DNA from: Marinitoga litoralis
GTDB lineage: Bacteria; Thermotogota; Thermotogae; Petrotogales; Petrotogaceae
Direction: 5' to 3'
Length of the DNA: 53,729 bases
NCBI RefSeq assembly: GCF_016908145.1
Contig: NZ_JAFBDI010000015.1
Span: 1-53,729 of the forward strand
Position numbers and translations under genes: made by a program. Positions 1 through 53,729 of the stretch are shown in pieces. Every line of letters starts with the position of its first letter. Position 1 is the first letter of the stretch. The notes beneath the pieces were generated by a model. That model ran no database searches. It was given only the letters and a program-made list of their open reading frames with translations, and was not told the DNA's origin.

Positions 1-1
1 T

Positions 2-1006
2 GAAACACAACAAACAAATGAATTATTACAAATGGGATATTCAAAAGATAAGAAATTTAATGAATCACAAATAGTATTAGGAATGTCAATAGATCGAGAT
101 AAAATGCCAGTGAGTTTTGATATATATCCAGGTAATACATTTGAAGGACATACATTTAAAGATGCAGTTGAAACAATGAAAAAAGAATATCAATTAGGAA
201 AAGTAATAGTAGTATCAGATAGAGGTATGATGAGTAAAAAAAATATAGAAGTAGTAGAAAATTCTAATTATGAATTCATAGTTGGTAAATCAATTAAACA
301 ATTAAAAAAGATAGATATATTTGATGGTGAATTCATAGAAATAGCAAGAGGAATAAAATATAGAGAAGTTCAATACGATAATAATAGATTACTCATAATA
401 TACTCAGAAGAAAGAGCTAAAAAAGATAGAGCAGATAGACTTAGATTAATTGAAAAAGCAAAGAAAATGCTTGAAAATAATAATGTAGATTCAATAAATA
501 AAAGAGGCGCTAAAAAATATTTAAAAGAAGAAAATAAACAAAATTATATATTAGATATAGAAAAAATACAAAATGATGAAAAATATGATGGGTATTACGG
601 AATAATGACAAATACTAAATTAAATCCAAAACAAATATTAGAACAGTATCATACATTATGGAAAGTAGAAGAAACATTTAGAACATTAAAAAATTATTTA
701 GAAACAAGACCTATATTCCATTGGACACCTAAAAGAATAAAAGGTCATATAGTAATGAGTTTCATCTCTTACATAATGCAAAGAACATTAGAATTAGAAC
801 TAGAAAAAAATAATATAGAATACTCACATGAAAAAATTAGAGAGGCTATTAAAAGTATGGAATACTCAGAAGTGAGATTAAAAGATAAATTATTTGCATT
901 AAGGGCTAATTTAAACGACTTTCAAAAATCAATATTAAAAACATTAGAAATAGAAAAACCTAAAAAAATGATGGATTTAGGTGAGTTTAAAGAAAAATAC
1001 TTCTAA
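2..1006 (+). CDS. IS1634/IS4-like DDE transposase, 5'-truncated by window edge
   Basis: This is the C-terminal part of an insertion-sequence transposase that cuts and joins DNA with a DDE active site. The frame is open to the left edge, so the real start lies outside the window; the first in-frame ATG (32) is internal. Visible landmarks are the strand after the first catalytic Asp (GYSKDKKFNESQIVLGMSID), the second catalytic Asp in VVSDRGM, and the Glu in the WKVEETFRTLK segment followed by LETRPIFHW, the arrangement seen in IS1634-type IS4-superfamily transposases. Nothing interrupts the visible 335 codons, so the copy may be functional. The family name rests on these motifs and on recall, not on a search. 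Confidence 0.8.
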   Translation, partial: ETQQTNELLQMGYSKDKKFNESQIVLGMSIDRDKMPVSFDIYPGNTFEGHTFKDAVETMKKEYQLGKVIVVSDRGMMSKKNIEVVENSNYEFIVGKSIKQLKKIDIFDGEFIEIARGIKYREVQYDNNRLLIIYSEERAKKDRADRLRLIEKAKKMLENNNVDSINKRGAKKYLKEENKQNYILDIEKIQNDEKYDGYYGIMTNTKLNPKQILEQYHTLWKVEETFRTLKNYLETRPIFHWTPKRIKGHIVMSFISYIMQRTLELELEKNNIEYSHEKIREAIKSMEYSEVRLKDKLFALRANLNDFQKSILKTLEIEKPKKMMDLGEFKEKYF

Positions 1007-1226
1007 AACACGCATGAATAGCTAAAAAGAGGGAGGTGTGTGGCTAATTTCTCTTTTTACAAAAAGTTAACAATAGCTATTTTTCTTATTATTTCTCTTT
1101 TTGAGGGGTTAAGTCATAAAAGCTGTGTCAAAGCCAGGCGCATACTATATTTTTGAAAAAATAAAAAATATAGTATAATATAATTGATTCACAAAAACAA
1201 CAACCAATTTTAAAAGGGGGGTTTTT
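1007..1226. other. IS right flank and rubredoxin upstream region
   Basis: No gene is visible here. An 8-bp inverted pair (AAAAAGAG at 1024-1031, CTCTTTTT at 1051-1058) lies just past the transposase and may belong to the IS end. An 11-bp inverted repeat (ACTATATTTTT at 1144-1154, AAAAATATAGT at 1164-1174) precedes the rubredoxin gene, with TATAAT at 1174-1179 and a TTGAAA at 1153. This looks like a promoter with a possible operator, but the -35/-10 spacing is poor (15). The exact IS boundary cannot be fixed from one copy. Confidence 0.35.
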
Positions 1227-1388
1227 ATGAAAAAATATGTATGTACAGTATGTGGTTACATTTATGATCCAGAAGAAGGAGATCCAACAGCTGGAATTCC
1301 AGCAGGAACAACATTTGATGATTTACCAGAAGATTGGGTATGTCCAATGTGTGGCGTTGGAAAAGATATGTTTGAAGTGCAAGAATAA
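1227..1388 (+). CDS. Rubredoxin, copy 1
   Basis: This 53-residue iron protein carries single electrons in the cytoplasm, typically to rubrerythrin or superoxide reductase in anaerobes. Both iron-binding knuckles are present: CTVCGY at residues 6-11 and CPMCGVG at residues 39-45, giving the four Cys ligands. Length is normal for the family. The start follows an AAGGGGGG Shine-Dalgarno and the gene ends just before a strong terminator, so it is probably monocistronic. Its protein is identical to the rubredoxin at 4353-4514 on the other strand; the genes differ at five third-codon positions only. Too short for most ORF cut-offs, but secure. Confidence 0.96.
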
Positions 1389-1392
1389 TAAG

Positions 1393-1420
1393 ATTGCCCC
1401 ATACGGGGCAATTATTTTTA
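1393..1420 (+). terminator. Rho-independent terminator of rubredoxin copy 1
   Basis: The arms ATTGCCCC (1393-1400) and GGGGCAAT (1405-1412) pair around an ATAC loop and are followed by TATTTTTA. The T-tract overlaps the stop codon of the convergent uvrA gene. Confidence 0.88.
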
Positions 1421-4243
1421 ATTATTATTTAAATTTTTTAAATATTGACCAGTATAAGTGTTAGCATTAATTATGTCTTCAACAGTTCCTTGAGCAATAA
1501 TATAACCACCGTTTTCTCCACCTTCTGGTCCTAAATCAATAATATGATCTGCATTTTTTATTACATCTAAGTTATGTTCAATTATAATAACTGTATTACC
1601 TTTCTCAACTAATTTATGTAGAACCTCAATTAATTTTTTAACATCTTCAAAATGTAATCCTGTAGTAGGTTCGTCTAAGAAATAAACTGTCTTTCCTGTA
1701 GATCTTTTTCTTAATTCAGAAGTTAATTTAATTCTTTGAGCTTCACCACCAGATAAAGTAGTTGCTGGTTGACCTAATTTAATGTATCCAACTCCAACGT
1801 CTTTTAGTAATTGGAGAATATTTTTTATTCTAGGAATATTTTCAAAAAAATCCAAAGCTTCTTCAACAGACATATCAAGAACATCTGCAATTGATTTGCC
1901 TTTATATTTAACACTTAATGTTTCTTTATTATATCTTTTTCCTTTACATACATCACATGTAACATAAACATCTGATAAGAACTGCATTTCGATTTTCAAA
2001 AAACCATTTCCATTACAAGCTTCACATCTTCCGCCTTTTACATTAAAACTAAATCTTCCTTTTTTATATCCTTTCATTCTTGCATCTTTTGTTGCAGCGA
2101 ATAAATCTCTAATTAAATCAAAAACTCCAGTGTATGTAGCTGGATTACTTCTAGGTGTTCTTCCTATAGGTGATTGATCAATTGCTATTACATTATCAAC
2201 ATTTTCTAATCCTTCAATTTTTTTATAATATCCAGGTTTAACCTTTGCTCCTCGTAATTCTTTTATCATAGCTGGATATAATGTATCCATGATTAAAGAA
2301 GATTTACCAGAGCCAGATACGCCTGTAACAACAATAAACTTACCTAAAGGAATTTCTAAATCAACATTTTTTAAATTATTATGTGACGCACCGTATAATT
2401 TTATTGACTTATTAATATCTTTTCTTTTTGTATGGTATTTAATAATTTCAATTTTTTTCTTGCCTGTAATATATTGACCAGTTAACGAGTCTTTTGGATC
2501 TTTTAAGAGATCTTTTATCCATCCACTATATATAACCTTACCGCCATTTATACCTGCTCCAGGGCCTAAGTCTACAATATAATCTGATGATTTAATAACT
2601 TCTTCATCATGTTCAACAATTAATACTGTATTACCAAGGTCTTTTAATTTTTTTAATGTTTTTATTAATCTATCATTATCTCTTGGATGTAGTCCAATTG
2701 TTGGCTCATCTAAAACATACGTTACTCCAGTCAAACCAGAACCTATTTGTGTAGCTAAGCGCACTCTTTGTGATTCACCACCTGATAATGTGTTTGCGGT
2801 TCTTGAAAGAGAAATATAACCTAACCCTACATCAACTAGAAATAATAACCTTTTTTTTATTTCATTTAATAATTCTCCAACAATTTGTTTTTCGAAATCT
2901 GTTAATTCAATTTTGTCAAAAAATTCTTTTGATTTCTCTATTGGTAAATCAGAAATTTCTTGTATATTATATCCATTTATTTTAACGCTTAATGGTTCTA
3001 TTTTTAATCTTTTTCCACCACAGCTTTGACATGTTTTCATTGTCATAAATTCATTTTGATAATATGCTCTCATATCTTCAGATTCTGTAGAATTATATCT
3101 TCTTTCATACATGTTTAATAATCCTTCAAACTGTTTTTTAAAAGTATATACTCCATTTGGAGTTATATATTCAAAGGTTATTTTATCTTTAGAGCCATAC
3201 AATAACGCATTCTGTGTTTCTTGTTTTAAATCTTTTATTTTTTTATTAGGGTCATCGTTATAATGTAATATCACTTTTTCTAAATTCTTTACCATAAAAG
3301 AATCTTTTCCAGCTTTGGAAGCACCATCATATATACTTTTTTCTGGATCAAGTATAAATGTAGGTTCGAATTCATACTTAAATCCAAGACCATGGCAATC
3401 TTCACATGCTCCATATGGACTATTAAATGAAAATAATTTAGGTGTTATTTCAGGAAAACTAAACCCACATTTTGGACAAACTAATTTTTCGCTATATGAT
3501 ATTGATTTAATAGTTTTTTCGTTGTTATCCATTTCTCTAATTTCAACAAAACCATCTGATTCTTTTAAAGCTAATTCAACTGCTTCATATAATCTCTCGT
3601 AATTTTCTTTTTTTAATTTTAATCTATCTATCAAAAGGTTTATGGTATGTCTATAACTTTTCTTTAATGAGGTTACATCTTCTAAATCGAAAAATTCCCC
3701 ATCAATTTCAATTCTTTTATAACCATTTTTTTTCATTTGTTCTATTTCTTTTTTAAATTCACCTTTTTTTTCTTTAGCAATTGGAGAAAATACATATATT
3801 CTAGAGTTATTTTCAAATTGGCTATATATTTTTTCCATTATTTCATCAATTGATGACTTTTCTACAGGAATATCACAATTTGGACAATATGGCTTACCTA
3901 TCCTTGCAAATAAAACTCTCATGTAATCATATATTTCTGTAACAGTACCAACTGTAGATCTAGGGTTATGAGATACAGATTTTTGTTCTATAGCAATTGC
4001 AGGTGATAAACCTTCTATATACTCAACATCTGGTTTCTTTAATTCTCCTAAAAACATTCTAGCATAAGAAGATACAGATTCTAAATACCTTCTTTGACCT
4101 TCTGCATATATTGTATCCATAGCCAAAGTAGATTTACCTGACCCAGAAAGCCCAGAAATAACTACCAATTTATTTTTAGGAATTTTTACATCAATGTTTT
4201 TTAAATTATGTTCTCTAGCACCTTTTACGTATATATAATCCAT
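1418..4243 (-). CDS. uvrA: Excinuclease ABC subunit A (UvrA)
   Basis: UvrA is the damage-recognition ATPase of nucleotide excision repair; a dimer scans DNA and loads UvrB. The 941-residue length is normal. The first ABC module has its Walker A at residues 31-39 (GLSGSGKST) and signature [11 protein letters not shown]. The second has GVSGSGKSS and signature [11 protein letters not shown]. Zinc-finger cysteine pairs are present (CPKC/CEDC in the first half, CEAC/CDVC in the second). The start is preceded by a GGGGTG ribosome site. It is transcribed alone, after the terminator of the perR-rubredoxin operon, from its own extended -10 promoter. Two near-identical rubredoxin genes lie on either side of it in inverted orientation. 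Confidence 0.98.
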
Positions 4244-4273
4244 TTTTTCACCCCGTGATATAAATTCAAAAAA

Positions 4274-4282
4274 ATTATATCA
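4274..4282 (-). promoter_or_regulatory. uvrA promoter, extended -10
   Basis: On the minus strand TGATATAAT is an extended -10, with TTTACA 19 bp upstream of TATAAT as a weak -35. It lies about 30 bp before the uvrA start. No LexA-type box is obvious. Confidence 0.6.
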
Positions 4283-4322
4283 TAATAATGTTGCTTGTTG
4301 TAAACAAAATAATAAATATAAC

Positions 4323-4349
4323 AAAAAACCCGCTATAAAAGCGGGTTTT
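4323..4349 (-). terminator. Terminator of the perR-rubredoxin operon
   Basis: On the minus strand the arms AAAACCCGCT and AGCGGGTTTT form a 10-bp stem with a TTTAT loop, and the descending arm runs into a T-rich tract. It starts four bases after the rubredoxin stop and separates that operon from uvrA. Confidence 0.9.
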
Positions 4350-4352
4350 GAA

Positions 4353-4514
4353 TTATTCCTGTACTTCAAACATATCTTTTCCAACGCCACACATTGGACA
4401 TACCCAATCTTCTGGTAAATCATCAAATGTTGTTCCTGCTGGAATTCCTGCTGTAGGATCTCCTTCTTCTGGATCATAAATGTAACCACATACTGTACAT
4501 ACGTATTTTTTCAT
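4353..4514 (-). CDS. Rubredoxin, copy 2
   Basis: This is a second 53-residue rubredoxin with the same amino-acid sequence as the copy at 1227-1388, including both CxxC iron knuckles (CTVC, CPMC). Its start follows an AGGAGGG Shine-Dalgarno in a 21-bp gap after the PerR-family gene, so the two form an operon ending at a terminator. The pairing fits an electron carrier for a peroxide- or superoxide-reducing pathway under PerR control, although no rubrerythrin or superoxide reductase gene lies in this window. Upstream and downstream flanks are unlike those of copy 1, so only the coding segment is shared. Confidence 0.96.
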
Positions 4515-4535
4515 ATAATTCCCTCCTAATAATTT

Positions 4536-4940
4536 TTATTTTTTAAGACAATCTTTGCATATACCTGTAAGTAAATATTGTATTTTTGTAATTTTGTGAC
4601 CTTCTATATATTCTATTTTTGGAATATCTGGAAGATTTTCTTCTATATCAAAAACCTTTCCACATTTTTCGCAATAAAAATGATGGTGTTCATTATAAAA
4701 ATAATCATATCTAATTGCGCCAGGAGTAATTATTTCTTCAATTACCCCTTTTTCACTTAATAGATTTACAGTATTGAATACTGTAGCTCTTGAAATTGCA
4801 GGAGTTGTATTTTTCAATAATTCATATATTTCGTCAGCAGAAGGATGCTCTTTTCTTTCATATATTAACTTTAATATTGTCAATCTTTGAAATGTAGGTC
4901 TTATTCCATGTTTTTTGAGAATCTCTTCATACTTTTTCAT
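4536..4940 (-). CDS. perR: Fur-family regulator, PerR type
   Basis: This metal-dependent repressor senses peroxide through iron- or manganese-catalysed His oxidation. The 134 residues hold an N-terminal winged helix (RPTFQRLTIL, then SRATVFNTVNLL) and a C-terminal dimer domain. The five regulatory ligands known from Bacillus PerR have counterparts: H32, D79, H85, H87 and D98. D79 is the position where Fur proteins usually carry Glu. Structural-zinc cysteines are C90/C93 plus the CKDC near the end. I chose the ATG at 4940 because it follows GGGAG and lies 3' of a clear promoter; the longer reading from 5000 would start inside the -35. Rubredoxin follows in the same operon. PerR is much likelier than Fur or Zur, by motif. 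Confidence 0.88.
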   Translation of the reverse strand: MKKYEEILKKHGIRPTFQRLTILKLIYERKEHPSADEIYELLKNTTPAISRATVFNTVNLLSEKGVIEEIITPGAIRYDYFYNEHHHFYCEKCGKVFDIEENLPDIPKIEYIEGHKITKIQYLLTGICKDCLKK

Positions 4941-4970
4941 ATTATTAACTCCCTTGACTTTATCTAAATT

Positions 4971-5000
4971 TATGATATCATATTTTTTAGATTTTGTCAA
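4971..5000 (-). promoter_or_regulatory. perR promoter with overlapping palindrome
   Basis: On the minus strand TTGACA (5000-4995) and TATCAT (4977-4972) are spaced by 17 bp. A perfect 12-bp palindrome, TATGATATCATA (4971-4982), covers the -10 and is a candidate operator, which would suit autoregulation. It does not match the classical 7-1-7 PerR box closely. Confidence 0.72.
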
Positions 5001-5038
5001 GAATTATATATTTCATTTTTGTAAATTATATCTTTATA

Positions 5039-5060
5039 TAAAAAAAGCCCCCTAAGGGGC
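5039..5060 (-). terminator. Terminator of the small peptide gene
   Basis: On the minus strand GCCCC and GGGGC form a 5-bp GC stem with a four-base loop, followed by TTTTTTTA. It lies 20 bases after the stop of the 34-codon gene and has no other upstream gene to serve. Confidence 0.85.
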
Positions 5061-5079
5061 AGAAGGATGGAAATGGTCT

Positions 5080-5184
5080 CTATTGTTTTTTCTTTTCCTT
5101 CATACTGCAAATTACACAATTACTTGTTAAAAAACTCACAATTATAACAAACGAAAATAATATAATCCCCAACCCTAATTCCAT
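5080..5184 (-). CDS. 34-residue membrane peptide, unrecognised
   Basis: A short gene missed by usual length cut-offs. The ATG follows a strong AGGAGG site at 6-7 bp spacing, and a terminator lies just downstream, so it forms its own transcription unit. The product has one hydrophobic helix at about residues 4-19 (LGLGIILFSFVIIVSF), then two cysteines in NCVICS, then a basic tail (KEKKKQ), suggesting a single-pass membrane peptide with a cytoplasmic C-terminus. Two Cys three residues apart could bind a metal or form a disulfide. It lies between perR and tRNA-Asn, but it is not in the perR operon. I do not recognise the family and assign no function. The gene call rests on signal placement rather than homology. 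Confidence 0.68.
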   Translation of the reverse strand: MELGLGIILFSFVIIVSFLTSNCVICSMKEKKKQ

Positions 5185-5310
5185 AATATTCCTCCTTTTA
5201 TTTTTCTATCATCCAATAAAAGAATTTTTTCACATTTATTATAAATGATAATTGTTAAATAAAAATAAAAAGGAAGTAAATTTTGTAAAAAAATTCACGT
5301 ATTTTTTGAT
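5185..5310 (-). promoter_or_regulatory. AT-rich upstream region of the 34-residue peptide gene
   Basis: No other gene is visible. On the minus strand a TATAAT (complement of 5238-5243) lies in an imperfect inverted element, ATTATAA-A-TGATAAT on the plus strand at about 5237-5251. This partly resembles Fur/PerR-type GATAAT half-sites, and a regulator of that family is encoded next door. The match is weak. Confidence 0.3.
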
Positions 5311-5338
5311 AAAAAATAAACCCGACATTAGTCGGGTT
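5311..5338 (-). terminator. Terminator after tRNA-Asn
   Basis: On the minus strand AACCCGAC and GTCGGGTT pair around a four-base loop and run into TATTTTTT, directly after the tRNA 3' end. Confidence 0.92.
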
Positions 5339-5340
5339 AA

Positions 5341-5415
5341 TGGCTCCGGCGGAGGGATTCGAACCCCCAGCCTAGTGGTTAACAGCCACCCGCTCTACCG
5401 TTGAGCTACGCCGGA
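5341..5415 (-). tRNA. tRNA-Asn (anticodon GTT)
   Basis: The 75 bases include an encoded CCA. The acceptor arms TCCGGCG and CGCCGGA pair fully, with G as the discriminator base. The anticodon loop reads CTGTTAA, giving anticodon GTT, and the T-arm carries GGTTCGAATCC. Promoter and terminator flank it closely, although no terminator separates it from the argS operon upstream. Confidence 0.97.
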
Positions 5416-5428
5416 ACAACCAAAAATA

Positions 5429-5457
5429 ATTATATCATATATTTAGGGATTTATCAA
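5429..5457 (-). promoter_or_regulatory. tRNA-Asn promoter
   Basis: On the minus strand TTGATA (5457-5452) and TATAAT (5434-5429) are spaced by 17 bp, with TGA before the -10, making it an extended -10 as well. It is 14 bp before the mature tRNA 5' end. Confidence 0.82.
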
Positions 5458-5507
5458 GAAAATTTTTTGCTACAAATATTAAATCTTCTTATATTTTACA
5501 TAAATAA

Positions 5508-6212
5508 TTATTTTACATATATAAGTTTTGATATTTCAAGCCATCTAATTCTTTTTTCTTTAATAGAATAAACAAAAATTGCATACCCTATAGTATCAGC
5601 ATGGTAAAGTCCAGAGATTTTAATTTTTCCATATAATTCATATATATTATCATTTCCAAAATCATATGGATATAATTCATTTATTCCTCCTATAAATAAT
5701 TCCTTATTATCTCTTACATATTGCCCATATTTATTATATGCATTCATATCTATATATAGGTCTTTTCTATCAGATAAATCAATGTATGTATATGCATCAT
5801 TATATCTAATTAATGCTTTGAAATTATCCATGAATAATGTATCTAATTTTAAAATAGAATCGTCAGATTTTAGTAACTCTCCATTTTCGTTTGAATAAAT
5901 ATAATAATAGATGTAATTTCCACTTCCGCCAGAATAACCTTTTACTAATATATCTAATTTACTATCTCCATCGAAATCATAGAATTCCATCGTAGGTTCA
6001 TATGCTCCAAATCCTAATTCAATTGTTGTTGATTCTTTTCCGATGATATTCAATTTTAGATTATCAATATAAATAGAACTAATATAATCACCTTCTAATA
6101 TAATATTTTCAATAATCATATCGCCATTCAAGTCAATATTCTTTTGAATAATAATCTTTGGAAACATTAATAAAGGGATTAACACAATAAATAATAATGC
6201 CATTTTTTTCAT
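5508..6212 (-). CDS. Secreted protein with FG-GAP/VCBS-like segment
   Basis: The 234-residue product is of unknown function. A hydrophobic N-terminus (KKMALLFIVLIPLLMF) looks like a signal peptide or anchor. The segment YDFDGDSKLDILVKGYSGGSGN has the acidic loop and Gly-rich turn of FG-GAP/VCBS-type calcium-binding repeats, and DFGNDNIYELYGK near residue 190 may be a second, degenerate one. I start at the ATG at 6212 because GGAGG stands 8 bp before it; an ATG at 6227 lies upstream of that site. The stop of the radical SAM gene overlaps this ribosome site, so it is the last gene of the argS operon. No terminator is seen before tRNA-Asn. Confidence 0.72.
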   Translation of the reverse strand: MKKMALLFIVLIPLLMFPKIIIQKNIDLNGDMIIENIILEGDYISSIYIDNLKLNIIGKESTTIELGFGAYEPTMEFYDFDGDSKLDILVKGYSGGSGNYIYYYIYSNENGELLKSDDSILKLDTLFMDNFKALIRYNDAYTYIDLSDRKDLYIDMNAYNKYGQYVRDNKELFIGGINELYPYDFGNDNIYELYGKIKISGLYHADTIGYAIFVYSIKEKRIRWLEISKLIYVK

Positions 6213-6213
6213 T

Positions 6214-7407
6214 TCAATCGCCTCCAAAAAAATGATTATACAATTTTATAGATAATTGTTCTTGCTTATGCCAATATCCTGCTAACTTTTCATTTCTCGA
6301 TAAGTCACCTAATTTTTTATAATACTTTTTACTTAATTTACCAGGTCCAACATTAAATAAAGGAGTTCCAGGTAAAGGCATAAACGTATGAGAGTGAATA
6401 ACAGCATTATATTTCTCTGTAATTTTATCCATAAAATCAAATGTTTTTTTAATATCGTCTTCAGTTTCAAAAGGGAATCCAAAAATAAAATCAACATAAG
6501 GAATAAAACCATGTTCGTGTAATAATGCTAATGAATGTTCGACAATTTCTAAATTATGCCCTCTATTTATTTTATTTAATATATTTTTACTTCCACTTTG
6601 GGCTCCGATAATTACCATTTTATTATTCACATACTTTTTTATAACTTTCAATATTTCAGGTGTAACCGATTCTGGTCTAACATCTGAAGGAAATGACCCT
6701 AAATAAATTTCTTCCATACCTATTTTTTTCAAATTAAATAATAATTCTTCAATTTTTTCAACATTTGGAATTACTCCGTTTTTAGAACCATAACCAAATG
6801 AATTTGGAGAAATAAACCTTGCTATTTTTCTATTATGTTTTATACCTTCTTTAGCATATTCGACGATAATATCAACATCTCTATGCCTTACTTTTCTTCC
6901 AAATAAATTTGGAGTTTGACAATATCCGCATAGAAATGGGCATCCTCTAGTAATTTCAATAGGCATAAAATGTTGATATTTAATTGCAAAAGGTGGAAAA
7001 AAATTTAAATCTACTAAATCTTTAGAGATAATTATTTTTTCGTTTATTTCTTCTCCATTTAATATATTTTTTAAAAAAGCGGTGAAGGTTTTTTCACATT
7101 CACCTACAAATATATGGTCAAAACCAATATTTAAAGTTTCTTTAGGCATTGCACTAGGATGAGGGCCACCGGCAATAATTTTAAATCCTTTATTTTTTAA
7201 TATAGGTATTTCTTTTTCAACATCAAATATATCAAAACTCATAAACGAATAAGCTATTAATGTATCTTTAGGATCATAAGATAATATTTTTTTTAAATTT
7301 TTCTCCAATATAGGTTCTATAGTGATATTTTCTTTTTCAATTGCTGCTATTAATGAAACGTATGAATATCTATTTGATTTAAATAGTCTAAATATTATCC
7401 TTTTCAA
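6214..7407 (-). CDS. B12-binding-domain radical SAM protein (MJ_1487/TIGR04013-like)
   Basis: The 397-residue protein has an N-terminal cobalamin-binding-type Rossmann region (about 1-125, with GGPHPSAMP and VGECEKTF) and a radical SAM barrel with the iron-sulfur motif CPFLCGYC (CxxxCxxC). The pattern of B12-like domain, TRGCPFLC and PSDVRPESVTPE resembles the MJ_1487 family of uncharacterised enzymes. The reaction is unknown; methylation or rearrangement is typical of the superfamily. It overlaps the upstream membrane-protein gene by 20 bp and is cotranscribed with argS. Family placement is by recall. Confidence 0.8.
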   Translation of the reverse strand: MKRIIFRLFKSNRYSYVSLIAAIEKENITIEPILEKNLKKILSYDPKDTLIAYSFMSFDIFDVEKEIPILKNKGFKIIAGGPHPSAMPKETLNIGFDHIFVGECEKTFTAFLKNILNGEEINEKIIISKDLVDLNFFPPFAIKYQHFMPIEITRGCPFLCGYCQTPNLFGRKVRHRDVDIIVEYAKEGIKHNRKIARFISPNSFGYGSKNGVIPNVEKIEELLFNLKKIGMEEIYLGSFPSDVRPESVTPEILKVIKKYVNNKMVIIGAQSGSKNILNKINRGHNLEIVEHSLALLHEHGFIPYVDFIFGFPFETEDDIKKTFDFMDKITEKYNAVIHSHTFMPLPGTPLFNVGPGKLSKKYYKKLGDLSRNEKLAGYWHKQEQLSIKLYNHFFGGD

Positions 7408-7840
7408 CAGAATCCTCCTTTTTAGGGAAAATATCTCTTAATCCTGATGCAAAAATTAATATACCGACTATTATCGCAGTAGATGATGATATGTTTATAT
7501 ATATATATGAACCAATTGCCAGAGCATTAATAATCCATGCTAAAGCTATAAATAATCTTTTATTTTTATAACTATACAAAGATGAAAAAATAGTAGAGAC
7601 TAATACTAATAAAATAAATATATCAATATTAAAACTTCTAATAATACCAAATACCGATAATAATAAACCAATGAATAAATATACAATTGTTAATTTATCA
7701 TATTTTTTTGATAAGAAAGAAAATAATGCGGTAATTAATCCAAAAGATACAGCTAAAATCATATATAATATATTAGCTTTTAAATAATATGCGCCTAAAC
7801 CTGATAATAATATTGAAAATACTATTGGATAAATCATCAT
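7388..7840 (-). CDS. Small integral membrane protein, unrecognised
   Basis: The 150 residues contain five or six hydrophobic helices and a short charged tail (FPKKEDSVEKDNI). No known motif is visible. It begins 7 bp after argS at tandem ATGs behind GAGGTG (the second ATG is the better spaced), and its 3' end overlaps the radical SAM gene, so all four genes form one operon. It may serve the radical SAM protein, but that is inference from overlap only. Confidence 0.7.
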   Translation of the reverse strand: MMIYPIVFSILLSGLGAYYLKANILYMILAVSFGLITALFSFLSKKYDKLTIVYLFIGLLLSVFGIIRSFNIDIFILLVLVSTIFSSLYSYKNKRLFIALAWIINALAIGSYIYINISSSTAIIVGILIFASGLRDIFPKKEDSVEKDNI

Positions 7841-7846
7841 TACACC

Positions 7847-9556
7847 TCACATTTTATCTACTACATTTATTCCTAATAAGTTTAATCCTCTTCTTAAGAC
7901 TTCTCCAGCTAAATGAGATAATAATAATCTTGATTTTAAAACTGGTTCTTCTTCTTTTAAAACTGGTAAATTATTATAGAATGAATTATATGTTTGAGCT
8001 AATTCGAATAAATAATCTGCAATTAAATTAGGTTTATAATCTTCTGCTGATCTCATTACTACAATAGGTAATTGAGTTAATAATAAACCTAGTTTTCTTT
8101 CTAATGGTTCATTTATTTTTAATTCTGCATTTTCTAATGTATAACCATTTTCATTAGCTTTTCTTTTTAATGATTGAATTCTTGCATATGTATATAATAA
8201 GTATGGAGCAGTGTTACCATCAAAGGCCAACATTTTGTCCCAATCAAATATAATATGACTTATTCTGTTTTGACTTAAATCAGCATATTTAACAGCACCA
8301 ATACCAATTACTTCTGCAATATGATCTTTTTCCTCTTCGGATAAATTTGGATTTTTTTCTTCAATAATTTCTCTTGCTTTTTCAACTGCCTTATTTAATA
8401 ACTCTTCTAATTTAATAACATTACCTTTTCTAGTTGAAAATACACCATCAGCAAATCTCATTAATCCAAACCATATATGTTGGTAGTTGCCTTCCCAACC
8501 TAATTTTCTTGCTATATTAAATAATTGTTTAAAGTGGGTTTGTTGTCTTTCGTCGGTAACATATAATATTCTATTGGGGTTATAAGTTTCTCTTCTAAAT
8601 TTTATACAAGCTAAATCAGATGTTGCATACAAAAATGCGCCATCTTTCTTTTGTATAATAGCAGGTGGTAAGTTTTCTTCTTCATCAAAAAATACAACAA
8701 CAGCTCCTTCGCTATATGTTGCTATTCCTTTTTCTAATAATAATTTAACAATATCTGGCATCATATCATGATAATGAGATTCCCCGTAATAAGTTTCAAA
8801 CTCTATATCCATTCTTTTATAAATCTTATTATATTCTCTAAGGGATAAATCTACAAATTCTTGCCAAAGCTTTCTGTTTTCAGGGTCTCCGTCTTGTAGT
8901 TTTTTTAATTCGTGTCTAGCATCTTCTAATAAATCAGGATTATTTTCAGATTCTTTTTCAAACTTAACATAAATTCTTTCCATTTCTCCAATAGGATCTT
9001 TTTCGTAATTTTCTTTATCTAACCATAATCTATATGCGACTATTAATTTTCCAAACTGTGTTCCCCAATCTCCTAAATGGTTATCACCAATAACTTCATA
9101 ACCTAAATATCTATAAATTCTTTTTATAGCATCGCCAATAACAGTACTTCTTAAGTGTCCAATATGCATTGGTTTAGCTATATTTGGTGAAGAATAATCT
9201 ATTACAACAGTTCCTTTATCATTAATAAAAGAGAAATCTGGCTCTTCTTTTTCTATTAAAGGTAGATAATTTACTAAAAATTCATTCTTTACATATATAT
9301 TTATAAAGCCAGGTCCAGCAATCTCGATTTTTTCAATAATATCATTTTCTGGAATATTATCAATAATTTCTTGTGCTATTGCTCTTGGAGCTTTTCTTAA
9401 AATTTTTGAATTTATCATTGCAAAATTAGTTTGGAAATCACCAAAATTTTCATTTGCAGTCCTTTGGATAATAGGATCTTTTAATTTGGTATTTGGATAA
9501 ATTTTATCAACTGATTGTTTAAATAAATCTTCTAATATTTTTTCAATAAGTTTCAT
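7847..9556 (-). CDS. argS: Arginyl-tRNA synthetase
   Basis: This class I enzyme charges tRNA-Arg with arginine. The 569 residues show the N-terminal Add1 domain, the HIGH motif within KPMHIGHLRSTVIGDAI at about residues 130-145, and the FSTRKGN segment that replaces KMSKS in many ArgRS. The C-terminal helical anticodon-binding domain (DALR type) ends in LNLLGINVVDKM. Start chosen at the ATG behind AAGGAGTGA. It heads an operon with a membrane protein, a radical SAM protein and a secreted protein. It is divergent from dnaK, sharing a 284-bp intergenic region. Confidence 0.97.
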   Translation of the reverse strand: MKLIEKILEDLFKQSVDKIYPNTKLKDPIIQRTANENFGDFQTNFAMINSKILRKAPRAIAQEIIDNIPENDIIEKIEIAGPGFINIYVKNEFLVNYLPLIEKEEPDFSFINDKGTVVIDYSSPNIAKPMHIGHLRSTVIGDAIKRIYRYLGYEVIGDNHLGDWGTQFGKLIVAYRLWLDKENYEKDPIGEMERIYVKFEKESENNPDLLEDARHELKKLQDGDPENRKLWQEFVDLSLREYNKIYKRMDIEFETYYGESHYHDMMPDIVKLLLEKGIATYSEGAVVVFFDEEENLPPAIIQKKDGAFLYATSDLACIKFRRETYNPNRILYVTDERQQTHFKQLFNIARKLGWEGNYQHIWFGLMRFADGVFSTRKGNVIKLEELLNKAVEKAREIIEEKNPNLSEEEKDHIAEVIGIGAVKYADLSQNRISHIIFDWDKMLAFDGNTAPYLLYTYARIQSLKRKANENGYTLENAELKINEPLERKLGLLLTQLPIVVMRSAEDYKPNLIADYLFELAQTYNSFYNNLPVLKEEEPVLKSRLLLSHLAGEVLRRGLNLLGINVVDKM

Positions 9557-9589
9557 TTTTTCACTCCTTTCAAAAATTCTATATAACTT

Positions 9590-9598
9590 ATTATAACA
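9590..9598 (-). promoter_or_regulatory. argS promoter, extended -10
   Basis: On the minus strand TGTTATAAT is an extended -10 with no good -35. It lies about 34 bp before the argS start. Confidence 0.6.
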
Positions 9599-9769
9599 TA
9601 GATATTGTTAAAAAAAGTATAAATTAAAGTATTAAAAATAAATTGAAATAATTTTTGATGTAGCAGTCTATATTTAAGAATGCTATACAATTTAGTAAAT
9701 TATATATTTAGCAAACATAAAAATATTTATTAATAAATAATATAGAATTTTGTTAAAAATACATTTCGA

Positions 9770-9800
9770 TTGAACATTTTTTGAATTTTTGCAGTATAAT
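9770..9800 (+). promoter_or_regulatory. dnaK promoter
   Basis: TTGAAC (9770-9775) and TATAAT (9795-9800) are spaced by 19 bp, about 40 bp before dnaK. No CIRCE inverted repeat is seen in the argS-dnaK gap, so HrcA control is not evident. The rest of the gap (9600-9770) is AT-rich and shows no gene. Confidence 0.62.
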
Positions 9801-9840
9801 ATATACGGAAATCGAAAAGAATAATAAGGAGGTAGATAAT

Positions 9841-11646
9841 ATGGCTGAAAAAGAATACGTTGTTGGTATTGACCTTGGTACAACTAACTCAGCTATTGCT
9901 TGGATGAAACCAGATGGAAACGTTGAAGTTATACCTAATGCTGAAGGAAAAAGAACTACACCTTCAATAGTGCATTTTTCAAAAGATGGAACTGTTATAG
10001 TAGGTGAACCTGCAAAAAGACAAGTTGTATTACACCCAGAAAGAACAATTAGATCAATAAAAAGAAAAATGGGTTCAGATTATAAAGTAAATGTTGACAA
10101 CAAGAGTTTTACGCCACAACAAATTAGTGCATTTGTTTTACAAAAACTTGTTAGGGATGCTGAAGCTTATTTAGGCGGAAAAATAAAGAAAGCTGTTATT
10201 ACAGTTCCTGCATATTTTAATGATGCACAAAGACAAGCAACTAAAGAAGCTGGAGAAATTGCAGGTTTAGAAGTATTAAGAATTATAAACGAACCTACAG
10301 CAGCATCCATAGCATTTGGATTAAACAAAGTGCATGAAGATAAAAAGATAGTAGTATACGATTTAGGTGGAGGTACTTTTGACGTTTCTATTCTAGATGT
10401 AGGAGAAGGAGTTATTGAAGTTGTTTCTACATCAGGTAATAACCACTTAGGTGGAGATGACTTTGATGAAAGAATTATTAATTGGTTAGTAGAAGAATTT
10501 AAGAAAGAACATGGCGCTGATATTTCATCAGATAGACAAGCAATGCAAAGATTAAAAGAAGCTGCAGAAACAGCTAAAATAGAGTTATCTACAAAATTAG
10601 AAACAGAAATTAATTTACCATTTATTACTGTAGTTAATGGACAACCTGTACATTTGCAAAAAACATTAACAAGAAAGAAATTCGAAGAATTAGTAAGAGA
10701 TTTAGTAGAATCAACAAGAAAACCAATTGAAACAGCATTAAAAGATGCAGGATTATCAGCTGATGAAATAGACGATGTATTGTTAGTTGGAGGTTCTACA
10801 AGAATTCCTGCAGTACAAGAATTAGTAAAATCAATATTCCACAAAGAACCAAGTAAGGGTGTTAACCCTGACGAAGCAGTTGCAGTTGGTGCTGCAGTAC
10901 AAGCTGCTATTATGACAGGTAATACTGAACAAGATTTAGTTTTAGTCGATGTTACACCATTATCATTAGGTGTTGAAGTTAAAGGTGGATTAATGGAAGT
11001 TATTATTCCAAAGAACAGTAAAATACCAATAAGAAAAAGTAAGGTATTTACAACAGCAGCTGATTTCCAAACTGAAGTTGAAATAGGAGTTTTCCAAGGT
11101 GAAAGACCTATTGCTAGAGATAATTTCTTCTTAGGAAGCTTTAAATTAACAGGTCTTCCACCAGCACCTAGAGGAGTTCCACAAATAGAAGTTTCATTTG
11201 ATATAGATGCTAATGGTATTGTAAATGTTTCTGCTAAAGATTTAGGTACAGGAAAACAACAATCAATGGTAGTTACAGGAAGAAATAAATTATCTTCTGA
11301 AGATATTGAAAGAATGATTAGAGAAGCTCAAGAATATGAAGAACAAGATAAGAGAAAGAGAGAAGAAATTGAATTAAAGAACCAAGCAGATGATTTAGCA
11401 TATCAAGTAGAAAAATTGATTAATGAAAATAAAGATAAAATTCCAGAAGATCAAAGAACAAGATTAGAATCATTAATAAATGATGTAAGAGATGCAATAA
11501 ACAACAATGATATTGCAAAATTAAAAATTGTTATGGAAGATTTGAAAAATGAATCTATGAAATTAGGTCAATTTATCTATCAACAAGCTCAACAATCAGC
11601 AGATGCAGGAACAAATCCTGAAGATAATCCTAATAATCAACAATAA
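9841..11646 (+). CDS. dnaK: Hsp70 chaperone DnaK
   Basis: DnaK is the ATP-driven chaperone that folds and disaggregates proteins with DnaJ and GrpE. The 601 residues carry the actin-like ATPase domain ([12 protein letters not shown] near the start, then [12 protein letters not shown] and [12 protein letters not shown]). The linker [15 protein letters not shown] leads into the substrate-binding domain and a helical lid. The tail is Asn/Gln-rich ([10 protein letters not shown]) and lacks the EEVD end, as usual in bacteria. I use the ATG at 9841 behind AAGGAGG; an upstream ATG at 9781 in the same frame lies inside the promoter. It stands alone: dnaJ and grpE are not adjacent. Confidence 0.98.
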
Positions 11647-11648
11647 AA

Positions 11649-11681
11649 TAAATTGGAGTGCATTCAGCACTCCAATTTTTT
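11649..11681. terminator. Bidirectional terminator between dnaK and aldo/keto reductase gene
   Basis: AATTGGAGTGC and GCACTCCAATT form an 11-bp stem with an ATTCA loop. T-rich tracts lie on the dnaK side (TTTTTT) and, weaker, on the other strand, so it can end both convergent units. Confidence 0.9.
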
Positions 11682-12537
11682 AGTCTCTTTTTAATAATGG
11701 GAATACAGGATTTAAGTCTTTAATTAATTCATGTATTTTATTAATTTCATTTTCAGAAAGAGTTTCATCAAGTTCTTTTTCTATTTCACACATCCATACA
11801 AACCTTTCAAAATCATTTGGACTAATGCAAACTGTAACCCCTTTAGATAAAGTAAATTTCATAGCTAATTCAGCTTCTTCTTTATTATCAACGGGTTTAT
11901 ACCATGTTCTTAAATTACCTCTTTCTTCATTTTCTAACCATTTTCTTTTTGCTAATGTTTTTATAGCAATTATGCCCATGTTTTTTTCTTTAGCTTTATT
12001 TAAAACAACTTCACCAAAATACCCTTTTTCCCAATTTGCAAAATTAACAGGAAACATTATAGTGTCAAAATCAAATCTATCCATCATTGCTAAAGCAGCT
12101 TCTTGAGAATGAGAAGAAAAACCAATATATTTTATTAACCCTTTTTCTTTAGCTTCAATTAAAGCATCAATTCCTCCTTGTGAAAAAAGCATATCTACTT
12201 CTCTAATTTCTGTAATAGCATGAAATTGATATAGATCAAAATAATCAGTTCTTAATCTTTTTAAAGAATTTTCTAAGTCTTTTTTTACATTTTCATAATT
12301 ATATGAATCAGTTTTACAAGATAAAAAAATATTTTTTCTATATTTTTCTAAAACAGGCCCCATTACTTCTTCGGCGTTTCCATAGGATGGAGATACATCA
12401 AAGTAATTTACTCCATAATTTATTGCAGTGTCAACATAATTTTGTGCAGTTTTTTCATCTAATCCATCTAAAATTATACCTCCAAAACCAACAATAGATA
12501 GCTTTTCATTTGTTTTACCTAAAATTCTTTTTCTCAT
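11680..12537 (-). CDS. Aldo/keto reductase family protein
   Basis: This NAD(P)H-dependent TIM-barrel oxidoreductase reduces carbonyl compounds; the substrate is unknown. The catalytic tetrad is complete: D47 and Y52 in FDVSPSYGN, K75 in SCKT, and H106 in QFHA. At 285 residues it is full length. Unlike the ferredoxin-type AKRs it shows no C-terminal CxxCxxC cluster. The start follows AAGGAG, which overlaps the stop codon of the lytic transglycosylase gene, so it is the last gene of that operon, before the dnaK terminator. The link to cell-wall genes looks incidental. Confidence 0.9.
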   Translation of the reverse strand: MRKRILGKTNEKLSIVGFGGIILDGLDEKTAQNYVDTAINYGVNYFDVSPSYGNAEEVMGPVLEKYRKNIFLSCKTDSYNYENVKKDLENSLKRLRTDYFDLYQFHAITEIREVDMLFSQGGIDALIEAKEKGLIKYIGFSSHSQEAALAMMDRFDFDTIMFPVNFANWEKGYFGEVVLNKAKEKNMGIIAIKTLAKRKWLENEERGNLRTWYKPVDNKEEAELAMKFTLSKGVTVCISPNDFERFVWMCEIEKELDETLSENEINKIHELIKDLNPVFPLLKRD

Positions 12538-12548
12538 ATAATCACTCC

Positions 12549-13706
12549 TTAAGGATAAATTTTATTCCACTCTTTTTCGTAATCTAACACCTTTTTTAAA
12601 TAATCGGATGTTTCTTTTCTAGTATTATTTAATAGATAATCATATAATGATGTTAAGTCCATTTTTTCAAGATTTAATCCCCTAACTCTTTTTGATATAG
12701 CTACAGGTCCCATGTTATATCCAGCTATAACCATATATTTTCTTTTTGAATATTCTTTTTCAAACTTAAAATATCTACTGTGTAATAAATATATATATGT
12801 TGTTCCGTATAAAATATTTTTTTCTGGGTTATATAATTCATTTATTAAAGTTCTGGGGTTTGGTTTTTTATTATATAAATATAGATATGCTTCTGTTGCA
12901 GCATATCTTGGGATTAATTGCATTAATCCTAATGCTCCACTTCTGGATTTTGCATTTGGTAAAAAAGATGATTCTTTTTGTATAATTGATAATATAAAAG
13001 GTCTTGGAATACCGTATTTATTTTTTGCATTATCTATAATAGGAATGTATTGTTTAGCTCTTTCTAAAAATGGATTATTAACTATGGGGATTTTTGTAGT
13101 ATATACAACCTTATTATCAACTTCTTTTTCTTTTACGATTTTAGGTTTTTCAATGTCTTTTTTATCTACAAGATTATCTAATATCGGTTTTTTTGTATAT
13201 TCATCTTTTTTTGAAATAGTTTTTTCTGCTTGCTCTTTTATCTTTTTTTCTACCTCTTGTTTAGATTCGTTTTTATCAGTAATAACTTTTATTTCAACGT
13301 ATCCGTTTTTATTTTCTTCATCACCTTTAAAAGTAACTACGCTAAATGATTTTAAATCATCAGAAAAATCATACCACTTATCTGGAGTATATTCAAAAGT
13401 TTCTCCCCAAATTGATTCAAATTTTTTCATAAATTCCATTTCTTGTTTTTTGTATTCTTCATAATATTTATCCCATTCTTTTTGGCTTTCTTCATATAAT
13501 TTTCTCCATTGTTCATCCATATATTGTAAATGCTCATTCCATTCTTTATTCATTTCTTCATAAAATTTATTAAAATCCTCTGAAAATAGATCAAAATTTA
13601 TGTCCATATTAAAATCCATATTTATATCAGGGATTGCAAAAGGATCATCTTCAGAATAGACTATCATACTCATTAACAGTATAAATATTAAGATGATTTT
13701 TTTCAT
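12549..13706 (-). CDS. MltC-like lytic transglycosylase
   Basis: This enzyme cleaves peptidoglycan glycan strands to anhydromuropeptides in the periplasm. The 385 residues begin with a signal peptide (IILIFILLMSMIVYS). An acidic, coiled-coil-prone segment rich in Glu, Lys and Trp (about 30-110) follows, then a region resembling the N-terminal domain of MltC. The SLT domain is last: catalytic Glu E245 in IQKESSF, then SRSGALGLMQL and AGYNMGPVAI. No lipobox is seen, so it may be soluble or helix-anchored. It lies two bases after a membrane-protein gene and just before an aldo/keto reductase. The SLT assignment is firm; the MltC subgroup is probable. Confidence 0.9.
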   Translation of the reverse strand: MKKIILIFILLMSMIVYSEDDPFAIPDINMDFNMDINFDLFSEDFNKFYEEMNKEWNEHLQYMDEQWRKLYEESQKEWDKYYEEYKKQEMEFMKKFESIWGETFEYTPDKWYDFSDDLKSFSVVTFKGDEENKNGYVEIKVITDKNESKQEVEKKIKEQAEKTISKKDEYTKKPILDNLVDKKDIEKPKIVKEKEVDNKVVYTTKIPIVNNPFLERAKQYIPIIDNAKNKYGIPRPFILSIIQKESSFLPNAKSRSGALGLMQLIPRYAATEAYLYLYNKKPNPRTLINELYNPEKNILYGTTYIYLLHSRYFKFEKEYSKRKYMVIAGYNMGPVAISKRVRGLNLEKMDLTSLYDYLLNNTRKETSDYLKKVLDYEKEWNKIYP

Positions 13707-13707
13707 C

Positions 13708-14190
13708 TTACCACTCCCTATCTATATAATTATTAACTCTTATTGATAATTCAATTATTACTATATTATATATATTTATTCCAATAATATAAGCTATAAT
13801 AGCTAAAAAATAAAAAAGTTTATTATTTAATAAATATTGTGGAATTAAAAAACTGAAAAATATTAAAAAGGTAATTAAGGAAATTGCAGATATTAAAATA
13901 TAATATATGTGTTTTTTTGAATAATAAAAAGCTATCAAAGGAATGAAAAAAAGAATAATTAAAGGTAATACCTGTATATGTAATCCAATTAATAAATTTA
14001 AAAAGAAAAATCCCACTGTAAATATAATAGAATAATATAAATTATTCAACAGTGGGATAAATATTGGTAATAATAACGGTATTATATTTGGTGCAATATG
14101 AAAAATTTTTGAAATAGTATATAGTAAAAACGCTATTACTAAAAATAAACTAGTTTTAATAATATTATTTTCCATTAAATGCAAGAGCAA
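13708..14190 (-). CDS. Polytopic membrane protein, unrecognised, TTG or overlapping ATG start
   Basis: A hydrophobic protein of about 160 residues with five or six membrane helices and a short polar tail (NNYIDREW). Two starts are possible. The TTG at 14190 is 5 bp after GGAGGT. The ATG at 14175 overlaps the previous stop (TAATG) but has no close ribosome site. I favour the TTG, with coupled translation as the alternative. It is sandwiched between a Cys-rich small protein and the lytic transglycosylase. The family is unknown; a substrate-binding transporter subunit is possible but unsupported. Confidence 0.7.
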   Translation of the reverse strand: MLLHLMENNIIKTSLFLVIAFLLYTISKIFHIAPNIIPLLLPIFIPLLNNLYYSIIFTVGFFFLNLLIGLHIQVLPLIILFFIPLIAFYYSKKHIYYILISAISLITFLIFFSFLIPQYLLNNKLFYFLAIIAYIIGINIYNIVIIELSIRVNNYIDREW

Positions 14191-14381
14191 AGATCACCTC
14201 CTGCACACTCACAGCATGTGTCAGCAACAGCAATTGTTCCAATGCATTGTAAACATTCAGCGCAATCATCATTTCTTCTATAATATCCAGCCCTAAATTT
14301 ATTTAAATCTTCTTTAATATCTTCATTTTTTGTATATTCTTCAAATATTTTTTTCCAACTATATTCATTGTCTTTTTTCAT
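14175..14381 (-). CDS. Cys-rich 68-residue protein, unrecognised
   Basis: The N-terminal half is charged and helical (SWKKIFEEYTKNEDIKEDL). The C-terminal 29 residues hold eight cysteines at 40, 43, 46, 56, 57, 59, 65 and 67, beginning DDCAECLQC and ending CCECAGGDLCSCI. There is no signal peptide. A GGAGGTGAATT ribosome site and an extended -10 promoter support it as first gene of an operon with a membrane protein and a lytic transglycosylase. The shape could be a metal-binding protein or a modified-peptide precursor (leader plus Cys-rich core). No modifying enzyme is adjacent, so metal binding or membrane attachment is at least as likely. Confidence 0.78.
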   Translation of the reverse strand: MKKDNEYSWKKIFEEYTKNEDIKEDLNKFRAGYYRRNDDCAECLQCIGTIAVADTCCECAGGDLCSCI

Positions 14382-14428
14382 AATTCACCTCCAAAACTAT
14401 TAAGTTAAATATATTTTCTTATATTAAT

Positions 14429-14449
14429 ATTATATCATATTCAATGATA
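14429..14449 (-). promoter_or_regulatory. Promoter and inverted repeat before the Cys-rich gene
   Basis: On the minus strand TGATATAAT is an extended -10 about 50 bp before the start. Overlapping it is an inverted repeat, TATCAT (14433-14438) and ATGATA (14444-14449) with a 5-bp spacer, a possible operator. Confidence 0.5.
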
Positions 14450-14467
14450 ATATTATACTAATAATAT

Positions 14468-14500
14468 AAAAAAATCCCTCGAATTTAAATTCGAGGGATT
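14468..14500 (-). terminator. Terminator of the SLH protein gene
   Basis: A 28-bp perfect palindrome (14473-14500; arms AATCCCTCGAATTT and AAATTCGAGGGATT) is followed on the minus strand by seven Ts. It lies 23 bp after the stop of the toga-type protein gene. Confidence 0.92.
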
Positions 14501-14522
14501 AATATAGTAGTAATAAATAGTA

Positions 14523-15644
14523 TTAATAATTAGATGGATTGATAAAGTAAATAGCGATTCCAGCAACGCCAGCTAATATTCCTAACCATCCTAAAATATT
14601 TGCTTGGTTAGCTGTTTTTTCTATTTTATTAATTCTAGCTGGATCAATAACTGAATCAGATGTAGCATAATTTGCTAATTGTGATTCTAAATCACTTTTT
14701 GTAACAAAACCGGTTAATTGATCATTCTTTACAAAATTTGATAAATCAGATTTTAAAGCGTAATCGCTTAATTGTTTATTTAAGTATCCAAATGTAACAA
14801 ATTCTTGTAAATCATCTTTTGTTGCATAATTATTTAATTTACCTTCTAATGATTTAACTTTATCAGAATTTGCTGACACTAATAATTCTAAATTACTTAA
14901 TTTTTGTGATAATGCTGTTAATTCTGAAACTTTAGCATAAGCAGATAATTCTGTTTTATCAGCTTTTTTGTTTTCTAAAGCAGCAAATTGTGAATCAAAG
15001 TTTAATGAATTAACTTTTGTTTCTAAAGCAGCCACTTTATTAGCTAAAACACCAATTGTTTCTAAAGCAGCTTTATTAGTAGCAACTTCTGTTTTTAATG
15101 TTGATAAATCATTTGAAAGGTCTTTTAATGTAGATACATTATTTTCTAAAGTAGAAATTCTAGTTTCAAGATTTGATAAAGAATCAACTTTTGAGCTTAA
15201 GAAACTAATTACTTCGTATGCTGCTTTTAATTCATTAACTGATGATTCTAATGCGCTTATTCTGTTATCTAATTCTGTTGTATCAATATTAGATAAAGAA
15301 GCTTTTATCATTGCATCTACTTCAGCTTTTGTTAAACCAGAAGATTTTTTTGATAATTCTTGTAATTGTTTATCAATTGAAACAACTTTTTCTGCTAATG
15401 TAGCAAATAACTGTTGTTCAACATATTTTAATGCTCTATCTAATGCTACTGTAAGTTGATATCTGTTTACTTGAGATAAACCTTGGTAAGTTCCATCTGG
15501 AAAACCTTCAATAATTCCTAATGAGGATAATCTTTCAATTGAATCGAATGCCCAATGATTAACAGGAACATCCTTATAAGTTGTAGCTGCAAAAGAAAAT
15601 ACAGATAATGCTAGTACCGTTAAAATGATTAAAAGTTTTTTCAT
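14523..15644 (-). CDS. SLH-domain coiled-coil envelope protein (Omp-alpha-like)
   Basis: This is a rod protein likely to tether the outer envelope (toga) to the cell wall. The 373 residues show a signal peptide (LLIILTVLALSVFSFA) and one SLH domain right after it (about 22-75: YKDVPVNHWAFDSIERL, then IIEGFPDGTYQG). A long coiled-coil stretch follows (about 85-340), with repeats such as NYATKDDLQEF and ALKSDLSNF. Last comes a hydrophobic segment near 352-368 (LGWLGILAGVAGIAIYF). This is the layout of Thermotoga Omp-alpha. I start at the ATG at 15644 behind GGAGGTG rather than 15 bases upstream. It is monocistronic, with its own promoter and terminator. Confidence 0.88.
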   Translation of the reverse strand: MKKLLIILTVLALSVFSFAATTYKDVPVNHWAFDSIERLSSLGIIEGFPDGTYQGLSQVNRYQLTVALDRALKYVEQQLFATLAEKVVSIDKQLQELSKKSSGLTKAEVDAMIKASLSNIDTTELDNRISALESSVNELKAAYEVISFLSSKVDSLSNLETRISTLENNVSTLKDLSNDLSTLKTEVATNKAALETIGVLANKVAALETKVNSLNFDSQFAALENKKADKTELSAYAKVSELTALSQKLSNLELLVSANSDKVKSLEGKLNNYATKDDLQEFVTFGYLNKQLSDYALKSDLSNFVKNDQLTGFVTKSDLESQLANYATSDSVIDPARINKIEKTANQANILGWLGILAGVAGIAIYFINPSNY

Positions 15645-15679
15645 CCTACACACCTCCAAAAAATTTTAATATTATAATT

Positions 15680-15707
15680 ATTATAATCATAAACTATTTT
15701 ACCACAA
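15680..15707 (-). promoter_or_regulatory. SLH protein gene promoter
   Basis: On the minus strand TTGTGG (15707-15702) and TATAAT (15685-15680) are spaced by 16 bp, about 36 bp before the start codon. A second TATAAT overlaps downstream. Confidence 0.55.
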
Positions 15708-15742
15708 AAATCAAAAAAAATGGTAAAATAAAATAGTATTTT

Positions 15743-15771
15743 TAGACACATTTTTATGATATACTTATAAA
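15743..15771 (+). promoter_or_regulatory. aspS operon promoter
   Basis: TAGACA (15743-15748) and TATAAA (15766-15771) are spaced by 17 bp. TGATATACT, an extended -10-like motif, overlaps immediately upstream. It lies about 85 bp before aspS. Confidence 0.55.
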
Positions 15772-15857
15772 GAAAATTGAATCATACTAATAGAATTTTC
15801 TATAATATTATAACATAATCCTTTAAAATATAAAAATGAATTTGGTGGAGGTGTACT

Positions 15858-17618
15858 ATGCGTTTAAAAAGAACATATAAGTGTGGCGAATTAACCAGTA
15901 AAAATGTAAATGAAGTTGTTATTCTTAATGGATGGGTTGAAAGAATAAGGGATTTAGGAGGTATTAAATTTGGATTATTAAGAGATAGATATGGTAAAGT
16001 ACAATTTGTAATAGATCCTGATAATAAAGAGGTATATGATTTAGCAAACAAAATTGGGAATGAATTTGTAATTGCTATAAAAGGTATAGTAAGGAAAAGA
16101 CCTGAAGACGCAATTAATAAAAATATGAAAACAGGTGAAATTGAAGTTTTAGTTGAAGATTTAGAAATTTTATCAGAATCTGAAACTCCACCTATATATG
16201 TTAATAAAGAGGAAGAAATTTCAGAAAATTTAAGATTAAAATACAGATATTTAGACTTAAGAAAAGAAAGAATGCAAAGAAACTTATTAATGAGGCACAA
16301 AGCATTACAAATTATAAGACAATATTTTTCTGAAAATGACTTTGTAGAAGTTGAAACTCCATATTTAACTAAAAGTACCCCTGAAGGAGCGAGAGACTTT
16401 TTAGTACCTTCAAGATTAAAGCCAGGTACATTTTATGCTTTGCCACAATCACCACAATTATTTAAACAATTATTAATGGTATCTGGTTTTGATAGATATT
16501 TCCAAATAGCTAGATGTTTTAGAGATGAAGATTTTAGAGCAGATAGACAACCAGAATTTTCACAAATAGACTTTGAAATGTCTTTTGTGGAAATGGATGA
16601 TATATTATCTTTCGCTGAAGGATTATTAGGAAAATTATTTAAAGATTTATTAAATTATGATTTAGAATTACCGTTAAGAAGATATACATATGATGAAGTA
16701 ATGGATAAATATGGTTCTGATAAACCAGATACAAGATATGGTTTAGAAATTCAAGACTTTACTGAATTTTTCAAAGAAACTAAAGCAGAATTTATAAAAA
16801 AAGCAATAGAAAATGGTGAAAGCGTAAGAGGTGTTGTATTAGAAAATAAAGGAGATAAATTCTCTAGAAAAAGAATAGATGAATATACAGAATTTGCAAA
16901 ATCTGTTGGAGCAAACGGATTGATTTGGGTAAAAAATGAAAATGGTGAAGTTAAATCATCAATTAAGAAATTGGCAGAAAACGAATTAAAAAATATATTT
17001 GAAAAAGGTATTATTAATAATAATGATATAGCATTTATATTAGTTGGAAAAAGATTGGAAATAAATAAAATGTTAGGTCATATTAGAAATAAATTAATAA
17101 AAGAAGAAATGGATAAAAAAGATGGATTTGATATATTATGGGTAGTAGAATTTCCAATGTTTGCATGGGATGAAGAAGAAAATAGATTAGTTGCAGAACA
17201 CCATCCATTTACAATGCCAAAATTAGATGAATTTAATAAATATGCAGATTCTGATCCATTAAAAATTAGAGCACAATGTTATGATTTAGTTATTAATGGT
17301 TATGAAATGGCTAGTGGTAGTATAAGGGTTCATAGAAAAGATTTACAAAATAAGATTTTTGAATTAATAGGATTAGGTGAAGAAGAGATAAATGAAAAAT
17401 TTGGATTTTTAATTGAAGCCTTTAAATATGGTCCACCACCACATGGAGGAGCTGCTTTAGGTTTTGATAGATTAATAGCAGTTATGGTTGGAGAAGAATC
17501 TATAAAAGAAGTAATAGCATTCCCTAAAACTGCAAGTGGTTCTGATCCAATGACAGAAGCACCGTCTGCAGTATCTGAAAGACAATTAAAAGAATTAAAG
17601 ATAAAATTAGATCTTTGA
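15858..17618 (+). CDS. aspS: Aspartyl-tRNA synthetase, bacterial type
   Basis: A class II enzyme that charges tRNA-Asp with aspartate; non-discriminating forms also make Asp-tRNA-Asn for amidation. The 586 residues include the N-terminal OB anticodon-binding domain (LNGWVERIRDLGGIKFGLLRD) and class II motif 2 (CFRDEDFRADRQPEFSQ). The GAD insertion domain follows (about 280-420), then motif 3 (GAALGFDRLIAVMVG). The insertion and length mark the bacterial form. The start follows GGAGGTG. It opens a long plus-strand run; cmk begins 12 bp after its stop. Whether it discriminates against tRNA-Asn cannot be told here. Confidence 0.97.
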   Translation: MRLKRTYKCGELTSKNVNEVVILNGWVERIRDLGGIKFGLLRDRYGKVQFVIDPDNKEVYDLANKIGNEFVIAIKGIVRKRPEDAINKNMKTGEIEVLVEDLEILSESETPPIYVNKEEEISENLRLKYRYLDLRKERMQRNLLMRHKALQIIRQYFSENDFVEVETPYLTKSTPEGARDFLVPSRLKPGTFYALPQSPQLFKQLLMVSGFDRYFQIARCFRDEDFRADRQPEFSQIDFEMSFVEMDDILSFAEGLLGKLFKDLLNYDLELPLRRYTYDEVMDKYGSDKPDTRYGLEIQDFTEFFKETKAEFIKKAIENGESVRGVVLENKGDKFSRKRIDEYTEFAKSVGANGLIWVKNENGEVKSSIKKLAENELKNIFEKGIINNNDIAFILVGKRLEINKMLGHIRNKLIKEEMDKKDGFDILWVVEFPMFAWDEEENRLVAEHHPFTMPKLDEFNKYADSDPLKIRAQCYDLVINGYEMASGSIRVHRKDLQNKIFELIGLGEEEINEKFGFLIEAFKYGPPPHGGAALGFDRLIAVMVGEESIKEVIAFPKTASGSDPMTEAPSAVSERQLKELKIKLDL

Positions 17619-17629
17619 GGAGGAAGAAA

Positions 17630-18301
17630 ATGTTTAATGTAGCAATTGATGGCCCTGCAGGATCTGGAAAGAGTACAATAGCAAAGGAAATAGCAAAAAT
17701 ATTTAATTTATATTATTTAGATAGTGGAGCATTGTATAGAGCTTTTGGGTATTTTTTATCCAAAAAAGGATTTGACTTGAATAATGAAAATGATATAGTA
17801 AAAGCATTAAAAGAATTTGACGTTAAAATAATAGATGGAGACTATTATCTTTTTGATGAAAAATTAGATTTTCAAATAAGAACTTCTGAAATGGGAAAAG
17901 CAGCTTCTATTGTTGCAAAAAATCCATTAGTTAGAGAAAAAGTGAATGAGATTTTAAGAAATATATCTAAAAAGCATGGTGTTGTAATTGATGGTAGAGA
18001 TATAGGTACAGTAGTTTTACCAGATGCAGAAGTAAAAATATTTTTAACAGCATCTATAGAAGAACGTGCTAAAAGAAGATATAAAGAGCTATTAGAAAAA
18101 GGTGAGAAAGTAGAATATGAAAAAATATATGATGACATAAAAAAAAGAGATGAAGCAGATTCTACAAGAGAGATAGCACCATTAAAACCAGCAAAAGATG
18201 CAATAATTGTTGATACTACAGGGAAGAATATAGAAACTGTGGTTAATGAAATTAAAAATATAATTATTGAAAAAGTAAAAAAAGATAATAATTTGGAGTG
18301 A
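17630..18301 (+). CDS. cmk: Cytidylate kinase
   Basis: This enzyme phosphorylates CMP and dCMP to the diphosphates. The 223 residues have the P-loop GPAGSGKST near the N-terminus, the CMP-binding segment LDSGALYRAFGY, IDGRDIGTVVLPDA, and the lid region RDEADSTREIAPLKPAKDA. I start at the ATG at 17630 behind GAGGAGG; a TTG at 17615 in frame overlaps aspS and has no ribosome site. It is followed closely by ispH and rpsA, an arrangement common in clostridia and relatives. Confidence 0.96.
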   Translation: MFNVAIDGPAGSGKSTIAKEIAKIFNLYYLDSGALYRAFGYFLSKKGFDLNNENDIVKALKEFDVKIIDGDYYLFDEKLDFQIRTSEMGKAASIVAKNPLVREKVNEILRNISKKHGVVIDGRDIGTVVLPDAEVKIFLTASIEERAKRRYKELLEKGEKVEYEKIYDDIKKRDEADSTREIAPLKPAKDAIIVDTTGKNIETVVNEIKNIIIEKVKKDNNLE

Positions 18302-18305
18302 AAAT

Positions 18306-19148
18306 ATGGAAATACGTTTAGCAACAAAAATTGGTTTTTGTTATGGGGTAGAAAGAGCATACGAAGAGGCATTAAAATTATCTAAGGAAAATAAAAAAGT
18401 ATATATATATGGAGATCTTGTACATAATAATGAAGTAAAAAAAGAACTTATGGAAAATAATATAAAATTTTTCTATGAATTAAATAATTTACCGAATGAT
18501 TCAAAAGATTCTATATGTATTATAAGAGCTCACGGAGTTCCAATTAAAGATAAAGAATATTTAAAAAATAATTTTTTCAAAGTTATTGATTTAACCTGTC
18601 CTATAGTAGAGAAGGTTTTTGATTATGCATATCGTATGCAAAAGAATGGTTATTACATAATAGCCTATGGTAAAGAAGAACATGCAGAAATGATAGGTTT
18701 AAAAGGGAACGTAGATGAGAAAAAAATAGATATTACTAGAGAGCCAAAAAAGTATAATCATAATAAATTATGTATAATTAGTCAGACAACAATGGATTAT
18801 AATAAATTTAGAGAATTTTCTTCTGAAATAACCAAATTATCTACCTTTAATGAAATTACAATAAAGGATACAATATGTTATGAAACAAAAATAAGAGAAA
18901 ATGAAGCCAAGGATATTGCAATTTGGTCAGAATTTGTTATAATAATAGGAGGAAAACATAGTTCAAATACTAGAAAATTATATGAAATTGCGAAAAAATA
19001 CAACGAAAATGCTATTCATATAGATTCGGTTAAAGAATTAAAATTAGTAGATATTTCTAGATTTAATAAAATAGGTATCTTAACAGGTACTTCAACACCT
19101 AATAAATCTGTTGAAGAAGTTATTGAATATTTAAGGAGGGGTTTTTGA
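18306..19148 (+). CDS. ispH: 4-hydroxy-3-methylbut-2-enyl diphosphate reductase (IspH)
   Basis: IspH performs the last step of the MEP isoprenoid pathway, reducing HMBPP to IPP and DMAPP with an iron-sulfur cluster. The three cluster cysteines are visible: C12 in GFCYGVERA, C98 in DLTCPIVEKV, and C191 in DTICYETK. The substrate-binding segment HSSNT is also present. The 280-residue length is typical. Its ribosome site GGAGTG overlaps the cmk stop, and its own stop overlaps the rpsA start (TGATG), so translation of cmk, ispH and rpsA is coupled. In some clostridia IspH and S1 are fused; here they are separate. Confidence 0.96.
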   Translation: MEIRLATKIGFCYGVERAYEEALKLSKENKKVYIYGDLVHNNEVKKELMENNIKFFYELNNLPNDSKDSICIIRAHGVPIKDKEYLKNNFFKVIDLTCPIVEKVFDYAYRMQKNGYYIIAYGKEEHAEMIGLKGNVDEKKIDITREPKKYNHNKLCIISQTTMDYNKFREFSSEITKLSTFNEITIKDTICYETKIRENEAKDIAIWSEFVIIIGGKHSSNTRKLYEIAKKYNENAIHIDSVKELKLVDISRFNKIGILTGTSTPNKSVEEVIEYLRRGF

Positions 19149-20704
19149 TGGTTGGAGATAAAAACGAGTTTGAAAAACTTTTAAACGAGGAAACTGAATT
19201 TCAAATAAAAAAGGGGGATATTTTAAAAGGGAAAATTATTACTCAAAGTTCAGATGGAATCTTTGTTTCTGCTGATGGTAAACCTTTTGATGTTTATGTA
19301 GGTAAAGACTACTTATTAAAAAACGTTAATGAATATAAATTGGGTGATGAAATTACAGTTAAATTATTGAAAATCAATGAATCAGAAGGTCAAGCTTTTG
19401 GTTCTGAAAAAGCAGCAAAAAGAGATGAAATAATTGATCATATAACTGAAGGGAAAATTGTTAAAGGTAAGATAAAAGAAAAAATTAATAAAGGATATAT
19501 AGTAGAATTAGAAAATGTAATTGATGCATTTTTACCGGGTTCCTTATCAATGTTAAAAAGAAATTCTGATTTTCCTAGAGAAGAAATGGATTTTCTTGTA
19601 TTAAAAAATGAAAAAAGAAGAAACAGAACAAATATAGTTGTTTCAAGAAGAGGTTTAATTGAAAAATATATTGAAGAATTTTTTGATAATCACCATCTAA
19701 ATATGATTGTAGAAGGTATTGTAAGTGATATTAAAGAATTTGGATTATTTGTTAGTTTAAATCCATATGTAACAGCTTTAGCTCCAAAAAGCGAATTGTC
19801 TTGGGACAAAAACTTTGATCATATGAAATATTATAAAGTTGGGGATAAAATAAAAGGTGTAATAATAAAATTAGATAAAGAAAATAATAAAGTATCAATA
19901 TCTGTAAAAAGACTAAAAAATGATCCATGGGAAGAAGTAGAAAAGAAATTCCCTGTAGATTCTGTAGTAGAAGGTGAAGTAGTAGAAATATTCCCATTTG
20001 GTTTTGCAATAAGATTAGATGAAGGAATCGAAGGGTTAGTGCATGAGTCAGAAATATTCTGGACAGGAAAAGGAAGAATAGAAGATGTTGTTAAAGTTGG
20101 AGATTTAGTTAAAGTAAAGGTATTATCTATTGATAAGGAAACCAAAAAAATATCATTAAGTTATAAACAAGTTATGGGAGATCCATGGGAAGATATTGAA
20201 AATAAATTAAAAGATGGTGACATAACAGAAGGTTTAGTAGAAAAGGTTTTACCTAATGGTATAATTGTTAAATTAGACGATGGATTAACTGGATTTGCTC
20301 ATGTTTCTGAATTATCCTGGAATTTTGTTGATGATGTTGAAGGTTTGTTTGAAGAAGGAGAAAAGATTAAAGTAAAAGTTTTACATATAGATAAAGAAAA
20401 TAGAAAAATAAAACTAAGTGTAAAGCAAACAAAAGAAAATCCATGGAAAAAGATATCTAATGAATTGAAAAAAGGTGATAAAATATCCGGAAAAGTTGTT
20501 AAATATGTTGGAAAAGGTGCTGTTGTATTAGTTGATGATTATGAAGTAGAAGCTTTTGTGCCAAAATCAAAGATGGAATTAAAAGAAGATGAAGATATGG
20601 AAAATTTATTAAAAATTGGTGACGTAGTTGAAGGAGAAATATTATCTATTGAATTTGAAAATGAAGATCAAAAGGGTAGTATGGTTATTAGTTTAATAAA
20701 ATAA
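19148..20704 (+). CDS. rpsA: Ribosomal protein S1 family, six S1 domains
   Basis: An RNA-binding protein that helps mRNA bind the 30S subunit. The 518 residues contain six S1 repeats at roughly 18-85, 98-165, 180-252, 266-340, 350-425 and 436-516. The third to fifth are the most canonical, with segments such as GLFVSLNPYVTALAPKSELSW and GLVHESEIFW. Domain 2 is divergent, as expected for S1 proteins. The ATG at 19148 overlaps the ispH stop and follows AAGGAGGGG; a TTG three bases earlier is the alternative. Bacterial S1 proteins of this size usually serve translation initiation. Confidence 0.95.
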   Translation: MVGDKNEFEKLLNEETEFQIKKGDILKGKIITQSSDGIFVSADGKPFDVYVGKDYLLKNVNEYKLGDEITVKLLKINESEGQAFGSEKAAKRDEIIDHITEGKIVKGKIKEKINKGYIVELENVIDAFLPGSLSMLKRNSDFPREEMDFLVLKNEKRRNRTNIVVSRRGLIEKYIEEFFDNHHLNMIVEGIVSDIKEFGLFVSLNPYVTALAPKSELSWDKNFDHMKYYKVGDKIKGVIIKLDKENNKVSISVKRLKNDPWEEVEKKFPVDSVVEGEVVEIFPFGFAIRLDEGIEGLVHESEIFWTGKGRIEDVVKVGDLVKVKVLSIDKETKKISLSYKQVMGDPWEDIENKLKDGDITEGLVEKVLPNGIIVKLDDGLTGFAHVSELSWNFVDDVEGLFEEGEKIKVKVLHIDKENRKIKLSVKQTKENPWKKISNELKKGDKISGKVVKYVGKGAVVLVDDYEVEAFVPKSKMELKEDEDMENLLKIGDVVEGEILSIEFENEDQKGSMVISLIK

Positions 20705-20716
20705 TGAGGTGAGTAT

Positions 20717-22042
20717 ATGAAACCAGTTGTACTAATTATTGGAAAACCAAATGTAGGAAAATCAACTTTATTTAATAGGTTGATAAAAGAAAAAAAAGCT
20801 ATAGTTATGGATTATCCAGGCGTTACTAGAGATCAAATATTTAGTGAGGCACGCTACGATGGGCGTGCCTTCACCTTAGTTGATACTTGCGGCATTTTTG
20901 AGGAACCTACAAATGAATTAGAAGAAATAGCAAAAAATAAAGTTATGGAGTCATTAAACGATTCCGATTTAATTTTATTCGTTGTAGATGGGAGAAATGG
21001 ACTAACTCCAGAAGATTATTATTTAGCTGATGTTTTAAGAAAATTGAAAGAAAAAGTAATAGTTGTTGCTAACAAAGTTGAATCATATGAAAAATTTGAA
21101 ATTGAAATTTTACCTGAGTTATATAAATTGGGATTTGGTGAACCTATTCCAATATCTGCAGAACATAACAAAAATTTAGATGAACTTATTGAAAATATAT
21201 TTGAAAAAATTCCAGAGCACCCAGTAGAGGAAGAAAAAGAAGAAAATATTATTAAAGTTGCTTTAATAGGTAGGGCAAATGCAGGTAAATCCTCGTTATT
21301 TAATGCGATTACTGGGATTAATAGAGCAATTGTTTCTGATGTTCCTGGTACTACTAGAGATAGTATTGATGAATTAGTTGAAATTAATGGACAAAAATAT
21401 TTATTTGTTGATACAGCGGGATTGAAAAGAAAATCAAAAACCTCATATGGTTCTGTTGAAATGTATAGTACAGTTAGAACCATTCGTGCAATAGAAAACT
21501 CTGATGTTGTTGTTCTATTAATAGACGCTGTTGAGGGAATTACTCAACAAGATAAAAAAGTTATAGGGACTGCCGAAAATAGAGGTAAAGCAACTGTTGT
21601 AGCTTTTAATAAATGGGATTTAGTGAAATATCACGATAAAAGAATGGAAGAATATTTAAAATTATTTGAGAAGGAATTATATTTTGTTAGTTATAGTCCA
21701 GTAGTTTTTACATCTGCAGCAAAACACTGGGGTATAGAAAAATTAATGGATGCAATAGATACAGCGTATGAATCTTATACAAAAAGAATACCAACTAGTG
21801 CATTAAATGCTGCATTAGAAAGATTTATGATGGTTTCACCTCCGCCTGTTAGAAAAGGTAAGAGGATTAAAATTTATTATGGAACACAAGTTGATATAAG
21901 ACCACCAGTTTTTACATTTTTCTCTAATATGCCTCATGAAATTCCTAAATCATATCAAAGAGCAATTCAAAATATGATTCGTAGATATATAGATCCTTTT
22001 ATAGGAGCTCCAGTATTTGTAAAATTTAAAAAAAGAGGATAG
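20717..22042 (+). CDS. der: GTPase Der (EngA)
   Basis: Der is a tandem-domain GTPase needed for 50S ribosome assembly. The 441 residues have G-domain 1 (GKPNVGKST, DTCGIFEEP, then NKVE where NKxD is usual), G-domain 2 (GRANAGKSS, DTAGLKRKS, NKWDL), and a C-terminal KH-like domain (about 355-441). Length is normal. Start follows GAGGTGAGT, 12 bp after rpsA. Codons for residues 44-55 are strikingly GC-rich (GCA CGC ... CGT GCC TTC ACC) and form a strong hairpin, unlike the rest of the gene, which uses AGA for Arg. Confidence 0.97.
   Translation: MKPVVLIIGKPNVGKSTLFNRLIKEKKAIVMDYPGVTRDQIFSEARYDGRAFTLVDTCGIFEEPTNELEEIAKNKVMESLNDSDLILFVVDGRNGLTPEDYYLADVLRKLKEKVIVVANKVESYEKFEIEILPELYKLGFGEPIPISAEHNKNLDELIENIFEKIPEHPVEEEKEENIIKVALIGRANAGKSSLFNAITGINRAIVSDVPGTTRDSIDELVEINGQKYLFVDTAGLKRKSKTSYGSVEMYSTVRTIRAIENSDVVVLLIDAVEGITQQDKKVIGTAENRGKATVVAFNKWDLVKYHDKRMEEYLKLFEKELYFVSYSPVVFTSAAKHWGIEKLMDAIDTAYESYTKRIPTSALNAALERFMMVSPPPVRKGKRIKIYYGTQVDIRPPVFTFFSNMPHEIPKSYQRAIQNMIRRYIDPFIGAPVFVKFKKRG
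20844..20874 (+). other. GC-rich hairpin inside der
   Basis: AGGCACGC (20847-20854) and GCGTGCCT (20863-20870) are perfectly complementary around an 8-base loop. Flanking GTG and CAC extend the stem with one bulged T. It falls just before the DTCG switch II codons of G-domain 1. Confidence 0.7.
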
Positions 22043-22058
22043 TATTGAGGTGATTATA

Positions 22059-22658
22059 TTGACAAATATATTATGGATTTTTTTTGGATATTTATGTGGT
22101 TCAATACCTTTTAGCTATATAATGGCAAAATTAGCTGGAATTGATATAACTAAAGTTGGAAGTGGAAATGTAGGGGGTACAAATGTATTAAGAAGTGCAG
22201 GAGCAATATATGGAGTATTGAGTATGATTTTAGATTTATTAAAAGCTTTTATTCCTACTATTTTGGCATATAAATTTAGTGGAAATATTGCTTATTTTGT
22301 AGCTTTTTTTGCTGTAATTGGACATATTTATCCAATTATATTAAGGTTTAGAGGAGGAAAAGGTGTTGCTTCTACTGTTGGTGTTTATTTTGCTTTAAAT
22401 CCTACGCTAGGACTTATATTCTTTTTATTATGGTTGCCTATAACCTTATTTACAAAATATGTTTCTTTGGCATCTATAGTAACTTTAACTACAATAGGGA
22501 TAATAAGTTTTATATATTCTTTTGAATTAGGTATATTGAATATTTTACTTGCATTAATAAGTGTTTATAAACATAAGTCAAATATTGAAAGGTTATTAAA
22601 TAAAACTGAAAATAAAACGGATGTAATAGAAATCTTCAAAAAAACCTTTAATAAATAA
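22059..22658 (+). CDS. plsY: Acyl-phosphate glycerol-3-phosphate acyltransferase (PlsY)
   Basis: PlsY is an integral membrane enzyme that transfers an acyl group from acyl-phosphate to glycerol-3-phosphate, the first step of phospholipid synthesis. The product of 199 residues has five to seven hydrophobic segments and the three PlsY motifs: GSIPFSYIMAKLAGIDI, then GSGNVGGTNVLR and RFRGGKGVAS, with IGHIYPI between. I favour the TTG at 22059, 6 bp after GAGGTG. A GTG at 22050 overlaps that site and is unlikely. It lies 16 bp after der; the next gene begins two bases after its stop and has no ribosome site, suggesting coupled translation. Confidence 0.93.
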   Translation: MTNILWIFFGYLCGSIPFSYIMAKLAGIDITKVGSGNVGGTNVLRSAGAIYGVLSMILDLLKAFIPTILAYKFSGNIAYFVAFFAVIGHIYPIILRFRGGKGVASTVGVYFALNPTLGLIFFLLWLPITLFTKYVSLASIVTLTTIGIISFIYSFELGILNILLALISVYKHKSNIERLLNKTENKTDVIEIFKKTFNK

Positions 22659-22659
22659 A

Positions 22660-24411
22660 ATGAAAAAATTCTTTATTATATTATTATTGATAATTATAAG
22701 TGGATTATCTTTTTCTCAAAAATTAACAGAAAGCGAAAAAATGGCTCGAAAACTTTTTTCAGAGAGCCTTGATTCTTTTTTCTCGGGAAAAAGATATGAA
22801 GCAAAATTAAAATTAGAAGAAGCAATGTCAAATCAAATATATTTAAATGATATTCCGTATTTTTGGTATTATGCAGCAAAATTGGATTTATTATTGGGGA
22901 ATATCAATAAGGCTAAGGAAGATTTAAACAATATTTTATTTTTTTCACCAGGGAATAGTGAAGCTATTTCGTTATTAAATTTTATGGATTCTTTGAATAA
23001 CATAAAATTTGACATTAATCCTGAGGTGAAAATTAAAGAATTAGGTAGAATAAAAAATATTGTTAATTCAAATGAAAAATTTTTTATTGGTAATGATTTT
23101 TTAGTAATTAATGATTATGTATATGTATTAGATATAGAAAATGACTTAATATATTATACAAATTTAGAAAATACATATGAAAATTGGATAAAATTTGATA
23201 GTATAAAAGAAGAAGGTTTTAAAGCTTTTAATATATATTATGATATTAGAACGGATAATTTTTATCTCTCAGGAAATAAAGGATTATATGTTATAAGAAA
23301 TTTTTCAAACCAACAAAACTTTATTTTCGAAAAACTAAACGATTATAGTAATTTATTACTAATTAAAATCGATAGAATTGGCAGATTTTGGACATATTCA
23401 GCATCAAAACATAGTTTATTAATTTTTGATATTAAAGGCAATTTGATTGAAGGAAAAAAATTAGATGAAAAATTTGTTATTACTCATGGAAGTTATATTG
23501 ATGATGAAATTAGTTTAATTGATATAAAAAATAAACAAATAGTGGTATTTTCAACATGGAATATAGAAATAGAAAAAATTATACCTTTAAAAAATAATCA
23601 TTTGCCTTTAAATATAGTGTCCTTACCATATAATTCATATATAATTTCATATATGAATGATGGTGTATATTTATATCAAAACAATGTAGTAACAAAATTA
23701 TTTGATTTTCCATATTTAATAAAATATGATAAAGGTGTATTAATGAAATTTGATTATAGGAAATATGAGTTAGTATTGGATCAAATTGAATATTTAACAG
23801 ATATAATGAATTATTATGTGTTTCTATATAGTATAGATTTTGATGTTACAAAGAAACAAATTAATCTGAAAATAAATACTGTTTCACCAGAAGATAACAT
23901 ATTAAATTTTATTAGAAAAAATATATTTATTACAGATACAGAGGGAAGATATGCTTTTAATTATTACATAACATATGAAAAACCTAAAATAATAAATTTT
24001 GATAATATGGAATATTTGTTTTTAGAAATGCTTCCTCTAATTGAAAGTGAGTCTATGATTGTTTTATCTGATTATGAAAATTATAATTACGAAAAATATA
24101 TTAACATCACAAATATCATGCCTTTCTTGGTAACAAATACTACATTATATGTAGTAACTGATAAATATGTAAATGAAGATATTAAACATTTAATACGATT
24201 AACGGGTGGAGATATAGTTCAGACTAAATATCTTAATGTTTTTGATGAGTATATAAAAAATAATTATAAATTAATTCAAAACATATCTTATAATCTATTT
24301 GCTCCAATAGCGCCTGGTATAAGACCCGTAAAAATAAATTTACAATTGAATAGTAAAATAATCACTGATACAATGTATTATTACTCGGAAGGTGTTGGAA
24401 TTGCAGAATAA
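22660..24411 (+). CDS. Secreted TPR/propeller-like protein, unrecognised
   Basis: The 583-residue product has a signal peptide (FFIILLLIIISGLSFS) and an N-terminal region with TPR-like helices (about 25-105: LFSESLDSFFSGKRYEAKLKLEEA). A long beta-rich part follows (about 130-400), with repeated short strands such as FYLSGNKGLYVIRNF and RFWTYSASKHSLLIFDI, which suggests a propeller. The C-terminal part (about 400-583) has VLSDYENYNY and TTLYVVTDKYVNE, vaguely like a von Willebrand A fold. No ribosome site precedes the ATG, so it probably depends on plsY translation. It overlaps the next TPR gene and precedes the SLBB protein. I do not recognise a family. Confidence 0.75.
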   Translation: MKKFFIILLLIIISGLSFSQKLTESEKMARKLFSESLDSFFSGKRYEAKLKLEEAMSNQIYLNDIPYFWYYAAKLDLLLGNINKAKEDLNNILFFSPGNSEAISLLNFMDSLNNIKFDINPEVKIKELGRIKNIVNSNEKFFIGNDFLVINDYVYVLDIENDLIYYTNLENTYENWIKFDSIKEEGFKAFNIYYDIRTDNFYLSGNKGLYVIRNFSNQQNFIFEKLNDYSNLLLIKIDRIGRFWTYSASKHSLLIFDIKGNLIEGKKLDEKFVITHGSYIDDEISLIDIKNKQIVVFSTWNIEIEKIIPLKNNHLPLNIVSLPYNSYIISYMNDGVYLYQNNVVTKLFDFPYLIKYDKGVLMKFDYRKYELVLDQIEYLTDIMNYYVFLYSIDFDVTKKQINLKINTVSPEDNILNFIRKNIFITDTEGRYAFNYYITYEKPKIINFDNMEYLFLEMLPLIESESMIVLSDYENYNYEKYINITNIMPFLVTNTTLYVVTDKYVNEDIKHLIRLTGGDIVQTKYLNVFDEYIKNNYKLIQNISYNLFAPIAPGIRPVKINLQLNSKIITDTMYYYSEGVGIAE

Positions 24412-24850
24412 AAGTGCTTACTATCTTAAATTAGGAAATAAATATTTAGCTTTAAATAATGTGAAGTTAGCAATTGAAAATTATTTATTAGCTTTAAAAG
24501 AAGATTCTGAAAATCCGATGATTTATCATAATTTAGGTGTTTGCTATATGTTAGAAAATAATTTTACAGAAGCAATAGAGAAATTTGAAAAATCAATTGA
24601 AAAGGGAATAAAAGAAGATGAAACATTTTATTATTATATTAAAGCATTATATTTATCTGGAAAGTATAAGGAATGTTTAGAAGTTACTGTCAATGATAAA
24701 TTTTATATTGATATGAATATAATTAAATTGAAATCCGCAATGAAATTAAATGAATTTGATGTTGCTAAAAATATTTTAGAAGATTTAAAGTTAAAAGGAT
24801 TTTCAAGTCAAGAGATTAATTTAATTGATAGTATCATTAATAATAATTAA
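24401..24850 (+). CDS. Small TPR-repeat protein
   Basis: The product of about 149 residues is made of tetratricopeptide-type helices: YYLKLGNKYLALNNVKLAIE, then YHNLGVCYMLENNFTEAIEK, then FYYYIKALYLSGKYKECLE. There is no signal peptide, so it is probably a cytoplasmic adaptor. I favour the TTG at 24401, 6 bp after GGAAGGTG. GTG at 24392 and TTG at 24395 are alternatives that overlap the ribosome site. It overlaps the upstream secreted protein gene by 11 bases. Likely a partner of its neighbours, by coupling only. Confidence 0.75.
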   Translation: MQNKSAYYLKLGNKYLALNNVKLAIENYLLALKEDSENPMIYHNLGVCYMLENNFTEAIEKFEKSIEKGIKEDETFYYYIKALYLSGKYKECLEVTVNDKFYIDMNIIKLKSAMKLNEFDVAKNILEDLKLKGFSSQEINLIDSIINNN

Positions 24851-24889
24851 TATAAATATTAATTTTTCAGAATATGAGGAGGTCAAGTT

Positions 24890-27800
24890 ATGAAATTTAA
24901 AGCAACCATTTTAGTTCTAGTATTATTAAGTATTTCAGCATTTTCAAACTATTTAATAAGAACGGGAGATGTATTGGGATTATGGGTTTTTGGATATTCC
25001 GAATATTCTAATCAAAGGATAGTGGTGGGTCCTGATGGAGACATAACAGTTCCACCTATAGGTAGGTTATATGCAAAAGGAAAGGCAATTGAAGATTTAG
25101 AAAAAGAAATTAAAGAAAAAATAAGTGAATATATTAAATCACCAAATGTTACTTTAGGTATTGTTAGTTATGCACCATTTGAAGTTCAAGTTATAGGAAA
25201 TGTGAAAAAATCAGGAATTATACAATTACCAAAACCAGAACTATCATTAACTAAAATAATTTCATTAAGTGGAGGTTTTGCAGAATATTGGAAAAGTTCT
25301 AAGGCGATTGTAAAATATCCGGATGGAACAGAAAAATCATATGACATTACAAACTTATTTAAAGGATTATTATTAGATGAAGATCCTATAATTCCAGAAA
25401 ATTCAACAATTGTTATACCATTTGAATTTAATACAAATATAAATATTTATACAGATTTTGGTATAAAAACAATTCAATATTATGAAGGAATTACATTGAA
25501 AGATATAATTTCATTGTCAAATATTAATCCAGAAAATTTTGAAAATGAAATATTAATTTTAAGAAATGAAAATATCCTAAAATATACATTTGAAGAATTA
25601 AAAGGAAATAAGAATATATCCTTAGAAAAAGGAGATACAGTAATATTTAATAAATTAGAAAAATATGTATATGTTTTTGGTTTAAATAAAGGTGGAAAAA
25701 TATTATTTGAAAAAGAAGAAAAATTCAATTTAAAAACATTAATGGCAAAATTAGGTATAGAACCAAAATATGTAAAATATACATTATATAGAGGAGAAAA
25801 AATAGATAATATAAATGAAGATACAGAATTAAATATTGGAGATATTGTAGAATTTGAAACGATAGAAAATTATGTATATGTAAGTTCAGAAAAAGGTGGC
25901 GGAAAGATTTTATTTGATATAAAAGAAAACTTTGATTTATATACATTATTAGGTAAAATGGGATTAGAAAAGAGTGATTATAATATAGAAGTTTTTAATC
26001 CAGAAACAGGAGAGACACTATATCCAGAAAATAATTTTGTATTTAATAAAGGAATGATTGTTAAATTTACACCTGTAGAAAAATATGTATATGTTATAAA
26101 TAAAGGAAAAATAAACTTTACAAAAACAGAAAAATTTGATTTAGATACATTAATAGGAAAATTAGGAATAGATAAGGATTTAACAGAAATAAAAGTGTTT
26201 GATCCAGAAACAAAATCAACTATAGTAGCAAAAGAAAATATTGAATTAAAAAATAATATGTATATTGATGTAATTCCTGTAGAAAAATATGTTTATGTAG
26301 CAAATAAAGGGAAAATAAACTTTACAAAAACAGAAAAATTTGATTTAGATACATTAATAGGAAAATTAGGAATTGATAAAGATTTAACAGAAATAAAAGT
26401 GTTTGATCCAGAAACAAAATCAACTATAGTAGCAAAAGAAAATATTGAATTAAAAAATAATATGTATATTGATGTAATTCCTATAGAAAAATATGTATAT
26501 GTTGTAGGAGATATAGCAAAAACTGTATATTTTGATAAAAAAGAAAATATTGATAAAACAACAATTTTAGCAAAATTAGGATTAACAGAAGAAAAGGTTC
26601 AATCTTTTGATTATGAAACTTTAGAACCAGGAAGTATTGTAACCATTAAAGTAAAAAAGAATTATGTATATACTTCGGGTGCATTTAACTATACAGGAAG
26701 ATTAGATTTTGATATTTCAGAACCAATAACATTATCAGCAATAATTTCTAAAGCTAGAGGATTTAATAATGAATTTAATGGTGAATTATTGCTAGTTAAT
26801 AATGGTGAAAGTAAATCATTTATAATTGAAGATAATAAAGTTTATAATGACATCATAGAACCAGGAACAATGATTTTTGCAAAAACTGCAAAAAGAGAAG
26901 TATATATTTTAGGTGAAGGAATAGCAAATGGTACATATACAGCAAAATTAAACGATTCATTATGGAATATACTGTTAAGAGCAGGATTTGTACCTTCAGA
27001 AAAATATGAAATAGAAATCAAATCAAATGATAAAATTGAGAAATACAATGGTTTAGATGCTGAAAAAATATTAAGTAAAGTACCTGTTACTGGGGAAGTA
27101 TATGTAAATGTTAAAAAGATCAAGAACGATAATATATTAATATATAAAAATGGTTCAGTTAAAGTTATTACACCTAAAACAGAAGACTATGTAACTTTAA
27201 TAGATGTATTTAGTGCAGTAAATGGATTCTCTCCTTCAAAAGAAGGTACAATTACAGTTTATAATAATAATGAAAAAATAGCAGAATATAATTCATTAGA
27301 TGTAATAAATAAACCGTTAGAAAAGATTCCACAAGGTTCATATGTAAGCTTTGTACTATCAGTAAATTTAAATTATATTACTGTATTAGGAAATACAACA
27401 CCTAGAAGCATAAAAACAGAAGTTGCCATACCATTAACAGAAATTTTAGGACAATTATCAATTGATTGGAGAACTCAAAAATACATTACAATATATAAAG
27501 CAGATGGTATGCCAGAAAATATAGATTTAGATAAAATAAAAGATCTAAATACTATATTTATTGATCCAGGAGCAGTTGTATATGTACCTAATACTCATAA
27601 TCAATATGTATATATTTTTGGTGAAGTATTAAAACCTGGATTATTACAATATACAAAAGATTTAAATGTTATAGAAGCATTATTTAAAGCAGGAGTAAAT
27701 ACACAATCTGCTGAATTGTCAAATGTATTTTTATTCAAAGATGGTCCTGATCAACCGCCAATAGTATTAAATTTAAAGGATTTTTATAATGGCGGTAATG

Positions 27801-27979
27801 TTCCAGAAGTTATGAACAAATTATTAGAACCAGGAGATATAATTTTTGTACCTAAAAATGTATTAACTAATGTTGTTAATGCTATGAGTATTGTAAGCAA
27901 TTTTATGAGTTTCTTTAATACAGGTTATACAACATACAATAATGTAAATAGCATAATAAATTCATTTAATGGACAATAA
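24890..27979 (+). CDS. Large SLBB-repeat polysaccharide-export-like protein
   Basis: A 1029-residue exported protein. After a signal peptide (ILVLVLLSISAFS) comes a Wza-type polysaccharide-export domain (about 20-95: YLIRTGDVLGLWVFGYSEYS, then VGPDGDITVPPIGRL). An SLBB domain follows (about 98-170: FEVQVIGNVKKSGIIQLP). The rest is a chain of SLBB-like units, most marked by EKYVYV or a variant (ENYVYV, KNYVYT). A final canonical unit (YVYIFGEVLKPGLLQY) and a weakly hydrophobic tail close it. Wza proteins have about 380 residues and two such domains, so this is greatly expanded. Two adjacent units differ at one residue in 68. No glycosyltransferase, Wzc or Wzx is nearby. Start follows GGAGG. 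Confidence 0.87.
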   Translation: MKFKATILVLVLLSISAFSNYLIRTGDVLGLWVFGYSEYSNQRIVVGPDGDITVPPIGRLYAKGKAIEDLEKEIKEKISEYIKSPNVTLGIVSYAPFEVQVIGNVKKSGIIQLPKPELSLTKIISLSGGFAEYWKSSKAIVKYPDGTEKSYDITNLFKGLLLDEDPIIPENSTIVIPFEFNTNINIYTDFGIKTIQYYEGITLKDIISLSNINPENFENEILILRNENILKYTFEELKGNKNISLEKGDTVIFNKLEKYVYVFGLNKGGKILFEKEEKFNLKTLMAKLGIEPKYVKYTLYRGEKIDNINEDTELNIGDIVEFETIENYVYVSSEKGGGKILFDIKENFDLYTLLGKMGLEKSDYNIEVFNPETGETLYPENNFVFNKGMIVKFTPVEKYVYVINKGKINFTKTEKFDLDTLIGKLGIDKDLTEIKVFDPETKSTIVAKENIELKNNMYIDVIPVEKYVYVANKGKINFTKTEKFDLDTLIGKLGIDKDLTEIKVFDPETKSTIVAKENIELKNNMYIDVIPIEKYVYVVGDIAKTVYFDKKENIDKTTILAKLGLTEEKVQSFDYETLEPGSIVTIKVKKNYVYTSGAFNYTGRLDFDISEPITLSAIISKARGFNNEFNGELLLVNNGESKSFIIEDNKVYNDIIEPGTMIFAKTAKREVYILGEGIANGTYTAKLNDSLWNILLRAGFVPSEKYEIEIKSNDKIEKYNGLDAEKILSKVPVTGEVYVNVKKIKNDNILIYKNGSVKVITPKTEDYVTLIDVFSAVNGFSPSKEGTITVYNNNEKIAEYNSLDVINKPLEKIPQGSYVSFVLSVNLNYITVLGNTTPRSIKTEVAIPLTEILGQLSIDWRTQKYITIYKADGMPENIDLDKIKDLNTIFIDPGAVVYVPNTHNQYVYIFGEVLKPGLLQYTKDLNVIEALFKAGVNTQSAELSNVFLFKDGPDQPPIVLNLKDFYNGGNVPEVMNKLLEPGDIIFVPKNVLTNVVNAMSIVSNFMSFFNTGYTTYNNVNSIINSFNGQ
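26072..26479 (+). repeat. 204-bp tandem duplication within the SLBB gene
   Basis: The copies 26072-26275 and 26276-26479 differ at seven positions by my count, and only one change alters the protein (VINKG to VANKG). The period is exactly 68 codons, one SLBB unit. Confidence 0.93.
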
Positions 27980-27981
27980 TT

Positions 27982-28003
27982 TAATCCCCCGAAAGGGGGA
28001 TTA
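27982..28003 (+). other. GAAA-loop hairpin between the SLBB gene and hslU
   Basis: TAATCCCCC and GGGGGATTA form a 9-bp stem closed by a GAAA tetraloop. Only GAAATTTTC follows, not a run of Ts, so it is a weak terminator at best. It could be a partial terminator or an mRNA 3'-end stabiliser, 22 bp before the hslU start. Confidence 0.7.
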
Positions 28004-28025
28004 GAAATTTTCGGAGGTGAATAAT

Positions 28026-29417
28026 ATGGTAGAATTAACGCCAAAAGAAATAGTAAAAGAGTTAGATAAATATATAATTGGTCAAAATAACGCTAAAAAG
28101 GCAGTAGCAGTTGCTTTGAGAAATAGGTATAGAAGATTAAAACTACCTGAAGAAATAAAAAAAGAAATAATGCCAAAAAATATATTAATGATAGGTCCTA
28201 CAGGTGTTGGTAAAACTGAAATTGCAAGAAGGTTAGCGCAAATAGCTAATGCTCCGTTTATAAAAGTAGAAGCAACAAGATTTACAGAAGTTGGTTATGT
28301 GGGTAAAAATGTAGAATCTATGATTAGAGAATTAGTAGATGTATCAATTAATATGGTTAGAAATGAAATGATGAAAGATGTTGAAGATAAAGCAGAAGAT
28401 ATGGTAGAAGAAAAAATACTAGATGCATTAATGGGAGTTAAAAAAAGAAAACAACCTGCTGCAGGTAATTTTATGGAATTATTAAATATGTTTGGTCAAA
28501 ATCAACCAAAAAAGGAAGAACCAGTGGAAGAAACAAATAATTATGAAAGAAGATATGAGTTAAAGAAAAAATTAAGAAATAAGGAATTAGAAGATATTGA
28601 AATTGAAATTGAAGTTGAGGAAAATCCTGCACCTATGTTTGCTGGTTTAGGACCTGAATTTGAAGATATGGGAATACAAATTGGAGAGATGTTCTCTAAT
28701 ATGATGCCAAAGAAAACAGTTAGAAGAAAAATGAAAATTAAAGATGCTAGAAAAATTTTACTTCCAATGGAAGCAGAAAAATTAATAGATAAGGAAAAAA
28801 TGATACAAGAAGCAATAGATAGAGCGCAAAATAGAGGTATTATTTTTATTGATGAAATGGATAAAATAGCTGCAAAATCTGGTGGTTCAGGACCAGATGT
28901 TTCAAGAGAAGGAGTTCAAAGAGATTTATTGCCAATTGTAGAAGGTACAACTGTAATTACAAAACACGGTCCAATAAAAACTGATTATATGTTATTTATA
29001 GCAGCAGGAGCATTTCACGTCGCAAAACCATCAGATTTAATACCTGAAATGCAAGGAAGATTCCCAATAAGAGTTGAATTGGAAGCATTAACAGAAAAAG
29101 ATTTTATTAGAATTTTAGTAGAGCCTGAAAATGCAATAACTAAACAATATAATGCACTATTAAAAACAGATGGAGTAAATATTGTATTTACACAAGAAGG
29201 TATAGAAGAAATAGCAAAAATAGCATTTAACTTAAATGAAAAAATTGAAAATATTGGTGCTAGAAGATTATATACTGTAGTTGAAAGAGTTCTAGAAGAA
29301 ATATCTTTTGAAGCGCCGCTTGATTCCGAAGTAGATATTCAAATTACAAAAGAATATGTAAGACAAAGAATAGGAGATCTTGCTGATAATAAGGACTTAA
29401 GTGAATTTGTCCTTTAG
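28026..29417 (+). CDS. hslU: ATP-dependent protease ATPase subunit HslU
   Basis: HslU is the AAA+ unfoldase ring that feeds substrates to the HslV peptidase. The 463 residues include the Walker A motif at 57-64 (GPTGVGKT), an inserted charged I-domain (about 110-245), Walker B (IIFIDEMDKIA), and sensor 2 in the GARRLYTVVERVLEE region. The C-terminus DLSEFVL resembles the HslU tail that docks into HslV. The ATG at 28026 follows GGAGGTG; a GTG at 28017 is inside that site. hslV usually sits directly upstream but is not in this window, so it must be elsewhere if present. Confidence 0.95.
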   Translation: MVELTPKEIVKELDKYIIGQNNAKKAVAVALRNRYRRLKLPEEIKKEIMPKNILMIGPTGVGKTEIARRLAQIANAPFIKVEATRFTEVGYVGKNVESMIRELVDVSINMVRNEMMKDVEDKAEDMVEEKILDALMGVKKRKQPAAGNFMELLNMFGQNQPKKEEPVEETNNYERRYELKKKLRNKELEDIEIEIEVEENPAPMFAGLGPEFEDMGIQIGEMFSNMMPKKTVRRKMKIKDARKILLPMEAEKLIDKEKMIQEAIDRAQNRGIIFIDEMDKIAAKSGGSGPDVSREGVQRDLLPIVEGTTVITKHGPIKTDYMLFIAAGAFHVAKPSDLIPEMQGRFPIRVELEALTEKDFIRILVEPENAITKQYNALLKTDGVNIVFTQEGIEEIAKIAFNLNEKIENIGARRLYTVVERVLEEISFEAPLDSEVDIQITKEYVRQRIGDLADNKDLSEFVL

Positions 29418-29426
29418 GAGGGAATT

Positions 29427-30110
29427 ATGCAAAAAATATTAATTATTGATGATTCACCTGAAATAGTTATGTTATATGAAAAAATGATTAATAATTATCT
29501 TCAAGATATTGATTATGTCAATACAATAATATATACAGTTAAAGATTTTAAAGATTTTTTAGATAATGAAGAAAACTTTAAAGAAAGATATTCATTAATA
29601 ATTAGTGAAATTGAATTACATGGAGAAAATATTGTAGACTTATTAGAAGTTTTAAAAACATATCAACCCAAAACTCCATTGTATATTGTAAGTAATAAGA
29701 TGAATTTAGTTTCAATAAAAAGCGTGTTTAAAATAGGAGCTATAGATTGGATCGAAAAGCCAATTGTTCCTGAAGAATTTTCTATTATGCTTGCAGAATC
29801 AATATTTAAAGGAGAAAGTTTTGAAAGTAAATATAGAAAATTGAAAAGTGAAATTGCTAGTGTAAATGAGGAAGACAATTTAGAATTTTTTAGATTAGAA
29901 GATAAAATTATATCCTTATTATGTGAAAATCCAAATAGATATGAGGGACATTTGCTTTTGGGATATTTATATTGGAAAAAATTAAAAAACATAAACTTAT
30001 TAAAAAAACACTATTATTCAGCTAAAGCTTTAGCAGAAACAACAATAAAAGATAAAGAAATTGAAGAAACTATTGTCCGTATTTTGGAGGAATATAATAA
30101 TGAAAAATAA
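29427..30110 (+). CDS. Receiver-domain protein with Glu at the phospho-acceptor site
   Basis: The 227 residues begin with a response-regulator receiver fold (about 1-125): IIDDSPE with the acidic pair D8/D9, and the conserved Lys in WIEKPI. The phosphorylated Asp expected after the third strand is replaced by Glu (E61 in LIISEIELHG), a substitution that often mimics the active state. The C-terminal half (about 130-227) is helical, with a TPR-like stretch (HLLLGYLYWKKL), and has no DNA-binding domain. It starts behind GGAGGG, 10 bp after hslU, and its stop lies just past the start of the first TrkA gene. A regulator of potassium uptake is plausible from context. Confidence 0.85.
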   Translation: MQKILIIDDSPEIVMLYEKMINNYLQDIDYVNTIIYTVKDFKDFLDNEENFKERYSLIISEIELHGENIVDLLEVLKTYQPKTPLYIVSNKMNLVSIKSVFKIGAIDWIEKPIVPEEFSIMLAESIFKGESFESKYRKLKSEIASVNEEDNLEFFRLEDKIISLLCENPNRYEGHLLLGYLYWKKLKNINLLKKHYYSAKALAETTIKDKEIEETIVRILEEYNNEK

Positions 30111-30537
30111 AATAAAGTATATTATAATTATAGGTTGTGGAAGATTAGGATCTGAATTAGCAAAAAAATTTTCGAAAGACCATAATGTAATAGTTGTAGA
30201 TAAAAATCCTGATGCATTAGAAAGATTAAAGAAATATAATTTCACAGGATTTTCAATGGTTGTTGATAGTTCAGATATTGCTATTTTAGAACAAGTAAAA
30301 GCTGAAAAAGCTGATATAATATATATAGTTACACCAGATGATAACTTGAATTTTATGTTAGCAAATGCTTGCAATGTGTTTTATAAATCAAAAAATCCTA
30401 ATGTAGAGATAATTGCTAGAGTTAATGATCCTCATAAAAAGAGTTTGTTTGAAAAAGCAGGATTAAATATTTTCTGTCCTATAGAACATGCTGTTGATGA
30501 ATTAGTTGGGAATGAAGGTGTATATAATGAAAAATAA
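30100..30537 (+). CDS. TrkA-N (RCK) subunit without C-terminal domain
   Basis: A cytoplasmic gating subunit for a Trk/Ktr potassium channel. The 145 residues are a single RCK N-domain with an intact nucleotide-binding loop (IIGCGRLGSELAKKF) and the acidic end of strand 2 (VIVVDKN). The usual RCK C-domain is absent; typical KtrA-type proteins have about 220 residues. I start at the ATG at 30100 behind GGAGG. It overlaps the receiver gene by 11 bases and the second TrkA gene by 11 bases, so all are tightly coupled. Confidence 0.9.
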   Translation: MKNKIKYIIIIGCGRLGSELAKKFSKDHNVIVVDKNPDALERLKKYNFTGFSMVVDSSDIAILEQVKAEKADIIYIVTPDDNLNFMLANACNVFYKSKNPNVEIIARVNDPHKKSLFEKAGLNIFCPIEHAVDELVGNEGVYNEK

Positions 30538-31210
30538 AATATTCTACATTATAGAAGGCGAAAATATAGCTTATTCAATTGTAAGAAATTTATTGCATCA
30601 AGGACATAATGTATATTATATTTCCTCTAACCAATCAAATATTAATATGATATTATCTCTAAAAGCATATTACTCCAATTTGGATGGGATATTACATGAT
30701 CCTACTGAAATTAGCTTCTTAGAAAGTTTGGATATGGCTCCAAATAGAGTTGGAGGAGTTATTTCTCTCTCTGGTGATGATGCTTTAAATTTTGTTGTTT
30801 CATGGTTAATTAAAAGCTTATATGAAGATATCAGAGTTATTTCGCTTGTAAATTATCCAGAAAATGAGAAATTATTTTTAACAAATCATATAGAAACAGT
30901 TAGTGTAACTAATTGGATAGAAAAGTTAATTGAAGCATCAATTGAATATCAAACAAATTTAAGCTTTTTTAATCCTTACGCAGATAAATTAGCTATAATA
31001 GAAGTGAAAATAAAAAAACAAGATTATGCAGCAAATAAGAAGTTAAAAGATTTACATATGCCAGAAAATTCTATAGTAAGCATGCTTATTAGAGAAGATG
31101 GTATATTTGTTCCTCAAGGAAATACAGAGATCTTACCAGGAGACAAACTAGTAATATTTTCATTAAAAGATAAAGTTCCAGAAGTAAAACTCAAAATATT
31201 GAAAGGATGA
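30527..31210 (+). CDS. TrkA-type subunit with degenerate nucleotide site
   Basis: The 227 residues have an RCK N-domain (about 1-135) and an RCK C-domain (about 145-225, with MPENSIVSMLIREDGIFVP and ILPGDKLVIFS). The Gly loop has become EGENIA and the acidic residue after strand 2 is Ser (VYYISSN), so nucleotide binding is probably lost. It thus complements the previous gene, which keeps the nucleotide site but lacks the C-domain. The ATG at 30527 follows GAAGGTG and overlaps the upstream stop. Confidence 0.88.
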   Translation: MKNKIFYIIEGENIAYSIVRNLLHQGHNVYYISSNQSNINMILSLKAYYSNLDGILHDPTEISFLESLDMAPNRVGGVISLSGDDALNFVVSWLIKSLYEDIRVISLVNYPENEKLFLTNHIETVSVTNWIEKLIEASIEYQTNLSFFNPYADKLAIIEVKIKKQDYAANKKLKDLHMPENSIVSMLIREDGIFVPQGNTEILPGDKLVIFSLKDKVPEVKLKILKG

Positions 31211-31214
31211 AAAT

Positions 31215-32717
31215 ATGCCAAAATATTTATATAAATTAAAGCATAGATATAAGATTATATTTAAAAATACGGGAATGATGTTAGTTTATTTTGGAATTGG
31301 GTTAATTTTATTTGGTTCTTTATCTTTGTTTTATAAAGATTTTAATTCATTTTATAGTTTTTTGGAATCAGGGATGATAAGCATTTTTACTGGTGCTATA
31401 TTAATATTATTATCCTGGAATGAGAAAAATAATTCAATAAATATTCAAGATGCTATTGTTATTATTTTTTTTGTTTGGACTTTAGCAATATTTTTCTCTG
31501 CATTACCTTTTGTATTTTCTGGAATATTAAATATACATCATGCTATTTTTGAATCAACCAGTGGTTGGACTACAACAGGTTTAACATTAGTTGATGTAAC
31601 GAAAATACCAAAGATATTTTTATTATGGAGAAGTTTAATGCAATATTTTGGTGGCGCTGGATTTGCTTTAATTATGGTTATAGCTACAGGTGCTTTGGGA
31701 GTAGGTCTATATCAAGCTGAAGGAAGAACAGATAATGTTGTACCAAATTTAAGAGATTCTGCTAAAATAATTTTTGGTATATATATTTCTTGGGCTATAA
31801 TTGGTATCTTACTTTTGAAGTTTGTTGCAGGATTAAACCTTTTTGATTCTTTTAATCATACATTAACAGCATTAGCAACAGGAGGTTTTTCAACAAAAAT
31901 TAATAGCGTTGGTGAATTTAATAATATAAATGCTGAAATAATTATAATGATTCTTATGATTGCTGGTGGTACCGGATTCGGTGTTCATTATGCAGCATTA
32001 AGAAGAAGAGATTTATTTAAGAAAAATCCTGAACCTAAGACTATGTTTTTTATATTATTAATTTCAATACCTTTAATATTGTTTTTTACAACAAAGGTAT
32101 TATATGGTTTTTTTGAAGGATTAAGACATGCTGCCTTTCAGGCTATTTCAGCTTTAACAGGTACAGGCTTTTCTACAGTAACATTTGATAATTGGAATAA
32201 TTTTGGATTATTAATAATGACAATATTAATGATATTAGGTGGTATGATGGATTCTACCTCTGGTGGATTGAAATTATTTAGGATTTTTGTTATATGGAAA
32301 ATAATTATTCACCAAATAAAAAATTATTTTAAACCAGAAGGTAGTATTTTTCATATAGAGGTTTATAAGGGAATTTCGAAGAAAAAGATATCCTATGATA
32401 CATTAAAAGATGTTATAGCTGTAGTGTCAATGTATTTTATAATATTTTCAATAGGAGTATTAGTATTATTATCATATGGGTATTCCATGGAAGATTCTAT
32501 GTTTGAATATGCATCTGCATTATCTGCAGTTGGATTATCAGTGGGTATAACAACACCAGATGCTCCTTTAGGAGTTATTTGGATAGAAACATTAGGTATG
32601 TATTTAGGAAGATTGGAATTTTTTGTAATATTCTTTGCTATAATAAAAATATTTAGAGATGTAAAAGATATTATTCATATTAAATTATTGAAAATCGGAG
32701 GAGGTGACCCCTTTTAA
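31215..32717 (+). CDS. TrkH/KtrB-family potassium uptake protein
   Basis: The ion-conducting membrane subunit for potassium uptake. The 500 residues hold the four membrane-pore-membrane repeats. Their filter segments read TTTGLT, ATGGFST, GTGFST and AVGLSVG, the usual degenerate Gly-containing loops of Trk/Ktr channels. Extra N-terminal helices favour the TrkH-like form over KtrB. It starts 4 bp after the second TrkA gene behind AAGGATGA. The three genes form a full transporter. Its last codons overlap a GGAGGAGGTGA sequence that may serve hisS. Confidence 0.95.
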   Translation: MPKYLYKLKHRYKIIFKNTGMMLVYFGIGLILFGSLSLFYKDFNSFYSFLESGMISIFTGAILILLSWNEKNNSINIQDAIVIIFFVWTLAIFFSALPFVFSGILNIHHAIFESTSGWTTTGLTLVDVTKIPKIFLLWRSLMQYFGGAGFALIMVIATGALGVGLYQAEGRTDNVVPNLRDSAKIIFGIYISWAIIGILLLKFVAGLNLFDSFNHTLTALATGGFSTKINSVGEFNNINAEIIIMILMIAGGTGFGVHYAALRRRDLFKKNPEPKTMFFILLISIPLILFFTTKVLYGFFEGLRHAAFQAISALTGTGFSTVTFDNWNNFGLLIMTILMILGGMMDSTSGGLKLFRIFVIWKIIIHQIKNYFKPEGSIFHIEVYKGISKKKISYDTLKDVIAVVSMYFIIFSIGVLVLLSYGYSMEDSMFEYASALSAVGLSVGITTPDAPLGVIWIETLGMYLGRLEFFVIFFAIIKIFRDVKDIIHIKLLKIGGGDPF

Positions 32718-32727
32718 AGGGTGAAAT

Positions 32728-33993
32728 ATGGGTCAGTATATGAAATTTAAAGGAACACAAGATATTTTTGGAGATGAAACAAAGTATTGGTATTATATAG
32801 AAAACAAAGCTCGTGAAATATTTTTAAAATATGGATATAAGGAAATTAGAACACCAATAATTGAACCAACTGAATTATTTAAAAGAAGTGTTGGTGAATC
32901 AAGTGATATTGTACAAAAAGAAATGTATACTTTTGAAGATAAAGGCGGAAGATCAGTTACATTGAGACCAGAAGGGACTGCATCTGTTGTTAGAGCATAT
33001 GTAGAAAATTCTATGATAAATTTAGGATCTCCAATAAAATTATATTATATAGGTCCAATGTTTAGATATGAAAAACCACAAGCTGGTAGATTAAGACAAT
33101 TTCATCAAATTGGAATAGAAATATTTGGTACAGATACTCCAATTTCAGATGCAGAAACAATTATTTTAGCAGATGAATTATTAAAATCATTAGGATTAAA
33201 GAATTATAAAATTAAAATAAATAGTATTGGATGTTCAGAATGTAGACCAAAATATAGAGAAGCACTTAAAGATTATTATAACCCTCTATTGCAAAATATG
33301 TGTGATGATTGCCAAAAAAGATATGATACTAATATAATGAGATTGTTAGATTGTAAAGTTGATAGACAATATGCAAAAGATGCTCCTGTTATTTTAGATT
33401 ATTTATGTGATAATTGTAAGAATCATTTCAATAAAGTTATAGAGTATTTGGATTCTTTAGAAATTAATTATGAAATAGACCCTAGAATTGTTAGAGGTTT
33501 AGATTATTATTCAAAAACAGCATTCGAAATAGAACATTTAGATTTAGGAGCTCAATCAGTTATATTAGGTGGAGGACGTTATAATTCTTTAGTAGAAGAA
33601 ATAGGAGGAAAAGAAACTCCTGCTATAGGTTTTGGTATGGGTATTGAAAGAATTATTCTTGCTTTAAAAAAGGAAAATGTTGAAATAGAAAATCCTGAAA
33701 TTATTGATGTATATATTGCATATTCAGGCGAACAAACAGATATTGAAGCAATGAAATTAGCAAAAAAATTAAAAGATGAAGATTTGAAAGTATTTCTAAA
33801 TATATCTGACAGAAGTATTAGAAATCAAATGAAACATGCTAATAAATTAAATGCTCGTTTTGTAGTTATTATAGGCGAAAATGAAATTAAAAATGATGTT
33901 ATAACTATAAAGAATATGCAATCAGGAGAGCAATTTGAGGTTGAAAAATATTGGGCACCTCAAATTTTAAAAGAAAAATCAATGTTGGAGTGA
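32728..33993 (+). CDS. hisS: Histidyl-tRNA synthetase
   Basis: A class II enzyme that charges tRNA-His. The 421 residues contain motif 1 (EIRTPIIEPTELFKRSVGE), motif 2 (MFRYEKPQAGRLRQFHQIGIE), the HisRS-specific RGLDYYSKTAFEIE, motif 3 (GFGMGIERIILAL), and a C-terminal anticodon-binding domain (about 325-415). The ATG at 32728 follows AGGGTG. An ATG at 32740 in frame also gives a normal N-terminus (MKFKGTQDIF) and cannot be excluded. Length and domains are typical. Confidence 0.97.
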   Translation: MGQYMKFKGTQDIFGDETKYWYYIENKAREIFLKYGYKEIRTPIIEPTELFKRSVGESSDIVQKEMYTFEDKGGRSVTLRPEGTASVVRAYVENSMINLGSPIKLYYIGPMFRYEKPQAGRLRQFHQIGIEIFGTDTPISDAETIILADELLKSLGLKNYKIKINSIGCSECRPKYREALKDYYNPLLQNMCDDCQKRYDTNIMRLLDCKVDRQYAKDAPVILDYLCDNCKNHFNKVIEYLDSLEINYEIDPRIVRGLDYYSKTAFEIEHLDLGAQSVILGGGRYNSLVEEIGGKETPAIGFGMGIERIILALKKENVEIENPEIIDVYIAYSGEQTDIEAMKLAKKLKDEDLKVFLNISDRSIRNQMKHANKLNARFVVIIGENEIKNDVITIKNMQSGEQFEVEKYWAPQILKEKSMLE

Positions 33994-33997
33994 TTTA

Positions 33998-34843
33998 ATG
34001 ATTATATTAACCCCTTTAATTGTAATAATTGGTATGATAATTTATATAATACCGTATTTATGGCCAGTGAGTTTTGCTATTACAATGTTTGTATACCATA
34101 TTTTATTAAAAAATAGAGATGAACATATAAAAAGGTTAAAAATTTTATTCGAAAGAAAAGGTATAAAAAATTATGATTTTGGAAAGATTAAAGAAGGAAA
34201 TTCATTAAAGATTCTTTTTGGATATATAATTTCTTTTTTAGGATTTACCTTAGTATTTTTAAAATTATCTAATCAAATTGAAGAAATATATAGTCAAATA
34301 AATACATTAGAAGATTTACAAAATTTAGAATATACTTTACCACAATTTGATGTATTTTTATTTATTTTGTTCTTATTCTTTTTATGGTTCACATATATTA
34401 ATTTAATAAGTAGAATAGTTAAAGATCAATTTTTTATTCAAAACATAGAAATTATAAATAACATTATAGATAAGCCAGTAATAAAATACAGAGATTCTAA
34501 TTTTGTAATGTTTCTCAGAATAATTACTTTTAATTTATATGAATGGTTTTTATTAATATCTTTAATCAGAGAAACAAATACTTTATATATTAAAGACGGA
34601 ACGTTCAATATAAAATCTAAAAATGAAGAAAAAAACAAAGAAAAAATAGTAGAAAATGTTGAGGAAAATAACGTAAAAGAATTAAACTCAGAAGAATTCG
34701 AAACAAGAGATGAATATTTAAGTTATTTATATTCTATATTATCTCAATTAAATAATGTAGATAGAACTAAAAAAATGGAAGAATTATTATCAAAAAATAT
34801 GATTTCTGAGGAAGAAGCTGAAAAATTGAAAAAAATGTTTTAA
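33998..34843 (+). CDS. Membrane protein with SHOCT-like C-terminal tail
   Basis: The 281 residues show a helix pair at the N-terminus (about 1-35), two more hydrophobic segments near 70-90 and 120-140, one near 170-188, and a charged C-terminal region. The final 30 residues (RTKKMEELLSKNMISEEEAE) match the SHOCT pattern, a short oligomerisation module. Function unknown. It starts 4 bp after hisS behind GGAGTGA and ends about 110 bp before acpP, in a separate unit. Not recognised beyond the tail. Confidence 0.72.
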   Translation: MIILTPLIVIIGMIIYIIPYLWPVSFAITMFVYHILLKNRDEHIKRLKILFERKGIKNYDFGKIKEGNSLKILFGYIISFLGFTLVFLKLSNQIEEIYSQINTLEDLQNLEYTLPQFDVFLFILFLFFLWFTYINLISRIVKDQFFIQNIEIINNIIDKPVIKYRDSNFVMFLRIITFNLYEWFLLISLIRETNTLYIKDGTFNIKSKNEEKNKEKIVENVEENNVKELNSEEFETRDEYLSYLYSILSQLNNVDRTKKMEELLSKNMISEEEAEKLKKMF

Positions 34844-34871
34844 TTTTACAAAATATACAAAAAAATTTTAC

Positions 34872-34900
34872 TTGACATTGGTATAAAATATTAATATAAT
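34872..34900 (+). promoter_or_regulatory. acpP promoter, perfect sigma-70 consensus
   Basis: TTGACA (34872-34877), 17 bp, TATAAT (34895-34900). An inverted pair, ATTGGTAT (34877-34884) and ATACCGAT (34902-34909), brackets the -10 with one mismatch and may bind a regulator. Confidence 0.9.
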
Positions 34901-34955
34901 AATACCGATTTTATATTATTGGCTGTCTTGTGAAAATAAATAGGGAGGTATTTAT

Positions 34956-35210
34956 ATGACAAGAGATGAACTTTTTGAAAAAGTAAAAGAAATCATAGTA
35001 GATACATTGAATGTTGATGAAGAAGATGTAACTTTAGACGCTTCTTTTACAGATGATTTAGATGCAGATTCTTTAGAATTAGTGGATTTAACAATGGCTT
35101 TTGAATCAGAATTAGGAGTTTCAATTGAAGATGAAGAATTAGAAAAGATAAAAACTGTTGAAGATGTAGTAGATTCATTAGCAGAAAAATTAAATATAGA
35201 AGAAGAATAA
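34956..35210 (+). CDS. acpP: Acyl carrier protein
   Basis: The 84-residue acidic carrier holds growing fatty-acyl chains on a phosphopantetheine arm. The attachment serine is S39 in [10 protein letters not shown]. Flanking helices and the tail ending in NIEEE are typical. Start follows GGGAGG. It is monocistronic, with a consensus promoter upstream and a strong terminator downstream, which fits the high expression usual for ACP. Other fatty-acid synthesis genes are not adjacent. Confidence 0.97.
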
Positions 35211-35218
35211 TATCCTTT

Positions 35219-35252
35219 ATAAGGGAAGCTTTCGCTTCCCTTATTTTATTTA
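35219..35252 (+). terminator. acpP terminator
   Basis: ATAAGGGAAGC and GCTTCCCTTAT pair over 11 bp around TTTC and run into TTTATTT. Confidence 0.92.
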
Positions 35253-35289
35253 AAAATAAAATTATTTTTGATATATGGAGGTGACTGAA

Positions 35290-36876
35290 ATGGCTAAAAA
35301 ATATATTGTTGTTACTGGTGGTGTTTTAAGTGGAATTGGAAAAGGTATTGTATCTGCGTCTATTGGTAGAGTATTAAAGGATTGTGGAATAAAAGTAAAT
35401 TCATTGAAGATAGATCCATATTTGAATGTCGATGCTGGAACTATGAATCCTAATCAACATGGAGAAGTATTTGTTACAGATGATGGTTATGAAGCTGATC
35501 TTGATTTGGGACATTATGAAAGATTTTTAGGAATTGATATGAAAAGATATAATAATATAACAGCAGGTCAAATATTTAAAAGTATTATAGAAAAAGAAAG
35601 AGAAGGTAAATATTTAGGTGCAACAGTTCAAATGGTTCCTCATGTTACAGATGAAATAAAAAATAGAATTAGAAGCATAGATACAGATTTATTGATGATA
35701 GAAATTGGAGGAACAGTAGGAGATATTGAAGGAGAAATATTCTTAGAAGCTGTTAGAGAACTATCTTTAGAAGAAGGAATAGAAAATTTCTTTTTTATTC
35801 ATGTCACATTTGTTCCTTATTTAGGTGTAACAAATGAATTTAAAACAAAACCAACTCAACAATCTGTTCAATTGTTAAGAAAAATAGGTATTCATCCAAA
35901 CATGTTAGTTATTAGAACTGAAAAACCAATAGATTCAAATAGTATGGACAAAATTGCATTATTTGCAGGTGTAAATAGAAAATTTGTTATTAATTTACCA
36001 GATGCAGATAATGTTTATGAAGTTCCAGAAAAGATATATAATCTTGGAATACAAAATATGATAGCAGAAAAATTAAATATTAAAATAGAAAATAAACTTA
36101 ATTGGGATTATCCTAAAAATTTTGCACCTGTAAAAATAGCTATGGTGGGCAAATATTTAGGAACAGATGATGCATATAAAAGTATAATTGAAAGTATATT
36201 CTTAAGTGGTGCTGAAAAACCTGAATTATTGGATTCTCAAACAATTGAAGAATTATCCGAAGAAGAAGCTAAAGAACTATTATCTAAATATGACGGAATA
36301 ATAATTCCTGGAGGATTTGGGAAAAGAGGAATTGAAGGAAAAATTAAAGCAGTAAAAATTGCAAGAGAAAATAATATCCCAATATTTGGAATATGTTTAG
36401 GAATGCAAATTATGGTAATTGAATATGCTAGAAATGTTGGCAAATTAGAAAATGCAAATTCTTCAGAATTTGATCCAGAAACCCCATATCCTGTAATTGA
36501 TATGATGGAAGAGCAAAAAGAAATATTAAAATTAGGTGGAACAATGAGACTTGGGGCACAAGAAACAAAAGTATTTAAAAATACTAAATTATTTGATATA
36601 TATAATGACGAGATGATCTTTGAAAGGCATAGACATAGATATGAGGTTAATTTAGATAGATTTAAGGATTTATTTGCATTTCCTGGTGAAGAAAATTCAG
36701 ATAAAAAGCTAATTATATCTGCAAAATCGGATTTTGTTGAAGCTGTAGAACTAAAAGATCATCCATTTTTCATTGGGGTTCAATATCATCCAGAATTGAA
36801 AAGTAAAGTTGGAACACCTCATCCAATATTCAAAGCATTTATAGAGAAATTAAAGGAATTGAAAGGATTAAAATGA
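35290..36876 (+). CDS. pyrG: CTP synthase
   Basis: PyrG makes CTP from UTP using glutamine or ammonia. The 528 residues have the N-terminal amidoligase domain (VTGGVLSGIGKG P-loop, then KIDPYLNVDAGTMNPNQHGE) and a C-terminal class I glutaminase with nucleophile C369 in GICLGMQ and catalytic H500/E502 in QYHPE. I start at the ATG at 35290 behind GGAGGTGA, not 15 bases upstream inside that site. The gene ends in ATGA overlap with the CPBP protease gene. Confidence 0.97.
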   Translation: MAKKYIVVTGGVLSGIGKGIVSASIGRVLKDCGIKVNSLKIDPYLNVDAGTMNPNQHGEVFVTDDGYEADLDLGHYERFLGIDMKRYNNITAGQIFKSIIEKEREGKYLGATVQMVPHVTDEIKNRIRSIDTDLLMIEIGGTVGDIEGEIFLEAVRELSLEEGIENFFFIHVTFVPYLGVTNEFKTKPTQQSVQLLRKIGIHPNMLVIRTEKPIDSNSMDKIALFAGVNRKFVINLPDADNVYEVPEKIYNLGIQNMIAEKLNIKIENKLNWDYPKNFAPVKIAMVGKYLGTDDAYKSIIESIFLSGAEKPELLDSQTIEELSEEEAKELLSKYDGIIIPGGFGKRGIEGKIKAVKIARENNIPIFGICLGMQIMVIEYARNVGKLENANSSEFDPETPYPVIDMMEEQKEILKLGGTMRLGAQETKVFKNTKLFDIYNDEMIFERHRHRYEVNLDRFKDLFAFPGEENSDKKLIISAKSDFVEAVELKDHPFFIGVQYHPELKSKVGTPHPIFKAFIEKLKELKGLK

Positions 36877-37451
36877 TAAAATTAATCTTTAATATTATTT
36901 TATATTTTCTATTAATTTATTTAATAGAAAAAAATATTAAGTTTGAGACAGGATTATTATTGAAAAGCATATTATTTGCAATTTTAATTCCAATATATAA
37001 TTTAAAATTTCATATAGATTCTCCCTCTTTAATATATATTATTTTTATTGTTTATGGAATTATAATTAATATATTACCAGAAAAATGGATAAAGACAGAT
37101 TCATTAAGAATTTATATAAACACAAAAAGATTGATTTTAATACCTATATCAGCTTCTATTACAGAAGAAGTTTTTTTTAGAGGAATATTAAATGAATTAT
37201 TGGTTGATGTTATAAATAATGTTATATATGTTTCTTTAATTTCCTCTTTTTTATTTGCTTTAATTCATATATTTAATTTTTTAAATGGTATTGAAGAAAA
37301 GAAATATTTTTTAATTACTTTTCCATTTAGATTTGCTTTTGGTATTTTTTTTTCTATTATCTATTTCAAGTATGGAATTTTAAGTACAATTTTTCTACAC
37401 TTTTTAGTTGATTTTCCTGCATTATTGAGAATATACAAAAGAGTGCATTAA
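36873..37451 (+). CDS. CPBP-family intramembrane protease
   Basis: A 192-residue membrane protein of the CAAX-protease/bacteriocin-processing family, likely a metal-dependent or Glu-dependent intramembrane protease. The family motifs are complete: EExxxR at 98-103 (EEVFFR), FxxxH ending at H132 (FALIH), and HxxxD at 176-180 (HFLVD). About six membrane helices. It starts in a four-base overlap with the pyrG stop, so translation is coupled. The substrate is unknown. Confidence 0.9.
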   Translation: MIKLIFNIILYFLLIYLIEKNIKFETGLLLKSILFAILIPIYNLKFHIDSPSLIYIIFIVYGIIINILPEKWIKTDSLRIYINTKRLILIPISASITEEVFFRGILNELLVDVINNVIYVSLISSFLFALIHIFNFLNGIEEKKYFLITFPFRFAFGIFFSIIYFKYGILSTIFLHFLVDFPALLRIYKRVH

Positions 37452-37465
37452 TATGCACTTTTTTA
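37442..37465. terminator. Terminator between CPBP gene and sugar ABC operon
   Basis: AGTGCAT and ATGCACT form a 7-bp stem around TAAT and are followed by TTTTTT on the plus strand. The hairpin includes the CPBP stop codon. On the minus strand the tract is TCTTTTGT, so it may serve both converging units. Confidence 0.82.
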
Positions 37466-38293
37466 TTAATCCTTTAAACTACCTTGAGTTAAACCAGCAA
37501 TAATATATTTTTGTGCAATAGCAAATACAAATATAGTTGGTAATAATGCTATTACAATTCCTGCAGCTAAAACATTCCACTGAATTCCAGCCTTTGAAAT
37601 TATCGAGTATAATCCTACAGGAACAGTATATTTATCAGAAGTGTTTAAAAACATTACTGCAGTAAATAATTCATTCCAATTATTTACAAATGAAAAACTC
37701 ATAATAGCTGAAAGTCCAGGCAACATTAATGGAATTGTTATTTTAAATAATGTTTGAAATTCATTACATCCATCAATTAAAGCCGCTTCTTCTATACTTT
37801 TTGGGATTCTATCAAAAAAACCTCTAGCCATAATTGCACTAAAAGCAGCTCCAATACCACTATATACTATTATAATACTTATTAGTTTGTCTATTAATTT
37901 TAGTTCTGAAAACATAACATATTGAGGTACCATTATTAAATATGAAGGTATCATTTGCGAAAAAAATAAAAATAATACTAATGCATATTTCCCCTTAAAT
38001 TCTTTTCTAGATAGTACATAACCACTTAACATTGCGAAAAAAGTAGATACAAAAGAAGCTAATATAGATACAATAACACTATTTAAAAAGTATTGTTTGA
38101 AATTCACAAATTCAAACAATTTCCTATAACCATATAAACTTGGGTTATTTGTCCAATAACGTATAGGAAATGTATATAATTCATATACTGGTTTAAATGA
38201 AGTTAATATAATCCAGTATAATGGAAATAATGCAAATATTAAAAATAAAGCCAAAAGAATGAATTTAATTATTTTAATATATAATTTCTTCAT
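37466..38293 (-). CDS. Carbohydrate ABC transporter permease, MalG type
   Basis: The second membrane subunit of a CUT1 sugar importer. The 275 residues have six membrane helices and the EAA loop that contacts the ATPase (EEAALIDGCNEFQTLFKITI). Length and the C-terminus match the MalG family. It overlaps the MalF-type gene by four bases and is last in the operon. No ABC ATPase gene follows, so a shared MsmK/MalK-type ATPase must energise it. Confidence 0.95.
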   Translation of the reverse strand: MKKLYIKIIKFILLALFLIFALFPLYWIILTSFKPVYELYTFPIRYWTNNPSLYGYRKLFEFVNFKQYFLNSVIVSILASFVSTFFAMLSGYVLSRKEFKGKYALVLFLFFSQMIPSYLIMVPQYVMFSELKLIDKLISIIIVYSGIGAAFSAIMARGFFDRIPKSIEEAALIDGCNEFQTLFKITIPLMLPGLSAIMSFSFVNNWNELFTAVMFLNTSDKYTVPVGLYSIISKAGIQWNVLAAGIVIALLPTIFVFAIAQKYIIAGLTQGSLKD

Positions 38294-39165
38294 ATACTAA
38301 ACTCCTTCTTGGAAGTTAATTTTAAATACATTATTGCATATATTAATAGTATTAAAACAATTATTACACCATGTGCAGCTGCTAAACTATAATTTGATTC
38401 ATAAAAAACTGTGTTGATCATTTTTACAGATAATATTTCAGTACTTCCTGCAGGTCCTCCTCTAGTCATACCATATATAATGTCTGGGAAATTCATGACC
38501 CAAATTATTCTTAACAATACGGTATTTACTAAAGTAGGTTTAATATATGGAATTGTTATTTTGAAAAGTTTTGTAAAATATCCAGCACCATCTATTTCAG
38601 CTGCTTCATATAAAGAATTAGGGATTGATTGCAAAGCTGCTAAAATCATAATTGCAAAAAATGGTATTCCATACCAAACATTTACTAAAATAACAGAATA
38701 TAATGCAATAGTTGGATCAGATAGAAAGTTTATACTTTCTTCTATAATTCCCATTTTCATCAAAATATCATTAACAACTCCAAATTGGCCATTTAAAAGC
38801 CAAGACCAAATTAATCCTATGGCAAATCCAGAAACTGCCCAGGGATAAAATACTAGACCAGCATATAGCCCTCTACCTTTGAAAGGTTCTTTCATTAACA
38901 ATGCCAAAATAAATCCTAAAATCAGCTGCAATAATACAGAAAAAAAGATCCATTTTATTGTATTCCATATAACATCAATATAGAATATATCAGAAAAAAT
39001 TTCTTTGAAATTTTCAAAACCAATCCATTGTATATTACCAAAATTATATAGTGAATAATTTTTAAAAGAAAGCAATACCCCACTAATAGTGGGGTAAAAA
39101 ATTATAAATGAAATTAAAATTATAGTAGGTAATATCATCAATAATATGAAACTTCTTTTTCTCAT
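38290..39165 (-). CDS. Carbohydrate ABC transporter permease, MalF type
   Basis: The first membrane subunit of the CUT1 importer. The 291 residues have six helices and the EAA loop (YEAAEIDGAGYFTKLFKITI). The segment FPDIIYGMTRGGPAGSTE, typical of MalF-like permeases, is present. It overlaps both neighbours by four bases, so the binding protein and two permeases are translationally coupled. The large periplasmic loop of E. coli MalF is absent, as in most relatives. Confidence 0.95.
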   Translation of the reverse strand: MRKRSFILLMILPTIILISFIIFYPTISGVLLSFKNYSLYNFGNIQWIGFENFKEIFSDIFYIDVIWNTIKWIFFSVLLQLILGFILALLMKEPFKGRGLYAGLVFYPWAVSGFAIGLIWSWLLNGQFGVVNDILMKMGIIEESINFLSDPTIALYSVILVNVWYGIPFFAIMILAALQSIPNSLYEAAEIDGAGYFTKLFKITIPYIKPTLVNTVLLRIIWVMNFPDIIYGMTRGGPAGSTEILSVKMINTVFYESNYSLAAAHGVIIVLILLIYAIMYLKLTSKKEFSI

Positions 39166-40424
39166 TTATCCAATCCAGCTTCCTTCCAAAAATCTGTCCA
39201 TTCTTTTAAACATCTTACAACAGATAATTTTCCAAGCAATACTTGTTGCATTGTTTTTTCTTGGAATTCATTCCATTTTCCCCAATTTTCATTATCTAAT
39301 GGATATTGTGTAAATTGATAATGTTCTGTGTCATTAAACATATCTTTCCAGCCTTTAAATATATCGGAACTAAAGTAACTGTCGTAATCATATACAGATT
39401 TCAAAATAGGTAATGCACCATATGCTTTACTCCAATATCCGTTAATTTCTGCAGAACTTACAAATTTAATGAATTTCCAAGCTAAATCCTTATGTTTAGA
39501 ATATATAGGTATTCCCCATCCTACAAAACCGAATGAAGGGTACGTTTTTCCACTTACGCCAATTGGTAGAGGAGCTGTTTTATATTTTCCTGGAATCATT
39601 TCATTAAGCATTCCTGTTGTATCTGGATCTTGGAATAACAATGGGGTAATTCCAGATACAAATGCATTAACTTGTTCATCCCATCCCCAGTTTATAGAAT
39701 CTTTAGGAGCGGTATCTTTGTATAAACTAACATAGAAATTTAAAGCTTCAACTGCTCTAGGATCATCAAAAATAATTTTTCCTGATTTTGTTAGATACAT
39801 ATTATTTGGATCAATATCATCAAAGAATGAAGTTACAACTATATCTATGAATGAAGTTGGATATCCTTTTCCTCTAAAATCAAAACCATATTGATTTTTG
39901 TTTGATTCTGTAAGTTTTTTAGCCATATCATACATTTCTTTCATAGTTTTTGGATAACCTTTAAATCCATATTTTGCTAATATGTCATCTCTATAGAATA
40001 AAGTTTTTACAAATATACCATGTGGTAATAAATATGGCTTATTATTGTAAATACTAGCAGCTTCTAATACACCATTAATTAAATCATTTCTTTCTGGCCA
40101 AGAATTAATATATGGGGTTAAATCTTCCAATTTCCCTATGGATGCTAATGTGCTTAAATTCCAATCCCCTATTTCTACAATGTCAAGTGGTTGTTCAGTA
40201 CTAATCATTAAATTTATTTTTTGATATGCAGTTTCATATGGTGGTGAAATTACATTTATTTTAACTCCCGGATTTAATGTTTCAAACATTTCAATAATTT
40301 TGTTTAATGTAGGTGTTCTCCAAGGACTAGAAAATGCTTCTATAAGATTTAAAGTAATAACCTCTTCAGAAAAAACCATTAATGTACTTAAAACTAAAAC
40401 TAATAATAATATAATCTTCTTCAT
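39162..40424 (-). CDS. Sugar ABC transporter substrate-binding protein
   Basis: A periplasmic receptor of the CUT1 family, 420 residues with signal peptide (IILLLVLVLSTLMVFSEE). The mature part has the binding-protein fold typical of cluster D, with segments EAFSSPWRTPTLNKIIEMFE and PFGFVGWGIPIY-like hinge regions (FGFVGWGIPIYSKHKD). No lipobox Cys is seen. I start at the ATG at 40424 behind GGAGGTGG; the longer reading from 40454 lies over the promoter. The ligand is not predictable; a GH13 enzyme lies about 4 kb away in another operon. Confidence 0.93.
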   Translation of the reverse strand: MKKIILLLVLVLSTLMVFSEEVITLNLIEAFSSPWRTPTLNKIIEMFETLNPGVKINVISPPYETAYQKINLMISTEQPLDIVEIGDWNLSTLASIGKLEDLTPYINSWPERNDLINGVLEAASIYNNKPYLLPHGIFVKTLFYRDDILAKYGFKGYPKTMKEMYDMAKKLTESNKNQYGFDFRGKGYPTSFIDIVVTSFFDDIDPNNMYLTKSGKIIFDDPRAVEALNFYVSLYKDTAPKDSINWGWDEQVNAFVSGITPLLFQDPDTTGMLNEMIPGKYKTAPLPIGVSGKTYPSFGFVGWGIPIYSKHKDLAWKFIKFVSSAEINGYWSKAYGALPILKSVYDYDSYFSSDIFKGWKDMFNDTEHYQFTQYPLDNENWGKWNEFQEKTMQQVLLGKLSVVRCLKEWTDFWKEAGLDK

Positions 40425-40458
40425 GGTTCCACCTCCTGAAATATTTATATACATAATT

Positions 40459-40467
40459 ATTATACCA
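40459..40467 (-). promoter_or_regulatory. Sugar ABC operon promoter, extended -10
   Basis: On the minus strand TGGTATAAT lies 35 bp before the start. No convincing -35. No catabolite-response element was recognised. Confidence 0.55.
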
Positions 40468-40570
40468 TATTTTAAAATAATATTAATATATTTTATTGGG
40501 GATTATATTTGTTAAATTTGAACATAGTTACATTATTTCAATAGATATTTACATACATTAAAAACATTTG

Positions 40571-40579
40571 TGATATACT
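40571..40579 (+). promoter_or_regulatory. Promoter of the radical SAM/sugar operon, extended -10
   Basis: TGATATACT at 40571-40579, about 30 bp before the start. A TTTACA lies 20 bp upstream of the -10. Confidence 0.5.
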
Positions 40580-40608
40580 TTAAAAAAGCATATAATGGGA
40601 GGAATAAT

Positions 40609-42417
40609 ATGAATAAAAATAATATAGGAAAATGGTTGTTTGCAAGTGGTGTGTTACATAGAGTAAGAAAGCCTGCAAGATATATAGGTGGAGAATATAA
40701 TGATATTGTAAAAAATCCTAATAATAAAATAAGAATTGGTTTAATGTTTCCTGATTTATATGAGGTAGGAATGTCTCATACTGGATTTCAAATATTATTT
40801 CATGCGTTTAATTCTAAGGATAATATCTTTGCAGAAAGGATATTCCTTCCATGGAAAGATATGATAGATGAAATGAAAAAATCTAATATACCTCTTTTTA
40901 CATTAGAAACATATACACCTATAAAAGATTTAGATTTAATAGGCATTACATTACAATATGAGTTATCATATACAAATATTGTTCATGCCTTAAAATTAGC
41001 GGAAATACCAGTATATACTAAAGATAGAAATGAAAATGATCCCATAATTATTGCAGGAGGGCCATGTGCGTCTAATCCTGAACCTGTAGCAGATTTTATT
41101 GATGCATTCTATAATGGAGATGGTGAAGAGGTTATTGATGATTTAGAAGAAATTCTATCACAAAATATAACAAGAGAAGAAAAAATAAGGAAATTACATG
41201 AAATAGGATTTTATGTTCCAAAGTATTATGAAACTAGAGAAAATGAATTTGGATATATTGTTCCTGTATATGATAAAAGAGTAAAAATAAGAAAAACTAG
41301 AGATTTGAATAAAGTAACATTTCCAACAAATCAAATTGTACCAAAAATAAAAACTATTCATAATAGAGCTATTGTTGAAATAATGCGTGGTTGTAATAGA
41401 AGTTGTAGATTTTGTCATGCGGGATATTATTATAGGCCAGTAAGAGAAAGAACAGCAGATGAAATCATTAGATTATCTTTAGAAACATTAGAAAAAACAG
41501 GATATAATGAATTATCATTATTATCTTTAAGCACTTTGGATTATAGTGATTTAGAGAAAGTATTAAATGAATTAGAACCGTTTTTAAAAGAAAATAGAAT
41601 ATCTATATCATTGCCATCTAGTAGAGTAGATAAATTTGGTATTGAAATTGGTAGTAAGATATCAGGTGCTAGAAAAACAGGATTGACTTTTGCACCAGAA
41701 GCCGGTTCTCAAAGATTGAGAGATGTAATTAATAAAAATATATCAGAAGAAGAAATTTTAAATGTAGTTGAATATGCTAAAAAAGCAGGTTGGAGAAAAA
41801 TCAAATTATATTTTATGATTGGTCTTCCTACAGAAACAGAAGAAGATGTTAAAGGTATTGTTGAACTTACAAAGAAAATAAAACAAGTAACTAAAATAAA
41901 AGATATTACAGTAAATGTTTCTATTTTCATTCCAAAACCACATACACCTTTTGAAAAAGAAAGATTCTATCAACCTAAAGAAATAAAAGAAAAAATAAAA
42001 ATATTAAATGAAGTTAGAAGATTTGCTAAATTAAAGGTTCATGATCCATATGTTAGTTTAATTGAAGCATTACTTTCTAGAGGAGATAGAAGATTATCTG
42101 GATTAATATACAAAGTAGCTTTAGAAGAAAATGCAATATTTGATGAATGGGATGAGGAGTTTGATTTTAGAAAATGGGCTAGAAAAATAAACGAATTAAA
42201 TATAAATACAGAAAGATATTTAGAAAAGATAGAAACTGATGATTTACCATGGAAAATAATAGATATTTTAATTACAGATAAATTTAAGAAAGAAGAAATT
42301 AAAAAAGCTAACAATGAGGAAATTACAGAAGATTGTAGATGGGATATATGTACATTATGTGGAGTTTGTATAAAAACAGGATTGAATAATGTATTAGTAA
42401 AGCAGGTGGAAAAATGA
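40609..42417 (+). CDS. TIGR03960-type B12-binding radical SAM protein
   Basis: A 602-residue protein of a widespread family without known reaction. It has a cobalamin-binding-like N-domain (about 45-175: MFPDLYEVGMSHTGFQIL, then IAGGPCASNPEP) and a radical SAM domain with the cluster motif CNRSCRFC. SLPSSRVDKF and FAPEAGSQRLRDVINKN are also conserved. The tail carries CRWDICTLCGVC, which may hold another metal. In many clostridia this protein is fused to or followed by a DUF2344 (TIGR03936) partner and RNase G; here an inositol-phosphatase gene follows instead. Start at the ATG behind GGGAGGAATAAT; an in-frame ATG at 40570 overlaps the promoter. Confidence 0.88.
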   Translation: MNKNNIGKWLFASGVLHRVRKPARYIGGEYNDIVKNPNNKIRIGLMFPDLYEVGMSHTGFQILFHAFNSKDNIFAERIFLPWKDMIDEMKKSNIPLFTLETYTPIKDLDLIGITLQYELSYTNIVHALKLAEIPVYTKDRNENDPIIIAGGPCASNPEPVADFIDAFYNGDGEEVIDDLEEILSQNITREEKIRKLHEIGFYVPKYYETRENEFGYIVPVYDKRVKIRKTRDLNKVTFPTNQIVPKIKTIHNRAIVEIMRGCNRSCRFCHAGYYYRPVRERTADEIIRLSLETLEKTGYNELSLLSLSTLDYSDLEKVLNELEPFLKENRISISLPSSRVDKFGIEIGSKISGARKTGLTFAPEAGSQRLRDVINKNISEEEILNVVEYAKKAGWRKIKLYFMIGLPTETEEDVKGIVELTKKIKQVTKIKDITVNVSIFIPKPHTPFEKERFYQPKEIKEKIKILNEVRRFAKLKVHDPYVSLIEALLSRGDRRLSGLIYKVALEENAIFDEWDEEFDFRKWARKINELNINTERYLEKIETDDLPWKIIDILITDKFKKEEIKKANNEEITEDCRWDICTLCGVCIKTGLNNVLVKQVEK

Positions 42418-43178
42418 TTGAATTTGATTATTTAAAGGAAAAAGTTATAGAAGTAGGTAAAAATCTTTTAGATTGGAGAGAAAAAGAATTTACTATTTCT
42501 AGTAAATCATCTAAACATGATTTAGTAACATCTTTAGATTTAAGAGTACAAGAATTCTTATACAATTCATTAACACAAAAATTTCCAGAAATAGGTTTTT
42601 TGGGTGAAGAAAGTGGAATGGATGAAAAACCTAAAACTAATGGTTATTGGGTTATTGATCCAATAGATGGTACAGTAAACTTTTCAAAAATGTTACCGTT
42701 GTTTTGTATTTCTGCTGCATATATTGAAAACGATGAGCCTAAATATGGTATAATATATGCCCCGATGTTAAATCAAGTAATTATTGCGGAAGAAAATAAG
42801 GGAGTATATTTAAATGATTTAAAAGTAAGACCAAATTGGGCAAAAGATATAGATGATGCAATGGTTTCAATGGGTAACATAAAGGGTAAAACATTTAAAT
42901 ATTATCACGCATTAGAAAATGAAGTTATGAGAGTTAGGTTATTAGGTACAGCTGCATTACAGATAGCATACGTAGGTACAGGTTTTTTTGATGCATTTGT
43001 TTCAGTAAAAGGGAAACCTTGGGATATAGCTGCTGGATATATTATAGTTAAAGAAGCTGGAGGAATAATTACTGATTATTTTGGAAATAAAACATCTATT
43101 TTTAATACAAAAAATATTTATTCAAATCCATATATACATGAAAAATTATTAAAGATTATACAGGGGGTGTCGGAATGA
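42414..43178 (+). CDS. Inositol monophosphatase family protein
   Basis: A magnesium-dependent phosphatase of 254 residues. Metal-site motifs are complete: GEESG (about 63-67), WVIDPIDGTVNF (about 79-90), and WDIAAGYIIVKEAGG (about 203-217). Members act on inositol phosphate, fructose-1,6-bisphosphate or PAP; the sequence does not decide among them. It overlaps the radical SAM gene by four bases and the nucleotidyltransferase gene by four bases. Placed between sugar-nucleotide and glycosidase genes, a sugar-phosphate substrate is reasonable. Confidence 0.93.
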   Translation: MIEFDYLKEKVIEVGKNLLDWREKEFTISSKSSKHDLVTSLDLRVQEFLYNSLTQKFPEIGFLGEESGMDEKPKTNGYWVIDPIDGTVNFSKMLPLFCISAAYIENDEPKYGIIYAPMLNQVIIAEENKGVYLNDLKVRPNWAKDIDDAMVSMGNIKGKTFKYYHALENEVMRVRLLGTAALQIAYVGTGFFDAFVSVKGKPWDIAAGYIIVKEAGGIITDYFGNKTSIFNTKNIYSNPYIHEKLLKIIQGVSE

Positions 43179-44248
43179 AAGCACTTATACTTTGTGCGGG
43201 TAAAGGAACAAGATTGAGACCATTAACTTTTACAAATGCCAAACCATTAATTCCTATAGCAAATAAACCAACTATAGTATATAGTTTGGAAATGATTAAA
43301 GAAGCAGGAATTACTGAAGTTGGTATTGTAGTAAATCCAGATAATAAGAGAGATTTTGAAGAGACTTTAGGAAATGGTTCTCAATTAGGATTAGAAATAA
43401 CGTATATTGTTCAAGAAGAACCTAAAGGATTAGCTCATGCTGTTGCAATTTCAGAAGAATTCTTAAAAGATGATGAGTTTTTAATGTATTTAGGAGATAA
43501 TTTAGTAACTGTAGATTTAGGTAAATTCGTTAAAGAATTTAATGCTCAAAATATGGATTCATTTATTCTTTTAACACCTGTTGAGGATCCATCTAGATTT
43601 GGTATAGCTATAATGCAAGATGGAAAAGTTGTTAAAGTTGTAGAAAAACCAAAAGATCCACCATCAAATCTAGCAATTATTGGTGTGTATATATTTAAAC
43701 CTGTAATATTTGAGGCTATAAAAAATATAAAACCATCATGGAGAGGCGAATTAGAAATTACTGACGCTATTCAATGGTTATTAGAGAAAGATAAGAATGT
43801 TGGAGCACATATTGTATATGGTTGGTGGAAAGATACAGGAAAACCAGAAGATTTAATTGAAGCGAATAGAAAAGTATTAGAACAATTGAAAGAAAGCGTA
43901 AATGAAGGTATTATATATGAAAATTCATCTGTTCAAGGAAATGTTGTAATAGGAAAGGGATCAAGAGTATTAAATAGTGTATTAAGAGGTCCAATTATAA
44001 TTGGAGAAAATGTTTTAATTTCTAATGCATATGTTGGTCCATATACTAGTTTAGGGAATAATGTAACTATAGAAAATGCTGAATTGGAAAATTCAATTAT
44101 TTTAGATGGTGCTACAGTTGCTCATCTTGAAACAAGATTAGACTCTAGTGTTGTTGGTGCAAATGCTACAGTAATTAATTCAGATAGAAAACCTAGGACA
44201 ATTAGATTAGTTGTTGGTGATTATTCTAAAATAGAAATACCTAAATAA
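43175..44248 (+). CDS. Sugar-1-phosphate nucleotidyltransferase, RmlA long form
   Basis: This enzyme makes a dNDP- or NDP-sugar, probably dTDP-glucose, from glucose-1-phosphate. The 357 residues start with the nucleotide-binding signature LCAGKGTRLRPLTFTNAKPL, followed by the catalytic domain (QEEPKGLAHAVAI, YLGDNLV, WRGELEITDAIQWLL). A C-terminal left-handed beta-helix with hexapeptide repeats (about 245-340) follows. The extra helix fits the long RmlA form (TIGR01208 type). Start behind GGGGGTG, overlapping the phosphatase gene. No rmlB, C or D nearby. Confidence 0.9.
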   Translation: MKALILCAGKGTRLRPLTFTNAKPLIPIANKPTIVYSLEMIKEAGITEVGIVVNPDNKRDFEETLGNGSQLGLEITYIVQEEPKGLAHAVAISEEFLKDDEFLMYLGDNLVTVDLGKFVKEFNAQNMDSFILLTPVEDPSRFGIAIMQDGKVVKVVEKPKDPPSNLAIIGVYIFKPVIFEAIKNIKPSWRGELEITDAIQWLLEKDKNVGAHIVYGWWKDTGKPEDLIEANRKVLEQLKESVNEGIIYENSSVQGNVVIGKGSRVLNSVLRGPIIIGENVLISNAYVGPYTSLGNNVTIENAELENSIILDGATVAHLETRLDSSVVGANATVINSDRKPRTIRLVVGDYSKIEIPK

Positions 44249-44262
44249 ACCGAGGTGTAATG

Positions 44263-45900
44263 ATGTTAGAAAATATAAAAGAGTTATGGAAAGATGTATA
44301 TAATAGTGAAGAAAAATTAGATGAATTAATAAGTTTTTTAGAATCAGAAAAATTAGATGGAAATATTGAAGATAAGGATTGGTATAAGAAGGCTGTTATT
44401 TATTCATTGTATGTAGATTTATATGCAGGTGATTTTAAAAATCTATCATTAAAAATAAATTATTTAAGAGATTTAGGTGTTAATACAATTTGGTTATTAC
44501 CTGTTTTAAATTCTCCTTTAATGGATCAAGGTTTTGATATAAGTGATTATTATAAGATTAGAGAAGATTTAGGTACAAATGAAGATTTTAAAAACTTCTT
44601 AGATATTGCTCATCAAAATGGAATTAAGGTAATATTTGATATAGCAATAAACCATACATCAAGTGAACATCCATGGTTTAAATCAGCAAAAAGTTCTAAA
44701 GATTCTCCATATAGGGATTATTATATTTGGAGTGAAAATACTGAAAAGTATAAAGATGCAAGATTGTTATTTAAAGGAATGGTAAATAGTAATTGGGAAT
44801 ATAATGAAGAAACTAAAGATTATTATTTTCATAGATTTTATCCATTTCAACCAGATTTGAATTATAAGAACCCTCAAGTTTTAATAGAGATGATAAGAAT
44901 ATTGGTATTCTGGAAGAAAATGGGTGTAGATGGTTTTAGGATGGATGCAGCTCCATTTTTATGGAAAGAAGAGGGTACAAATTGTGAAAATTTACCTCAA
45001 ACACATAAAATACTAAAAATATTTAGATTAGCGTTAGACTATATACAAGAAGGAAGTATTTTAGTTGCAGAGGCAAACTTGAGACCAAATGATGTAGTTG
45101 AATATTTTGGTGATGGAGATGAATGTCATGCAGGATATCATTTCCCATTAATGCCAAAGTTCTTTTTAACTGTTGCAGAAAAAGATTATTCTCATATTTT
45201 AGAAGCTTTAAAACCTGAAAATACTCCTGAGATACCAGATAGTTGTAGATGGTTTACTTTCTTAAGATGTCATGATGAATTAACTTTAGAATTTGTAAGT
45301 GAAGAAGAAAGAATAAAAATGAATAATTATTATTTAAAAGATCCATTATGGACATTTAGAGAAGGCGAAGGTATAGCAGGTAGATTGTATGAATTAATGG
45401 ATAAAGATGTTAGAAAAGTATTGTTATCTTTTTCAATGTTATTCACCACAGAAGGTTCTCCTATAATTTATTATGGGGATGAGCTAGCTCTTGAAAATGA
45501 TTATGATTTCTATAATAAAATGGTTGAAAAAACAGGATTTAAAGACTCTAGATTTTTAAATAGAGGACCAATATACTGGGAATATGTAGAAAATAAATTG
45601 AAAGATGAAAATTCAAAAGAATATACCGTATATAATGAAATAAAAAAGATGTTAAATGTTAGAAATGAATATATTGAATTCTTTGAAGCAAAAGGAGTAA
45701 TAATACCTGTAAAAGATAAATCATTATATGTGGTTAAAAAAAGAGTAAAAGATAAGATGTTATGGGCATTTCATAACTTAACAAATGAAGATAAAAAGGT
45801 TGAATTAAAAAAAGAGGGTTATAGTATTTTGGATAATAATAAAGTTGAATTATTAGAATTGAAACCATATGAATATAAATGGATAGTGTTTGAAGAATAG
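44263..45900 (+). CDS. GH13 alpha-amylase family glycosidase
   Basis: A TIM-barrel enzyme acting on alpha-glucosides. Of 545 residues, the barrel shows the four GH13 regions: DIAINHTSSEHPWF, then GFRMDAAPF with nucleophile D228, LVAEAN with acid/base E270, and FLRCHDELT with D338. A C-terminal beta domain ends in YEYKWIVFEE. The N-terminal 40 residues and HPWF segment resemble trehalose synthase and oligo-1,6-glucosidase groups. No signal peptide, so it is cytoplasmic. The second of two tandem ATGs is better spaced from GAGGTG. A strong terminator follows, so it ends the operon. Exact specificity is not decided. Confidence 0.9.
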   Translation: MLENIKELWKDVYNSEEKLDELISFLESEKLDGNIEDKDWYKKAVIYSLYVDLYAGDFKNLSLKINYLRDLGVNTIWLLPVLNSPLMDQGFDISDYYKIREDLGTNEDFKNFLDIAHQNGIKVIFDIAINHTSSEHPWFKSAKSSKDSPYRDYYIWSENTEKYKDARLLFKGMVNSNWEYNEETKDYYFHRFYPFQPDLNYKNPQVLIEMIRILVFWKKMGVDGFRMDAAPFLWKEEGTNCENLPQTHKILKIFRLALDYIQEGSILVAEANLRPNDVVEYFGDGDECHAGYHFPLMPKFFLTVAEKDYSHILEALKPENTPEIPDSCRWFTFLRCHDELTLEFVSEEERIKMNNYYLKDPLWTFREGEGIAGRLYELMDKDVRKVLLSFSMLFTTEGSPIIYYGDELALENDYDFYNKMVEKTGFKDSRFLNRGPIYWEYVENKLKDENSKEYTVYNEIKKMLNVRNEYIEFFEAKGVIIPVKDKSLYVVKKRVKDKMLWAFHNLTNEDKKVELKKEGYSILDNNKVELLELKPYEYKWIVFEE

Positions 45901-45930
45901 CTTGTGCTTTTTGCACAAGCTATTTTTAAT
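45897..45930 (+). terminator. Terminator of the radical SAM/sugar operon
   Basis: ATAGCTTGTGC and GCACAAGCTAT pair over 11 bp around five Ts, followed by TTTTAAT. The stem includes the GH13 stop codon. Confidence 0.93.
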
Positions 45931-45959
45931 AATTAAGAGAAAGATTTTTCAACAATAAA

Positions 45960-45968
45960 TGATATAAT
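45960..45968 (+). promoter_or_regulatory. aro operon promoter, extended -10
   Basis: TGATATAAT about 36 bp before the DAHP synthase start. No good -35. Confidence 0.6.
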
Positions 45969-46003
45969 AATATATACAATTAAAAAAATTATTGGAGGTA
46001 AAA

Positions 46004-46819
46004 ATGGATATAAAGATTGTTTCTCGAAAATCAATTGAAAATACAATAATAGATTTAGGTAATACAAAAATAGGGGAAGGGTATTTTACAATAATAGCCG
46101 GCCCATGTTCAGTTGAAGATAAAAATATTATTGAAGAAACAGCCCATTTTTTACATGAGTTAGGTATTAATATTATGCGTGGAGGTGTTTTTAAACCACG
46201 TACATCCCCTTATTCTTTCCAAGGATTGGGTAAATTGGGTTTAGAGTATTTGAAATTAGCTGCTGAAAAATATAATTTAAAAACTATAACAGAAGCTTTA
46301 GATGAAGATAGTTTGAATATAGTAAATGAATGTGCCGATATTATACAAATAGGATCTAGAAATGCACAAAATTATGGGTTATTAAAAAAAGTAGGTAAAT
46401 TACATAAACCTATATTATTAAAAAGAGGGTTTATGATGACTTTAGAAGAGTTTTTATACTCTGCAGAATATATTGCATATGAGGGAAATAATAATATAAT
46501 TTTATGTGAAAGAGGTATTAGAACATTTGAAACTAAAACAAGAAATACTTTAGATATTTCAGCAATACCTGTATTAAAAAAAGAAACACATTTGCCAATA
46601 ATAATTGATCCTAGTCATGCAGCAGGTAGAAGCGATATAATACCAGATTTAATAAAAGCAGCATTAGCAGTAGGATCTCATGGTATTATGGTTGAAATTC
46701 ATCCACAACCTGAAAAAGCTTTGTCAGACGGGAAACAAAGTTTAAATTTTAAAGAATTTGAAAAAGTAATTAAGGAAATTAAAAGTTTATCTACTTCTTT
46801 TGGAGTTGAAATTAAATGA
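46004..46819 (+). CDS. aroF: 3-deoxy-7-phosphoheptulonate synthase, short type I-beta form
   Basis: DAHP synthase joins PEP and erythrose-4-phosphate, the entry to the shikimate pathway. The 271 residues contain the barrel motifs IAGPCSVED, MRGGVFKPRTSPYSFQG, LLKRGF, LCERGIRTFE and IDPSHAAGR. The Thermotoga maritima enzyme has an extra N-terminal ferredoxin-like regulatory domain of about 70 residues. It is absent here: only about 20 residues precede the catalytic barrel and the promoter lies immediately upstream. It should therefore resist Tyr/Phe feedback, like the short Pyrococcus form. Start behind GGAGG. It overlaps aroA by four bases. Confidence 0.95.
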   Translation: MDIKIVSRKSIENTIIDLGNTKIGEGYFTIIAGPCSVEDKNIIEETAHFLHELGINIMRGGVFKPRTSPYSFQGLGKLGLEYLKLAAEKYNLKTITEALDEDSLNIVNECADIIQIGSRNAQNYGLLKKVGKLHKPILLKRGFMMTLEEFLYSAEYIAYEGNNNIILCERGIRTFETKTRNTLDISAIPVLKKETHLPIIIDPSHAAGRSDIIPDLIKAALAVGSHGIMVEIHPQPEKALSDGKQSLNFKEFEKVIKEIKSLSTSFGVEIK

Positions 46820-48075
46820 AAATAAGTCCAGTTAAAAAAATAAGAGCAAAATTTATTATGCCACCTGATAAATCAATAACTCATAGGGTATTAATTTTAT
46901 CATCTATGGCTAATGATAAGAGTAAATTATATAATTTACTAAATGCAGATGATACTAAAAGAACATATAATATTTTAAAAAGTCTTGGCATAAATTTTAA
47001 AGGTGATTTTAATAAACTAGAAGTATATCCTAAACCTATAAGAGAGATTGAAAAACCACTATATTGTGGAAATTCAGGCACAACAGCTCGTTTAATAAGC
47101 GGATATTTATCCACTCAAAACGGGCTGTTTATTTTATATGGTGATAAATCATTATCAAAAAGACCTATGAAAAGAATAATATTGCCATTAGAATTAATGG
47201 GAGCAAAAATAGAATCTAGAAATGGATATTTACCTTTAATAATTAAAGGTAAAAACTTAAAAGGGATTAAATACACCTTACCAATTCCAAGTGCACAATT
47301 GAAATCTGCTATTATATTAGCGGCTTTAAATAGTGAGGGTAAAACAATTATTAAAGGAGATAAAAATTCTAGAGATCATACAGAAAGACTTATAAAGTAT
47401 ATGAATGGAAATATAGAAATAAAAAATAATGTGATTTCTGTAGAAAAATCAAATTTAGAACCATTGAATTTTAAAGTTCCTGGAGATTTTTCTTCGGCAG
47501 CATTTTTTATTACTTTAGCAATTTTGCATTCTAATGCAAAAATAATAATAGAAAATGTAAATTTAAATCCTACACGTATTGGTTTTTTAAAAATATTAGA
47601 ACAAATGAATGCAAATATTAAATATGAAGTATTTGAAAATGATCCTGAACCTATTGGAAGAGTTATTGCTGAAACTTCTAATGAATTAAAAGGAATAGAA
47701 ATACCTAAGGAATTAATACCAAATGCAATTGATGAATTACCGTTATTAGCTCTTATAGGATTAAATGCAGAAGGTAGGACAATATTAAAAAATGCTAAAG
47801 AATTAAGAGTAAAAGAAAGTGATAGAATAAAAGTCGTAGTTGAAAATTTTAAAGATTTAGGAATAAAAATAGATGAATTAGAAGATGGATTTATAGTAGA
47901 AGGAAAACAAAAAATTACAGGTGGAAAAATAAAAACATATAATGATCATAGGATTGCGATGATGTTTTCTATTTTAGGTTTAATTAGCAAAGAAGGAATA
48001 GATATAGATAATATAAATTATGTAAAAATATCATTTCCAGATTTTTTAAAATATATAGATAATTTGAATAATTAA
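46816..48075 (+). CDS. aroA: 3-phosphoshikimate 1-carboxyvinyltransferase (EPSP synthase)
   Basis: EPSP synthase transfers the enolpyruvyl group of PEP to shikimate-3-phosphate. The 419 residues show PDKSITHR at the N-terminus, GNSGTTARLISG, and the class II marker motifs GDKSLSKRPMKR, PSAQLKSA, SRDHTERL and LNPTRIG. KESDRI and YNDHRIAM near the C-terminus complete the active site. It overlaps aroF, with no ribosome site of its own visible, so translation is coupled. Other shikimate genes are elsewhere. Confidence 0.96.
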   Translation: MKISPVKKIRAKFIMPPDKSITHRVLILSSMANDKSKLYNLLNADDTKRTYNILKSLGINFKGDFNKLEVYPKPIREIEKPLYCGNSGTTARLISGYLSTQNGLFILYGDKSLSKRPMKRIILPLELMGAKIESRNGYLPLIIKGKNLKGIKYTLPIPSAQLKSAIILAALNSEGKTIIKGDKNSRDHTERLIKYMNGNIEIKNNVISVEKSNLEPLNFKVPGDFSSAAFFITLAILHSNAKIIIENVNLNPTRIGFLKILEQMNANIKYEVFENDPEPIGRVIAETSNELKGIEIPKELIPNAIDELPLLALIGLNAEGRTILKNAKELRVKESDRIKVVVENFKDLGIKIDELEDGFIVEGKQKITGGKIKTYNDHRIAMMFSILGLISKEGIDIDNINYVKISFPDFLKYIDNLNN

Positions 48076-48102
48076 TTCTAAGGAATTTTTAAGGGAATAG
48101 TT

Positions 48103-48130
48103 ATATAATTAACTCGTAATATAATTAACT
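48103..48130 (+). promoter_or_regulatory. Tandem direct repeat in the efflux operon promoter
   Basis: ATATAATTAACT occurs at 48103-48114 and again at 48119-48130, a 16-bp period. Each copy contains TATAAT. The first copy is also part of a partial palindrome, AGTTA-N6-TAACT (48099-48114). It sits 22 bp before the first efflux gene and looks like an operator over the promoter. Confidence 0.6.
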
Positions 48131-48151
48131 TAAATAAAGGAGAGTGGAAAA

Positions 48152-49177
48152 ATGAAAAAAGGTATTTTCTTTTTTGTATTGATATTTTTATCTTTAAACA
48201 CTTTTGCATTAAGTACTAGTGAATTATTAGAATTAATTTCTAATAACACTGATTATGTTTTGAATGAATTAAATCATGAAAGCAATATGATAGACTATGA
48301 AAATGCAAAGGTTACAGCAGATAGCACAGCAGCTAAACTAAATCTTCAAAATAATTATTATTCAATTATGAAAAGTTATGAAACTACAAAATATAACTTA
48401 TTAAAAAATTTAATTAACATGCTATTTTCATTAAAAAATGATCAAATAAATATTCAAATTAAGCAATTAAGTTTTGAAAATGCTCAAAAAAATTATGATG
48501 ATTCAAAAAATTTATATGAAAAAAATTTAATTAGTCATTCTAGCTTATTAAATGCTGAGTATAATTTTAAAAATGCACAATACAGTTTAGAAAATGCCAA
48601 AATAACATTAATGAATGATTTTGAAGATTTCAAAACGTTTATTAACTCAGATGATGCTACTATTAATTATGAATTGAAAATTAATTTTCCTGAATTACCT
48701 GTAATAGAAGATATAGAAAAAATAGTAGAAAATGATTACGATTATTTAATTCAAAAAGTATCCTATCAAATAACATTAAATGAGTATAATGCAACAAAAG
48801 AATTTTTAAGTGGCTCAGATTTAAGAAAAAAAGAAATAGATTTAAAAAAGAAAGAATTAAACTTAAATGATTTAAAAGAATCAAAAATAAGAAGTATTAA
48901 ACAACTAATAAATGATATTAATTTGTCAAAATTAGATTTATCAGCATCTTTGATTAACTTAAAATATTTAGAAGAGAATTTAAAAGATACTGAAAAAAGA
49001 TATAATAGCGGATTAATAGAGAAATCACAATTCAATCAAGCGAGGATATCATTTCTTTCAACGGTGATGCAAATAAATAATAAGAGAATGGGATTATTAT
49101 TAAAATATATGGACTTATATAATTATTTAAAAGAAGATATGAATGAAAAAATATTAGAACTCGTTGAATTAAAATGA
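48152..49177 (+). CDS. TolC-like efflux protein, helix-rich, few barrel strands
   Basis: First gene of the efflux operon. The 341 residues have a signal peptide (IFFFVLIFLSLNTFA) and the two-fold helical pattern of outer-membrane efflux proteins, with paired helices such as NAQKNYDDSKNLYEKNLIS and DTEKRYNSGLIEKSQFNQAR, the typical TolC turn motifs. TolC proteins usually have over 400 residues and two pairs of beta strands per half. Here the stretches between helices (near 40-60 and 215-235) are short, polar and helical-looking, so the barrel may be missing. It is followed by a second, fuller TolC-like gene. Start behind GGAGAG. Confidence 0.8.
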   Translation: MKKGIFFFVLIFLSLNTFALSTSELLELISNNTDYVLNELNHESNMIDYENAKVTADSTAAKLNLQNNYYSIMKSYETTKYNLLKNLINMLFSLKNDQINIQIKQLSFENAQKNYDDSKNLYEKNLISHSSLLNAEYNFKNAQYSLENAKITLMNDFEDFKTFINSDDATINYELKINFPELPVIEDIEKIVENDYDYLIQKVSYQITLNEYNATKEFLSGSDLRKKEIDLKKKELNLNDLKESKIRSIKQLINDINLSKLDLSASLINLKYLEENLKDTEKRYNSGLIEKSQFNQARISFLSTVMQINNKRMGLLLKYMDLYNYLKEDMNEKILELVELK

Positions 49178-49187
49178 GGTGTAACTA

Positions 49188-50471
49188 ATGAAAAAAATAA
49201 TGTTGATAATACTATTATTACCAATATTATCTTTTCCAAATTGGTTGGATAATATTAAAAACTATATATATGATGATTCACAATATTTAATTGTTTTAAA
49301 TAATTATAATCAAACAAAAGAAAATTATTTCTTAAAAGAAACATTTTTACCTTCTATTATGATAACAAATGGTAGATACAATTATTCTAAATCAGACACA
49401 TCAGAATCATCATCTATAAATGTTCCTTTAAGAATTAATGCAAAAATCTTTGACTTTGATTTAAGCATAAATAGTAATTTTTCAAATTCACTATGGGACG
49501 ATTGGAGAGATACATATTCATTAACAATTTCAAAAGAAATATTTTCAGAAACTGATGAAGAAATAATTAATGCTAGAATCAATTTATTAAACTCAAAATG
49601 GAATTTTTTAAATACAAAAAATCAATTACTAATTAATTATTTAAATAAGGGATTTAATAATTTTTACTATGGTCAATTATATATGATACAAGAACAGCTT
49701 TTTGAATATCAAAAAGAAGATTATGAGAATAATAAGATAAAATATGAAAATGGAATTATAAGTAAAGTAGAATATTTAAATAGTAAAAAGTCATATTTGA
49801 ATTCTCAAATTATGCTTTTAGATGCAAAAAAGAATTATGAAGATTATAAGGAATACAATGTTGATTATCAAATAATTGATTTAACTGTTCCATCATCTGA
49901 AAATATTTTTAATAGACCCGATGTTATTGCGGAGCAATTAAATGTTGAATTAAAGAAAATGCAAAAAGATAGGATATATAGATTATATATACCAGATATA
50001 AATACAGGTATTACATTTGATTATAATTATCCTGTGCAATCAAATGAAAAGAAATTAACTACTTCTGTATTTGTTAATTTTAATTATAATTTATATGATA
50101 AAGGTTATAGGGAATATCAAGTTGAGCAAATACAAAATAATTTATATATAGCAAAAAAAGATTATGAAGAAAAAATAAATCAATTATTTGATCAATATGA
50201 AAATATGCTGAAAAATCTAAATACTTTAGAATTATCTTTACAAAGTAAAATGTTGGATTTAGAAATAAAGGAATTAAATTATGAAATATATAAGGAAAAA
50301 TATGAAAAAAACATGATTTCTAAAAAGGATTTAGAAGAAAAATATTTAGAATATAAGCAATCAAAATTATCTTTAGAAAAAGTAAAGTTTGATATTTTTG
50401 TTCAAAAATTGAATATATATAGTTTTTTAGGCTATGATTTAATTAGCCTATTTGAGGAGGAATTTAAATGA
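49188..50471 (+). CDS. TolC-like outer membrane efflux protein
   Basis: The 427-residue product has a signal peptide (IMLIILLLPILSFPNW), helical hairpins in two halves (with YENGIISKVEYLNSKKSYL and KYEKNMISKKDLEEKYLEYK), and beta-strand segments between them. The latter are INVPLRINAKIFDFDLSIN in the first half and NTGITFDYNYPV plus TTSVFVNFNYNLYD in the second, as in TolC barrels. It is the probable outer-membrane channel of the operon's tripartite pump. Start behind GAGGTG, 10 bp after the first TolC-like gene; its stop overlaps the next start. Confidence 0.88.
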   Translation: MKKIMLIILLLPILSFPNWLDNIKNYIYDDSQYLIVLNNYNQTKENYFLKETFLPSIMITNGRYNYSKSDTSESSSINVPLRINAKIFDFDLSINSNFSNSLWDDWRDTYSLTISKEIFSETDEEIINARINLLNSKWNFLNTKNQLLINYLNKGFNNFYYGQLYMIQEQLFEYQKEDYENNKIKYENGIISKVEYLNSKKSYLNSQIMLLDAKKNYEDYKEYNVDYQIIDLTVPSSENIFNRPDVIAEQLNVELKKMQKDRIYRLYIPDINTGITFDYNYPVQSNEKKLTTSVFVNFNYNLYDKGYREYQVEQIQNNLYIAKKDYEEKINQLFDQYENMLKNLNTLELSLQSKMLDLEIKELNYEIYKEKYEKNMISKKDLEEKYLEYKQSKLSLEKVKFDIFVQKLNIYSFLGYDLISLFEEEFK

Positions 50472-51667
50472 AAAAATGGATTATATCTATATTAATAATT
50501 GTATTAATAGGGGTATCGATATTTGTTATATTAAATAATAAGAAAAATAATGTAGTTGATACAACTAATAAGTATATAGAATATCCAGTTCAAATAGGAA
50601 GTTTAACTGAAGTTATAGATGTATCTGGTCATATTAAACCTAAGAATTATAGATATATATATCCTCAAGTTTCTGGAAAAGTTGTTGAAATATATAAGAA
50701 AGAAGGAGATTATGTAAAAGAAGGAGAACCTATATTAAAGATAGATGATACAACATTATACATTTCATATTTAAATGCTAAACAGTCATATGAATCTGTA
50801 AAGGGCCAAAATACAATTGATGAAGAGATTAAAAAAGCTCAATATGAAAAAGCTAAAAAAGATTATGAAAATACAGTTATTAAAGCACCAATATCAGGTA
50901 AATTAATAAACTTTAGTGTTGAATTAGGAAATACATTAGGAACAAATACTTTAGTAGGAGTTATTATTGATGATACAAATTATGAATTTATTGGTTATAT
51001 TGATTTGATAGATTATCCAAAAGTAGAAATTGGACAGAATTTAACTTTGACAATAGACGGATATTTTGATAAAGAAATAAAAGGAGTTATAACATATATT
51101 TCTTCAGGTGATTTAACTTCAAATAATGTATCTGTTGCAGAAATAAAAGCTGATTTATTATTAACAGATTCTTCTAATAATATATTTGAAGAAAGTATTG
51201 ACTTAGAAAAAAGTACTGAATCTATATCAACAAGTAATGAGGCAAAAAGAAAAGTATTATCAGAAAAAATAAAAAATATGACTCCAGAACAAATAGCAGA
51301 ATTAAAGAGATCATATGCAAAATCACCTATATTATCAAATAAATCTAATTTAAAAATATTCGCAGGAGTATCTGCTGAGGGACAAATTTTTTCAGTTAAT
51401 GAAGAAAATATTTTGAAAATACCTTTAACTGCAATAATGAGTAAAGATGGAAAAACTTATGTTTTGGTAAAAAAAGGTGTTGATGAAAAAGATAATACTA
51501 TTCCTGAAGAAAGAGAAATAAAGTTGGGAACTATAACTGAAAGTTTTGCAGAAGTTGAAGAAGGATTAAAGGAAGGGGAAATAATATTAATGAAATCAAC
51601 ATCAATATTAAAAAAATCAACTACTTCAACTAAGGGTATTCCAGCGGGAAGAGTTTTAGGTAAATGA
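50468..51667 (+). CDS. MacA-like periplasmic adaptor (membrane fusion protein)
   Basis: The 399-residue adaptor bridges the MacB transporter and the TolC channel. It has an N-terminal membrane anchor (WIISILIIVLIGVSIFVIL) and a lipoyl domain split by a very short helical hairpin (YLNAKQSYESVKG to YEKAKKDYEN). The lipoyl halves are VSGKVVEIYKKEGDYVKEGE and VIKAPISGKLINF. Beta-barrel and membrane-proximal domains follow. Inside the barrel region sits an insert of about 50 charged residues (NMTPEQIAELKRSY). Short hairpins imply a long TolC partner or extra spacer. Start behind GAGGAGG, overlapping the upstream stop. Confidence 0.92.
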   Translation: MKKWIISILIIVLIGVSIFVILNNKKNNVVDTTNKYIEYPVQIGSLTEVIDVSGHIKPKNYRYIYPQVSGKVVEIYKKEGDYVKEGEPILKIDDTTLYISYLNAKQSYESVKGQNTIDEEIKKAQYEKAKKDYENTVIKAPISGKLINFSVELGNTLGTNTLVGVIIDDTNYEFIGYIDLIDYPKVEIGQNLTLTIDGYFDKEIKGVITYISSGDLTSNNVSVAEIKADLLLTDSSNNIFEESIDLEKSTESISTSNEAKRKVLSEKIKNMTPEQIAELKRSYAKSPILSNKSNLKIFAGVSAEGQIFSVNEENILKIPLTAIMSKDGKTYVLVKKGVDEKDNTIPEEREIKLGTITESFAEVEEGLKEGEIILMKSTSILKKSTTSTKGIPAGRVLGK

Positions 51668-51676
51668 GGTGGTTGA

Positions 51677-52363
51677 ATGAGTGATATAGTATTTGAAGTG
51701 AGAGATGTAAAAAAAATATATAATATGGGAGAAGTTAAAGTAAATGCATTGGCAGGAATAAATTTTAAAATAAAAAAAGGTGAATTTGTTATAATTATGG
51801 GACCTTCAGGATCTGGTAAATCTACTACATTACATATTATGGGGTGTTTAGACGTTCCGACATCTGGTGAAGTATATATAGATTCTATTAAGGTTAGTGA
51901 TTTAGATGATAAGAGTTTAGCTAAGGTAAGGCGTGAAAAAATTGGATTTGTATTTCAACAATTTAATCTTTTACCTAGAATGACAGCTTTAGAAAATGTT
52001 GAATTACCTATGATATATAAAGGAGTTCCATCTCATAAAAGAAAAAAAAGAGCTAAAGAATTATTAGAATTAGTTGGATTAGGAGATAGAATACATCATA
52101 AACCTACTCAACTATCTGGAGGGCAAATGCAAAGAGTTGCTATTGCAAGAGCATTAGCTAATAACCCTAGCTATATTTTAGCTGATGAACCAACTGGTAA
52201 TTTAGATACTAAAAGCGGAGAAGAGGTTTTAAAAATATTTAAAAAATTAAATGATGAAGGAATGACTGTCATAATTGTTACTCATGATCCTGAACTTGAA
52301 GAACTTGGAAATCATAACATATTTCTCAGAGATGGTCTTATACAAAAGGAGAGTTATGTATGA
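51677..52363 (+). CDS. MacB-type ABC transporter ATPase
   Basis: The 228-residue ATPase drives the pump. Walker A is GPSGSGKSTT (about 41-50), Q-loop in VFQQFNLLPRM, signature LSGGQMQRVAIARAL, Walker B YILADEPTGNLD, and H-loop VTHD. It belongs to the MacB/LolD group by sequence style. ATPase and permease are separate genes here, unlike E. coli MacB, which is a fusion. Start behind GAGGTGG, 9 bp after the adaptor gene; it overlaps the permease gene by four bases. Confidence 0.97.
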   Translation: MSDIVFEVRDVKKIYNMGEVKVNALAGINFKIKKGEFVIIMGPSGSGKSTTLHIMGCLDVPTSGEVYIDSIKVSDLDDKSLAKVRREKIGFVFQQFNLLPRMTALENVELPMIYKGVPSHKRKKRAKELLELVGLGDRIHHKPTQLSGGQMQRVAIARALANNPSYILADEPTGNLDTKSGEEVLKIFKKLNDEGMTVIIVTHDPELEELGNHNIFLRDGLIQKESYV

Positions 52364-53541
52364 TTATTGAAATGATAAAAGAAGCTTTAAGAGCTCTTTT
52401 TCAAAATAAAATGATATCATTTTTATCTATGTTAGGAATAATTATAGGTGTATTAGCAGTTATAATAGTATTATCTTTAGGTAATGGAGCTACTTATTCA
52501 GTTAAAAGTGAAATAGAATCTATGGGTTCAAATATATTTTTTGTAAATGCAAAAGGCTCTAGATATGCTAAACTTTCTGTAGGTGATTTAGAAGATTTAA
52601 AAATGAATTCTCAATTCTTAACTAATATTACACCTAGTTTTTCCAGTGGGGGTAATTTTAAATATGGAACTAATGAAGTATCAGCTCAATATTATGGTGT
52701 TGTGCCAGATTTTATTAATATGTTTTCTTTAGAAGTAGAAAAAGGTAGAATGATAAATGATATTGATAATAAAGGTGTATTAAAGGTAGCGGTAATTGGA
52801 AGCTCAATTGCAGAACAATTATTTGAGGATGAAGATCCAATAGGAAAAACAATAAAATTATTTAGAAATAAGGGCAGTATTAATTTTACTGTAGTTGGTG
52901 TTGTTAAACCGACAGGTTCAAAATTATTTTTAAATGTAGATAATACAATATTCATTCCATATGAAACAATGAATAAAAGAGTTACAAAGGTTGATGTTGT
53001 TAACCAATTTTTTGCAAAAGCAATTTCAAGTGATTTAAATGAAGAAGCCAAAAACGAACTTGATAATTTTTTATACACAAAATTTAAAGATGAAAGAGCA
53101 TATTTTATTATTAGTCAAGAAGAAATTTTAGGTACAATTAATCAAGTAACAGGAATGCTTAATTTAACATTAGGAGCAATAGCAGGGATTTCTTTACTAG
53201 TTGGTGGTATTGGTATAATGAATATAATGTTAGTATCAGTGACTGAAAGAACAAGGGAAATAGGTATTAAAAAAGCTATAGGAGCAACAAATGGAAATAT
53301 TTTAATGCAATTTTTAACAGAATCTATATTTTTAACGATATCTGCAGGAGCAATAGGTATTTTTCTAGGAATTTATTTTGCAAGATTAATTGGGAAGTTT
53401 ATTAATATAATTCCATATTTTGATATAAATCAAATTATTTTAGCTTTTGTAGTTTCTGGAGCAATTGGATTATTCTTTGGAGTATATCCAGCAATAAAAG
53501 CATCAAAATTAAACCCTGTTGATGCATTAAGATATGAATGA
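52360..53541 (+). CDS. MacB-type ABC transporter permease
   Basis: The 393-residue membrane subunit has the MacB layout: N-terminal helix (SFLSMLGIIIGVLAVIIVLSL), a large periplasmic domain (about 45-265, MacB_PCD type), and three C-terminal FtsX-type helices (from about 270). VGGIGIMNIMLVSVTERTRE is the conserved FtsX segment, and the end reads ASKLNPVDALRYE. With the upstream ATPase, adaptor and TolC-like proteins it completes a tripartite pump for export of lipophilic compounds, peptides or siderophores. It is last in the operon. Confidence 0.96.
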   Translation: MIIEMIKEALRALFQNKMISFLSMLGIIIGVLAVIIVLSLGNGATYSVKSEIESMGSNIFFVNAKGSRYAKLSVGDLEDLKMNSQFLTNITPSFSSGGNFKYGTNEVSAQYYGVVPDFINMFSLEVEKGRMINDIDNKGVLKVAVIGSSIAEQLFEDEDPIGKTIKLFRNKGSINFTVVGVVKPTGSKLFLNVDNTIFIPYETMNKRVTKVDVVNQFFAKAISSDLNEEAKNELDNFLYTKFKDERAYFIISQEEILGTINQVTGMLNLTLGAIAGISLLVGGIGIMNIMLVSVTERTREIGIKKAIGATNGNILMQFLTESIFLTISAGAIGIFLGIYFARLIGKFINIIPYFDINQIILAFVVSGAIGLFFGVYPAIKASKLNPVDALRYE

Positions 53542-53543
53542 AA

Positions 53544-53562
53544 CAAGCGCATTTTGCGCTTG
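53544..53562 (+). other. Hairpin at the end of the efflux operon, lacking a T-tract
   Basis: CAAGCGCA and TGCGCTTG form an 8-bp stem with a TTT loop, two bases after the last stop codon. The next bases are CAGACTG, not Ts. It may be a terminator separated from its T-tract by insertion of the adjacent IS. Confidence 0.6.
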
Positions 53563-53569
53563 CAGACTG

Positions 53570-53620
53570 TTGACAAACCCCCGCTTCTAGTAGTAAAATT
53601 AGACTAGAAGCGGGTTTTAT
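53570..53620 (+). promoter_or_regulatory. IS promoter overlapped by a terminator-like hairpin
   Basis: TTGACA (53570-53575) and TAAAAT (53594-53599) are 18 bp apart. Arms CCCGCTTCTAGT (53580-53591) and ACTAGAAGCGGG (53603-53614) pair perfectly around an 11-base loop holding the -10, then TTTTATT follows. Transcripts entering from outside would fold the hairpin and stop; those starting inside would lack its left arm. Confidence 0.6.
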
Positions 53621-53662
53621 TCATTTTGTTGGCGTTTTTTAGAAAAGATGGAGGGATAAGAA

Positions 53663-53729
53663 ATGCTTACAATAAGGAAAGAACATAAAAGGAATCAATA
53701 TGAAATGATGATAACGATAGATGATTTAG
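53663..53729 (+). CDS. Transposase N-terminus, IS1182-like, 3'-truncated by window edge
   Basis: Twenty-two codons are visible (LTIRKEHKRNQYEMMITIDD), opened by an ATG 7 bp after GGAGGG and running off the window in an open frame. The pattern of basic residues, then NQYE, then a leucine at the end resembles the N-terminus of IS1182-type transposases, which continue with a VPKDHLLR segment. The identification rests on recall of that pattern. Confidence 0.6.
   Translation, partial: MLTIRKEHKRNQYEMMITIDDL

Follow-up and report, generated by a model that had tools for sequence, protein, structure and literature searches.

The reach of a TolC-type pump is taken as fixed by its adaptor hairpin together with the length of its duct, about one normal periplasm. 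The MacAB-TolC pump of Escherichia coli consists of a MacB-like ATPase and permease with a periplasmic core domain, a MacA-like adaptor and a TolC-like duct, and it has one TolC. TolC-like proteins are also described in monoderm Firmicutes, one of them with part of the barrel domain missing and a proposed location in the S-layer, and the same paper mentions TolC-like proteins in Thermotogae as well (PMC8809574). In the BesABC system of Borrelia burgdorferi, the adaptor BesA has a nine-residue loop in place of the usual hairpin, with no second TolC nearby, and its authors cannot exclude an unidentified compensating factor (PMC3807786).

Here we analyse a pump operon in a window of 53,729 nucleotides (the whole stretch of DNA under study) from Marinitoga litoralis. 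The operon follows the plan of a MacAB-TolC pump and departs from it in two defining features: it encodes two adjoining TolC-type proteins, here called S and O, where a single TolC-type duct would be expected, and its adaptor has the usual domains with a short helical hairpin in place of a long one. S is like the Firmicutes proteins, for example that of Clostridioides difficile, in having a TolC fold, a place in a pump operon and residues missing from the barrel domain; however, the Firmicutes duct stands alone in a cell without an outer membrane (PMC8809574), whereas S occurs beside a barrel-bearing TolC in a phylum of diderm bacteria. BesA likewise differs, the short hairpin here being accompanied by a second TolC-type protein (PMC3807786). 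Barrel-deficient TolC is thus already in print for single-membrane Firmicutes; a search of the open-access PMC literature listed no description of a TolC without a barrel next to a complete one.

Organization of the operon

Five genes on the forward strand, separated by at most 10 bases or overlapping slightly, make up the operon:

48152-49177, + strand: S, 341 aa, helix-only TolC-like protein; Pfam OEP 5.8e-11
49188-50471, + strand: O, 427 aa, TolC-like protein with barrel strands; Pfam OEP 1.3e-25
50468-51667, + strand: MacA-like periplasmic adaptor, 399 aa; RND_mfp TIGR01730 6.5e-31, above cut-off
51677-52363, + strand: ABC ATPase, MacB type; PF00005 4.7e-35
52360-53541, + strand: MacB-like permease with periplasmic core domain; PF12704 2.6e-42, FtsX (PF02687) 1.3e-21

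The combination of an ABC ATPase and a permease with the MacB periplasmic core domain, by which MacAB-type pumps are recognized, is present (PF00005, PF12704 and PF02687), with ATPase and permease encoded by separate genes, unlike in the E. coli system. The top NCBIfam match of the ATPase is MacB (PRK10535, 1.2e-78), under the cut-off of that model. S and O each contain two tandem OEP repeats above the Pfam cut-off, and the original prediction of two TolC-like genes in one pump operon was correct, with exact coordinates. Both have hydrophobic N-termini that, read from the sequence, resemble signal peptides. Scans for promoters and terminators around the operon returned nothing above chance. 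A gene upstream of the operon reads as aroA-like, and the lowest GC content of any 2-kb segment in the window (20.6%, at 48001-50000) covers S and O. At the other end of the window, an open frame at 2-1006, transposase-like by reading, runs off the 5' end.

Structure of protein S

An AlphaFold2 model of S as a single chain, made with an alignment of 19 relatives, has a mean pLDDT of 91.8 and a pTM of 0.84. It consists of two sets of three helices (33-55, 59-123 and 129-164; 196-215, 221-285 and 291-325). Where TolC has its barrel strands, S has two turns:

48317-48325, + strand: S link 1, residues 56-58; turn joining helices 33-55 and 59-123, at the site of TolC's first barrel strands
48797-48811, + strand: S link 2, residues 216-220; turn joining helices 196-215 and 221-285, at the site of TolC's second strand pair

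No strand is predicted at either link, the turns being three and five residues long. The claim that the first protein lacks barrel strands, which a confident prediction of strands would have overturned, therefore stands. The best OEP stretch of S covers only positions 88-177 of the 187 in the Pfam profile. A Foldseek search with the S model gave nothing but outer membrane factors at E < 0.001 (44 chains; best 1wp1_B, E 2.2e-8). With VIA-align, residues 20-341 superimpose on residues 1-420 of TolC in its open form, taken from the AcrABZ pump (9tg4_A; Z 21.4, r.m.s.d. 3.8, 321 aligned), and about 100 TolC residues, those of the barrel, have no counterpart. S is nearer to this form than to closed TolC (1ek9; Z 17.5, 320 aligned); its best match other than TolC-type ducts has a Z of 10.5. 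S thus has the long periplasmic helical tunnel and equatorial strap of the family, as does O (Z 21.0). The outer membrane barrel of four strands is not predicted in S, and for this reason S is not classed on its model as an outer membrane factor despite its TolC fold.

Two trivial explanations were considered. A fragment, pseudogene or frameshift was rejected, as the frame has no internal stops and full-length frames of like size occur across the phylum. An alignment artefact was also rejected, as link 1 is gapless in 37 of 39 homologues and link 2 varies by at most one residue. S is not a product of decay, because it is found in 53 of 103 genomes and the lengths of its long helices are kept in 38 of the 39 homologues.

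Structure of protein O

The AlphaFold2 model of O (mean pLDDT 86.2, pTM 0.76) has strands in two regions:

49353-49538, + strand: strand region 1 of O, residues 56-117; four strands predicted where TolC has two
49995-50084, + strand: strand region 2 of O, residues 270-299; two strands predicted

The predicted strands lie at 56-59/63-68, 73-87, 90-101 and 105-117 in the first region and at 270-280 and 289-299 in the second. This agrees with the original prediction of beta segments in both halves of the second protein, the first half being the less certain, with block pLDDT values of 59-90 across residues 50-120. Foldseek and VIA-align both identify O as TolC-like (9tg4_A; Z 21.0, r.m.s.d. 6.4, 376 aligned). 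Across 36 homologues of O, the first strand region is 64-172 aa long and the second 31-43 aa; the upper value belongs to a single protein (L037, genome G019), in which an inserted charged stretch swells the first region to 172 residues.

Region lengths were also measured between fixed anchors in a joint alignment of S, O, E. coli TolC and CusC. For the first region the lengths are 76-184 residues in O, with a median of 87, and 16-20 in S, compared with 55 in TolC and 56 in CusC. For the second they are 52-64 in O and 19-20 in S, compared with 73 in TolC and 63 in CusC. What O has in excess is apparently an inserted beta hairpin, giving six predicted strands per subunit, with moderate confidence, against four in TolC. 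By arithmetic, three such subunits would have 18 strands and two would have 12.

Conservation of S and O

Conservation was assessed on 39 homologues of S (lowest pairwise identity about 15%), with entropy calculated on 24 non-redundant sequences. The two long helices are nearly constant in length: helix 3 has 65 residues in 38 of the 39 (66 in the other) and helix 7 has 65 in all. The links, measured across the same set, are 11 aa (link 1, with 15 in two rows) and 11-12 aa (link 2). By entropy, the stretch around link 1 (residues 46-66) belongs to the 1.1% least variable contiguous windows of S, and the tips at the opposite end rank at 6-7%. The stretch around link 2 is not unusually conserved (rank 0.274, 27%), and within this link Ser220 is invariant (24/24 non-redundant sequences). 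Because this severed end is conserved above the tunnel wall, the alignment suggests that the top of S may be a contact surface.

The tips were compared using the docking motif of TolC. In S, glycine is found at tip 2 in all 39 homologues and at tip 1 in 23, and Ser/Thr in 32/39 and 35/39. O keeps the motif at tip 2 (Gly 29/36, Ser/Thr 33/36) and has mostly lost it at tip 1, where Ser/Thr is found in 11/36 and glycine in only 10/36. With so little glycine left there, O seems no longer constrained to bind six adaptors of one kind. The pattern is a hint, from alignments, that S may face six like adaptors and O something else. Similarity between tip 1 and tip 2 has a median of 27 in the 39 S proteins and 5 in the 36 O proteins, with E. 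coli TolC at 26 and CusC at 5. The argument that this asymmetry proves O no longer binds adaptors is weakened by CusC, an ordinary single duct with the same score as O.

Co-variation was analysed by a Mantel-type test, controlled for overall divergence, of low power with 22 species. No positive signal was seen in these species between the S top and the O tip (r 0.056, p 0.30), between the two tips (0.061) or between the middles of the two proteins (-0.005), nor for any of the 11 pairs tried.

A short-hairpin adaptor

The adaptor family profile matches MacA structures, and an alignment to MacA (5nik) has a gap that corresponds to the hairpin:

50750-50887, + strand: short adaptor hairpin, residues 95-140; 46 residues

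Between two landmarks, the hairpin spans 40-48 residues (median 46) in 34 operon adaptors, compared with 95 in E. coli MacA, about half the length; a very short hairpin had already been noted at the first inspection of the sequence. At 1.5 angstrom per residue, the arithmetic gives about 3.7 nm of reach lost; by comparison, a 65-residue helix is about 9.7 nm long. Searched against 84 genomes at E 1e-4, the adaptor profile finds almost only operon adaptors and short frames the size of biotin carriers. Two exceptions, adaptor-like proteins of 293-301 aa in family f6, are weakly similar to the operon adaptor (L106:5183-6064 and L107:1595-2500, in genomes G043 and G044), and no TolC-type gene was found in the surrounding stretch examined.

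Distribution of the operon

Matches to S were found in 19 of 38 genomes of the order by a single-sequence search. In profile searches across the phylum (103 genomes), S was detected in 53 genomes, which belong to 27 of 38 genera, and O in 51. Both were present in 50 genomes and neither in 49, so that the pair is kept together in relatives, where a lack of co-occurrence would have spoken against the original prediction. Three genomes have S only (G043, G047 and G064) and one has O only (G086). Contig ends account for G086 and G064; in G047, the rest of the contig after S is taken up by a transposase-like open frame, and the adaptor, ATPase and permease genes lie at an end of a different contig; and the status of G043 rests on an orphan S-like paralogue. 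S, O and the adaptor are present or absent together (103 genomes for S and O, 84 for the adaptor profile). Seven genera (g1, g16, g19, g21, g29, g30 and g35) contain some species with the set and others without S and O, and we therefore infer that the set has repeatedly been lost or transferred as a unit.

Gene order is stable as far as the contigs reach. Among 18 neighbourhoods within the order, O directly follows S in all, and the order S, O, adaptor, ATPase, permease is found in 17, the last stopping inside the ATPase at a contig end. Among 20 further neighbourhoods from the phylum, O follows S in 19 (the exception is G047), with all five genes in 14 and the other six cut by contig ends; G092 has one more complete set. 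No relatives outside the phylum were found in scans of genome contigs, and in plasmids there were only two weak matches, to adaptors.

The Pfam OEP model matches 51 of the 103 genomes, nearly always through S or O; among the named controls, Thermotoga maritima is positive, which together with the gene content points to Thermotogota as the phylum of the window. A few other proteins of this type were seen. Orphan S-like paralogues of 343-345 aa occur in family f6 (L095:1107-2141, L094:6598-7635 and L096:4240-5271); they adjoin neither an O gene nor a pump, and the two checked fall below the Pfam OEP model. Half a TolC, a 208-aa protein with one OEP repeat (PF02321 1.4e-11), lies outside pump operons in G094 (L101:5717-6343). 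Another OEP protein, of 404-412 aa, is found in the genus of the window outside pump genes (L098:5643-6857, L097:6226-7464 and L099:6038-6727), near small proteins with a common LTDDEMKNIIGAG stretch; in the genome that contains the window, it has an open frame of just 229 aa. Finally, a short contig of G047 (C31) has an OEP protein (L100:3805-4995) beside a 1021-aa transporter-like ORF. The GC content of this contig is 45%, against 38-39% in two other contigs of G047, and the gene is possibly a contamination or a transfer.

Width of the envelope

In T. maritima, the coiled coil of OmpA1 is reported to keep the toga about 50 nm off the cytoplasmic membrane (PMC3387000). The window encodes a protein of similar layout:

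14523-15659, - strand: SLH domain and coiled-coil rod; SLH PF00395 3.1e-7

Its SLH domain is followed by about 190-260 residues with a heptad signal and by a hydrophobic C-terminus, the arrangement described for the toga spacer OmpA1/Omp-alpha. Judged from its heptads, the coil would be 28-39 nm long if it were one straight coil. A normal MacAB-TolC pump would not span such an envelope; one ring of S would help and might still fall short.

A proposed four-part conduit

We propose, at even chances, that the operon encodes a four-part conduit of the MacAB-TolC type in which a ring of S sits between the short-hairpin adaptor and O. Three S subunits would assemble as a trimer, their 12 helices making an open-ended tube roughly 10 nm in length. 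At the bottom of this tube, tips of the usual TolC kind would receive six short adaptor hairpins. At the top, the missing strands would leave six helix-turn-helix crowns, and these would sit on the lower rim of O in the way that adaptor hairpins meet TolC in other pumps. O would cross the outer membrane. S would in this way make up for the shorter adaptor hairpin (approximately 3.7 nm) and extend the conduit by several nanometres beyond that, a length that would suit a cell whose outer membrane stands well away from the cytoplasmic membrane. A spacer role for S is the favoured reading because both of its docking tips are kept, its severed top is its best conserved part and a width of about 50 nm is reported for the envelope of T. 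maritima. Against the conduit stand the null result of the low-powered co-variation analysis, the tip score of CusC, which equals the O median, and the unremarkable stretch around link 2. In addition, one S ring of about 10 nm falls short of a gap of 40-50 nm unless rings are stacked or the membranes are closer together at the pumps. Stacking itself, with S as a tube section whose six-fold crowns at both ends would let several rings pile up between adaptor and O and so adjust the conduit to a toga periplasm of 40-50 nm, we consider very unlikely.

The contrast between a strandless S and an O with six predicted strands could also be explained by a mixed trimer, in which two O and one S share a single tunnel, S completing the helices and leaving the barrel to O. 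Two O subunits would supply 12 strands and the three subunits together 12 helices, as in TolC, and the long helix with its turn is near equal in the two proteins (70-72 residues in 35 of 36 O, 65 plus a five-residue turn in S), as packing side by side needs. However, equal helix length is also expected from common descent, and the standard barrel formula allows a 12-helix tunnel to carry an 18-strand barrel built by three O subunits. A mixed trimer also leaves the loss of the tip 1 motif in O unexplained, and we know of no asymmetric 2:1 trimer in the TolC family. On balance this arrangement appears unlikely.

Two further readings take S out of the channel formed by O. S could be a separate duct, an alternative exit ending in the periplasm or in a protein layer while O serves the outer membrane independently. 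The S-layer location proposed for a barrel-deficient TolC beside pump genes in monoderm Firmicutes offers a precedent (PMC8809574), and the orphan S-like paralogues in family f6 have no O; yet S comes and goes together with O and the adaptor and adjoins O in one operon, which points to one machine and makes a separate exit distinctly improbable. Alternatively, S could help O to assemble or to gate, or could form a collar surrounding O and the adaptor, in either case outside the channel wall. A helix-only paralogue could pair transiently with O, and YbjP is an example of how TolC can have lateral partners (PMC13082787). No element of the tunnel wall is missing from S, however, which still has the two tips and the equatorial strap; a helper could do with less, and such a role seems highly improbable.

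With S read as a spacer between adaptor and O, the operon suggests that the length of a conduit can be changed by a separate tube section, because the only recognizable adaptor-plus-TolC pump of the phylum always brings a barrel-less TolC with it. Such a section is a candidate for the kind of answer that the BesA puzzle, an adaptor without a hairpin, calls for. The pair would also be a clean system for tests of tip-to-tip docking, since S, at its severed top, would be expected to act as an adaptor crown does.
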